NCBI GenBank assembly: GCA_945877405.1
Contig: CAMCSA010000019.1
Location: 1 to 36,809 of the forward strand
Length of the DNA: 36,809 bases
Reading direction: 5' to 3'
Source: an uncultured Erysipelotrichaceae bacterium
GTDB lineage: Bacteria > Bacillota_I > Bacilli_A > Erysipelotrichales > Erysipelotrichaceae
Part shown: in pieces, positions 1 through 36,809 of the stretch
Numbering within the stretch: the stretch's first letter is position 1
Layout: every line of letters begins with the position of its first letter
Notes under the pieces: model-generated
Database searches by the model: none
The model's input: only the letters and a program-made list of their open reading frames with translations
What the model was told of the DNA's origin: nothing
Translations under genes and position numbers: made by a program

Positions 1-2
1 GC

Positions 3-158
3 CAGTGTAATGGTGAAATCATTGTTGCGTTACCTTATGGAGGTTTGAAAGTGAAAGATCAGCCTGCATACAACATTCAGTATTTTGATGGTAAAAAGAC
101 CAGAACAGCGACCATGGTACCGGAGTCGGATATCATTGGTGTAATTTCTCTGGATTAA
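3..158 (+). CDS. C-terminal end of an unknown protein (5' end outside window)
   Basis: An open frame enters from the left edge and runs 51 codons to a TAA at 156-158, with no internal stop. The visible residues include the stretches EIIVALPYGG and ESDIIGVISLD and suggest a soluble beta-rich C-terminus. The codon use resembles that of the neighbouring intact genes. A hairpin with a T-run follows 16 nt later, as expected for the end of a transcription unit. I do not recognise the family, and the fragment is too short to assign a function. It could belong to almost any cytosolic enzyme or ribosome-associated factor. Confidence 0.6.
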   Translation, partial: QCNGEIIVALPYGGLKVKDQPAYNIQYFDGKKTRTATMVPESDIIGVISLD

Positions 159-174
159 TCATTGTGTGGTATAA

Positions 175-232
175 AAAAGGTGCTGTAGCTCCTGTGTGAG
201 GTTAAAATCCCCATTCGTTACAGCTCCTTTTT
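175..232. terminator. Bidirectional hairpin terminator, copy 1 of a repeated element
   Basis: The arms AAAAGGTGCTGTA (175-187) and TACAGCTCCTTTT (219-231) pair with a single mismatch around a 31-nt loop. A-run and T-run flank the stem, so it can terminate both the upstream partial gene and the convergent TetR gene. Most of the stem and loop recurs at 3507-3567. Confidence 0.65.
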
Positions 233-276
233 CTTTATTCTGATTCACCTGTTCACAAAAGATAAAGCATCATCCT

Positions 277-906
277 TTAACGCAGAATCGTATGAATAAA
301 ATGAGACAGATGTTCTTTAAAATCGATATCTTCAATTTCCAGACCAGCTAACCGCATTGCTTTTACATAGTTTTTGTGATACGCAACACGATCATACAGA
401 TAAACACAGTGATATAAAATGGTCAGATACAGATCAAATACTTTATTTCTGTCTTTGTTCAGTACCTTTTGCAGAATAGTGAACAATTCCGTAGTCTGCT
501 CATATGTTTTCAGTTTGAATTCTGCCAGCCTTTCGATTGTCACATTGGTTTCAATGATTGCATTCAATATCTGATGATATCTGATAAAGTCGAGATGCGA
601 ATAGATCGTTTTACTCATGACTTCTGATAATACATCAGGAGTTATTTTCCTGTTTTTGAGCCGTCTGACAATATCTTTCAGCATGGCATTCTGCTTCTGC
701 AGATAAATCATTAAAAAGATTTCTTCTTTTGAAGAAACATATTTATATAATCCGCCTCTGGCAAGATTCATCTCTTCCGCAATAACAGATAATGTAATTT
801 CGTGATAGGTCTTTTCATGAAACAGACGATCCGTAACATCCATAATCTGCTGCATTCGTATATTTTTATTTTCCTGGCTCTTCGCACGTATAAACTTTTT
901 TTCCAT
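277..906 (-). CDS. TetR/AcrR-family transcriptional repressor
   Basis: The 209-residue length is normal for TetR regulators. Residues about 15-65 form the TetR_N DNA-binding domain: IMDVTDRLFHEKTYHEITLS is followed by the helix-turn-helix VIAEEMNLARGGLYKYVSSK. The rest is the helical ligand/dimer domain, which I cannot assign to a ligand class. It is transcribed divergently from the iron alcohol dehydrogenase at 1027. The intergenic region carries operator-like repeats over the dehydrogenase promoter, so the likely role is repression of that gene and of itself, relieved by a small molecule such as an aldehyde or alcohol (inference). The ATG at 904-906 is preceded only by a weak purine-rich ribosome site. 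The family call is solid; the target is inferred from position. Confidence 0.88.
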   Translation of the reverse strand: MEKKFIRAKSQENKNIRMQQIMDVTDRLFHEKTYHEITLSVIAEEMNLARGGLYKYVSSKEEIFLMIYLQKQNAMLKDIVRRLKNRKITPDVLSEVMSKTIYSHLDFIRYHQILNAIIETNVTIERLAEFKLKTYEQTTELFTILQKVLNKDRNKVFDLYLTILYHCVYLYDRVAYHKNYVKAMRLAGLEIEDIDFKEHLSHFIHTILR

Positions 907-934
907 TGGTTTACTCTTTCTTCATAATCATACC

Positions 935-961
935 ATTATATTTGTCAGAATCAATTGACAA
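935..961 (-). promoter_or_regulatory. Candidate promoter of the TetR gene
   Basis: On the minus strand, TTGTCA (956-961) and TATAAT (935-940) are separated by 15 nt and lie upstream of the regulator's start. The -35 shares bases with the forward -35 of the dehydrogenase promoter, so the two promoters overlap face to face. The short spacer makes this weaker than its partner. Confidence 0.45.
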
Positions 962-983
962 GGAACACAGCGTCTCTTATAAT
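955..983 (+). promoter_or_regulatory. Perfect consensus sigma-A promoter of the alcohol dehydrogenase gene
   Basis: TTGACA (955-960), a 17-nt spacer and TATAAT (978-983) match the sigma-A consensus at all twelve positions. The predicted start lies near 990, about 37 nt before the ATG. A promoter this strong next to a TetR gene implies repression as the default state. Confidence 0.9.
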
Positions 984-1015
984 TTCCTTGCTAAGCGACG
1001 ATGCGTCTCTTATAA
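961..1015. promoter_or_regulatory. Paired operator-like sites (13-bp direct repeat, 33-bp period)
   Basis: GCGTCTCTTATAA occurs at 970-982 and again at 1003-1015, exactly 33 bp apart (about three helical turns). The second copy is the right half of a 19-bp imperfect palindrome at 993-1011: AAGNGACG, 3-bp centre, CGTCTCTT with one mismatch. The first copy overlaps the -10 box and keeps only a degenerate left half. The arrangement fits binding by the adjacent TetR protein; this is inferred, not shown. Confidence 0.6.
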
Positions 1016-1026
1016 AAGGAGGAAAC

Positions 1027-2181
1027 ATGAAAGATTTTGTTTATCAGATGCCGGTTAAGGTATATTTCGGTGAAAATGGTGTAGAAAAGCATTTAAAGAA
1101 TGAACTGATGCATTATGGAAAGAATATCATGATCGCTTATGGTAAGGGGTCCGTGAAAAGAACAGGTATTTATGATGATGTAGTCAAGGTATTAAAAGAA
1201 TGCGGAAAGAACGTTATTGATTTCCCTGACATTCCAGCAAATCCGACTTACGAGAAAGTTCTGGAAGGAATCAGATTGTATAAAGAAAATGATGTTGACC
1301 TGATTCTTGCGGTAGGCGGCGGATCCGTCATTGACTGCTGTAAGATTATCTGCGCAGGAACCCAGATTTCTGAGGACATTTGGGAGCTGGAATTAGAAAA
1401 AGGCATTATTCCAGAACATATGGGAAATTACGCTGTTGTTCTGACTTTATCAGGAGCAGGTGCAGAGATGGATTGCCTTGGTGCAGCAACATATGAACAA
1501 AGACATGAAAAGAAAACCCTGGTTGGACCATATGCCAGATTTGTCATTGAAGATCCGAATTATATCATGACTGTCCCTTACAATGTGTTCGTTCCGGGTG
1601 TTTTCGACAGTCTCACCCATTGTATGGAAACATATTTTGGAAAGACTTTTAATGTCTCAGATCTGATGAATGAAGGATTGATGAAAGACATTGTGCATAA
1701 TATGAAAGAATTAATCCATGGCAACGACACGATTGAAGTACGCTCCAATCTGATGTGGGATGCATCATTAATTCAGACATTTCTGTTCAATGTAGGAAAA
1801 CCGGGAGATTTCCAGGCTCATCAGATTGAAAATGCTTTAGGTGCATATTCACATGGAACCCATGGCAGACAGCTGGCTGTCATTCAGCCGGCATATTACA
1901 GAGCCATATACAGAAATGAAGCAGATAAGTTTGCCAGATTTGCCAGAGTTGTCATGGGCATTACTGAAGAAGGAAATGATGAACTGATTGCTTTAAAAGG
2001 AATTGAAGCTCTGGAACAATTAATAAAGGAAGCAGGTCTTGCCTCTACATTTACGGAACTTGGATACCAACTGAGTGAAGATGTAGCAAGAGCTGTGTCA
2101 AATACATGTGGAGTTTCAACAACAGGGCCAAGAGAATTATCACGCCAGGAAATCTTTGAATTATTGATGAGCTGCAGATAA
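1027..2181 (+). CDS. Iron-containing alcohol dehydrogenase, butanol dehydrogenase (YugJ/YqhD-like)
   Basis: The 384-residue group III alcohol dehydrogenase reduces aldehydes or oxidises alcohols with NAD(P)H in the cytosol. The nucleotide-binding motif GGGSVID is at residues 97-103. Likely iron ligands are D194 and H198 in FDSLTHCMETYF, H265, and H279 in SHGTHGRQLA, with the spacing known for YqhD/BdhA proteins. The ATG at 1027 is preceded by AAAAGGAGG at the right distance. An upstream in-frame TTG at 955 is rejected because it is the promoter's -35 box. Its strong promoter is overlapped by repeats and faces a TetR gene, which suggests induction by its substrate. The exact substrate cannot be read from sequence. 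Confidence 0.92.
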   Translation: MKDFVYQMPVKVYFGENGVEKHLKNELMHYGKNIMIAYGKGSVKRTGIYDDVVKVLKECGKNVIDFPDIPANPTYEKVLEGIRLYKENDVDLILAVGGGSVIDCCKIICAGTQISEDIWELELEKGIIPEHMGNYAVVLTLSGAGAEMDCLGAATYEQRHEKKTLVGPYARFVIEDPNYIMTVPYNVFVPGVFDSLTHCMETYFGKTFNVSDLMNEGLMKDIVHNMKELIHGNDTIEVRSNLMWDASLIQTFLFNVGKPGDFQAHQIENALGAYSHGTHGRQLAVIQPAYYRAIYRNEADKFARFARVVMGITEEGNDELIALKGIEALEQLIKEAGLASTFTELGYQLSEDVARAVSNTCGVSTTGPRELSRQEIFELLMSCR

Positions 2182-2219
2182 TCACAGCTGTTTCCGTTCA
2201 GATCTGATTCTCTGGTATG

Positions 2220-2281
2220 TGACTCGCATGGATGATATATCCATGTTAGAGTCAGTATATACAACCGACAGAAACTGCCGG
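2220..2281. other. Two consecutive hairpins between the dehydrogenase and the MerR remnant
   Basis: Hairpin one pairs TGACTC (2220-2225) and CATGGAT (2227-2233) with ATCCATG (2239-2245) and GAGTCA (2249-2254). Hairpin two pairs CCGACAG (2265-2271) with CTGCCGG (2275-2281) around AAA, with one mismatch. There is no U-tract, so these are not ordinary terminators. The first is a good dyad and might be an operator of the MerR regulator or an RNA processing site. Confidence 0.45.
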
Positions 2282-2303
2282 TAATTACTCCTGGAGATAA
2301 TGT

Positions 2304-2664
2304 ATGTATTCGATGAAACAGGCATGCCAAAAGACAGATCTTTCCTATGAAACGCTCAAGCTCTATTGTAATCAGAGGCTTGTACCGAATGTCAAGCGTG
2401 ATCATAATAATCGTCGTGTTTTTGATGACCGAGATATTGCCTGGATTCAAATCATCAACTGTCTGAGCATGAAGGGTGAAGCATCCATCCCTGAACGCAA
2501 GCGCATTCTTTCCGCAAAAAAAGATGACCTGATAGAACAGATGCAGAGAATCAGAGAAAGCATTGACTGCATCGATCATAAGCGGAGCTTCTATGATTGA
2601 TGTTCTTTGCGGCAGAATTCCCTATATCAGCAACCTGATCGATATTGACAGAAGGGGGCTGTAA
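2304..2664 (+). pseudogene. MerR-family regulator, internally deleted and frameshifted
   Basis: The N-terminus (MKQACQKTDLSYETLKLYCN, then VKRDHNNRRVFDDRDIAWIQ) is a typical MerR winged helix. Two defects are visible. After IINCLSM the protein passes straight to KGEASIPERKRIL, skipping roughly 20 residues that normally hold the motif after the wing. The first stop (2598-2600) then interrupts FYD, while the +1 frame continues DVLCGRIPYISNLIDIDRRG to a TAA at 2662-2664, which is the normal tail of these regulators. One inserted base near 2597 explains this. The 98-residue product, if made, would lack part of its effector and dimer region. Relatives often control oxidoreductases, so it may once have regulated the gene upstream. 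Confidence 0.7.
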
Positions 2665-2700
2665 CGAGGTAAGGTAGCTTAGAATCGTGCAGAACCGTAG

Positions 2701-2735
2701 AAAAGGTCGAATATGATCGGCCTTTTCGTTTATTT
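2701..2735 (+). terminator. Rho-independent terminator
   Basis: AAAAGGTCG (2701-2709) pairs with CGGCCTTTT (2718-2726), with one G-U pair, and is followed by a T-rich tract. It closes the MerR remnant's transcription unit. Confidence 0.7.
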
Positions 2736-2755
2736 AGCTTGACACTAGGGGCTAG

Positions 2756-2941
2756 ATGGATAAGCAGAAGAAATCAACCTACGATCAGCAATACCAGAAG
2801 ACTCATATGAAGAGCCTGACTGTCTGGTTCAACAGGGAAAAGGATGCCGATATCCTTGCCTTCCTTGAAACCGCAAAGTCCAAGACTCAGCTGGTTAAAG
2901 ACTGTATCCGTAAGCAGCTGGAAAACTCCGGAAAGGAATGA
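2756..2941 (+). CDS. Small ribbon-helix-helix-like protein
   Basis: The 61-residue charged protein has the layout STYDQQYQKTHMKSLTVWF, REKDADILAFLETAKSKTQL, VKDCIRKQLENS. It is one beta strand followed by two helices, as in Arc/MetJ-like and CopG-like DNA-binding proteins. From memory, close relatives with the same Y..Y...H....L pattern are common as orphan small ORFs and in mobile elements of Bacillota. The start has AGGGG five nt upstream. It is isolated between a terminator and a transposase remnant, which fits accessory cargo. No toxin partner is visible, so an antitoxin role is only a possibility. Confidence 0.7.
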   Translation: MDKQKKSTYDQQYQKTHMKSLTVWFNREKDADILAFLETAKSKTQLVKDCIRKQLENSGKE

Positions 2942-2984
2942 AAAAAGAGTACCTACCACCAGTACCCTTCTCCGTAAAACATAT

Positions 2985-3374
2985 ATGTGTTCTACTACAA
3001 CTTGTTTACCTGTAAATAGTACACCAATCCAGCTCAGATTACCACTGGATTTCAATATTTGTATGAATCCAGACTCTAAATCCATTGTCAATACTGTATG
3101 TGCTGCCTGTGAGGAAGCAGGTCTGTTCCGCTATATTCATAACCCGAATCGTGATATGTATGGTTACAGCAGTCAGAAAATGCTCGAGTGCGTTCTGCTT
3201 GCCTACACACTTTTTGGATATGCTTCTGTACGTCAGCTTGAAGATTACTGTAAACATGACATCCGCTTCATTTATCTGATGCAGGGTGAACAGCCTTCCT
3301 TCATGTCTTTTCAGTGCTTTATCAGTGATGATCTTACAGAAAGCGACAAGGATAAGCAGACAGTAAAAGAATAA
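2985..3374 (+). pseudogene. Truncated DDE transposase, IS1182-like N-terminal fragment
   Basis: From the ATG at 2985 the 129-residue product contains PIQLRLPLDFNICMNPDSKS, then SSQKMLECVLLAYTLFGYAS, VRQLEDYCKHDIRFIYLMQG and a FQCFISDDL segment. This is the N-terminal region of IS1182/IS4-group transposases (conserved R-x-L-E-x-x-C and F-x-x-F motifs). The catalytic DDE core is missing: after ISDDL the frame ends within 15 residues and no continuation is seen in any frame before 3500. The gene is therefore dead. Possible terminal inverted repeats are at 2650-2667 and 3549-3565. The family is assigned from memory of the motif order. Confidence 0.72.
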
Positions 3375-3506
3375 ATCTGTTAAAAATTGAAACATGTTGT
3401 TCGGGATGTTTTCGTCATGCCCGTTTTTGAGTTTTACGGCATGTATCAACCGGAATTCACCTGTTATACAATCTCTGTGTAATGTCTTATCTCAGGCAGC
3501 GCACAG

Positions 3507-3567
3507 AAAAAGGAGCTGTAGCTCCTGTGTGAGGTTAATATCCCTCATTCGTTACAGCCCCTTCTTG
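3507..3567. terminator. Bidirectional hairpin terminator, copy 2 of a repeated element
   Basis: This 61-bp segment repeats the one at 175-232, with GGAGCTGTAGCTCCTGTGTG and CATTCGTTACAGC as the conserved cores. It pairs AAGGAGCTGTA with TACAGCCCCTT and abuts the stop codon of the convergent PAP2 gene. Confidence 0.6.
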
Positions 3568-4089
3568 TCAGATCAGTGAAAGCAGGTAAGGCAGAAGCGG
3601 TTGTGCCAGCAGGCCGGCAAAAATGCCAAGTAATGCACCGATAATCACATCAGATGGATAATGGACATACAGATACATTCTGGAATATGCAATGGCACAG
3701 GCAAGCAGACACGAAGGTAACCAGAAAATATTCCGATACAGGAACATGGCTGTTACTGCCGCAAAGGATGCACCGGTATGCCCGGAAGGGAAAGATGGGT
3801 CTGTCGGTCTTCTGATCAGTAATGGAACATCCGGATTCAGATCACATGGACGTTTTCTTTTCGCAACAGGCTTGACCATCAGATTACATACAACTGCTTC
3901 AATCCCAAGGGAAATCAGAATGGAAAATGCAAGAATCCGTGTTGTTTCGCGCATCATGAAAAGCGCACAGATGAGAAACCATGTGATTCCTCCATCAGCC
4001 ATATGCGTGATGGCAGGCATGAGCCTGTCCATTCTTTCTGTATGCATGTTTGTCTGGATATATTCCAGAACTCTGTTTTCCTTTTGCAT
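3568..4089 (-). CDS. PAP2-family membrane phosphatase (undecaprenyl-PP or lipid phosphatase)
   Basis: A 173-residue membrane protein with all three PAP2 signature motifs: K-x6-RP in KPVAKRKRP, PSGH in SFPSGHTGASF, and SR-x5-H-x3-D in SRMYLYVHYPSDV. Hydrophobic segments around these place the active site at the outer membrane face. Relatives dephosphorylate undecaprenyl diphosphate or phosphatidylglycerol phosphate. The start chosen is the ATG at 4089 with AAGAGG six nt upstream; a longer frame reaching 4125 has no ribosome site. It stands alone, convergent with the transposase remnant. Substrate is uncertain between lipid carrier recycling and lipid remodelling. Confidence 0.88.
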   Translation of the reverse strand: MQKENRVLEYIQTNMHTERMDRLMPAITHMADGGITWFLICALFMMRETTRILAFSILISLGIEAVVCNLMVKPVAKRKRPCDLNPDVPLLIRRPTDPSFPSGHTGASFAAVTAMFLYRNIFWLPSCLLACAIAYSRMYLYVHYPSDVIIGALLGIFAGLLAQPLLPYLLSLI

Positions 4090-4271
4090 GTATACCTCTT
4101 TTTTATGACACCAACAGTATGACACCGGATGGAAAAGCTGAAATCAAAGTAATGTTAAATCGACGATTTTGATGAACTACCCATATATTAGCGGAAAAGT
4201 GTGTAATCGAAAAGAACAGATTTCTAAAGTTTTCTGATTTTGCGTGTATATATACAGTGGAGGTGGTATAG

Positions 4272-5435
4272 ATGAAATGTCCACGTTGTCTGAATACAGA
4301 TCCATCTTATTTTTATAAAGGATCGAAAGGCTGGTATTGTCGCAGGTGTATTTCCTTTCAAAGAATCATGGTAGAAGAATCCATGCAGCCGGTATCATTA
4401 AAACCGGTAAAAGAAGAGGCTTCAGAGTATGCTTTACAGTATCCATTAACCAAAGTGCAGAAAGTACTGTCGGATACAATGATTGAGCGAATTGACAAGA
4501 CAGATATTCTCTGCCATTGTGTCTGCGGAGCAGGAAAAACCGAACTTGTTGTCGGTGTGATTGGTAAATATCTAAGGGAAGGAAAAAAGGTATGTTTTGC
4601 GATTGCCAGAAGACAGGTTGTACTGGAGGTGGCACATCGTCTGCAGAGTTACTTTATGCATGCATCTGTCATACCGGTATGTGGAGGTCACACAGATGTG
4701 ATTGATGGAGATCTGATTGTATGCACAACACATCAGTTGTACCGCTACTATCAGGCATTTGATCTGCTGATTCTCGATGAGCCGGATGCCTTCCCCTTCT
4801 ATGGCAATCCTGTATTACATGGTATTGCTGAAACTGCATGCAGAGGAAGAACGGTCTATCTGACCGCAACTCCAGACGCAACACTTACAGAAAGGGTGCA
4901 GGATGGATCCCTGTTATCCTTGCGGCTGCATGTAAGGCCACATGGAAAACCGATTCCTGTGCCTGTGATCCATACCGCACCTGTATGGATTCTGTATCTG
5001 TATCTTATTTTGTGGTTACAGGCACATGCTGCTCATCCAAGGATCATCTTTGTGCCTTCCATTTCCATGTGTCATAGACTTGCACGATTGATCTGCGTAT
5101 TTGAGAAATGTTTCCATGTTACCAGTAAGGATGAAAACAGGGATGAAATCATTGAAGTATTCCGCAACAGCAAAAACGGTGTGATCGTTGCGACAACCGT
5201 TCTGGAAAGAGGGGTAACGATACCGGATGTGGATGTCTGTGTATTTGCGGCAGACAGTTCTTCATTCAATGAGGCTGCATTAATTCAGATGGCAGGAAGA
5301 GCTGGAAGAAACTTCCAGAATCCATATGGAGATGTGCTGTTTCTGTGCAGAGAAAAGAGCAGTCTCTGTCATCGGTGTCGAAAACAGATCATTGATGATA
5401 ATGCATATCTTAATTCAGGAGGAGGTTTGATATGA
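4272..5435 (+). CDS. comFA: Competence helicase ComFA
   Basis: A 387-residue DEAD-box-like ATPase that drives import of transforming single-stranded DNA at the cytosolic face. An N-terminal zinc finger is formed by C3, C6, C23 and C26. Walker A is CGAGKTE (about 85-91). The Walker B box DEPDAFP (from 169) corresponds to the DEVDAFP typical of ComFA. TATP lies near 198-201, and helicase motif VI is QMAGRAGR near the C-terminus. The start has GGAGGTGG just upstream. The last codons overlap comFC by four bases (ATGA), so the two are translationally coupled. It is slightly shorter than the 400-460 residues of many homologues but all motifs are present. Confidence 0.93.
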   Translation: MKCPRCLNTDPSYFYKGSKGWYCRRCISFQRIMVEESMQPVSLKPVKEEASEYALQYPLTKVQKVLSDTMIERIDKTDILCHCVCGAGKTELVVGVIGKYLREGKKVCFAIARRQVVLEVAHRLQSYFMHASVIPVCGGHTDVIDGDLIVCTTHQLYRYYQAFDLLILDEPDAFPFYGNPVLHGIAETACRGRTVYLTATPDATLTERVQDGSLLSLRLHVRPHGKPIPVPVIHTAPVWILYLYLILWLQAHAAHPRIIFVPSISMCHRLARLICVFEKCFHVTSKDENRDEIIEVFRNSKNGVIVATTVLERGVTIPDVDVCVFAADSSSFNEAALIQMAGRAGRNFQNPYGDVLFLCREKSSLCHRCRKQIIDDNAYLNSGGGLI

Positions 5436-6079
5436 GGTGTCTTTTATGTGATCGTGAAATGCAGCAGGGAAGTCTTAAGGATATTCTGTTTGAAGAAGAT
5501 ATCATCTGCGAATCATGTCGATCAAAGTGGGAAAGAAAAAAGATTGATTTTCGATTGGACGGGATTCGTGTCAGAAGTGATTATGTGTATAATGACGCCT
5601 TTTCAGAATGCCTGATTCAGTACAAGGAATGCTGTGATGAGGCATTAAAGGATGTGTTTCTGTATCGGATCAGAAAGCAACTGAGGAAACGATACAGAGG
5701 ATATACGATCTGTCTGATGCCAAGCTCTACAACAAAGCTGGAAATGCGTGGATTCAACCATCTGGCAGGCATGTATGAAAGTCTTGGGATGAAAATGATT
5801 GAGCCGTTTGAAAAGGTGGAGGAAAAGGATCAGAAGGGCGCAGGAAGAGTGGAAAGAAGAGACATGGAACATGGGATCCGGTTGAAGATGGATGTGCAAT
5901 TGCCGAAAAAGCTTCTGTTATGTGATGATACGATTACCACTGGTTCCACTTTAAAGGGTGCATTACATGTACTGGATCATAACAGTCACAGGATTGAAAT
6001 CTATTGTGTCAGTGCCAATCATCTCTGGATTCAGGAAAAGAAGAAACTGTTTCATTTTCCATATATACAGAAATGGTGA
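5432..6079 (+). CDS. comFC: Competence protein ComFC (phosphoribosyltransferase-like)
   Basis: A 215-residue protein with an N-terminal zinc ribbon (C3, C6, C26, C29) and a C-terminal phosphoribosyltransferase fold. The PRPP loop is LLCDDTITTGST near residues 167-178, and the family-specific RGFNHL motif is present. ComFC partners ComFA in natural transformation. It starts inside the comFA stop region and is followed after 35 nt by a NagB-like gene on the same strand. An RRDMEHG segment replaces the usual R-x-x-N-v-x-gaF motif of close ComFC proteins, which is a modest divergence. The call rests on domain order plus the comFA neighbour. Confidence 0.9.
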   Translation: MRCLLCDREMQQGSLKDILFEEDIICESCRSKWERKKIDFRLDGIRVRSDYVYNDAFSECLIQYKECCDEALKDVFLYRIRKQLRKRYRGYTICLMPSSTTKLEMRGFNHLAGMYESLGMKMIEPFEKVEEKDQKGAGRVERRDMEHGIRLKMDVQLPKKLLLCDDTITTGSTLKGALHVLDHNSHRIEIYCVSANHLWIQEKKKLFHFPYIQKW

Positions 6080-6114
6080 GTTCTGTTACAGTATGGATAG
6101 GAGCGAAAAGTATT

Positions 6115-6834
6115 ATGAAACTGATCATTGAAGAAACAACGGAAAAAATGAGTGAGAGTGCGCTGCAGATTGTCCTTGGGGAAATGATGCAGGATAAGCA
6201 GGTCAACATCTCTCTGACTTCCGGCAGAAGCCCGGAAAAGATGTATGAGATGATGGTGCCGGCAATCAAAGGCAAGGCCAAATACAAGGATGTGCAGTAC
6301 TGGCTGTTTGATGAAAATCCATATGATGGCGATGAGTATGGTCCAAACTGGTATGATATGCAGAAGATGATCTTCGGACCGGCTGAAATCGAAGATGAAA
6401 GAGTACATCATCTGACACGCGAAAACTACACGGAATATGATGAACAGGTGAGACGTGCAGGTGGTATTGATGTAATGGTTATCGGACTTGGCTGGGATGG
6501 CCATTTCTGTGGTAACTGCCCAAGATGTACACCATTTGACAGTCTGACATACAGATTTCTGTATACAGACAAGCAGAAGCTGAATTCGACATACAAAGAT
6601 CGTCCGACCCAGCCATACACCTATACAATGGGTCCACAGAGTCTGATGCGTGTCAGACGACTTGTCATGATTGTAAACGGCAGTGAAAAGGCTGAGATTC
6701 TCAAGCGTTTCATTGAAGAGCCGATCAATGAGGATGTGCCTGCTACAATTCTGAAACTGCATCCGAATCTGACTGTCATTGCAGATCGGGATGCCGCAGC
6801 ATTGCTGAATCCGGAAGGCTACGAAAACATCTGA
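6115..6834 (+). CDS. NagB/6-phosphogluconolactonase-family sugar-phosphate isomerase-like protein
   Basis: A 239-residue protein of the glucosamine-6-phosphate isomerase / 6-phosphogluconolactonase superfamily. Visible motifs are the phosphate loop LTSGRSPEKMYE, the acidic YWLFDENPYDGDEYG and the active-site loop GLGWDGHFCGNCP. That last loop resembles the GxGxDGHFCGN variant of uncharacterised NagB paralogues rather than the GIAFNEP of true deaminases. The ATG at 6115 has AGGAG about 11 nt upstream; earlier in-frame starts lie inside comFC and are rejected. The gene ends in a bidirectional terminator. It is probably co-transcribed with comFA-comFC, an unusual pairing. The exact substrate is not assignable. 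Confidence 0.83.
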   Translation: MKLIIEETTEKMSESALQIVLGEMMQDKQVNISLTSGRSPEKMYEMMVPAIKGKAKYKDVQYWLFDENPYDGDEYGPNWYDMQKMIFGPAEIEDERVHHLTRENYTEYDEQVRRAGGIDVMVIGLGWDGHFCGNCPRCTPFDSLTYRFLYTDKQKLNSTYKDRPTQPYTYTMGPQSLMRVRRLVMIVNGSEKAEILKRFIEEPINEDVPATILKLHPNLTVIADRDAAALLNPEGYENI

Positions 6835-6841
6835 ATGAAAA

Positions 6842-6870
6842 AAGAGGTTATGCCGGTGGCATAGCCTCTT
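6842..6870. terminator. Bidirectional Rho-independent terminator
   Basis: AAGAGGTTATGCC (6842-6854) and GGCATAGCCTCTT (6858-6870) form a 13-bp stem with one G-U pair and a 3-nt loop. It sits between the convergent NagB-like and FucO genes. Confidence 0.85.
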
Positions 6871-6881
6871 ATCATGCTGAA

Positions 6882-8030
6882 TCAGTTCATCAGCATTCTG
6901 AACATTTCAATAACCTGTTCCTTTGTAGCTTCACGTGGGTTGCCTGGGTAGCATGCATCTTTCAGAGCATCAGTAGCAAGAACATCGAGATCTTCTTCTG
7001 TGATCTTTTCGTTCTTTGGATTGATGCCTACATCAGCGGAGAGCTGCTTGACTGCATTGATGGCAGCATCTCTGTATTCTTCCTGACTCATGGAATCAAC
7101 ACCTTCAACACCCATTGCACGAGCGATTTCTCTGTACTTTTCACCTGTGTAGTCACGGTTGAATTCCATAGCGATCGGTAACAGGGAAGCGCATGCAACA
7201 CCATGAGGTGTGTCATAATGAGCACTTAATGTATGAGCCATGGAGTGGTCAATACCAAGACCGACATTGGAGAATCCCATACCTGCGATGTACTGACCAA
7301 GAGCCATACCTTCTCTGCCTGCAGGTTCATTGTTGACTGCAGCTCTGAGGTTAGCGGAAATCAGACGGATTGCTTCCAGGTGGAACATGTCTGTCATTTC
7401 CCATGCTCCCTTTGTGATGTAACCTTCAATTGCATGTGTCAGAGCATCCATACCAGTAGCAGCTGTCAGTCCCTTTGGCATGGAACTCATCATGTCAGGG
7501 TCTACGACTGCAACGATAGGCATATCATGTGGGTCACAGCAGACGAACTTTCTTTCCTTTTCAACATCTGTGATAACATAGTTGATTGTAACTTCAGCAG
7601 CAGTGCCTGCAGTTGTTGGAACAGCGATGATTGGAACGCATGGGTTCTTTGTTGGGGACATGCCTTCCAGAGAAACAACATCTTCAAACTCTGGGTTTGT
7701 GATGATGATACCGATTGCCTTGGAAGTATCCATGGAAGAACCACCACCGATTGCGATGATGCAGTCAGCACCGCTTGCCTTGAATGCAGCAACGCCATTC
7801 TGTACATTGGCAATTGTTGGGTTTGGCTTGATGTCAGAGTAGATTTCGTATGGGAATCCATCTGCATCCAGCAGGTCTGTGACTTTCTTTGTAACACCGA
7901 ACTTGATCAGATCAGGATCGGAAGCGACGAAAGCCTTCTTGAAGTTGTTTGCGTGCACTTCGTTGATGATTTCAGCGATTGCACCTTTTCCATGATAGGA
8001 AGTAGCGTTTAAAGAAATTTTGTTAGCCAT
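6882..8030 (-). CDS. fucO: Lactaldehyde reductase / 1,2-propanediol oxidoreductase (FucO)
   Basis: A 382-residue group III iron alcohol dehydrogenase that reads like E. coli FucO along its whole length: SADVTIN-type AGTAAEVTINYVITD, KFVCCDPHD, AGMGFSNVGLG and the C-terminal GNPREAT. NAD is bound by GGGSSMD (96-101). Iron ligands are D195, H199, H262 and H276. FucO reduces L-lactaldehyde to 1,2-propanediol when fucose or rhamnose is fermented. No fucose or rhamnose genes are nearby. AGAAGGAGAT lies about 15 nt before the ATG, a longer spacing than usual, with no better start between. It is divergent from the PAP2 gene at 8163. Confidence 0.93.
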   Translation of the reverse strand: MANKISLNATSYHGKGAIAEIINEVHANNFKKAFVASDPDLIKFGVTKKVTDLLDADGFPYEIYSDIKPNPTIANVQNGVAAFKASGADCIIAIGGGSSMDTSKAIGIIITNPEFEDVVSLEGMSPTKNPCVPIIAVPTTAGTAAEVTINYVITDVEKERKFVCCDPHDMPIVAVVDPDMMSSMPKGLTAATGMDALTHAIEGYITKGAWEMTDMFHLEAIRLISANLRAAVNNEPAGREGMALGQYIAGMGFSNVGLGIDHSMAHTLSAHYDTPHGVACASLLPIAMEFNRDYTGEKYREIARAMGVEGVDSMSQEEYRDAAINAVKQLSADVGINPKNEKITEEDLDVLATDALKDACYPGNPREATKEQVIEMFRMLMN

Positions 8031-8162
8031 AAAATGTATTGGTTATCTCCTTCTAACATGAAAATATGATAACAGTTTTCTTGTGATTTTTTTACAGTGA
8101 ACTGCTATGTATGTACAAAAAATACAGGGTATATTAAGATTCTTATGAAAGGAAGTTTCAAA

Positions 8163-9080
8163 ATGGATATTCAGTTTCTGTTATGGTTTCAGAAAATCAG
8201 AGAAGCATGTGGTCCAACCGTGGAAATGCTGGTGAATGGTGTATCCATGTTATCAACGATTGCGGTATTTGTGCTGTTTCTTGTGTATTGGTGTATGGAT
8301 CGTAAAACAGGCATGTTTGCTTTGATGTGCTTTAGTACTGGTCAGTTTCTGAATCAGACATGCAAGGCGATTTTCTGCGTTCCACGACCATGGATCCGCA
8401 ATACGGACATTCATCCATCCCCTCAGGCAATCGAAAGTGCAAGTGGCTATTCCTTTCCAAGTGGACATTCTCAGACTGCGATGTCATCCTATGGTGCATT
8501 GTCTGTAAAGGGCACATCCAGCACACTGATCAGAGTCATCCTGCTTGTGTGTATTCTGCTTGTTGGTCTGTCCAGAAATTATCTGGGTGTACATACGCCA
8601 CAGGATGTACTGTTCGGTTTGGGTATGGGCATATTATCCATTGTGATTGTTACATATATTCAGAAACATAAAGAAAAGCTGTGTGGCTTCAGAACAGTGA
8701 TTGTGGGTATCTGTATTGTTGTTGTGGCAACGGCTTATGTTATTTTAAAGCAGTATCCAGGCAGCGTGGAACAGGCAGTATTAATGAAAGAGGATGCCAT
8801 GAAGGCATATGGATTTATGGCTGGAACCATTGTCAGTGCATATTACATGAAAAAAATCAGTTTTACAACAGATCATCTGTCAATAAAACAGAGGGTACTC
8901 AGAGCTGTGATCGGTAGCGTGATGATTGCGCCTGTGTACTTTGGGGCAGATGCTGTACTGGTATTGTTTTTACCGATGGAAGCAGCACTTTGGATCTGCA
9001 CCTTTGCTTCAGCTGTAACCGGTATGTTGCTTGTGCCATATGTATTTGAAAAAGTGGAGAAAAGAACAATCGAAAACTGA
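8163..9080 (+). CDS. Large PAP2-family membrane phosphatase
   Basis: A 305-residue polytopic membrane protein with a complete PAP2 signature in its first half: KAIFCVPRPW (K-x6-RP), SFPSGHSQTA and SRNYLGVHTPQDV. The second half adds several further hydrophobic segments, making it much longer than the 173-residue PAP2 protein at 3568. Relatives act on lipid or isoprenoid diphosphates outside the membrane. The ATG at 8163 follows AAAGGAAG by about nine nt; an upstream in-frame start at 8097 lacks a ribosome site. Substrate and the role of the extra C-terminal membrane domain are unknown. Confidence 0.87.
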   Translation: MDIQFLLWFQKIREACGPTVEMLVNGVSMLSTIAVFVLFLVYWCMDRKTGMFALMCFSTGQFLNQTCKAIFCVPRPWIRNTDIHPSPQAIESASGYSFPSGHSQTAMSSYGALSVKGTSSTLIRVILLVCILLVGLSRNYLGVHTPQDVLFGLGMGILSIVIVTYIQKHKEKLCGFRTVIVGICIVVVATAYVILKQYPGSVEQAVLMKEDAMKAYGFMAGTIVSAYYMKKISFTTDHLSIKQRVLRAVIGSVMIAPVYFGADAVLVLFLPMEAALWICTFASAVTGMLLVPYVFEKVEKRTIEN

Positions 9081-9153
9081 CACATCTGCATACAGATGGA
9101 TGGTATGCCTGACATGGATTCTGTCATAGGATACTGGTAACGAGGTAAAGTGA

Positions 9154-9855
9154 ATGAAGATTGTCATGATACATGGACAGAGTCATACAGGATGTTCCTG
9201 TATGGTGGCACGTAAGACGGCAGAAAAGATTGGTGGAGAAGTGCAGGAATTTTTTCTGCCGAAAGATTTCAACCACCATTGCCTTGGATGTTATACATGT
9301 TTTACATCGACATTGGATAAATGCCCGCATTACAAAGATCTTTCTGTGATCATTGAAGCAATGGATCATGCGGATGTATTGATACTTTCCAGCCCGGTAT
9401 ATGTATATCATGCGACTGGTGCAATGATGGATTTTCTGGATCATTTCGGTACATGGTGGGTTGTTCATCGACCACAGCCGCAGATGGCGCATAAACAGGC
9501 AGTCATTGTTACAACAGCTGCAGGAAGTGGCATGAAACGTACTGCCAAGGATATGGAAGACAGCCTGTCCATGTGGGGAGTTTATCGAATTGAAAAGATC
9601 TGTGTTGGTGTACAGGCAACAAAGCCGGATGAAATACCTGCTGCAATCAGAAAACAGATAGAAAAAAAGACGGATCGTGCAGCTGAAAGGATTGTAGGAC
9701 ATGCAGGTTCTACAGGCACCAATCACAGATTCCAAATGTGGTTTTATATTGTTAAGCTCATGCATCGGCTGATGCCAGGTGATACACCCGATTATAACTG
9801 GTGGGAAGATCATGGCTGGCATGGGAATCAGCGTCCATGGAAATCGGAAATGTAA
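9154..9855 (+). CDS. NADPH-dependent FMN reductase / flavodoxin-fold oxidoreductase
   Basis: A 233-residue protein with a flavodoxin-like fold. It begins MKIVMIHGQSHTGCSCMVAR, the FMN phosphate loop, and continues with the cysteine motif HHCLGCYTCF followed by DKCPHYKD. ADVLILSSPVYVYHATGAMM is the second FMN loop of the NADPH-FMN reductase/multimeric flavodoxin family. The CxxC-type pair may hold an Fe-S or redox disulfide, as in iron-sulfur flavoproteins (inference). The C-terminal 50 residues are tryptophan- and histidine-rich (NWWEDHGWHGNQRPW), which is not typical. A GAGG site precedes the ATG. It follows the PAP2 gene by 73 nt and may be cotranscribed. Confidence 0.85.
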   Translation: MKIVMIHGQSHTGCSCMVARKTAEKIGGEVQEFFLPKDFNHHCLGCYTCFTSTLDKCPHYKDLSVIIEAMDHADVLILSSPVYVYHATGAMMDFLDHFGTWWVVHRPQPQMAHKQAVIVTTAAGSGMKRTAKDMEDSLSMWGVYRIEKICVGVQATKPDEIPAAIRKQIEKKTDRAAERIVGHAGSTGTNHRFQMWFYIVKLMHRLMPGDTPDYNWWEDHGWHGNQRPWKSEM

Positions 9856-9950
9856 AAATTTCTGATTTTTTTGTGCCGCTTTTTTCATAGAGGACTATAA
9901 TAAAACACGTTATTTGAGACAGTATTATGTCTGAAGGGGGAAATATAGAA

Positions 9951-10298
9951 ATGCAGCTGCTCGTGCATATAACAAACCATGAGGAATGTGTTACACCAAT
10001 CATGGAAAAGATGATGGAAGCAGGGATTCATGGAGCATCCATCGTTGATTGTGAAGGCATGCTGGCAAGCATCAATCAGGACAGTGTCAATGCACCATCC
10101 ATCTTTGGTGGCCTGCGCAGGTTTGTCAATCCGGAACGTCCACAGAACAAGATGATTCTTGTGGTACTCAAGGATGAGGAGGTCAAGGGGGCTATTGATA
10201 TCATTCATGAAGTATCCGGTGATCTGAAGCTTCCGAATACAGGAATTCTGTTTACAGTACCTGTTACACGCTGGGAAGGTGTATGTGAGTCAAAATGA
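9951..10298 (+). CDS. PII-like signal protein paired with an ion antiporter
   Basis: A 115-residue protein matching the PII/GlnB ferredoxin-like layout. Strand-helix-strand MQLLVHITNHEECVTPIMEK is followed by GIHGASIVDCEGM (compare ITGMTVTEVKG of GlnB), a variable loop with GGLRRFVNPE, the core KMILVVLKDEE and a C-terminal NTGILFTVPVTRWEGV resembling the GKIFVFDV-R tail. The uridylylated tyrosine and classic T-loop are absent, so it is not canonical GlnB. It overlaps the antiporter by four bases, which suggests direct gating of that protein by a nucleotide or other ligand, as other PII-like proteins do for transporters. The ATG at 9951 has GAAGGGGG ten nt upstream; the earlier ATG at 9927 would overlie that site. 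Confidence 0.78.
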   Translation: MQLLVHITNHEECVTPIMEKMMEAGIHGASIVDCEGMLASINQDSVNAPSIFGGLRRFVNPERPQNKMILVVLKDEEVKGAIDIIHEVSGDLKLPNTGILFTVPVTRWEGVCESK

Positions 10299-11464
10299 CA
10301 ATCATTCTGTATCTTGCAATGGCAATGACTGTAGCCCTGCTGATGACAAGAATCACTCGTCTTGCCAAACTTCCAAATGTAACAGCTTATCTTCTTGCTG
10401 GTGTACTGATTGGACCTGGTGTTCTCAATCTTCTGAAATCTGATTCCATTGGTGCGCTGTCACTTGTGACTTCCGTATCGCTTGGATTTATTGCCTTTTC
10501 CATTGGTGATGAATTCAGACTGTCCACACTGAAACAGATTGGTGGACAGGCAATGCTGATCACATTATTTGAAGCTCTTGGAGCTGTTGTTCTTGTGGAT
10601 TGTATTACACTGGCACTTGGTTTCCCACCTGCTATGTGTATCACCCTTGGAGCGCTTGCGGCATCCACTGCTCCTGCGGCAACTCTGATGGTTGTCCGTC
10701 AGTACAAGGCAGACGGCCCGTTAACAAGAATGCTTTTACCGGTGGTGGCAGCCGATGATGCAATCGGACTGATTGCCTACTCGATTTCCATCAATGTGGC
10801 CATCGCTTTAGCAAATCAGGAAAGTCTGAACGTTGTCAGTACCTTTCTGATCCCGCTTGCTCAGCTCGGTCTTGCCTTGCTGATCGGGGCAGCGATCGGA
10901 TTTGTCACGGCATTATCACACAGGTATTTTCGCTCACATACAAACCGTATGTCGATTGCGATTGCCGGTGTATTTGCCTGTACGGCTTTAGCAGATCAAT
11001 GGGGACTTTCTTCGTTGCTGATGTGCATGGCAATGGGTGCGGTATATGTCAATCTTCGAGATGATGCAGAGCGGGTCCTTGGATGTGTGGATGACTGGAC
11101 CTATCCGATGTTCATGCTGTTTTTTGTCATCTCTGGTGCATCATTGGATCTTGGTTCACTGCCAAAGGTCGGATTGCTTGGCATTGTATATGTCATTGTC
11201 CGATTTGCCGGAAAATGGATCGGCTCCTATCTGGGTTCCACTTTGACACATCAGCCGGATGTCATCCGTAAGAATATCGGATTTGCTCTGATGCCACAGG
11301 CTGGTGTAGCCATTGGTATGGCAACGCTTGCGGCCTCTCAGCTTCCAGGATATGGTTGCCAGGTACAGACAGTCATCCTTGCCGGTACACTGGTGTATGA
11401 GCTGATCGGACCGTTATCTGCCAAATTTGCACTGTCACGTGCTCATGAAATCCATGCCAGTTAA
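10295..11464 (+). CDS. CPA2-family cation/proton antiporter
   Basis: A 389-residue membrane protein of the Na+/H+ exchanger (Kef/NapA, CPA2) fold with about 12 hydrophobic segments. The paired acidic residues of electrogenic exchangers appear in LPVVAADDAIGLIAYS. The first helices (PNVTAYLLAGVLIGPGVLN) match the family start. No RCK/KTN or TrkA domain is fused at the C-terminus. The regulatory role such domains play in Kef proteins may be filled by the PII-like protein encoded just upstream. The reading frames overlap (ATGA), so translation is coupled. A terminator immediately follows the stop. The ion (Na+, K+ or other) cannot be told from sequence. Confidence 0.88.
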   Translation: MTIILYLAMAMTVALLMTRITRLAKLPNVTAYLLAGVLIGPGVLNLLKSDSIGALSLVTSVSLGFIAFSIGDEFRLSTLKQIGGQAMLITLFEALGAVVLVDCITLALGFPPAMCITLGALAASTAPAATLMVVRQYKADGPLTRMLLPVVAADDAIGLIAYSISINVAIALANQESLNVVSTFLIPLAQLGLALLIGAAIGFVTALSHRYFRSHTNRMSIAIAGVFACTALADQWGLSSLLMCMAMGAVYVNLRDDAERVLGCVDDWTYPMFMLFFVISGASLDLGSLPKVGLLGIVYVIVRFAGKWIGSYLGSTLTHQPDVIRKNIGFALMPQAGVAIGMATLAASQLPGYGCQVQTVILAGTLVYELIGPLSAKFALSRAHEIHAS

Positions 11465-11465
11465 G

Positions 11466-11490
11466 GGCGCATTTTCGAATGCACCTTTTT
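11466..11490 (+). terminator. Rho-independent terminator with UUCG loop
   Basis: GGCGCATT (11466-11473), loop TTCG and AATGCACC (11478-11485) form the stem with one mismatch, followed by five T. It begins two nt after the antiporter stop codon and rules out a MATE start at 11479. Confidence 0.82.
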
Positions 11491-11502
11491 GCTTGCCTGC
11501 TG

Positions 11503-11531
11503 TTCCTGTTTTGTGAAAATACATGTATAAT
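11503..11531 (+). promoter_or_regulatory. Promoter of the MATE gene, positioned for a leaderless transcript
   Basis: TATAAT at 11526-11531 is a perfect -10 box. A weak -35 (TTCCTG, 11503-11508) is 17 nt upstream. Transcription should start about seven nt after the -10, at or next to the ATG at 11539. Confidence 0.55.
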
Positions 11532-11538
11532 AGCAGGC

Positions 11539-12951
11539 ATGGCGAAAACAGTAGATCTTGCAGAAAAACTGCAGAAAAATGAAGACATTCCGTTCAAGGA
11601 ACGGATGAATATTGTATACAGATTATCATTGCCTGGCATTCTGGCACAGATTGCGGAAATTATCATGCAGTATATTGATGCGGCAATGGTAGGTGTTCTT
11701 GGCGCTGCGGCAAGTGCTTCCATTGGCCTTGTTGCCAGTGCAACCTGGTTATTTGGCGGAATTATTTCCGGTGCGGTTGCCGGCTTCTCGGTACAGATTG
11801 CTCAGGCAATTGGGGCAGGGGATCATGAACGATCCGGTAAACTGTATAAGCAGTCCATTATCGCATGTTTATTTGTATCGGCGATTACAGGTGGGATCGG
11901 TATGCTGCTGGCACTGGTGTTACCGAAATGGTTAGGTGCAGAGCAGTCGTTATGGCATGATGCAACAATGTATTTCATGCTGTTTTCCATGTTTATTCCA
12001 GTACGGTGCATGCAGAGCCTTGGTATAGCAGCACTGCAGTGTGTCGGTAATATGAAAGTGCCAAGCATTCTTACCGCAACCATGTGTGGTCTGGATGTCA
12101 TCTTTAATTACTTCCTGATCTTTCCGACAAGAATGATCAGTTTCGGGGGAATCTCCATGATGATGCCAGGGGCTGGACTTGGAGTGGCTGGTGCGCAGCT
12201 TGGTACATCTTTGTCCTTTGTCGTATGTATGATTCTGTTACATACCTATATTCAGATGAAAGAAAAAAGACTGTCCGTATTCCACAGTAAAGGCAGATGG
12301 ATTCCGGAAGCTTATATTGTTAAGGAAGCTGTGCGGATCGGATTACCAATGGCGCTGGAGCATTCGGCAACTTCTGGTGCCCAGGTGATTTCTACAAAGA
12401 TTGTTGCACCACTTGGTACAGTGGCAATTGCGGCCAACTCCTTTGCGGTAACTGCTGAATCCATCTGTTATATGCCAGGATTTGGTATTTCTTCTGCTGC
12501 TACCACAATGGTAGGGCAGGCGATTGGTGCAAAACGGAAAGATCTTGCCAGATCTTTTGCCTGGTTGACAACATTTTCCGGTATGGTCATTATGGGTTTG
12601 ACAGGAACGATCATGTTCTTTGCATGTCCGTATGTATTTGCCTTTTTGACACCGGACCCTGAGGTACAGCAGCTTGGTGCTTCCGTGTTAAGAATTGAAC
12701 TGCTTGCAGAACCGTTATTTGCAGCAAGTATTGTTGCTGGTGGTGCATTGCGAGGTGCTAAGGATACACTTGTTCCTGGCATCATCAATCTTGTTAGTAT
12801 GTGGGGAATCCGACTGACACTGGCAATGGTGCTTGTAAAACATATTGGCCTGTATGGTGTATGGGTTGCCATGGCGACGGAATTATCTGTGCGTGGTATT
12901 CTGTTTCTGGTCCGTCTGAAAAAAGAAAAGTGGCTGGAAAAAGCGATTTGA
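11539..12951 (+). CDS. MATE-family efflux transporter
   Basis: A 470-residue protein with about 12 membrane segments and the duplicated MatE domain. PGILAQIAEIIMQYIDAAMV opens the first half, and GLPMALEHSATSGAQVISTK opens the second. Relatives export cationic drugs, flavins or other organic compounds in exchange for Na+ or H+. The start is uncertain. ATG 11539 lies seven nt after TATAAT and has no ribosome site, whereas ATG 11605 has AAGGA four nt upstream but would begin very close to the first membrane helix. I favour 11539. The gene forms its own unit between two terminators. Confidence 0.88.
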   Translation: MAKTVDLAEKLQKNEDIPFKERMNIVYRLSLPGILAQIAEIIMQYIDAAMVGVLGAAASASIGLVASATWLFGGIISGAVAGFSVQIAQAIGAGDHERSGKLYKQSIIACLFVSAITGGIGMLLALVLPKWLGAEQSLWHDATMYFMLFSMFIPVRCMQSLGIAALQCVGNMKVPSILTATMCGLDVIFNYFLIFPTRMISFGGISMMMPGAGLGVAGAQLGTSLSFVVCMILLHTYIQMKEKRLSVFHSKGRWIPEAYIVKEAVRIGLPMALEHSATSGAQVISTKIVAPLGTVAIAANSFAVTAESICYMPGFGISSAATTMVGQAIGAKRKDLARSFAWLTTFSGMVIMGLTGTIMFFACPYVFAFLTPDPEVQQLGASVLRIELLAEPLFAASIVAGGALRGAKDTLVPGIINLVSMWGIRLTLAMVLVKHIGLYGVWVAMATELSVRGILFLVRLKKEKWLEKAI

Positions 12952-12956
12952 TAACT

Positions 12957-12986
12957 GCAGTCTGTCAAATGTGGCAGGCTGTTTTT
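12957..12986 (+). terminator. Rho-independent terminator of the MATE gene
   Basis: CAGTCTGTC (from 12958) pairs with GGCAGGCTG (12973-12981), using G-U pairs, and is followed by TTTTT. Confidence 0.7.
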
Positions 12987-12991
12987 GTATG

Positions 12992-13018
12992 AAAAAGCCA
13001 TCAGGAATCCCGATGGCT
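12992..13018 (-). terminator. Rho-independent terminator of the AIM24-family gene
   Basis: Read on the minus strand, AGCCATC and GATGGCT (12996-13002 and 13012-13018) form the stem with a 9-nt loop, followed by a T-run. Confidence 0.75.
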
Positions 13019-13025
13019 GGATATG

Positions 13026-13727
13026 TCAGTTGCTGGAAGAAGTAGGCAGGTATGGGCGTAATGCATCTGCCAGAGAATGGATGTTTCTTGTCTGGATCAG
13101 CACCTTGCCATAACCTGTAAAGCGGTTAACCAGTCCTTCGCCGGATGTAAAACCAAATGTTCCAGAAGCAACTTCAATGGAATAGTTCAAAGAAGAATCC
13201 CATGCAACGACATGTTCATTATCAATGGTAATTGGTCTGTCAGGTGTGACTTCAAGTTCAATCAGATCTCCAAATGCAGATACAAACAGATCACCTTCAC
13301 CTGTTGTTTCCATAACAAAGAATCCACCTGTTCCACCAAATAAGGCTTTGCCTGCACTCTGAGATCTCATCTCATATGTAACGGTGCTGTCACAGCACAG
13401 AAATGCGCCTGTGTTAAGTCTGTATTGAGTGGAACCACCAACGTAAAGATGCTGAATCTTACCTGGAATTGCCGGTGCAATACCAACCCGTCCATTGTTG
13501 GTTTCACCTGTAGCATGTGTAATGAACATGGATTCGCCTGAGGTCAGACTTCTGCCTAATGCCCCAAGGAATGAACCAAAGCCACTTCCTTTGGAATTCA
13601 TCTTACCTTCCAGGCTGACATCCTGCATGAATACCATGGAACCACGTTCCATGATGATTGTTTCTCCGCGTTCTAATGATACTTCAAGCATCGGGCAGTC
13701 GGAGTCGCCCAGAATTCTGTAAATCAT
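13026..13727 (-). CDS. AIM24-family (TIGR00266) protein of unknown role
   Basis: A 233-residue protein with the full AIM24/TIGR00266 pattern: LERGETIIMERGSMVFM near the start, then the glycine-rich GSGFGSFLGALGRSLTSGES, FFVMETTGEGDLFVSAFGDL and a C-terminal GEGLVNRFTGYGKVLIQTRN. The family forms a trimeric beta-sandwich related to the TRAP-like fold. The eukaryotic member acts in mitochondrial inner-membrane organisation, and bacterial functions are not established. The ATG at 13727 is preceded by GAGAG. It is transcribed divergently from an MFS transporter and ends in its own terminator. Confidence 0.9.
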   Translation of the reverse strand: MIYRILGDSDCPMLEVSLERGETIIMERGSMVFMQDVSLEGKMNSKGSGFGSFLGALGRSLTSGESMFITHATGETNNGRVGIAPAIPGKIQHLYVGGSTQYRLNTGAFLCCDSTVTYEMRSQSAGKALFGGTGGFFVMETTGEGDLFVSAFGDLIELEVTPDRPITIDNEHVVAWDSSLNYSIEVASGTFGFTSGEGLVNRFTGYGKVLIQTRNIHSLADALRPYLPTSSSN

Positions 13728-13827
13728 ATTAAGAATATTCTCTCTTTCGTGATTTAATCATATGACTGATCTTTGGAAAATACAATCAGTATATGAAATC
13801 CTAAAATAATCTTAATAATAAGATACA

Positions 13828-13856
13828 TTGACAGGTGAGGTATCTAGGAATATACT
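13828..13856 (+). promoter_or_regulatory. Promoter of the MFS transporter gene
   Basis: TTGACA (13828-13833), a 17-nt spacer and TATACT (13851-13856) match sigma-A consensus at 11 of 12 positions. The start codon is 31 nt downstream. Confidence 0.85.
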
Positions 13857-13886
13857 GTTTCTTGTAATGAAAAGGGGAAAGCCGTT

Positions 13887-15101
13887 ATGGAAAGAAAACT
13901 CTGGAACAGAGATTTTATTCTGCTTCTGCAGGGATGTGCCGTCAGCATGATCGGAGATATTTTATACAGTGTTGCGATCGGTTATTGGGTGTACGAGAAA
14001 ACAGGTTCGAATACGCTGCTTGGACTGTTGTCCAGTGTTTCCAGTTTCATGGCAATGTTTCTTTCACCATTTACCGGTTCTATCACAGATAAGCTGAATC
14101 GTAAACATGTCATTGTCGGCATGGATCTGATCCGAGGAGTTGTTATGAGTGCCGCTGGAATACTTGCCTTGCAAGATAACCTGACAACATCGATGGTGAT
14201 TGTGTTTTCTGTCATTGCTGCGTTATGTGCACAGTTCTTTGATCCAAGTGTTGCAACAACAATGATTGATATCATTCCTCATTCACAGATGGTACAGGGA
14301 CAGTCAGCTTACAATGGGGTATGTTCTCTAATTTCTCTGATTGGTAAGGCAATCAGCGGATTGTTTGTAACGCTGTTTGGTGTTGCGCCGATTATCCTGC
14401 TCAATGGAATCAGCTATTTCCTATCAGCATTTACGGAAATGTTTATTCGTATTCCACCTTCAAGTCAGCAGGGTAATGTTGTTACGGTAAGATCTGTCAT
14501 GCATGATATGAAGAATGCTGTAACAGCAATAGCTTCTGATCCGTTTGTCAGCATGTTTGTACCTGCAGCTCTGATTCTGAACCTGATTGCGGCAGGACCG
14601 ATGTATATGATTCTTCCATTCTGTCTGGATAAAGGATTTACGGTGGATTTTTATGGAGTTCTGATGGCAGTGGAAACGGCAGGATCTCTGATCTGTGTGT
14701 TGTTGTTGAGTGTGCTGAAACTCAGTGGAACACAGAGGTATTATGTATTGCTGTATGGATTTGCATTATCACCGATTCTGTATATTATTGCGTATGTGAC
14801 GCATTCAAGAGTTGTGATGACGGTCATGTTCTTTCTTGGTTGTTTCACCAATACAATGGGCAATGCAGTGTTTAATGCCAGTCTGACGCTTGCTTTGCCT
14901 GAGGATAACAGAGGTGCGATCATCGGATTTGTCAAGGCATTCTCCGTGGGTGGATGTGCATTGTCATCTCTTGTTTATGGCATGCTGTGTGATGCCTTCT
15001 CGATTGTTCCGGTATTTGTTGTGGGAACATTCATGGCAATTATTCCTTCTTTGATTGTATGTCTGAATCGCAGAACAAAGGAATTTGTGGAAACGCATTG
15101 A
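13887..15101 (+). CDS. Major facilitator superfamily transporter (MefA/enterobactin-exporter-like group)
   Basis: A 404-residue protein with 12 predicted membrane segments. The N-terminal DFILLLQGCAVSMIGDILYS and motif A variant GSITDKLNRKHVIVG place it with MFS exporters of the MefA/EntS type. These move macrolides or siderophores in some species, but the substrate here is not deducible. AAAAGGGGAAAG lies about ten nt before the ATG, and a near-consensus promoter is at 13828. It is followed directly by a bidirectional terminator and a convergent LysR gene. Confidence 0.86.
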   Translation: MERKLWNRDFILLLQGCAVSMIGDILYSVAIGYWVYEKTGSNTLLGLLSSVSSFMAMFLSPFTGSITDKLNRKHVIVGMDLIRGVVMSAAGILALQDNLTTSMVIVFSVIAALCAQFFDPSVATTMIDIIPHSQMVQGQSAYNGVCSLISLIGKAISGLFVTLFGVAPIILLNGISYFLSAFTEMFIRIPPSSQQGNVVTVRSVMHDMKNAVTAIASDPFVSMFVPAALILNLIAAGPMYMILPFCLDKGFTVDFYGVLMAVETAGSLICVLLLSVLKLSGTQRYYVLLYGFALSPILYIIAYVTHSRVVMTVMFFLGCFTNTMGNAVFNASLTLALPEDNRGAIIGFVKAFSVGGCALSSLVYGMLCDAFSIVPVFVVGTFMAIIPSLIVCLNRRTKEFVETH

Positions 15102-15113
15102 TGTAAAACATAA

Positions 15114-15150
15114 AGATCATCCAGACTATAAACCCGGATGATCTGTTTTG
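15114..15150. terminator. Bidirectional Rho-independent terminator
   Basis: AGATCATCC (15114-15122) and GGATGATCT (15136-15144) form a perfect 9-bp stem with GTTTTG after it, between the convergent MFS and LysR genes. Confidence 0.82.
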
Positions 15151-16020
15151 TTATTCGTCTTTCAGGGAAACAGGTTTACTGATGGAAGGTGAGAGTACAA
15201 TTCCATATGAAACGGTATATTTTTCTGAGAGTTTTACTGTGTTCATGAATGGAATATGTTCGGCAAATTCAGTTAAAGAAACCATGATTATCTGGTTTTT
15301 CAGACATTCGTTGATGGCATCATAACCATGTATGGACGATGGTTGGATCAGTGTATTTCCCTGATTCAGTTTTAAAAGATCGTGATGGAACTGTTGTCGA
15401 ACAGGTACTGATTCATCCGGGAATGTCATGATCGTCTGGTTTTTCAGATCTCGTATGGATATTTCAGATCGTTGAGATAATTCATGAGCAAAAGGGATCT
15501 TCAGGCATATATCTGTAGTTCCGACGGGAATACAGGTAAATTTTGTCTCAATGTCCTGGTGAATAAATGGCAGAATCAGCAGATCCACTGTTTCAAATGC
15601 ATGGAGGATATCTTTCATGGTTACGAAATCTCTGTCAAAAAACTCTACAGAAACACTGATATCGGTACGATGACGGAAAAAAGGGGAAAGATTATTGTTA
15701 ATCCTTGAGAAGGGAACAAGAGGCGATGTACCAATACGAATGGATCGGCATGTTGTCAGAAAGTCCTGGTGTTTGATTTTCAAAATGGATTTATGATAGA
15801 AATCAATCATCTGCTTTGCATCCTGAAAAAATGATTTACCTTCTGCTGTAGGAAATACACCTTTGTTTGTGCGTTTCAATAGCGGAAAACCTACTTCCTT
15901 TTCCAAAGCGTTGATCTGATGCATGATGGCTGGGGCAGAAAGATGTCGGATCAGTCCCGCCTTTGCGAAACTCTGTTCGTTGACTACAGCTATGTATGTC
16001 ATAAGAAAATCAAAGTTCAT
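15151..16020 (-). CDS. LysR-family transcriptional regulator
   Basis: A 289-residue LysR-type regulator. The N-terminal winged helix spans residues 1-60 (FLMTYIAVVNEQSFAKAGLI, then LSAPAIMHQINALEKEVGFP, LLKRTNKGVFPTAEGK), with the usual LysR spacing. The C-terminal substrate-binding domain (from about 90) contains IRIGTSPLVPF and GYDAINECLKNQIIMVS. AGGAGAT precedes the ATG by eight nt. It is divergent from the secreted protein gene at 16201, its most likely target by the usual LysR arrangement (inference). The 180-bp gap between them is AT-rich. The effector is unknown. Confidence 0.88.
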   Translation of the reverse strand: MNFDFLMTYIAVVNEQSFAKAGLIRHLSAPAIMHQINALEKEVGFPLLKRTNKGVFPTAEGKSFFQDAKQMIDFYHKSILKIKHQDFLTTCRSIRIGTSPLVPFSRINNNLSPFFRHRTDISVSVEFFDRDFVTMKDILHAFETVDLLILPFIHQDIETKFTCIPVGTTDICLKIPFAHELSQRSEISIRDLKNQTIMTFPDESVPVRQQFHHDLLKLNQGNTLIQPSSIHGYDAINECLKNQIIMVSLTEFAEHIPFMNTVKLSEKYTVSYGIVLSPSISKPVSLKDE

Positions 16021-16075
16021 ATTAAACTATCTCCTGCGTTAATTATACTTTAATGCGATATAAAAAAACATGTAA

Positions 16076-16103
16076 TTTACAAATTGTTGAAATACATTAT
16101 ATT
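16076..16103 (+). promoter_or_regulatory. Candidate promoter in the LysR/secreted-protein gap
   Basis: TTTACA (16076-16081), a 16-nt spacer and TATATT (16098-16103) could start a transcript about 90 nt before the secreted protein gene. The region is AT-rich, so chance matches are likely. Confidence 0.35.
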
Positions 16104-16200
16104 AATAGTAAGAGAATTAGTTTTCTTTATAAATCAAGCTTGAAAAATAAGACTACACTCTAGAAAGATTATTTGGAAAATGAAAAGGAGTTCAGTGAAT

Positions 16201-16791
16201 ATGAAACAATACATTAAAATGATATTCTGTTTTCTGATGTGTATTTCTATTAACGTTATCCCATTAAAAGCAGAAGAACAGACCTATAGCTACAACGAGT
16301 ATCTGGAAATACTACAAAGAGAAGGTGCGGAGTATGATTTGATTATTTCCTTAGATGATACAAATTCCCAAAATCAGAATTATACATCTTCGCAAGTTGC
16401 TGATGCATTATCCTCCATTCGAACATTTGCAGATACTGTTCATATTGTTCCTCATGATACTGTGAATTTGCCATATGCTCAATATAGTACTGGTATTAAA
16501 TATGGATATTTTGATGTTGTTGCAGTGAATGGAATGGCAACAATTACAGTTGAAATATATGCGAATACATCAAGCACAAAAGTAACTTCGGCATATATCA
16601 GAGATATTTATCAATCGGGAGTTTCGTTAGGTTTTCAATCATGGGTAACAACTTCTTCTGCAATTACTTTGAATACGCCGGAAAACGGATATGTACGGGC
16701 AAACGTCAGCGGAAGAGCAACTTTCAATATTTCTGGAATAGTGGTTACTAAAAATGTTTCAAATCAGGGAGTATTGATTTATTGTCTCTAA
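16201..16791 (+). CDS. Secreted protein of unknown function
   Basis: A 196-residue precursor with a clear signal peptide: MKQYIK, hydrophobic MIFCFLMCISINVIPL, then a likely cleavage after KA before EEQ. The mature part begins with a helical segment (YNEYLEILQREGAEYDLIIS) and ends in a serine-, threonine- and valine-rich beta domain (NGMATITVEIYANTSSTKVT to GRATFNISGIVVTKNV). It has no lipobox, sortase motif or membrane anchor, so release outside the cell is expected. The ATG at 16201 is chosen because AAGGAG is ten nt upstream; an earlier ATG at 16180 would overlap that site. Codon use is more AT-rich than the neighbours. I do not recognise the family. It precedes a 54-codon membrane peptide. 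Confidence 0.78.
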   Translation: MKQYIKMIFCFLMCISINVIPLKAEEQTYSYNEYLEILQREGAEYDLIISLDDTNSQNQNYTSSQVADALSSIRTFADTVHIVPHDTVNLPYAQYSTGIKYGYFDVVAVNGMATITVEIYANTSSTKVTSAYIRDIYQSGVSLGFQSWVTTSSAITLNTPENGYVRANVSGRATFNISGIVVTKNVSNQGVLIYCL

Positions 16792-16807
16792 GGTAAAGGA
16801 GGTTTAT

Positions 16808-16972
16808 ATGTTGGCTGTAATCGTAGTTGTACTTGAGATAGCTGCATTGGTAATGGCAGTTTATACGATGATCAATGTGAATGCTGTATGTAATGATTAT
16901 CTGAAGCGTCATCAGTCTGCAGATAACGTACAGAAAACACAGACTTCAGACAGTGAAACTTCGAATCAGTGA
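16808..16972 (+). CDS. 54-residue single-pass membrane micropeptide
   Basis: A short frame from ATG 16808 to TGA 16970-16972 with AAAGGAGG ending six nt before the start. Residues 1-25 (MLAVIVVVLEIAALVMAVYT and on) form one transmembrane helix. The C-terminal half is polar: NDYLKRHQSADNVQKTQTSD and a serine-rich end. It follows the secreted protein by 16 nt and is probably in the same transcript. No known family comes to mind. It may anchor, assist or counter the secreted product, or be an independent small membrane protein. The strong ribosome site and clean amphipathic layout argue that it is real. Confidence 0.62.
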   Translation: MLAVIVVVLEIAALVMAVYTMINVNAVCNDYLKRHQSADNVQKTQTSDSETSNQ

Positions 16973-16980
16973 ACCAGTCT

Positions 16981-17037
16981 GATCAGCAGGAACATCATTA
17001 TACTGTGGCTGTGTATCCTGATTGTTGATCATTTTAC
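16981..17037 (+). terminator. Possible weak terminator after the micropeptide gene
   Basis: GATCAGCA and TGTTGATC form an 8-bp stem with inner AGGA/TCCT pairing and ATTTTACTTCATTT following. The long interrupted loop makes this less certain than the hairpin at 17089. Confidence 0.4.
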
Positions 17038-17088
17038 TTCATTTAGATTCTGTTTTATGACAGAAGAAGATAATTAAAAACGGAAAAG

Positions 17089-17125
17089 AAAAGCTGTTAC
17101 AAAGTGACTGGATGTAACAGCTTTT
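17089..17125. terminator. Bidirectional Rho-independent terminator
   Basis: AAAAGCTGTTACA (17089-17101) and TGTAACAGCTTTT (17113-17125) form a perfect 13-bp stem with an 11-nt loop. It overlaps the stop codon of the minus-strand gene. Confidence 0.88.
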
Positions 17126-17615
17126 AATTATTTTGTGATCGGTTTCTGGTCAGGTGTTTTCTGGCAGAAGTGACATATGCTTCTGCATTATCCCTGATCT
17201 TCTGGATCTCATCGTCAGTTAATGTACGGATGACTTTTGCAGGGGATCCGAGAATCAGGCTTTTTTCAGGGAATGTTTTGTGTTCTGTGACAATGGAACC
17301 TGCTGCCACAATACATTGATTGCCGATCTTTGCTCCATTCATGATAATGGCACCCATACCGATCATACATTCATTACCGATTGTACAGCCATGGATGATG
17401 GCACTGTGTCCGATTGTTGTGTCATGACCGATGGTTACGGAATAATCCGGCATACCGGTATGAATCATGACAAGATCCTGTATATTGGTGCGTGATCCGA
17501 TTGTGATGTAACCTTCATCTCCTCTTAACACTGCGTTGTGCCAGATGGATACATCTTCTGAAAGACTTACTTCACCTGTGATGACAACATTGTTACCTGT
17601 ATATATGTTTTTCAT
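17124..17615 (-). CDS. Gamma-carbonic-anhydrase-like hexapeptide-repeat protein (YrdA/PaaY family)
   Basis: A 163-residue left-handed beta-helix protein built of hexapeptide repeats. VSIWHNAVLRGDEGYITIGS and RTNIQDLVMIHTG are hallmark segments, and the probable metal ligands are H52, H70 and H75 (TIGHSAIIHGC). The GMGAIIMNGAKIG turn follows. Family members are zinc or iron proteins, some with carbonic anhydrase or thioesterase-like activity and many uncharacterised. The ATG has no visible Shine-Dalgarno. TATGAT ends six nt before it, so the transcript may be leaderless. It is divergent from the 60-residue gene at 17715. Confidence 0.9.
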   Translation of the reverse strand: MKNIYTGNNVVITGEVSLSEDVSIWHNAVLRGDEGYITIGSRTNIQDLVMIHTGMPDYSVTIGHDTTIGHSAIIHGCTIGNECMIGMGAIIMNGAKIGNQCIVAAGSIVTEHKTFPEKSLILGSPAKVIRTLTDDEIQKIRDNAEAYVTSARKHLTRNRSQNN

Positions 17616-17621
17616 ATACTG

Positions 17622-17627
17622 ATCATA
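17622..17627 (-). promoter_or_regulatory. Candidate -10 box of the gamma-CA gene
   Basis: TATGAT on the minus strand ends six nt before the ATG at 17615. No good -35 is present, so support is limited to the -10 and the missing ribosome site. Confidence 0.4.
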
Positions 17628-17678
17628 ACGCAGATCGCAGTTGATTCATACTGAAAAATGTGCCAGGGATGTCAAAAG

Positions 17679-17708
17679 CTGACAGATGGGTGGAAAACAA
17701 TGTATAAT
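17679..17708 (+). promoter_or_regulatory. Promoter positioned for a leaderless transcript
   Basis: CTGACA (17679-17684), an 18-nt spacer and TATAAT (17703-17708) match consensus at 11 of 12 positions. The predicted transcription start coincides with the ATG at 17715. Confidence 0.68.
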
Positions 17709-17714
17709 GCAAAG

Positions 17715-17897
17715 ATGAAGAAAAACAGAAACGGACATCTTGTACAGTTTCGATATCGGGATGGTGTACTGTATGGAGAAATCCTGCAGGAAAAGAAAGA
17801 TGAAGAAGGAAAGCCTGTGTATATGATCCAGGCTGGGGATAAAGTGATACGAGGAATCAGAGAAGAAGATCTGATCCGTGATTATGGAGGTGCGTGA
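17715..17897 (+). CDS. 60-residue basic beta-rich protein
   Basis: The small protein begins MKKNRNGHLVQFRYRDGVLY and continues GEILQEKKDEEGKPVYMIQA, GDKVIRGIREEDLIRDYGGA. It looks like a small SH3-like or KOW-like barrel with an acidic tail. There is no ribosome site: TATAAT ends six nt before the ATG. An in-frame ATG at 17658 would start ahead of the promoter. Its stop overlaps the metallophosphoesterase start by one base (TGATG), so the two are coupled. The function is not recognised. The promoter, coupling and coding pattern support it being expressed. Confidence 0.7.
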   Translation: MKKNRNGHLVQFRYRDGVLYGEILQEKKDEEGKPVYMIQAGDKVIRGIREEDLIRDYGGA

Positions 17898-18706
17898 TGG
17901 ATAAAAAGAAAGTATTTCTGACAACCACATTGCTGGGTGGTGCCTTTGTTGCGTGCGGATTACCATATGGAAGGATTGACTGTGGTATGCAGGAGATTCA
18001 GACACAGCGTATGGAAGGGGAACTTCTGATCTGTGTTATTTCTGATGTGCATTGCCGCATGTTTGGCAAAAATCAGAAAAGAATTGTTGCCAGAGTCAGA
18101 GCATTTCATCCGGATCTGATCGTCATACCAGGAGATCTTTTCGACTATGAAAGAAACTATGATCATGCATTTGAACTGATCCGTCAGCTGCATGAATATC
18201 CGATCTTCTTTGTATCAGGCAACCATGAGATCTATCTGAAACAGGATATTGAATATCTTCGGACACAGCTGAAGAATCTTGGTGTGCATGTTCTGGAAGA
18301 TACGGGAACTGTCTTTACAAAAGGAAGCAGTCAGATTGAACTGTTTGGTTTAACAGATCATGGCAGAAAAGCAGTGGTGCAGGGATCGGATATCGGAAGA
18401 CTTTACCACCACGATGGGTTCAGAGTTCTTTTGAATCATCGTCCTGAATTAACGGAAATGTTCAAGGATGCAGATGTGGATCTTACTATCAGTGGTCATG
18501 CCCATGGTGGACAATGGAGAATTCCTTATATCAACCAGGGAATTTATGCACCAGGGCAGGGGCTGTTTCCCCGTTATACGGATGGGATGCACATATTAGG
18601 AAGAAATCATCTGTATATCAGCAGGGGGCTTGCTTCAGGAAGTCCTCTGATCCCACGTCTTTACAACAATCCGGAAATCGGTTTTATCAGAATCAAAGGA
18701 AAATGA
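17897..18706 (+). CDS. Membrane-anchored metallophosphoesterase (YkuE/YaeI-like)
   Basis: A 269-residue calcineurin-like phosphoesterase with all metal-binding blocks in order: SDVH near 46-49, PGDLFD, SGNHE, and SGHAHGGQWRIPY. The C-terminal APGQGLFPRYTDG and SRGLASGSPLIPRLYNNPE are typical of the YkuE subgroup. The first 25 residues (KVFLTTTLLGGAFVACGLPY) form a signal anchor, so the active site is probably outside the membrane. Relatives hydrolyse UDP-diacylglucosamine-like or other lipid-linked phosphates. GGAGG lies six nt before the ATG at 17897. The gene ends in a terminator shared with alr. Confidence 0.9.
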   Translation: MDKKKVFLTTTLLGGAFVACGLPYGRIDCGMQEIQTQRMEGELLICVISDVHCRMFGKNQKRIVARVRAFHPDLIVIPGDLFDYERNYDHAFELIRQLHEYPIFFVSGNHEIYLKQDIEYLRTQLKNLGVHVLEDTGTVFTKGSSQIELFGLTDHGRKAVVQGSDIGRLYHHDGFRVLLNHRPELTEMFKDADVDLTISGHAHGGQWRIPYINQGIYAPGQGLFPRYTDGMHILGRNHLYISRGLASGSPLIPRLYNNPEIGFIRIKGK

Positions 18707-18726
18707 GAAGCAATGCCTCTCATTTT
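18700..18726. terminator. Bidirectional terminator between metallophosphoesterase and alr
   Basis: AAAATGAGA (18700-18708) and TCTCATTTT (18718-18726) pair over 9 bp around a 9-nt loop; the A- and T-runs serve both directions. Confidence 0.75.
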
Positions 18727-19830
18727 TTAGAGTGATTCGTTTAATCTTGGTGTGATTTCATTGACCGGTTTTCCATGATACATGTATCTGCGCGTGACTC
18801 TGCCGCTGATCAGACATATGATTTCATACGGGATGGTATCCAGCTCTTCTGCCATGGTTTCAAGTGAAATATGCGGTCCGAATATTTCAACAGGAGTGCC
18901 TGGAACAATATCATGGTCAAGTCGGATCATGCACTGATCCATGCATACTCTGCCAACCACTTCACACATCATTCCATCCACATAGACATATCTTCCCTGG
19001 TTTTTACGGATAAAGCCATCCGCATATCCGATCGGACATGTGCCGATCATTTCATCTTTCTGCGCTGTATAGGTCCAGCCATAACCGACAGACTGTCCTG
19101 CCTGTATGGATTTGCTCATGGAAACTTCACTGTAGAGTGAAATGGCAGGCTTTAAGCAATCTGTATATGGAGATATGCCATACAGGGAGATTCCGACTCT
19201 GCATGCATTGGATATTTCATCTTCAAAGAAGATCGTAGCATCGCTGTTATCGCAATGAATCCATTGAAAGGGATGGTTCAATGAGGCAACAGCTTTTTTG
19301 AATTCAGCAAACTGATTGTCTGTATAGCTTCTGTCTTCCTTGTCTGTATTGCAGAAATGGGTGAAGATACCTTCTATACTGCAGCCGCTTTGAAGCAGAA
19401 GATCATATGCTTCATGCAGGGTAGCAAGATCTTTAAAACCGATTCTGTTCATACCTGTATCATATGCAAGGTGTACCTTCAGTCCTTTACAATGCAGTCT
19501 GCATACCTGGTTTACCCAGGCGGCTGATATAGCTGCAACAGCAATGTTATAGGCAGAGGCGATCGGAATATCTTTAGGATCGACCGGTCCGAGAATAAAA
19601 AGATCACCTTCATATCCTTTATTGCGCAGGATCAGAGCTTCATCCAATGATGATACAGCAATCATATCCGCACCAGCTTCAAGACATGTCTTGGCGACCG
19701 GATAATCCCCGCATCCATATGCATCTGCTTTCAATACAGCGATAAATTTCTTACCGCAATGTTCTTTGAGTGTTCTGACGTTATCATATATGGCGTCAAG
19801 ATTGACTTCCATCCATGTTTTTCTATACAT
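18727..19830 (-). CDS. alr: Alanine racemase
   Basis: A 367-residue PLP enzyme making D-alanine for peptidoglycan. The PLP lysine is K34 in AVLKADAYGCG. The phosphate and substrate region includes RVGISLYGISPY, and the catalytic tyrosine is in SVGYGWTYTA. GTCPIGYADGF and VGRVCMDQCMI are further family blocks. The ATG at 19830 has GAGG about seven nt upstream. A frame extending to 20052 adds about 70 residues with no homology pattern and runs into the tRNA promoter region, so it is rejected. It is a single gene, divergent from the tRNA cluster. Confidence 0.95.
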   Translation of the reverse strand: MYRKTWMEVNLDAIYDNVRTLKEHCGKKFIAVLKADAYGCGDYPVAKTCLEAGADMIAVSSLDEALILRNKGYEGDLFILGPVDPKDIPIASAYNIAVAAISAAWVNQVCRLHCKGLKVHLAYDTGMNRIGFKDLATLHEAYDLLLQSGCSIEGIFTHFCNTDKEDRSYTDNQFAEFKKAVASLNHPFQWIHCDNSDATIFFEDEISNACRVGISLYGISPYTDCLKPAISLYSEVSMSKSIQAGQSVGYGWTYTAQKDEMIGTCPIGYADGFIRKNQGRYVYVDGMMCEVVGRVCMDQCMIRLDHDIVPGTPVEIFGPHISLETMAEELDTIPYEIICLISGRVTRRYMYHGKPVNEITPRLNESL

Positions 19831-19993
19831 AGTTGCCTCACGTACATATCCATTGTAGCACGGAATAAGGAATTCATCGCATATCATCCGAAAACTGATG
19901 TCATATGCAAAAAAATGTATAACGAAAATTGGCTTATTTATGCAAAAATGAGAGAGTAAGAGGAAGTTTGCAGAAAAAAAGTATAAAAAATTG

Positions 19994-20022
19994 TTGCGTT
20001 TGATAAAGGTGCGTGGTATATT
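19994..20022 (+). promoter_or_regulatory. Promoter of the tRNA cluster
   Basis: TTGCGT (19994-19999), a 17-nt spacer and TATATT (20017-20022) lie 38 nt before the first tRNA. Confidence 0.72.
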
Positions 20023-20060
20023 AATTAGGCACTCAGGAAATGAGTCAATCAAAACACATT

Positions 20061-20136
20061 GGAGGTTTAGCTCAGTTGGGAGAGCATCTGCCTTACAAGC
20101 AGAGGGTCAGCGGTTCGAGCCCGTTAACCTCCACCA
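20061..20136 (+). tRNA. tRNA-Val (anticodon TAC)
   Basis: A 76-nt cloverleaf with acceptor arms GGAGGTT and AACCTCC, anticodon loop CTTACAA and T-loop GGTTCGAGCCC. The CCA end is encoded. It is the first of six tRNAs in one transcript. Confidence 0.96.
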
Positions 20137-20139
20137 TGT

Positions 20140-20215
20140 GCCGACTTAGCTCAATTGGCAGAGCAACTGATTTGTAATCAGTAGGTTGTAGGTTCGATTC
20201 CTATAGTCGGCACCA
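20140..20215 (+). tRNA. tRNA-Thr (anticodon TGT)
   Basis: A 76-nt cloverleaf with acceptor GCCGACT/AGTCGGC, anticodon stem ACTGA/TCAGT, loop TTTGTAA and encoded CCA. Only three nt separate it from tRNA-Val. Confidence 0.96.
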
Positions 20216-20222
20216 TTTTATT

Positions 20223-20307
20223 GGAGACGTAGCGAAGTGGCTAAACGCGGCAGACTGTAAATCTGCTCCCTCTGGGTTCGGTGGTTCGAAACCACCCGTC
20301 TCCACCA
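20223..20307 (+). tRNA. tRNA-Tyr (anticodon GTA)
   Basis: An 85-nt class II tRNA with acceptor GGAGACG/CGTCTCC, anticodon loop CTGTAAA, a long variable arm (CTCCCTCTGGGTTCGG region) and encoded CCA. Confidence 0.96.
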
Positions 20308-20360
20308 TTTTTCAAAAAACGGAGCTGGTTGACAGCTAGTAATATCGCCAGGCACCCTAT

Positions 20361-20434
20361 TGGGGCATAGCCAAGTGGTAAGGCAAGGGACTTTGACTCC
20401 CTCATCGTGAGTTCGAACCTCGCTGCCCCAGCCA
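20361..20434 (+). tRNA. tRNA-Gln (anticodon TTG)
   Basis: A 74-nt cloverleaf beginning with T, as tRNA-Gln does: acceptor TGGGGCA/TGCCCCA, anticodon loop CTTTGAC, discriminator G and encoded CCA. A 53-nt spacer precedes it. Confidence 0.95.
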
Positions 20435-20447
20435 ATTTTACCACGAT

Positions 20448-20523
20448 GTCTCGGTAGCTCAGGTGGTAGAGCAACTGACTTTTAATCAGTGGGTCGAGGG
20501 TTCGATTCCCTTCCGAGACACCA
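20448..20523 (+). tRNA. tRNA-Lys (anticodon TTT)
   Basis: A 76-nt cloverleaf with acceptor GTCTCGG/CCGAGAC, anticodon stem ACTGA/TCAGT, loop CTTTTAA and encoded CCA. Confidence 0.96.
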
Positions 20524-20530
20524 TCTATAT

Positions 20531-20604
20531 GCGAGTGTAGTTCAATGGTAGAACGGCAGCCTTCCAAGCTGCATACGTGAGTTCGATTCTCATCACTCGC
20601 TCCA
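20531..20604 (+). tRNA. tRNA-Gly (anticodon TCC)
   Basis: A 74-nt cloverleaf with acceptor GCGAGTG/CACTCGC, anticodon stem GCAGC/GCTGC, loop CTTCCAA, discriminator T and encoded CCA. It is the last in the cluster. Confidence 0.96.
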
Positions 20605-20606
20605 TC

Positions 20607-20636
20607 AAAAACCACTGTGGAATACAGTGGTTTTTT
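20607..20636 (+). terminator. Rho-independent terminator of the tRNA cluster
   Basis: AACCACTGT and ACAGTGGTT pair around GGAAT, followed by a T-run, directly after tRNA-Gly. Confidence 0.9.
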
Positions 20637-20685
20637 GTGCTTTCAGAAGATGAAACGGAAGTAGATCAGTTTTCCTGTATACTGA

Positions 20686-22182
<1,497 letters not shown>

Positions 22183-22192
22183 TCATTTTTTG

Positions 22193-22226
22193 ACAGGGGT
22201 GATGCGATGCATTGCCTCTGTTTTTG
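22193..22226 (+). terminator. Rho-independent terminator of the GH1 gene
   Basis: ACAGGGGTGATGC pairs imperfectly (G-U and two mismatches) with GCATTGCCTCTGT, followed by TTTTT. Confidence 0.65.
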
Positions 22227-22235
22227 TTATGAAAA

Positions 22236-22261
22236 ATCACTGCAGCATGAACTGCAGTGAT
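22236..22261 (-). terminator. Rho-independent terminator of the Bce-like operon
   Basis: On the minus strand, ATCACTGCAG and CTGCAGTGAT form a perfect 10-bp stem with a 6-nt loop, followed by a T-run. It ends the operon 20 nt after the permease stop. Confidence 0.85.
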
Positions 22262-22280
22262 CGAAAGAAGGATGGAAATC

Positions 22281-24269
22281 TCAGTTTCCGGAATAGACGA
22301 TTCTGAAATAGGTGTTGGATGTCAGCTTGTATACGATGCCATAGAATACAGCAAAGATCAGATATACAACAGCTGTTACAACCAATGACAGTGTACGGTT
22401 GCTCATGCCGACAAGGATGAGAATCTTGGATACCATTGGCCAGGAGGCACATAGGTGTATTCCAGCTGCCAGCAATGGGGTAAAGAAGAGTACCAGTACC
22501 TGTGAATTGATGGATTTTCTGATCTCCTGATCTGTCATACCTACTTTACGCAGAATTTCAAATCTCTTCTGATCTTCAAATCCTTCGGAAATCTGCTTGT
22601 AGTAGATAATCATCACAGTAGATACAAGGAAGATGATTCCAAGCAGTACACAGACAATCAGGAAACCACCGTATAGCTGCAGGTAGGCTGCTCTTGCATT
22701 GGATCTTGTGTGGAAGGAAAGGGAGAATGCACCATCATAATCCGGTTTGTATTCGCGGAACATCGTAAACAGATCTTCTGTTGTGACATTGACACTTCCA
22801 CCGTTACTGACATCACTGATAAAGTGCAGGCTGTATCCTGGTTCTCTAAAACTGCTGTAGGTTTCCGCCAGTGAATCCAGATCACTTACTACAAGGCATA
22901 CGGTTCCCTGTGGAGAAATAATGGCACCATTGCTAACAGGAACACGATTCACGGTATCGATAATTTCCCAACTCAGATCATTGATGCTGAAGTTTTCATA
23001 AGTCACGTTCTGATCGGATGTGCACAGCAGTCCCTGACCATCTTTTAATGTAATGGATTCTCCATAGATGGCGTTATAGTCTTTGACATCGATGATGTAC
23101 AGTTCGTTATATGTCCAGCCGTCTTTTACAGGATCATACATATATCCATCCTGTGTGTAAGAACCGGACATGAACTGCAGTACATCAAAGCTGTGAGCAT
23201 CTTTGATACCTGTGATTCTTTCATTCATGAAAGCATCCAATGCAGCTTTGAGATCTCTATTGACTTCCGGATCATCCGTATAGGAGATATCTGCCATGAC
23301 TTCTGTTGGATATGCCTTATCCAAAGAGCTTTCCAGACCGATATACATGGAAGAGGACATTGCTGACATGACAAGTACCATCGTCATCAGAATACAGATG
23401 GAAGCAAGTCCTGCACCATTACGCTTCATACGGAAACGCATGGTAGATACAGATATATAGTGATTCGGGTGATAGTAATAGTTCTTATTGTTCTGAAGAA
23501 TTCGACAAAGAACAATCGATCCGGCGATAAACAGCAGATAGGTTGCGATGATGACCATGATGACTGCGATGAAAAACATCCCCATTGCAAGAATCGGATC
23601 TTCAATCGTAATCGCAAGATAATAGGCAACAGCCAGAAGGATAAACCCGATCACAGCAATCAGCCAGTTGGCTTTCGGCTGTTTTTCACCAAGGGAACCG
23701 CCATGAACAAGATCCAGTGCCTTTGTTGTACTGATTTTTAACGCTGACCACAGAAACAGGAATCCATAGATACCTGTGAAAACAAGTAATGTATTGGAGA
23801 GTACCTGGGAATCAATGGTAAATGCCATACTGATCGGCTGTTCGATCAGATGGGCGAGGCATAACTCAACTACCTTGGATAAACCGATGCCACAGAATAG
23901 ACCTGAAGCGATGACAATGCCATAGACAAGGATGGATTCCATGGCAATGATTGTCAGAATGTTTTTTCTGTTCATGCCAAGGATGCTGTAAAGGCCAAGC
24001 TCCCGATCTCTTACACGGATCAGAAAGGAATTGGTATAAAACAGATAAATCAATGCAAATACCGTAATCACCCAAAGTCCAAGACCGAATACCATCTGCA
24101 TTGCACTGCCACCCAATAAGGAAGCAACATAGATGGAGGCATTGAGATAGTTCATGATGTAAAACATCATGACCATCATTGCTCCGGCAATGATGTATGG
24201 GACATAGTATCTGCTGTTTTTACAGATACTGTTCCATGCAAGCTGTGGATATAAGGCTTTCATGATCAT
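22281..24269 (-). CDS. BceB-type ABC transporter permease (FtsX/MacB fold)
   Basis: A 662-residue membrane protein with FtsX-like permease domains at both ends and about ten membrane helices. It opens MKALYPQLAWNSICKNSRYY, as BceB/VraG-type permeases do. A large extracytoplasmic region (roughly residues 310-530) lies between the central helices; in BceB this domain binds the peptide antibiotic or its lipid II-type target. The last part (GFEDQKRFEILRKVGMTDQE) is the conserved coupling segment. It overlaps the ATPase gene by four bases. Expected role: sensing and resistance to cell-wall-active peptides. The specific peptide cannot be predicted. Confidence 0.9.
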   Translation of the reverse strand: MIMKALYPQLAWNSICKNSRYYVPYIIAGAMMVMMFYIMNYLNASIYVASLLGGSAMQMVFGLGLWVITVFALIYLFYTNSFLIRVRDRELGLYSILGMNRKNILTIIAMESILVYGIVIASGLFCGIGLSKVVELCLAHLIEQPISMAFTIDSQVLSNTLLVFTGIYGFLFLWSALKISTTKALDLVHGGSLGEKQPKANWLIAVIGFILLAVAYYLAITIEDPILAMGMFFIAVIMVIIATYLLFIAGSIVLCRILQNNKNYYYHPNHYISVSTMRFRMKRNGAGLASICILMTMVLVMSAMSSSMYIGLESSLDKAYPTEVMADISYTDDPEVNRDLKAALDAFMNERITGIKDAHSFDVLQFMSGSYTQDGYMYDPVKDGWTYNELYIIDVKDYNAIYGESITLKDGQGLLCTSDQNVTYENFSINDLSWEIIDTVNRVPVSNGAIISPQGTVCLVVSDLDSLAETYSSFREPGYSLHFISDVSNGGSVNVTTEDLFTMFREYKPDYDGAFSLSFHTRSNARAAYLQLYGGFLIVCVLLGIIFLVSTVMIIYYKQISEGFEDQKRFEILRKVGMTDQEIRKSINSQVLVLFFTPLLAAGIHLCASWPMVSKILILVGMSNRTLSLVVTAVVYLIFAVFYGIVYKLTSNTYFRIVYSGN

Positions 24270-25030
24270 GCCTCATCCCTGCCTGTTTCCAGGCGTGTCA
24301 GTGTTTCTGAGATCTTCTGATACATTTCGGATTCACTCTTGTTGCCACGGTAGATCTGATGGAATACTTCACCATCCTTGATGAACAGTACTCTACCAGC
24401 ATGGGCTGCAGCTGCAGTGGAATGGGTAACCATGACAATCGTCTGGCCAGAAGCATTGATGGATTCAAACAGGGAAAGCAGTTCTCCTGTGGATCTGGAA
24501 TCCAGGGCACCAGTCGGTTCATCAGCAAGAATCAGATCAGGATGGGTGATCAGAGCTCTGGCAACAGCGGCCCTCTGTTTCTGACCACCGGATACTTCAT
24601 ATGGATATTTATGAAGGATATCCATGATGCCAAGCTGTCTTGCGATTGGTTCAAGGTCTTTCCATAATGTGTTGTGTTTTCTGCCGGACAGAACTAATGG
24701 CAGATAGATGTTATCCATGATGGAAAAGGTATCCAGCAGATTGAAATCCTGGAAAACAAAGCCTAGATGATCTCTACGGAAAGTAGCTGCAGTGGATTCT
24801 TTGATGTTGTTGAGGCTGTCACCATTTAATGTGACTGTACCGGATGTCGGTTTATCAATGGTAGCCAGGATATTCAGTAATGTTGTCTTACCGGATCCGG
24901 ATTCTCCCATGATCGCAACATATTCACCTTTTTCCACCTGGAAACTGACATCTTTCAGTGCCGTAACGGTTGTACCGCCAAAACGGGTTGTATAAACCTT
25001 ACGGACATGTTCTACTTCTAAAAAACTCAT
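24266..25030 (-). CDS. BceA-type ABC transporter ATPase
   Basis: A 254-residue MacB-type ATPase. Walker A is GESGSGKTT (42-50), the Q-loop is FVFQDFN, the signature is VSGGQKQR, Walker B is LILADEPTGALD, and the H-loop is MVTHS. It partners the permease encoded downstream, with which it overlaps by ATGA. AGGAGG lies about ten nt before the ATG. Between it and the kinase gene is an unusual 90-bp gap with three palindromes, suggesting that atpase-permease has its own promoter controlled by the response regulator. Confidence 0.94.
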   Translation of the reverse strand: MSFLEVEHVRKVYTTRFGGTTVTALKDVSFQVEKGEYVAIMGESGSGKTTLLNILATIDKPTSGTVTLNGDSLNNIKESTAATFRRDHLGFVFQDFNLLDTFSIMDNIYLPLVLSGRKHNTLWKDLEPIARQLGIMDILHKYPYEVSGGQKQRAAVARALITHPDLILADEPTGALDSRSTGELLSLFESINASGQTIVMVTHSTAAAAHAGRVLFIKDGEVFHQIYRGNKSESEMYQKISETLTRLETGRDEA

Positions 25031-25070
25031 AAATCATAACCTCCTGTTTGGACAATACAATTAAACCGCA

Positions 25071-25135
25071 ACAGGGATCTGTACCTCCATGGAATTGGCT
25101 TACAGATCCCTGTAACTTTCTTACAGTGTTGTAAG
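25071..25135. promoter_or_regulatory. Three phased palindromes (BceR-type boxes) and a 13-bp stem upstream of the ABC genes
   Basis: Box 1, TTACA-GTGT-TGTAA (25121-25134, inside a 16-bp palindrome), matches the TNACA-N4-TGTAA site known for BceR-like regulators. It overlaps the kinase stop codon. Box 2, TTACAG-N4-CTGTAA, is at 25100-25115. Box 3, ACAG-N4-CTGT, is at 25071-25082. Centre spacings are 20 and 31 bp, close to two and three helical turns. Boxes 2 and 3 also pair as a 13-bp RNA stem (25071-25083 with 25101-25113). No U-tract follows, so termination is unlikely. Confidence 0.72.
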
Positions 25136-26113
25136 ATTGTGATTCTGGCGTAAGGAAATGGATATTGTGGTTCCTTCCCCAACGGTAGAGGTGGCAGATA
25201 TTTCATGGTTGAGGTTATGGCAGATCTTCTGACATAAGGATAAGCCAAGACCACTTGCCTGTGGAGAGAGTCTTCCGTTATAACCGGTAAATCCGTTTTC
25301 GAAAATACGTGGGAGATCTTCTTCCAGAATACCGATTCCGGTATCCTTGATGCAGATCGTATCTGCATCCGATGCATAGATGGATATGGAACCGGATGGT
25401 GTATATTTGAGGGCATTGGATAATACCTGTTCAAAGACAAAGCCAAGCCATTTGGCATCGGTGATGGCTCTGATTCCAACAGGTTTGTAGTGTAATGTCA
25501 GCTTCCGTTCAATGAATTCATCTGCTGATTTACGGATCACCTTACGCAGTATTTCATCAATGTCATACTGGGCAAAACGGTAGTCTGTCTGTGAAGAGGA
25601 AAGACGCAGGTAGGCAAGTACCATTTCCACATACTGTTCAATATGAAACAGGTCAGTCTGCAGACTTCTGGAAAACCGGGTATCTTCATTCTGCAGGTGC
25701 AGTTTCATGGCGGCGATCGGTGTTTTGATCTGATGCACCCATACGGTATAGTAATCAATCATGTCACGGACTGCTTTTTCATTACTGTCCTGCAGTGTTC
25801 TGATCTGATCTGTTAAAGATGCAATGATGCGGAATTCCTCCTGCTCCATGCATGTGATCATGGCTGGATATCGGCTGATCTCCGTGACTTCCGGATGGGT
25901 GATGGCTGTTAATGTAGTAAACCTTGTTTTCATCTGAAAGAAGCAGATCAGTCCATAGGATATGACCAGTACATCGCAGATGGCAAGAGGATACAGGATG
26001 ATATCCAGTGGTATTTCAAACAGCAGCAGTACTGAAATGATGATGATATTACACAGGATACCAACCGTAATGAGAGGCATCTGATCCTTAAGATAACGAA
26101 GAAGCAGCTTCAT
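25121..26113 (-). CDS. BceS-type intramembrane-sensing histidine kinase
   Basis: A 330-residue kinase with two N-terminal membrane helices (about 12-31 and 36-60) joined by a very short loop, as in intramembrane-sensing kinases that read the activity of their partner transporter. The phosphoacceptor is the histidine in VWVHQIKTPIAAMKLHL. The ATPase domain has N (VLSNALKYTPSGS), G1 (IKDTGIGI), F (IFENGFTG) and G2 (ASGLGLSL) boxes. The ATG at 26113 follows GAGG by six nt and comes one nt after the regulator's stop. A TTG at 26125 is less likely. It should phosphorylate the regulator at 26115. Confidence 0.92.
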   Translation of the reverse strand: MKLLLRYLKDQMPLITVGILCNIIIISVLLLFEIPLDIILYPLAICDVLVISYGLICFFQMKTRFTTLTAITHPEVTEISRYPAMITCMEQEEFRIIASLTDQIRTLQDSNEKAVRDMIDYYTVWVHQIKTPIAAMKLHLQNEDTRFSRSLQTDLFHIEQYVEMVLAYLRLSSSQTDYRFAQYDIDEILRKVIRKSADEFIERKLTLHYKPVGIRAITDAKWLGFVFEQVLSNALKYTPSGSISIYASDADTICIKDTGIGILEEDLPRIFENGFTGYNGRLSPQASGLGLSLCQKICHNLNHEISATSTVGEGTTISISLRQNHNLTTL

Positions 26114-26114
26114 A

Positions 26115-26789
26115 TTATGCCTCAATGATATAACCTATACCGAATTTGGTTGTGATCAGCTGGGAAAGACCGGCACCATCCAACTTTTTGCGCAACCGGT
26201 TGACATTGACAGAAAGGGTATTTTCATCCACAAATGCATCTGTCTGCCATAATGCATTCATCAGTTTTTCTCTGGAAACAGTCTTTCCTCTGTTTCTGAT
26301 GAGTACTGTCAGAATGATATATTCATTTCTGGAAAGCGGGATTTTTTCTCCGTGATATGTGAAAGTCTGATCATCTGTATTCAGTATGGCACCATTGACT
26401 TCCATCAGGTGATTATCATTGCTGAAGTCATATGTTCTGCGTAATAGAGCTGCGATCTTTGCGACCAGTACATCCAGATCAAATGGCTTGGCAATAAAAT
26501 CATCTGCGCCAAGGTTCATTGCCATGATCATGTTCATGCGGTCTGTCGCGGAAGAGATGAAGATGATCGGTGTACTGGATACATTGCGTATTTCATGGCA
26601 CCAGTGATAGCCATCATAAAACGGCAATGTAATATCCAGTAATACAAGCTGTGGCTGATATTGTGTAAAGTCATGCATGACATTTCTGAAGTCGTGTACA
26701 ATCTGTACATGATAGTCCCATTGGCACAGTCTTTCTTCAATTCCTTCTGCAATTCTCATATCATCTTCAATGATCAGAATACGATACAT
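26115..26789 (-). CDS. BceR-type response regulator (OmpR family)
   Basis: A 224-residue two-domain regulator. The receiver domain has acidic residues E8, D9 and D10, phosphoacceptor D52 (LVLLDITLP) and K101 (IAKPFD). The C-terminal winged helix contains LSRNEYIILTVLIRNRGKTV and NTLSVNVNRLRKKLD. The ATG at 26789 has GGAGG seven nt upstream; a frame extending to 27077 runs through the divergent lipoprotein gene and is rejected. It is first in the operon regulator-kinase-ATPase-permease and is expected to bind the boxes at 25071-25135. Confidence 0.94.
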   Translation of the reverse strand: MYRILIIEDDMRIAEGIEERLCQWDYHVQIVHDFRNVMHDFTQYQPQLVLLDITLPFYDGYHWCHEIRNVSSTPIIFISSATDRMNMIMAMNLGADDFIAKPFDLDVLVAKIAALLRRTYDFSNDNHLMEVNGAILNTDDQTFTYHGEKIPLSRNEYIILTVLIRNRGKTVSREKLMNALWQTDAFVDENTLSVNVNRLRKKLDGAGLSQLITTKFGIGYIIEA

Positions 26790-26817
26790 AACATAACCTC
26801 CAATAATGATTTCATCA

Positions 26818-26841
26818 TTACAGGAAATGGGAGATCTGTAA
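26818..26841. promoter_or_regulatory. Possible regulator half-sites between the response regulator and the lipoprotein gene
   Basis: TTACAG (26818-26823) and CTGTAA (26836-26841) face each other over 12 bp. The half-sites equal those of box 2 upstream of the ABC genes but the spacing differs, so binding by the same regulator is only possible. Confidence 0.35.
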
Positions 26842-26876
26842 AGTATTTGTTTCCTGGTTTCCTGTATTTGAGGGTT

Positions 26877-26882
26877 TATAAT
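26877..26882 (+). promoter_or_regulatory. -10 box of the lipoprotein gene
   Basis: TATAAT lies 27 nt before the ATG at 26910 and is followed by AGAGAGGAG. No clear -35 is present at 17 nt, which could mean an activator-dependent promoter. Confidence 0.45.
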
Positions 26883-26909
26883 GGAAACAGAAAGAGAGGA
26901 GCACATCAT

Positions 26910-27269
26910 ATGAAAAAACATTACATGCATATATGTATTGCTGGTATGCTTGTATTTGCAGGCTGCAAGACATCTGAAACAACAAAGGATAACAATAATA
27001 ATACCGTTCCTGTCCATCATGAAGAAACCAGTCATCACAAAGATGATCATGCCTCTTGTATGGGAAAGTGTGGTCATACACTGACATATGTATCTGTTTT
27101 ACAGGGTGAAAAAACTGTGCGTGAAGTCAGGTGTGAACATCATGTGTATGGAACTGATCTCATCGAAGCAATTCCACAGGAAGAAACATGGCATTGTGAA
27201 ATCTGTAATCAGGATGAAACAGTTCATTCAGAAATGACAGATACCATCTGTCATGGATATGATTTCTGA
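26910..27269 (+). CDS. His/Cys-rich lipoprotein of unknown function
   Basis: A 119-residue precursor with a lipoprotein signal: MKKHYMHICIAGMLVFAGC has a lipobox ending at C19. The mature protein is polar, with a His/Asp cluster (VHHEETSHHKDDHASC) followed by CMGKCGH, CEHHVYG, a CEIC pair and a final CHGYDF. The repeated Cys and His pairs suggest binding of Zn or another metal at the outer membrane face (inference). GAGAGGAG lies eight nt before the ATG. It is divergent from the response regulator and may be controlled by it. I do not know the family. Nothing else in the neighbourhood points to metal transport. Confidence 0.75.
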   Translation: MKKHYMHICIAGMLVFAGCKTSETTKDNNNNTVPVHHEETSHHKDDHASCMGKCGHTLTYVSVLQGEKTVREVRCEHHVYGTDLIEAIPQEETWHCEICNQDETVHSEMTDTICHGYDF

Positions 27270-27282
27270 GCGTCCTGGGCAT

Positions 27283-28287
27283 ATGGATGATCCGTTTGTT
27301 GATTATCGTTCAGCCAAATAAATGAACTATCATGTCATTGATAAGACCATGCTGATCAAAGATCTTCCAGATCAGCATGACAGAGTCACTCTGATTACAC
27401 GTTCCAGAAGATTTGGTAAAACGTTCAATGTCTCTATGCTTTCTGAGTTTTTCGACAGGCAGTAGGATTCGCAACAGATTTTTACAGATACAAAGATTAT
27501 GGATACGGAATACAAAGAACAGATGAATCAGTGGTCATTCATTCATTTAAACTTTTCGTCCACAAAAGGAAGTCTACAGCAAGTATGTTCTGCCATTAAA
27601 TCCCAGATACTGAATGCATGGGATCGGAATAAAGAAGTATTTGATAATCTTTCGATGATACAGAATGATCGATTTCACATGATTTACAGCTATCAGAAGA
27701 AAACAGAAAACAGCAGTCTTTCCGGTATTCAGGAATTGCTTTCCTTTCTGATTCGCAGAATGAATTCTGTTTATCATAAGAAAGTGATTGTTTTAATTGA
27801 TGAATATGATACACCTTTTATTGAATCATTGATTGGAGGTTGATACGAACAGATCAGAAATGATCTGGCTGGATTACTGCAATACACGCTCAAGGATTCT
27901 CCGGAACTTCAGTTTGCAGTGATGACCGGTATACAAAGAGTTGCCAAAGAGAATATTTTTCCGGACTGAACAACCTGAAGGTTTGTACTGTGTGATGATG
28001 CATATTCGCAGTACTTTGGCTTTGCGGAAGAAGAAACAGAAGATATGCTCGCTTCTTCGGGAAAGGAATTCAATGCAGAAGTGATGGATATGTATGATGG
28101 ATATCTTTTTGGTCATACAGACTTATATCATCCATGGTCGATCATGAATTATGCGAAGACTGGAGTTCTGCAAAAGGTGTATATGGATACTTACAAGCCT
28201 GCTTATGCGATCAAACTCTCTGTGAAAAACTTTGCGTTTGAGGATAATAAAAAAATTGTACCTCTCTACGCAGCGTTCTGTATCTGA
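27283..28287 (+). pseudogene. Decayed AAA-ATPase-like / PD-(D/E)XK nuclease family gene (PF09820 type)
   Basis: Pieces in order match the AAA-ATPase-like family: DDPFVDYRSAK, then YHVIDKTMLIKDL, the nucleotide-loop region TLITRSRRFGKTFNVSMLSE, VIVLIDEYDTPF (Walker B-like), FAVMTGIQRVAKENIF and YDGYLFG, PWSIMNYAKTG. The frame is broken by stops at 27319, 27463 and 27841. Single-base losses near 27960 and 27995 cause two frameshifts. The C-terminal nuclease domain is absent after 28287. The damage is old and the gene is not functional. Intact members are common and variable in gut Bacillota and Bacteroidota; their function is not settled. Confidence 0.85.
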
Positions 28288-28303
28288 AATTAAGAGTATA
28301 ACG

Positions 28304-28338
28304 ATAGCGCTCACTGAAATCCGGTGGGCGTTATTTTT
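28304..28338 (+). terminator. Terminator after the decayed ATPase gene
   Basis: CGCTCAC (28308-28314) and GTGGGCG (28324-28330), with one G-U pair, are followed by TTATTTTT. Confidence 0.65.
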
Positions 28339-28583
28339 AATCAAAACGGATTAAATAGGCCGTGATCTGATAGTTATAAGCAGATGGTTGAAAACTCAAG
28401 GTATGCAGCTGACATATGTCCACTTTCCGCCCCAAGGGGGTATCTTTCCTGTTCTCTCATAGTTACTGTGATTTCATGTTATTCTTTTATACGTTGTAAA
28501 AAATGTTGTGCAAAGAACAAAGTTCACTGTAAAAAATGTAATGTATGGTACAATAATCGTACGTAATAATGTTGGAGGTATCT

Positions 28584-29885
28584 ATGTATCGGATTGCGAT
28601 TGAAAAATTATGGAAATGGAAGCAGAGCAAACGTCGTAAACCATTGATTATCGAAGGTGCGCGCCAGGTCGGCAAAACCTGGTTAATGAAAGAATTCGGC
28701 AGACTTGCCTATGAAGATACCGTATATATCAACTTCGATTCTAACGCAATAATGACAGAACTGTTTGCAGCTGATCTTGATACAGAACGTCTGATGATGG
28801 GCTTGGAATTATACATAGGACATAAAATCAATCCGGATAATACTTTACTGATTTTTGATGAAATACAGGAAGTTCCAAGAGCGTTGTCATCTCTCAAATA
28901 CTTTTATGAAAATGCACCGGAATATCATATTGTCTGTGCGGGTTCATTGCTTGGTATCTCCTTACATCATGGGACTTCTTTTCCTGTGGGAAAAGTAGAT
29001 TTTCTGAAACTGTCCCCTTTGTCTTTCAGGGAGTTTCTGATGGCAATCGGTAAAGAGCAGTTTGCTGAATTGCTTGATCAGAAGGATTTTCAGATGATTA
29101 CAGGTTTCAAGCAGACATATATTGATGCTTTGAAGCATTATTACTTTGTGGGAGGTATGCCTGAAGCAGTTCAGTGTTTTGTAGAGGATAGAAATTTTAA
29201 TGATGTGCGTGAAATTCAAAAGCAGATTCTTCTGGATTATGAACAGGATTTCTCAAAACATGCGCCAATTGAACTTGTCCCAAAAATCCGTATGGTATGG
29301 AACTGTATACCTTCACAGTTAGCAAAGGAAAATAAGAAGTTTCTTTATGGCCTTGTGCGCCAGGGGGCTCGCGCAAAGGACTACGAAACCGCAATTATGT
29401 GGTTGAGTGATTGTGGTCTTGTACACAAGGTCAGCCGTGTTAATGCTGCAGGAATACCTTTGCGTGCATATGAGGATCTGAAAGCATTCAAGCTGTTTAT
29501 GGTAGATGTCGGGCTTCTAGGCTGTATGGCAGGACTTCGTCAACGTACTTTGCTTGAAGGAAATAATCTGTTTGTTGAATTTAAAGGTGCTCTTACTGAG
29601 CAGTATGTCTGTCAGCAGCTGAAAACGATGCAGGACTTAGATGTGTATTACTATACTAATGATAGAGGATCCTGCGAAGTAGACTTTGTTGTAGATACTG
29701 GGGAACAGATTGTACCGGTTGAAGTAAAGGCACAGGAAAATCTTCGCGCAAAGAGTCTGAAAACCTACCAGGAAAAGTATTCCCCTGAAGTGTGTATTCG
29801 CACCTCTATGTCAGATTATAGAAAAGAAGATTGGCTGATCAATCTTCCCCTGTATGCAATTGATCAGATAACACAAATACAGTGA
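28584..29885 (+). CDS. AAA_14 / DUF4143 family ATPase
   Basis: A 433-residue protein with an N-terminal P-loop ATPase (GARQVGKTW, residues 25-33; Walker B LLIFDEIQEVP) and a C-terminal DUF4143 domain. Its end carries a PD-(D/E)XK-like motif: GSCEVDFVVD, then VPVEVKAQEN. The middle has the family blocks PLSFREFL, YYFVGGMPEAV and LLDYEQDFSKH. The ATG at 28584 has GGAGG five nt upstream; an upstream in-frame start overlies that site. The biochemical role of the family is unproven and its distribution is patchy, as for accessory or defence-type genes. It lies next to the decayed ATPase-like gene of a similar class. Confidence 0.88.
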   Translation: MYRIAIEKLWKWKQSKRRKPLIIEGARQVGKTWLMKEFGRLAYEDTVYINFDSNAIMTELFAADLDTERLMMGLELYIGHKINPDNTLLIFDEIQEVPRALSSLKYFYENAPEYHIVCAGSLLGISLHHGTSFPVGKVDFLKLSPLSFREFLMAIGKEQFAELLDQKDFQMITGFKQTYIDALKHYYFVGGMPEAVQCFVEDRNFNDVREIQKQILLDYEQDFSKHAPIELVPKIRMVWNCIPSQLAKENKKFLYGLVRQGARAKDYETAIMWLSDCGLVHKVSRVNAAGIPLRAYEDLKAFKLFMVDVGLLGCMAGLRQRTLLEGNNLFVEFKGALTEQYVCQQLKTMQDLDVYYYTNDRGSCEVDFVVDTGEQIVPVEVKAQENLRAKSLKTYQEKYSPEVCIRTSMSDYRKEDWLINLPLYAIDQITQIQ

Positions 29886-30322
29886 ATCTTTGGCAGGTAG
29901 CTTAACTTGGCAGTATCAATAGCAGTCTGTTCTCTCAATTCCCACACACTAAAGCAGTAATTGACGGTTTCAGAACTATGTAATGATACCGTTTCATAAC
30001 ATCAAAAGGAAACAGCTTCTTTTTAAAAGATGATTTTGCAGGAGAAAGGATTATAGGACACTTACATATCGTTTCGAATACGGGTGTAAGTCAATCACCT
30101 GATGAGTTGCTGCAGTCCTGTGTACAAAAGGAAGACATAAAATGTCTGATATAGGAGCATAATCCTGTAATGATCATTAGTGTGAGTTACAAGCTGTGAC
30201 TCTTCAGATTCGGGGTTATTGACGAAGGCATATGCTTTTCTGCAATGTATTGTATATCATTTTCTTTCCTGTCTGTTTTGAGGTAAGATAGGTGTGCAGT
30301 AAAAGGGAAAGGATGATAATAA
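29886..30322. other. 437-bp gap with a possible gene relic
   Basis: No intact gene is seen. On the plus strand from about 29985 to 30150 one frame is open without a start codon and reads NSFFLKDDFAGERIIGHLHI, then VSNTGVSQSPDELLQSCVQK, ending in a TAG. This looks like the tail of a lost gene. Nothing else is recognisable until the weak promoter-like TAAGAT and ribosome site of the aminopeptidase gene near 30285-30312. Confidence 0.35.
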
Positions 30323-31558
30323 ATGAAATCTTTGGAAATGTATCAGAAGCTGGCAAGACTGATCGTCAGAAGAGGTATGAATGTTCAGAAAGGACAGCCT
30401 GTTGTGATTAAGATTGATGTCAGCCAGCATGCCTTTGCAGATCTGCTGATTAAGGAAGCTTATGAAGCGGGTGCAAAGACAGTTGAGGTGGACTGGAAGA
30501 ATCCACTTTTAACAACATGCCGTACACTGTATGAAGATGAGGAAACACTGTGTGATGTACCACAGTGGATGTATGACCATCAGAAGGCAAGACAGGATGA
30601 TGGATGCTGCAGTGTCAGTGTTCTTTCAACATCTCCTGACTGTTATAAAGATGCAGATAATGCAAAGATGGCAAAGATGAATATTGCTTTCAGTAAAAAG
30701 ACAAAAGATCTTTCTTCCTACTTCATGAATAATATTGGACAATGGTGTGTTGTAGGTATTCCAAGTGTGGAATGGGCGAAGTCACTGTTTCCGGAATTAT
30801 CCGAGCAGGAGGCATTTGAAAAACTGGAAGATGCCATTTTTGAGGTATCCAGGGTAGATGAGGAGAGTGATCCGATTGATCACTGGGAAAAGCATGATGC
30901 AACGCTTGTCAACAATGCAAAGAAGATGACAGACTATGGTTTTGCATCGCTTCATTTTACAAGTGAACTTGGTACGGACATTACCGTTGGGCTTGTTGAA
31001 AACCATATCTGGGCAGGTGGTAATGGTGTAACACCAAAGGGTGTTGTATTTGATCCGAATATTCCTACCGAAGAAATCTTCTGCATGCCGGATAATACAA
31101 AGATCAATGGTATTGTCTATGCTTCCAAGCCATTGTTGTTTGCTGGAGAAAGAATTGAAAACTTCTGGCTGAAGTTTGAAAATGGCAGAGTTGTAGATTT
31201 TGACGCAAAAAAGGGAATCGATGCACTCACTGCATTGTTGAATACAGATGAAGGATCCAGATCCTTAGGGGAAGTGGCACTTGTTCCATATGATTCTCCG
31301 GTATCTCATACTGGTATTCTATTCTGTAATACACTGTATGATGAAAATGCTGCATGTCATCTTGCCCTTGGCGCATGCTATCCGGAAAACATTGCCGGTG
31401 GAGCAGAAATGAATGAGGAAGAGCTTGCTGCAAACCATGGTAATGATTCTGCAGTACATGAAGATTTCATGTTTGGTACAAGAGAGTTAAGTGCTGATGG
31501 TATTACAAAAGACGGACAGGTAATTCCTGTATTCCGTCATGGTAACTTTGTCTGGTAA
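30323..31558 (+). CDS. M29-family aminopeptidase (AmpS/PepS type)
   Basis: A 411-residue thermophilic-type aminopeptidase that removes N-terminal residues from peptides in the cytosol using two metal ions. Likely metal ligands are the glutamate in PTEEIFCMPD, the glutamate in RSLGEVALVPYDSPV, the histidines of VSHTGILFCNTLYDENAACH and the H/D of VHEDFMFGTRELSADGI, in the family order. The N-terminal domain (LARLIVRRGMNVQKGQPVVI) is typical. AAAGGGAAAGGATG provides the ribosome site. It is followed after 15 nt by an M3 oligopeptidase, a sensible pairing for complete peptide breakdown. Confidence 0.93.
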   Translation: MKSLEMYQKLARLIVRRGMNVQKGQPVVIKIDVSQHAFADLLIKEAYEAGAKTVEVDWKNPLLTTCRTLYEDEETLCDVPQWMYDHQKARQDDGCCSVSVLSTSPDCYKDADNAKMAKMNIAFSKKTKDLSSYFMNNIGQWCVVGIPSVEWAKSLFPELSEQEAFEKLEDAIFEVSRVDEESDPIDHWEKHDATLVNNAKKMTDYGFASLHFTSELGTDITVGLVENHIWAGGNGVTPKGVVFDPNIPTEEIFCMPDNTKINGIVYASKPLLFAGERIENFWLKFENGRVVDFDAKKGIDALTALLNTDEGSRSLGEVALVPYDSPVSHTGILFCNTLYDENAACHLALGACYPENIAGGAEMNEEELAANHGNDSAVHEDFMFGTRELSADGITKDGQVIPVFRHGNFVW

Positions 31559-31573
31559 AAGGAGGAAAAGCAG

Positions 31574-33268
31574 ATGAAATTCAGTGAAATGAAGTATGAA
31601 AGACCTGATTATGAACTGACATCAGGCAGAATGAATGCGATTCTGGATGAAATGGAAAAGGCTGACAACAAAGCTGATTTCCTGAAACTGTTTGAACAAT
31701 TGAATCAAGAAAGAGTCCATGTCATCACAATGAACATTCTCTGTTCCATCCGTCATTCCATTAATACTGCCGATGAATTCTATGATCAGGAAACTTCCTA
31801 TTGGGATGAAACAAGCCCACAGTATGAAGTCATAGAAGATCGTATGAGAAAGATCTGTCATAACGTATCCTTCAAGGAAGATCTGTATGATGTGATTCCG
31901 GAAACATTCTTCAAACTCAATGAATGCAAGATGAAGGCATTTGATGAGAAGATTGTTCCTTTGATGGTAGAAGAAAACAGACTTGTTACAGAATACGGTA
32001 AGCTCAAGGCATCCGCAAAGATTGAATTTGATGGACAGATTCTGAATCTGGCTGAGATTGCACGTCTTTGTGAGTGCCAGGACAGAGAAAAGAGAAAGAC
32101 TGCTTCTGAAGCCAAGTATGCATGGTATGAAAGCCATGAAGCCAAGTTTGATGAAATCTATGACCGTATGGTGAAAGTACGTACGGAAATGGCACATATG
32201 CTTGGTTACAAAGACTACGTTGAACTTGGTTATTACAGAATGAACAGACTGGATTATAACCGTGAAATGGTAGCCGGATACAGAAAGCAGATTCTGGATT
32301 ATGTCACACCACTTGCATGTCGTATCTATGATCGACAGAAGGAAAGAGTCGGTTATGACAGGCTGGAATACTATGATCTGGCATATCAGTTTGATACAGG
32401 CAATCCATTACCAAAGGGAAGTGCGGAAGATCTGGTGGAAGCAGCAGTCAATATGTATCATGAAATGAGTCCGGAAACAGCTGAATTCATTGATATGATG
32501 AAAAATGATGAGCTGTGGGATCTGATTGCACGTCCAAACAAGGAAATGGGTGGTTATGAAACAGAGATTCCAGAATACAAGTCTCAGTTCATCTTCTCCA
32601 ACTTCAATGGAACATCTGGTGATGTCGATGTTCTGACACATGAAGCAGGACACGCCTTCCAGACATTCATGGCAAAGGATATTACGATTCCGGATGTCAG
32701 CTGTCCGACAATGGAAAGTGCTGAGATTGACTCCATGTCCATGGAATTCTTTGCTTATCCTTGGATGGAAAACTTCTTTAAGGAAGATACAGCAAAGTAC
32801 AGGTATGCACATATGTGTGGAACAATCACCTTCCTGCCATATGGTGTACTGGTAGACCATTACCAGGAAGAAGTATATTCTCATCCAGAATGGTCCATTG
32901 AAGAAAGAAAGCAGTGCTGGAGAAGACTGGAAAAGATGTACCAGCCATATAAGGACTATGAGGAATGCCCATTCCTTGATAAGGGTACATGGTGGTATCA
33001 GCAGGGTCATATCTTCCAGGGCCCGTTCTACTACATTGACTACACACTGGCTCAGGTTGTAGCACAGCAGTTCTTCATCCGTATGGATCAGAAAGATGAA
33101 ACATATTGGGAAGACTATAAGACAATCCTGAAGCTTGGTGGTACAAAGTCCTTTACACAGCTTGTCAAGGCTGCCCATCTGACAGTACCATTTGAGGACG
33201 GATGTATTGAAAGAATTATGAACTACCTCAGTAATGTACTGGATCAGGTAGATGATAAGGCACTGTAA
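31574..33268 (+). CDS. M3-family oligoendopeptidase (PepF-like)
   Basis: A 564-residue zinc metallopeptidase. The active site HEAGH is at residues 356-360 (DVLTHEAGHAFQTFMA), and the third zinc ligand lies in ESAEIDSMSMEFF about 27 residues later. The C-terminal motif GPFYYIDYTLAQVVAQQFF is the M3 substrate-tyrosine region. It cuts oligopeptides in the cytosol, feeding the aminopeptidase encoded just upstream. AAAGGAGG precedes the ATG. The next gene begins three nt after its stop. Confidence 0.94.
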   Translation: MKFSEMKYERPDYELTSGRMNAILDEMEKADNKADFLKLFEQLNQERVHVITMNILCSIRHSINTADEFYDQETSYWDETSPQYEVIEDRMRKICHNVSFKEDLYDVIPETFFKLNECKMKAFDEKIVPLMVEENRLVTEYGKLKASAKIEFDGQILNLAEIARLCECQDREKRKTASEAKYAWYESHEAKFDEIYDRMVKVRTEMAHMLGYKDYVELGYYRMNRLDYNREMVAGYRKQILDYVTPLACRIYDRQKERVGYDRLEYYDLAYQFDTGNPLPKGSAEDLVEAAVNMYHEMSPETAEFIDMMKNDELWDLIARPNKEMGGYETEIPEYKSQFIFSNFNGTSGDVDVLTHEAGHAFQTFMAKDITIPDVSCPTMESAEIDSMSMEFFAYPWMENFFKEDTAKYRYAHMCGTITFLPYGVLVDHYQEEVYSHPEWSIEERKQCWRRLEKMYQPYKDYEECPFLDKGTWWYQQGHIFQGPFYYIDYTLAQVVAQQFFIRMDQKDETYWEDYKTILKLGGTKSFTQLVKAAHLTVPFEDGCIERIMNYLSNVLDQVDDKAL

Positions 33269-33271
33269 TCC

Positions 33272-33922
33272 ATGGCAAGAGTATACTGGAAACCGTCCAA
33301 TCTTCTCAATCCTGTACCGGCTGTACTGATTTCATGTACGGATGGAGAAGGGAATGATAATGTCATGACTGCTGCATGGGCAGGTACGGTATGTTCTGAT
33401 CCTGTCATGGTATCGGTATCCATCCGTAAATCCCGTCACTCTCACGCCATGATTATGAAAACCCGTGAATTTGTCATGAATCTGACGAGTGAAGAAATGG
33501 TCAGAGCAGTTGACTATGCAGGGATCTACAGTGGGGCAAAGGTTGATAAGTTTGACTTACCTGGTCAGTTGCATATGACAAAGGAAAGAGCACACGTGGT
33601 TAATGCTCCATGTGTTGCGGAAAGTCCGTTATGTCTGGAATGCAAGGTAACACAGGTTCTTGAACTTGGCAGCCATGATATGTTCATTGCGGAAGTTGTC
33701 AGCACAGATGTGGATGAATGTCTTCTGGATGAAAACGGTACACTGGACCTGTCACGTGCAAAACTGATTGCCTACAGTCATGGAGAATACTGGACACTTG
33801 GCAGAAAGGTCGGTAAGTTTGGATTTACATCCCTGAAGAGTGAAAAGGAAAACAACCTCAAAGAGAAAAAACAGCCAAAGGATTATAAAGGCAGAAAGAA
33901 GTCCAGGCTGCATCATAAATAA
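33272..33922 (+). CDS. Flavin reductase / FMN-binding split-barrel protein
   Basis: A 216-residue protein of the flavin reductase-like family: NPVPAVLISCTDGEGNDNVM, then TAAWAGTVCSDPVMVSVSIR and the FMN contacts around RHSHAMIMKTREFVMNL. The C-terminal 40 residues (EKENNLKEKKQPKDYKGRKK) form a lysine-rich tail not needed for the fold. The ATG lies three nt after the peptidase stop with no strong ribosome site, so it depends on coupled translation. It is the last gene of the peptidase operon and ends in a terminator. The electron partner is unknown. Confidence 0.88.
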   Translation: MARVYWKPSNLLNPVPAVLISCTDGEGNDNVMTAAWAGTVCSDPVMVSVSIRKSRHSHAMIMKTREFVMNLTSEEMVRAVDYAGIYSGAKVDKFDLPGQLHMTKERAHVVNAPCVAESPLCLECKVTQVLELGSHDMFIAEVVSTDVDECLLDENGTLDLSRAKLIAYSHGEYWTLGRKVGKFGFTSLKSEKENNLKEKKQPKDYKGRKKSRLHHK

Positions 33923-33928
33923 ATTCAG

Positions 33929-33963
33929 AATGTCATTGGGATATCATCTCAATGGCATTTTTT
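33929..33963 (+). terminator. Rho-independent terminator of the peptidase operon
   Basis: AATGTCATTGGGAT and ATCTCAATGGCATT pair with two imperfect positions around ATC and lead into a run of six T. Confidence 0.75.
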
Positions 33964-34188
33964 GTTGTGACTTCCTTATTATATAGGCTTGTATCAAAAC
34001 CTGTGATTATCAGGCGAATGAAAGTCCACAATATAAAGCATACAATGATATTGCCCGATCACATGACGGACCACAGATAAAAGAAAAATGCATAGAAACC
34101 GATGCAGGAAATTGAGGCATTGTTGCGTAGAACTGAATGTTTATAATTACAATTAAAAAATCAGCTTATTTATCGTCAATAATTGTAT
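33964..34188. other. Gap next to the integrase with a possible gene relic
   Basis: No intact gene. From 33987 to 34115 one plus-strand frame is open without a start and reads ACIKTCDYQANESPQYKAYN, then DIARSHDGPQIKEKCIETDA before a TGA. It may be the tail of a gene interrupted when the integrase element arrived. The last 50 bp are very AT-rich. Confidence 0.3.
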
Positions 34189-34209
34189 TTTGACCACATA
34201 ATCTGACCA
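34189..34209. repeat. Right copy of an integrase-flanking direct repeat
   Basis: TTTGACCACATA followed by ATCTGACCA. It nearly matches 35383-35402 on the other side of the integrase gene, and lies just after the integrase stop codon. Confidence 0.65.
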
Positions 34210-34212
34210 CTT

Positions 34213-35337
34213 TCAGGTACTGTTGGAATTGTATATGACCATATCTTCCATCTGTTTTCTTTTCTGTTCCATGGAGGAGTGAACATAGATATCCAATGTG
34301 ACTGATACCTTTCCATGTCCCAGTATTTCACTTAATGTTTTCACATCCATCTTGGATTCAATACATCTTGTTGCAAATGTATGCCTTAATGCATGATAGT
34401 TAATTGCCTGAATATCACATTGCTTCAGGATCTTATGGTACCTGTAGTCATACGTTCTTGGACTCATGAAGGAATCTGATTCAGAGATGACATACTTTGA
34501 TACGGATACGGATTTCAGTTCTGTTAATACATTGAAAAGGACTGATGTAATCGGGATGTCCCGCACAGACGATTTTGTCTTAGGTGTACCGATCATCAGC
34601 TTTGTTCCACGGGTACCATCATTCTTACCAACACGTGTAACAGTAGAACGGATGTGTATGATTCTTTCTTTGAGATCTACATCATTCCATGTCAGAGCAC
34701 ATACTTCACCAATTCGTAAACCCGCATTTAAAGAAAGCAGGATACCGGCATTGACAGGTGTAATGACAGCCGTCAGGTTTTTTTCCAGTTTATGCTGGTC
34801 TTCTTTTGACAGGATATGTAATTCTCTTTTCTGTTCCGGTGGCTGATGTATTTCAGTATTCAGTGGAGTACAAAGCTTTTCCTTTACACCATAACGAATG
34901 ACAGATTTCAGGATCAGAGTGATTGTTCTCATATATGAAGCAGAAAGACTCCCATTACTGTTCTTTCTGCCGTTTTCAGCTTTATTACAGAGGAATGAAT
35001 TCACAACAGCAGATGTCAGCTGTAACAGTCTGATCTTACCGAGTTCAGGAAAAATATGTGTATTCAGAAGAAACTCATATTTCTGGATCGTACTTCCTTT
35101 CAACCTGATTCTGTTACTGTCCAGCCAGAGTTTTGCCAGATGTTCAAAGGTAAGTCCTTTTGTTTCATTAGATACATCTCCTGGAATAATATTGGCGAGT
35201 TTCGCCTTGACTTCCTTATGCGTTCTTCCATAGACAGAACCATAGCGAATCGTTCCATCTTTTCTTCTTTCTATGCAATATCTGCCTTCCCATCTGCCAT
35301 CTTTTCTTTTACGGATATGATCACCACGTCTTCCCAT
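34213..35337 (-). CDS. Tyrosine site-specific integrase (Tn916/phage type)
   Basis: A 374-residue recombinase with three parts: an N-terminal arm-binding domain (KDGRWEGRYCIERRKDGTIR), a core-binding SAM-like domain (about 62-160, LTFEHLAKLWLDSNRIRLKG) and a C-terminal catalytic domain. The catalytic residues are present: R208 (GLRIGEVCAL), K253, H315 and R318 (HALRHTFAT), H341 (LGHGKVS) and nucleophile Y351 (LDIYVH). It is intact and probably active. No excisionase, relaxase or phage gene is adjacent in the window, so it is either the edge of an element that continues to the right or a lone survivor. Near-identical repeats flank it. Confidence 0.93.
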   Translation of the reverse strand: MGRRGDHIRKRKDGRWEGRYCIERRKDGTIRYGSVYGRTHKEVKAKLANIIPGDVSNETKGLTFEHLAKLWLDSNRIRLKGSTIQKYEFLLNTHIFPELGKIRLLQLTSAVVNSFLCNKAENGRKNSNGSLSASYMRTITLILKSVIRYGVKEKLCTPLNTEIHQPPEQKRELHILSKEDQHKLEKNLTAVITPVNAGILLSLNAGLRIGEVCALTWNDVDLKERIIHIRSTVTRVGKNDGTRGTKLMIGTPKTKSSVRDIPITSVLFNVLTELKSVSVSKYVISESDSFMSPRTYDYRYHKILKQCDIQAINYHALRHTFATRCIESKMDVKTLSEILGHGKVSVTLDIYVHSSMEQKRKQMEDMVIYNSNST

Positions 35338-35382
35338 TTTTTCACCTGTTCAAATCATATGTACATGCTGCCGGATATATAC

Positions 35383-35402
35383 TTTGACCACATATTTGAC
35401 CA
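35383..35402. repeat. Left copy of an integrase-flanking direct repeat
   Basis: TTTGACCACATA followed by TTTGACCA, one base shorter between the two TGACCA motifs than the copy at 34189. It lies 46 nt upstream of the integrase start. Confidence 0.65.
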
Positions 35403-35411
35403 TTTTGAACC

Positions 35412-35434
35412 ATACAAATTGTAAAAATTTGTAT
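35412..35434. promoter_or_regulatory. 9-bp perfect inverted repeat upstream of the integrase
   Basis: ATACAAATT (35412-35420) and AATTTGTAT (35426-35434) face each other around GTAAA. It could be an operator or a recombinase/excisionase site. Confidence 0.45.
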
Positions 35435-35485
35435 AAAATAATGAAAACAGATCACATAGTAAAGAAAAAAGTTCACGAATTTTGT

Positions 35486-35837
35486 TAGAGTCCGCTGAAA
35501 AAGGCCATTCAGAGTCCGGCAAAAAGGGCCATTTTCAGTCCATTGATTTGGGCCATTGATTATATGACGTTGCTTATCATGGCTTCGTTATTCCACGATC
35601 CACTTGACAGCCAGGCACCGCCTCCCTGCACCCTCAAAAGCGCTCCGCTGGCGAAAATAAAGCCCCTTGGCAACACCGGAGCACACAAGTGTAGCAGGGA
35701 GGCCCCTAGCTTTCAAGCGGCTTTCGCGGCATAAGCTCGCCATTGATAAGAAAGTATGTTTCGTTTTGGCCCTTTTCAGTGAGCCAAAAATGGCCCTTTT
35801 TGGTGCACTATATTTGGCCCTTTTTGCCGGACTCTAA
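35486..35837. mobile_element. 352-bp GC-rich element with three 24-bp repeats at each end
   Basis: The terminal units are inverted: AGAGTCCGGCAAAAAGGGCC at 35511 recurs as its complement at 35816-35835, a 21-bp perfect inverted repeat. On the left, three units start at 35487, 35511 and 35535, each sharing AGTCC and GGCCA (GGCCA at 35503, 35527 and 35551). On the right, TGGCC occurs at 35767, 35791 and 35815. The period is exactly 24 bp on both sides. The interior is GC-rich and contains GCCTCCCTGC (35620) facing GCAGGGAGGC (35694). No transposase is encoded; a 63-codon frame inside shows no family features. Multiple repeats at the ends recall IS21-family transposase sites, so a non-autonomous derivative is likely. 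Confidence 0.72.
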
Positions 35838-35907
35838 TAATTTGGTACCTCAAGGTGCATCAATCGTTGATGAACCCCTAAATAAAGCGGTATAATCTAA
35901 GTAATAT

Positions 35908-36438
35908 ATGGGCAGACAGCAAAGAATGAACATTCAGTTCTACTCAACTGCTAAGTACATATATTCTACAGTCATTATACTCTTGAAATGTGAAAGCGGA
36001 TATAAATTGGTAGTGAATTTGATTCTTTTCACGATTACTGAAGTTAATTTGTCCTGCGAATAAAAGAATCATCAGTTGCAATCATCCTCCACATTCAAGG
36101 CTATAACTGAAAGATTGGTCAATCTCGAAAAGCAATTGCTGAAAGATGCACGTCTGAATTTGTGGTGTGAATCACAATGATCTCTGAAAAGCTGAATATG
36201 TATCAATGCGAAAAGACAAGTGATGATTCCTGGTTGTTATGTGGTTTGAAAACTGCATTCAGGCAAAAGGGTGTTGATTTGTAGCTAAGTGAGTTTCTTT
36301 TGAAAAGGAATTTGAAACAATCTTGACGTAAGTACACAACAGCAGATCCTGGCATTGGAAAATGCAGAAGAAAAAGTGGTAAGAGAAACAGCATCAATTG
36401 GAAAATTGCTTTTCGAGAAAGATCGGTCTGCAGGATAG
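35908..36438 (+). pseudogene. Heavily decayed gene of unknown identity
   Basis: One plus-strand frame keeps protein-like stretches between many stops: MGRQQRMNIQFYSTAKYIYS and onward to a TAA at 36061, then SSSTFKAITERLVNLEKQLL to a TGA at 36178, and QQQILALENAEEKVVRETAS, IGKLLFEKDRSAG to a TAG at 36436. The last two resemble coiled-coil helices. All lie in the same frame, which argues for a relic rather than chance. A TATAAT at 35891-35896 precedes the first ATG, but no ribosome site is seen. The family is not recognised; a transposase or mobilisation protein is possible. Confidence 0.35.
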
Positions 36439-36484
36439 TACTCCTGCAATTCAAAAGTGGTTTGTGTAATTTGAAGGGAGATAA

Positions 36485-36809
36485 TTACGCACTGTTGTTC
36501 ATTTAGTAAATACGATTATAACAATAGAAGGTGGATCAATATTGACTGATAGTGTAAATAATAGTGTTCATGGTACAGGTATAGGAAAAGGTGGAGACTA
36601 TGTCGAAAATGCGACCGCAAATGGTTTCATGCCTGGTATAATAAAAATTACGGGTGGTACAATAAGCTATCCTGATGCAATGAAAGAGTTTAACTTTATC
36701 ACACATGATACATATTTGGATAATTTTAATCAAAACGATGTAGCTGAAGGTTATATTGGTGTATTTGACGAGACAACAGGATGCATTACTGTTATTCCTG
36801 CTACAAATG
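36485..36809 (+). CDS. Partial repeat-rich surface-type protein running off the window
   Basis: A frame is open for 108 codons from the stop at 36482 to the right edge, with no good start codon. It reads NTIITIEGGSILTDSVNNSV, then HGTGIGKGGDYVENATANGF, GIIKITGGTISYPDAMKEFN. The alternation of I-x-GG-S/T-I with G-x-GIGxGG matches the beta-helical repeats (ITITGGT...AGIGGG) of large bacterial surface proteins. A TTG at 36541 with AAGGTGG seven nt upstream is a possible start. However, the coding pattern begins before it, so the 5' end has probably been lost or lies in the decayed region upstream. Confidence 0.5.

Follow-up and report, generated by a model that had tools for sequence, protein, structure and literature searches.

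Among the described systems closest to the locus studied here, KhtT/KhtU and AmhM/AmhT reportedly combine an RCK_C gene with a CPA2 gene, and GlnK gates the transporter AmtB. The PII-like protein SbtB uses its T-loop to plug SbtA, a 5+5-fold transporter resembling ASBT (PMC8352866). The gene of another member of the PII superfamily, PII-NG, lies in an operon with the proton/cation antiporter CzcABC (PMC7726332). According to one account, only transporters able to act as trimers come under the control of PII (PMC10710835). In E. coli, EIIA-Ntr (PtsN) controls the CPA protein YcgO by its phosphorylation state (PMC7349511). The present study concerns a PII-like gene and a CPA2 antiporter gene that adjoin in a window of 36,809 nucleotides, the whole stretch of DNA analysed, from a 2.1 Mb genome (G000) of the Erysipelotrichales near Solobacterium. 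Their pairing is real, widespread and undescribed in the literature that we searched.

The PII-like gene (9951..10298, forward strand, stop included) encodes 115 residues. An alternative ATG at 9927, in open frame, would add 8 residues; the start is placed at 9951 because the relatives align from there and because a putative ribosome-binding site, read from the sequence as GAAGGGGG (9933..9940, forward strand), lies 10 nt 5' of that ATG. On the same strand, a four-base ATGA stop/start overlap, evident from the open reading frame coordinates (10295..10298), joins the gene to that of a NapA-like CPA2 Na+/H+ antiporter (10295..11464, 389 residues, no soluble domain). Translational coupling is likely from this arrangement, and overlap or near-overlap of the two genes is maintained throughout the genus. 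Searches of the locus returned no Rfam match, and any promoter or terminator signals did not rise above background. Downstream of the antiporter follow genes for a MATE-family exporter (11479-12951, forward strand) and an AIM24-family protein (13026-13727, reverse strand).

The small protein scores 21.3 bits against the Pfam P-II family (PF00543; gathering cut-off 25), which other members of its subfamily clear at 26.8-29.7 bits, and it matches no NCBIfam model. In an AF2 monomer prediction based on an alignment of 73 relatives, the elements follow the order beta-alpha-beta-beta-alpha-beta; the core is predicted with confidence, whereas a loop at about residues 43-62 is poorly ordered. Canonical PIIs gave the closest folds in the PDB, GlnK with a Foldseek E of 1.9e-6 and, by VIA, a Z of 12.8 with about 90 residues aligned, SbtB being absent among the 50 fold matches listed, and a profile search of PDB sequences gave only matches at E 0.02, to GlnK1. 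Since the best solved matches are canonical PIIs, the modelled protein is placed within the PII superfamily, as a divergent subfamily. It would presumably be homotrimeric.

Alignment with canonical PII profiles is weak overall, with reliable registers only at GATVxDxxGM and PNTGIxF. The canonical G35-F36 before the T-loop is replaced by G36-M37 (10056..10061, forward strand), invariant in 73/73 aligned relatives; the other invariant residues of the family are G28 and G90. The T-loop (residues 38-67; 10062..10151, forward strand) carries a conserved FG(S/G)LR...N..R..NK pattern, in which FG(S/G)LR, N60, R63 and NK66-67 are well conserved, and it contains no tyrosine; indeed the whole protein has none, so that Tyr51 of the canonical T-loop is missing. 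The B-loop equivalent is PNTGILF (residues 95-101; 10233..10253, forward strand) in place of canonical GDGKIF, with Ile99 at the position of Lys90, a position held by Ile, Val, Leu or Phe in 73/73 aligned members. Across the family alignment the GlnB/GlnK residues Gln39, Lys58, Lys90, Arg101, Arg103 and Tyr51 are absent, Arg101 and Arg103 being presumably canonical ligand residues, and the B-loop motif TGxxGDGKI is missing family-wide. In canonical PII, Gln39, Lys58 and this motif serve ATP/2-oxoglutarate sensing (PMC4316997). With these residues lost, Mg-ATP/2-oxoglutarate sensing of the canonical type appears unlikely. The host genome also encodes an ammonium transporter whose C-terminus is fused to a canonical PII domain (G000:C17:13507-15276; L181) and a second, partial PII piece on another contig (C41; L182).

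The partner is a clear PF00999 protein (110.3 bits, cut-off 26.2). NapA is its nearest solved relative by sequence (E 6e-12), and its fold matches NapA (5bz2) with Z 39.8 and an rmsd of 3.4 over 374/389 residues. Alignment to NapA identifies D154-D155 (10754..10759, forward strand) as the two acidic residues with which electrogenic CPA2 antiporters bind the ion and K307 (11213..11215, forward strand) as the counterpart of the TM10 lysine (NapA K305, NhaA K300). All three residues are invariant in the genus and conserved in 58 sequences, among which K307 is again invariant. An acidic DD pair together with this lysine is a sign of electrogenic Na+(Li+)/H+ exchange in CPA2 antiporters, and the residues point to that activity as the predicted one here. 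An RCK/KTN domain is absent, and 389 residues leave no room for one. The original prediction of a 115-residue PII-like protein without the T-loop tyrosine, overlapping by four bases a CPA2 antiporter that lacks RCK/KTN, is borne out in each of these particulars. Its further proposal, that a PII trimer takes the place of the missing domain, receives no specific support: paired antiporters of all lineages mostly measure 388-463 residues, PF00999 genes of these genomes that have no PII-like partner mostly encode 390-475 (maximum about 550), and related antiporters are found standing alone, without a PII-like gene. Because unpaired antiporters mostly have no space for RCK either, the absence of RCK is by itself no argument for replacement by PII.

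The neighbourhood survey that had been proposed as a check found the pairing kept in the genus, in Bacilli, in Clostridia and in other phyla. Within the genus the antiporter gene lies immediately downstream of the PII-like gene in 9/9 other PII-positive genomes, and a close antiporter (E<=1e-210) occurs in 9/9 of these compared to 0/26 PII-negative genomes, some of which are incomplete MAGs. Among 392 Bacilli genomes, 41 of 58 PII-like matches are paired, a pair being counted from coordinates wherever a PF00999 gene lies on the same strand at a distance of up to about 150 bp; the unpaired comprise nine in the sister family f2 and eight others, mostly weak matches. In an even sample of 249 Clostridia genomes, 62 of the 67 PII-like matches at E<=1.3e-19 adjoin a Na_H_Exchanger gene, in either gene order, and one of the remaining five lies at a contig end. 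Gemmatimonadota contribute 11 pairs from 17 matches, and further pairs occur in Spirochaetota, Fibrobacterota and an Omnitrophota-labelled lineage. The two gene orders divide 167 distinct pairs into 125 and 42. Chance adjacency is estimated at about 0.2% per gene, given about 2 PF00999 genes in a genome of about 1,800 genes, and the observed pairing far exceeds it. Neither a fold other than PII nor absence of the pair from related genomes, the two findings named in advance as speaking against the unit, was encountered.

In the antiporter tree, unpaired members branch from within groups of paired ones. This is consistent with an old association with later losses, a reading that depends on the midpoint rooting and on the loci fetched. 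Two Clostridia loci (L212 and L219) carry tandem duplicated pairs. A much more diverged, weakly PII-like small protein of the same size directly precedes related antiporters at L104, L106 and L107, and at L113 and L114 two different CPA genes lie in tandem, without PII, behind a putative GGDEF/EAL signalling gene.

A second linkage, to Mrp operons, is a new observation of this study. Outside Firmicutes, genes of the same PII-like subfamily are found at Mrp-operon loci L075/L267, L268, L100/L185, L094/L273, L271 and L132/L186, where genes MnhE/F/G/B lie beside PII-like and PTS EIIA genes (L132/L186 being without EIIA); the PII-like and EIIA genes head the operon or lie inside it in L075 (3998-5921), L100 (3977-5944), L267, L268 and L271. 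Outside Firmicutes the subfamily is often accompanied by, or fused to, a PTS EIIA domain. EIIA-PII-CPA cassettes occur in Gemmatimonadota (L164, L170, L171) and at L277 and L279-L281, some distant CPA-like neighbours (e.g., L281) being detected by a custom profile only and not by Pfam. Fused EIIA-PII proteins lie directly beside a CPA gene in L124 (1486-2325, reverse strand), L125, L126, L269 and L270; both Pfam domains are found in L124 and L269, and profile matches support the fusion in L125, L126 and L270. The EIIA domains inspected retain the PTS active-site histidine. At L123, L169 and L176 PII appeared to be joined to a long protein upstream, but these fusions were rejected as artefacts, being long high-GC open frames with no upstream Pfam domain. 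No EIIA gene accompanies the pair in the window. Mrp and CPA2 antiporters are unrelated in sequence and mechanism and have Na+/H+ exchange as their common function. That one regulator family is linked to two unrelated antiporters argues much more strongly than either linkage alone that it has a role in Na+/H+ antiport, and points to the subfamily as a module of Na+/H+ antiport control.

The interpretation that we favour, with moderate confidence, is a co-translated unit in which a PII-like trimer would sense a cytoplasmic signal and switch the NapA-type antiporter at its cytoplasmic face. The PII fold, the antiporter type, the loss of canonical ligand residues and the linkage to two unrelated types of Na+/H+ antiporter are the parts of this interpretation that the data support; direct antiporter gating and ligand identity we infer. 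The trimer would bind most likely via its T-loop, and electrogenic Na+/H+ exchange might thereby be switched, with inhibition as the more likely direction. The signal would probably be a state of the adenine nucleotides that differs from the canonical ATP/2-oxoglutarate signal, and sodium and pH homeostasis would thus be coupled to energy state. Analogy with SbtB and PstA would favour ligands with fewer phosphate contacts, such as ADP, AMP or cyclic nucleotides. Given that SbtA resembles ASBT, and that the ASBT fold is classed together with NapA and NhaA, the antiporter may offer a surface of a kind to which a PII T-loop is already known to bind. Symmetry stands in the way: PII proteins are trimers and NapA-type antiporters are dimers, a mismatch that counts against direct gating. 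Across 168 PII-like/antiporter pairs, co-variation was stronger in cognate than in swapped-neighbour pairs, a difference for which finer shared ancestry could account; T-loop columns were not commoner among the top co-varying pairs than in the swapped data, so the interface cannot be named. Nearest-neighbour agreement between the partners was 0.59, compared to 0.05 by chance. The distance matrices correlated weakly (r 0.27, just above permutations), probably because of saturation. A wider proposal, which we rate at slightly less than even odds, is that a PII-like subfamily devoted to this task, unaccompanied in Firmicutes and EIIA-joined elsewhere, constitutes a general control module gating both dimeric CPA2 and multi-subunit Mrp antiporters, in which case PII control would not be confined to trimeric transporters.

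The favoured mechanism has to be weighed against the possibility that the PII-like protein serves the same sodium, pH or energy stress response by acting elsewhere, on an enzyme, a transcription factor or a second transporter, and that the antiporter is merely co-expressed. Canonical PIIs commonly have several targets, and in the sister family f2 of the same order (L011-L020, e.g., Faecalibacillus) the PII-like gene stands alone; four of the f2 genomes carrying it gave no PF00999 match at all, so the protein must have other targets or another role there. The five Clostridia matches without an adjacent antiporter, contig end included, can be read in the same way. Yet the linkage persists through inversion of gene order, through duplication and through exchange of CPA2 for Mrp across phyla, for which co-expression alone is hard to credit, and we regard this explanation as rather unlikely. 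As an observation on f2 in its own right, a PLP aminotransferase-like gene and the PII-like gene are divergently oriented in L012, L014, L016 and L020.

Two other explanations change the signal or the cargo. The antiporter might export or exchange ammonium, with the PII-like protein in the part that GlnK plays for AmtB, as reporter of nitrogen status; PII ancestry would suit such a device, as would the ammonium transport by some CPA2 proteins such as AmhT. It appears highly improbable in view of the Mrp link, the DD/Lys signature of Na+/H+ exchange, the presence in the same genome of a canonical PII of its own, carried by the ammonium transporter as a fused domain, and the family-wide absence of TGxxGDGKI and of Gln39 and Lys58, which are required for 2-oxoglutarate sensing (PMC4316997). 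Alternatively, the PII-like protein would be no energy sensor but a c-di-AMP receptor opening a K+ or Na+ exporter in the manner of KhtT/KhtU or CpaA. In B. subtilis, c-di-AMP binds to KhtTU and CpaA, which export potassium, and has a stimulating effect on exporters (PMC7857571), and the PII-like proteins PstA/DarA and SbtB bind c-di-AMP. The present protein, however, gave no match to PF06153 (CdAMP_rec, PstA/DarA) at E<=1, and its loop plan, a long T-loop (38-67) with a short B-loop, is the opposite of that of PstA/DarA; the antiporter signature, moreover, is that of Na+ rather than K+ exchangers. We consider a c-di-AMP receptor improbable.

Lastly, the cross-phylum pairing suggests an undescribed bacterial switch for salt and pH control. 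If the favoured mechanism of PII-like gating is true, bacterial Na+/H+ antiporters would possess a soluble, ligand-responsive switch in addition to the pH and RCK domains to which their control is otherwise mostly credited; PII control of transporters would reach beyond trimers; and many gut Clostridia and Erysipelotrichales would have their sodium and pH homeostasis tied to nucleotide or phosphotransfer state. The T-loop and antiporter pair would offer a simple test system for a threefold regulator meeting a twofold transporter. A literature search, covering little of the subscription literature, found neither a description of a PII-like/CPA or PII-like/Mrp unit nor a biochemical characterisation of any member of the subfamily. 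The original prediction that control of a cation/proton antiporter would be a distinct use of a PII-like protein stands to that extent, and is partly anticipated by PII-NG/CzcABC (PMC7726332) and SbtB/SbtA (PMC8352866).

The locus can be compared with several known systems. The Borrelia PII-like protein BB0017 (DUF2179) was considered and set aside, being unrelated to antiporters. PotN is reportedly an energy-sensing PII subfamily of Firmicutes; the likeness is that of a PII subfamily in Firmicutes, and the difference lies in its neighbour, a polyamine transporter. KhtT/KhtU and AmhM/AmhT resemble the locus in that the gene of a small soluble regulator adjoins that of a CPA2 antiporter without a fused regulatory domain, the regulator there being an RCK_C domain and here a PII fold. 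With GlnK/AmtB it shares a small PII gene paired with a transporter, which the protein would here be predicted to gate; ligand residues, transporter family and uridylylation tyrosine differ, and the Amt-PII fusion is encoded separately in the same genome. In PtsN/YcgO an EIIA domain controls a CPA antiporter (PMC7349511), as it may also do in the EIIA-PII-antiporter cassettes; that system involves no PII protein, and the window locus lacks an EIIA gene. In PII-NG/CzcABC a PII-superfamily gene likewise shares an operon with a proton/cation antiporter (PMC7726332); CzcA, however, is a metal pump of the RND type, so that the partner belongs to another family; the phyla and the cation are different as well, and the neighbours of the present subfamily are CPA2 or Mrp antiporter genes, not czcABC/RND. 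SbtB/SbtA also combines a PII-like regulator with a secondary transporter of inverted 5+5 repeats (PMC8352866). Here the partner is a PF00999 antiporter and not Sbt, with no adjacent sbtA; SbtA is a trimer and NapA-type antiporters are dimers; and the C-terminus reads WEGVCESK, without the CGPxGC loop of some SbtBs. Set beside these systems, the pair represents a known type of transporter regulator with a new class of partner.
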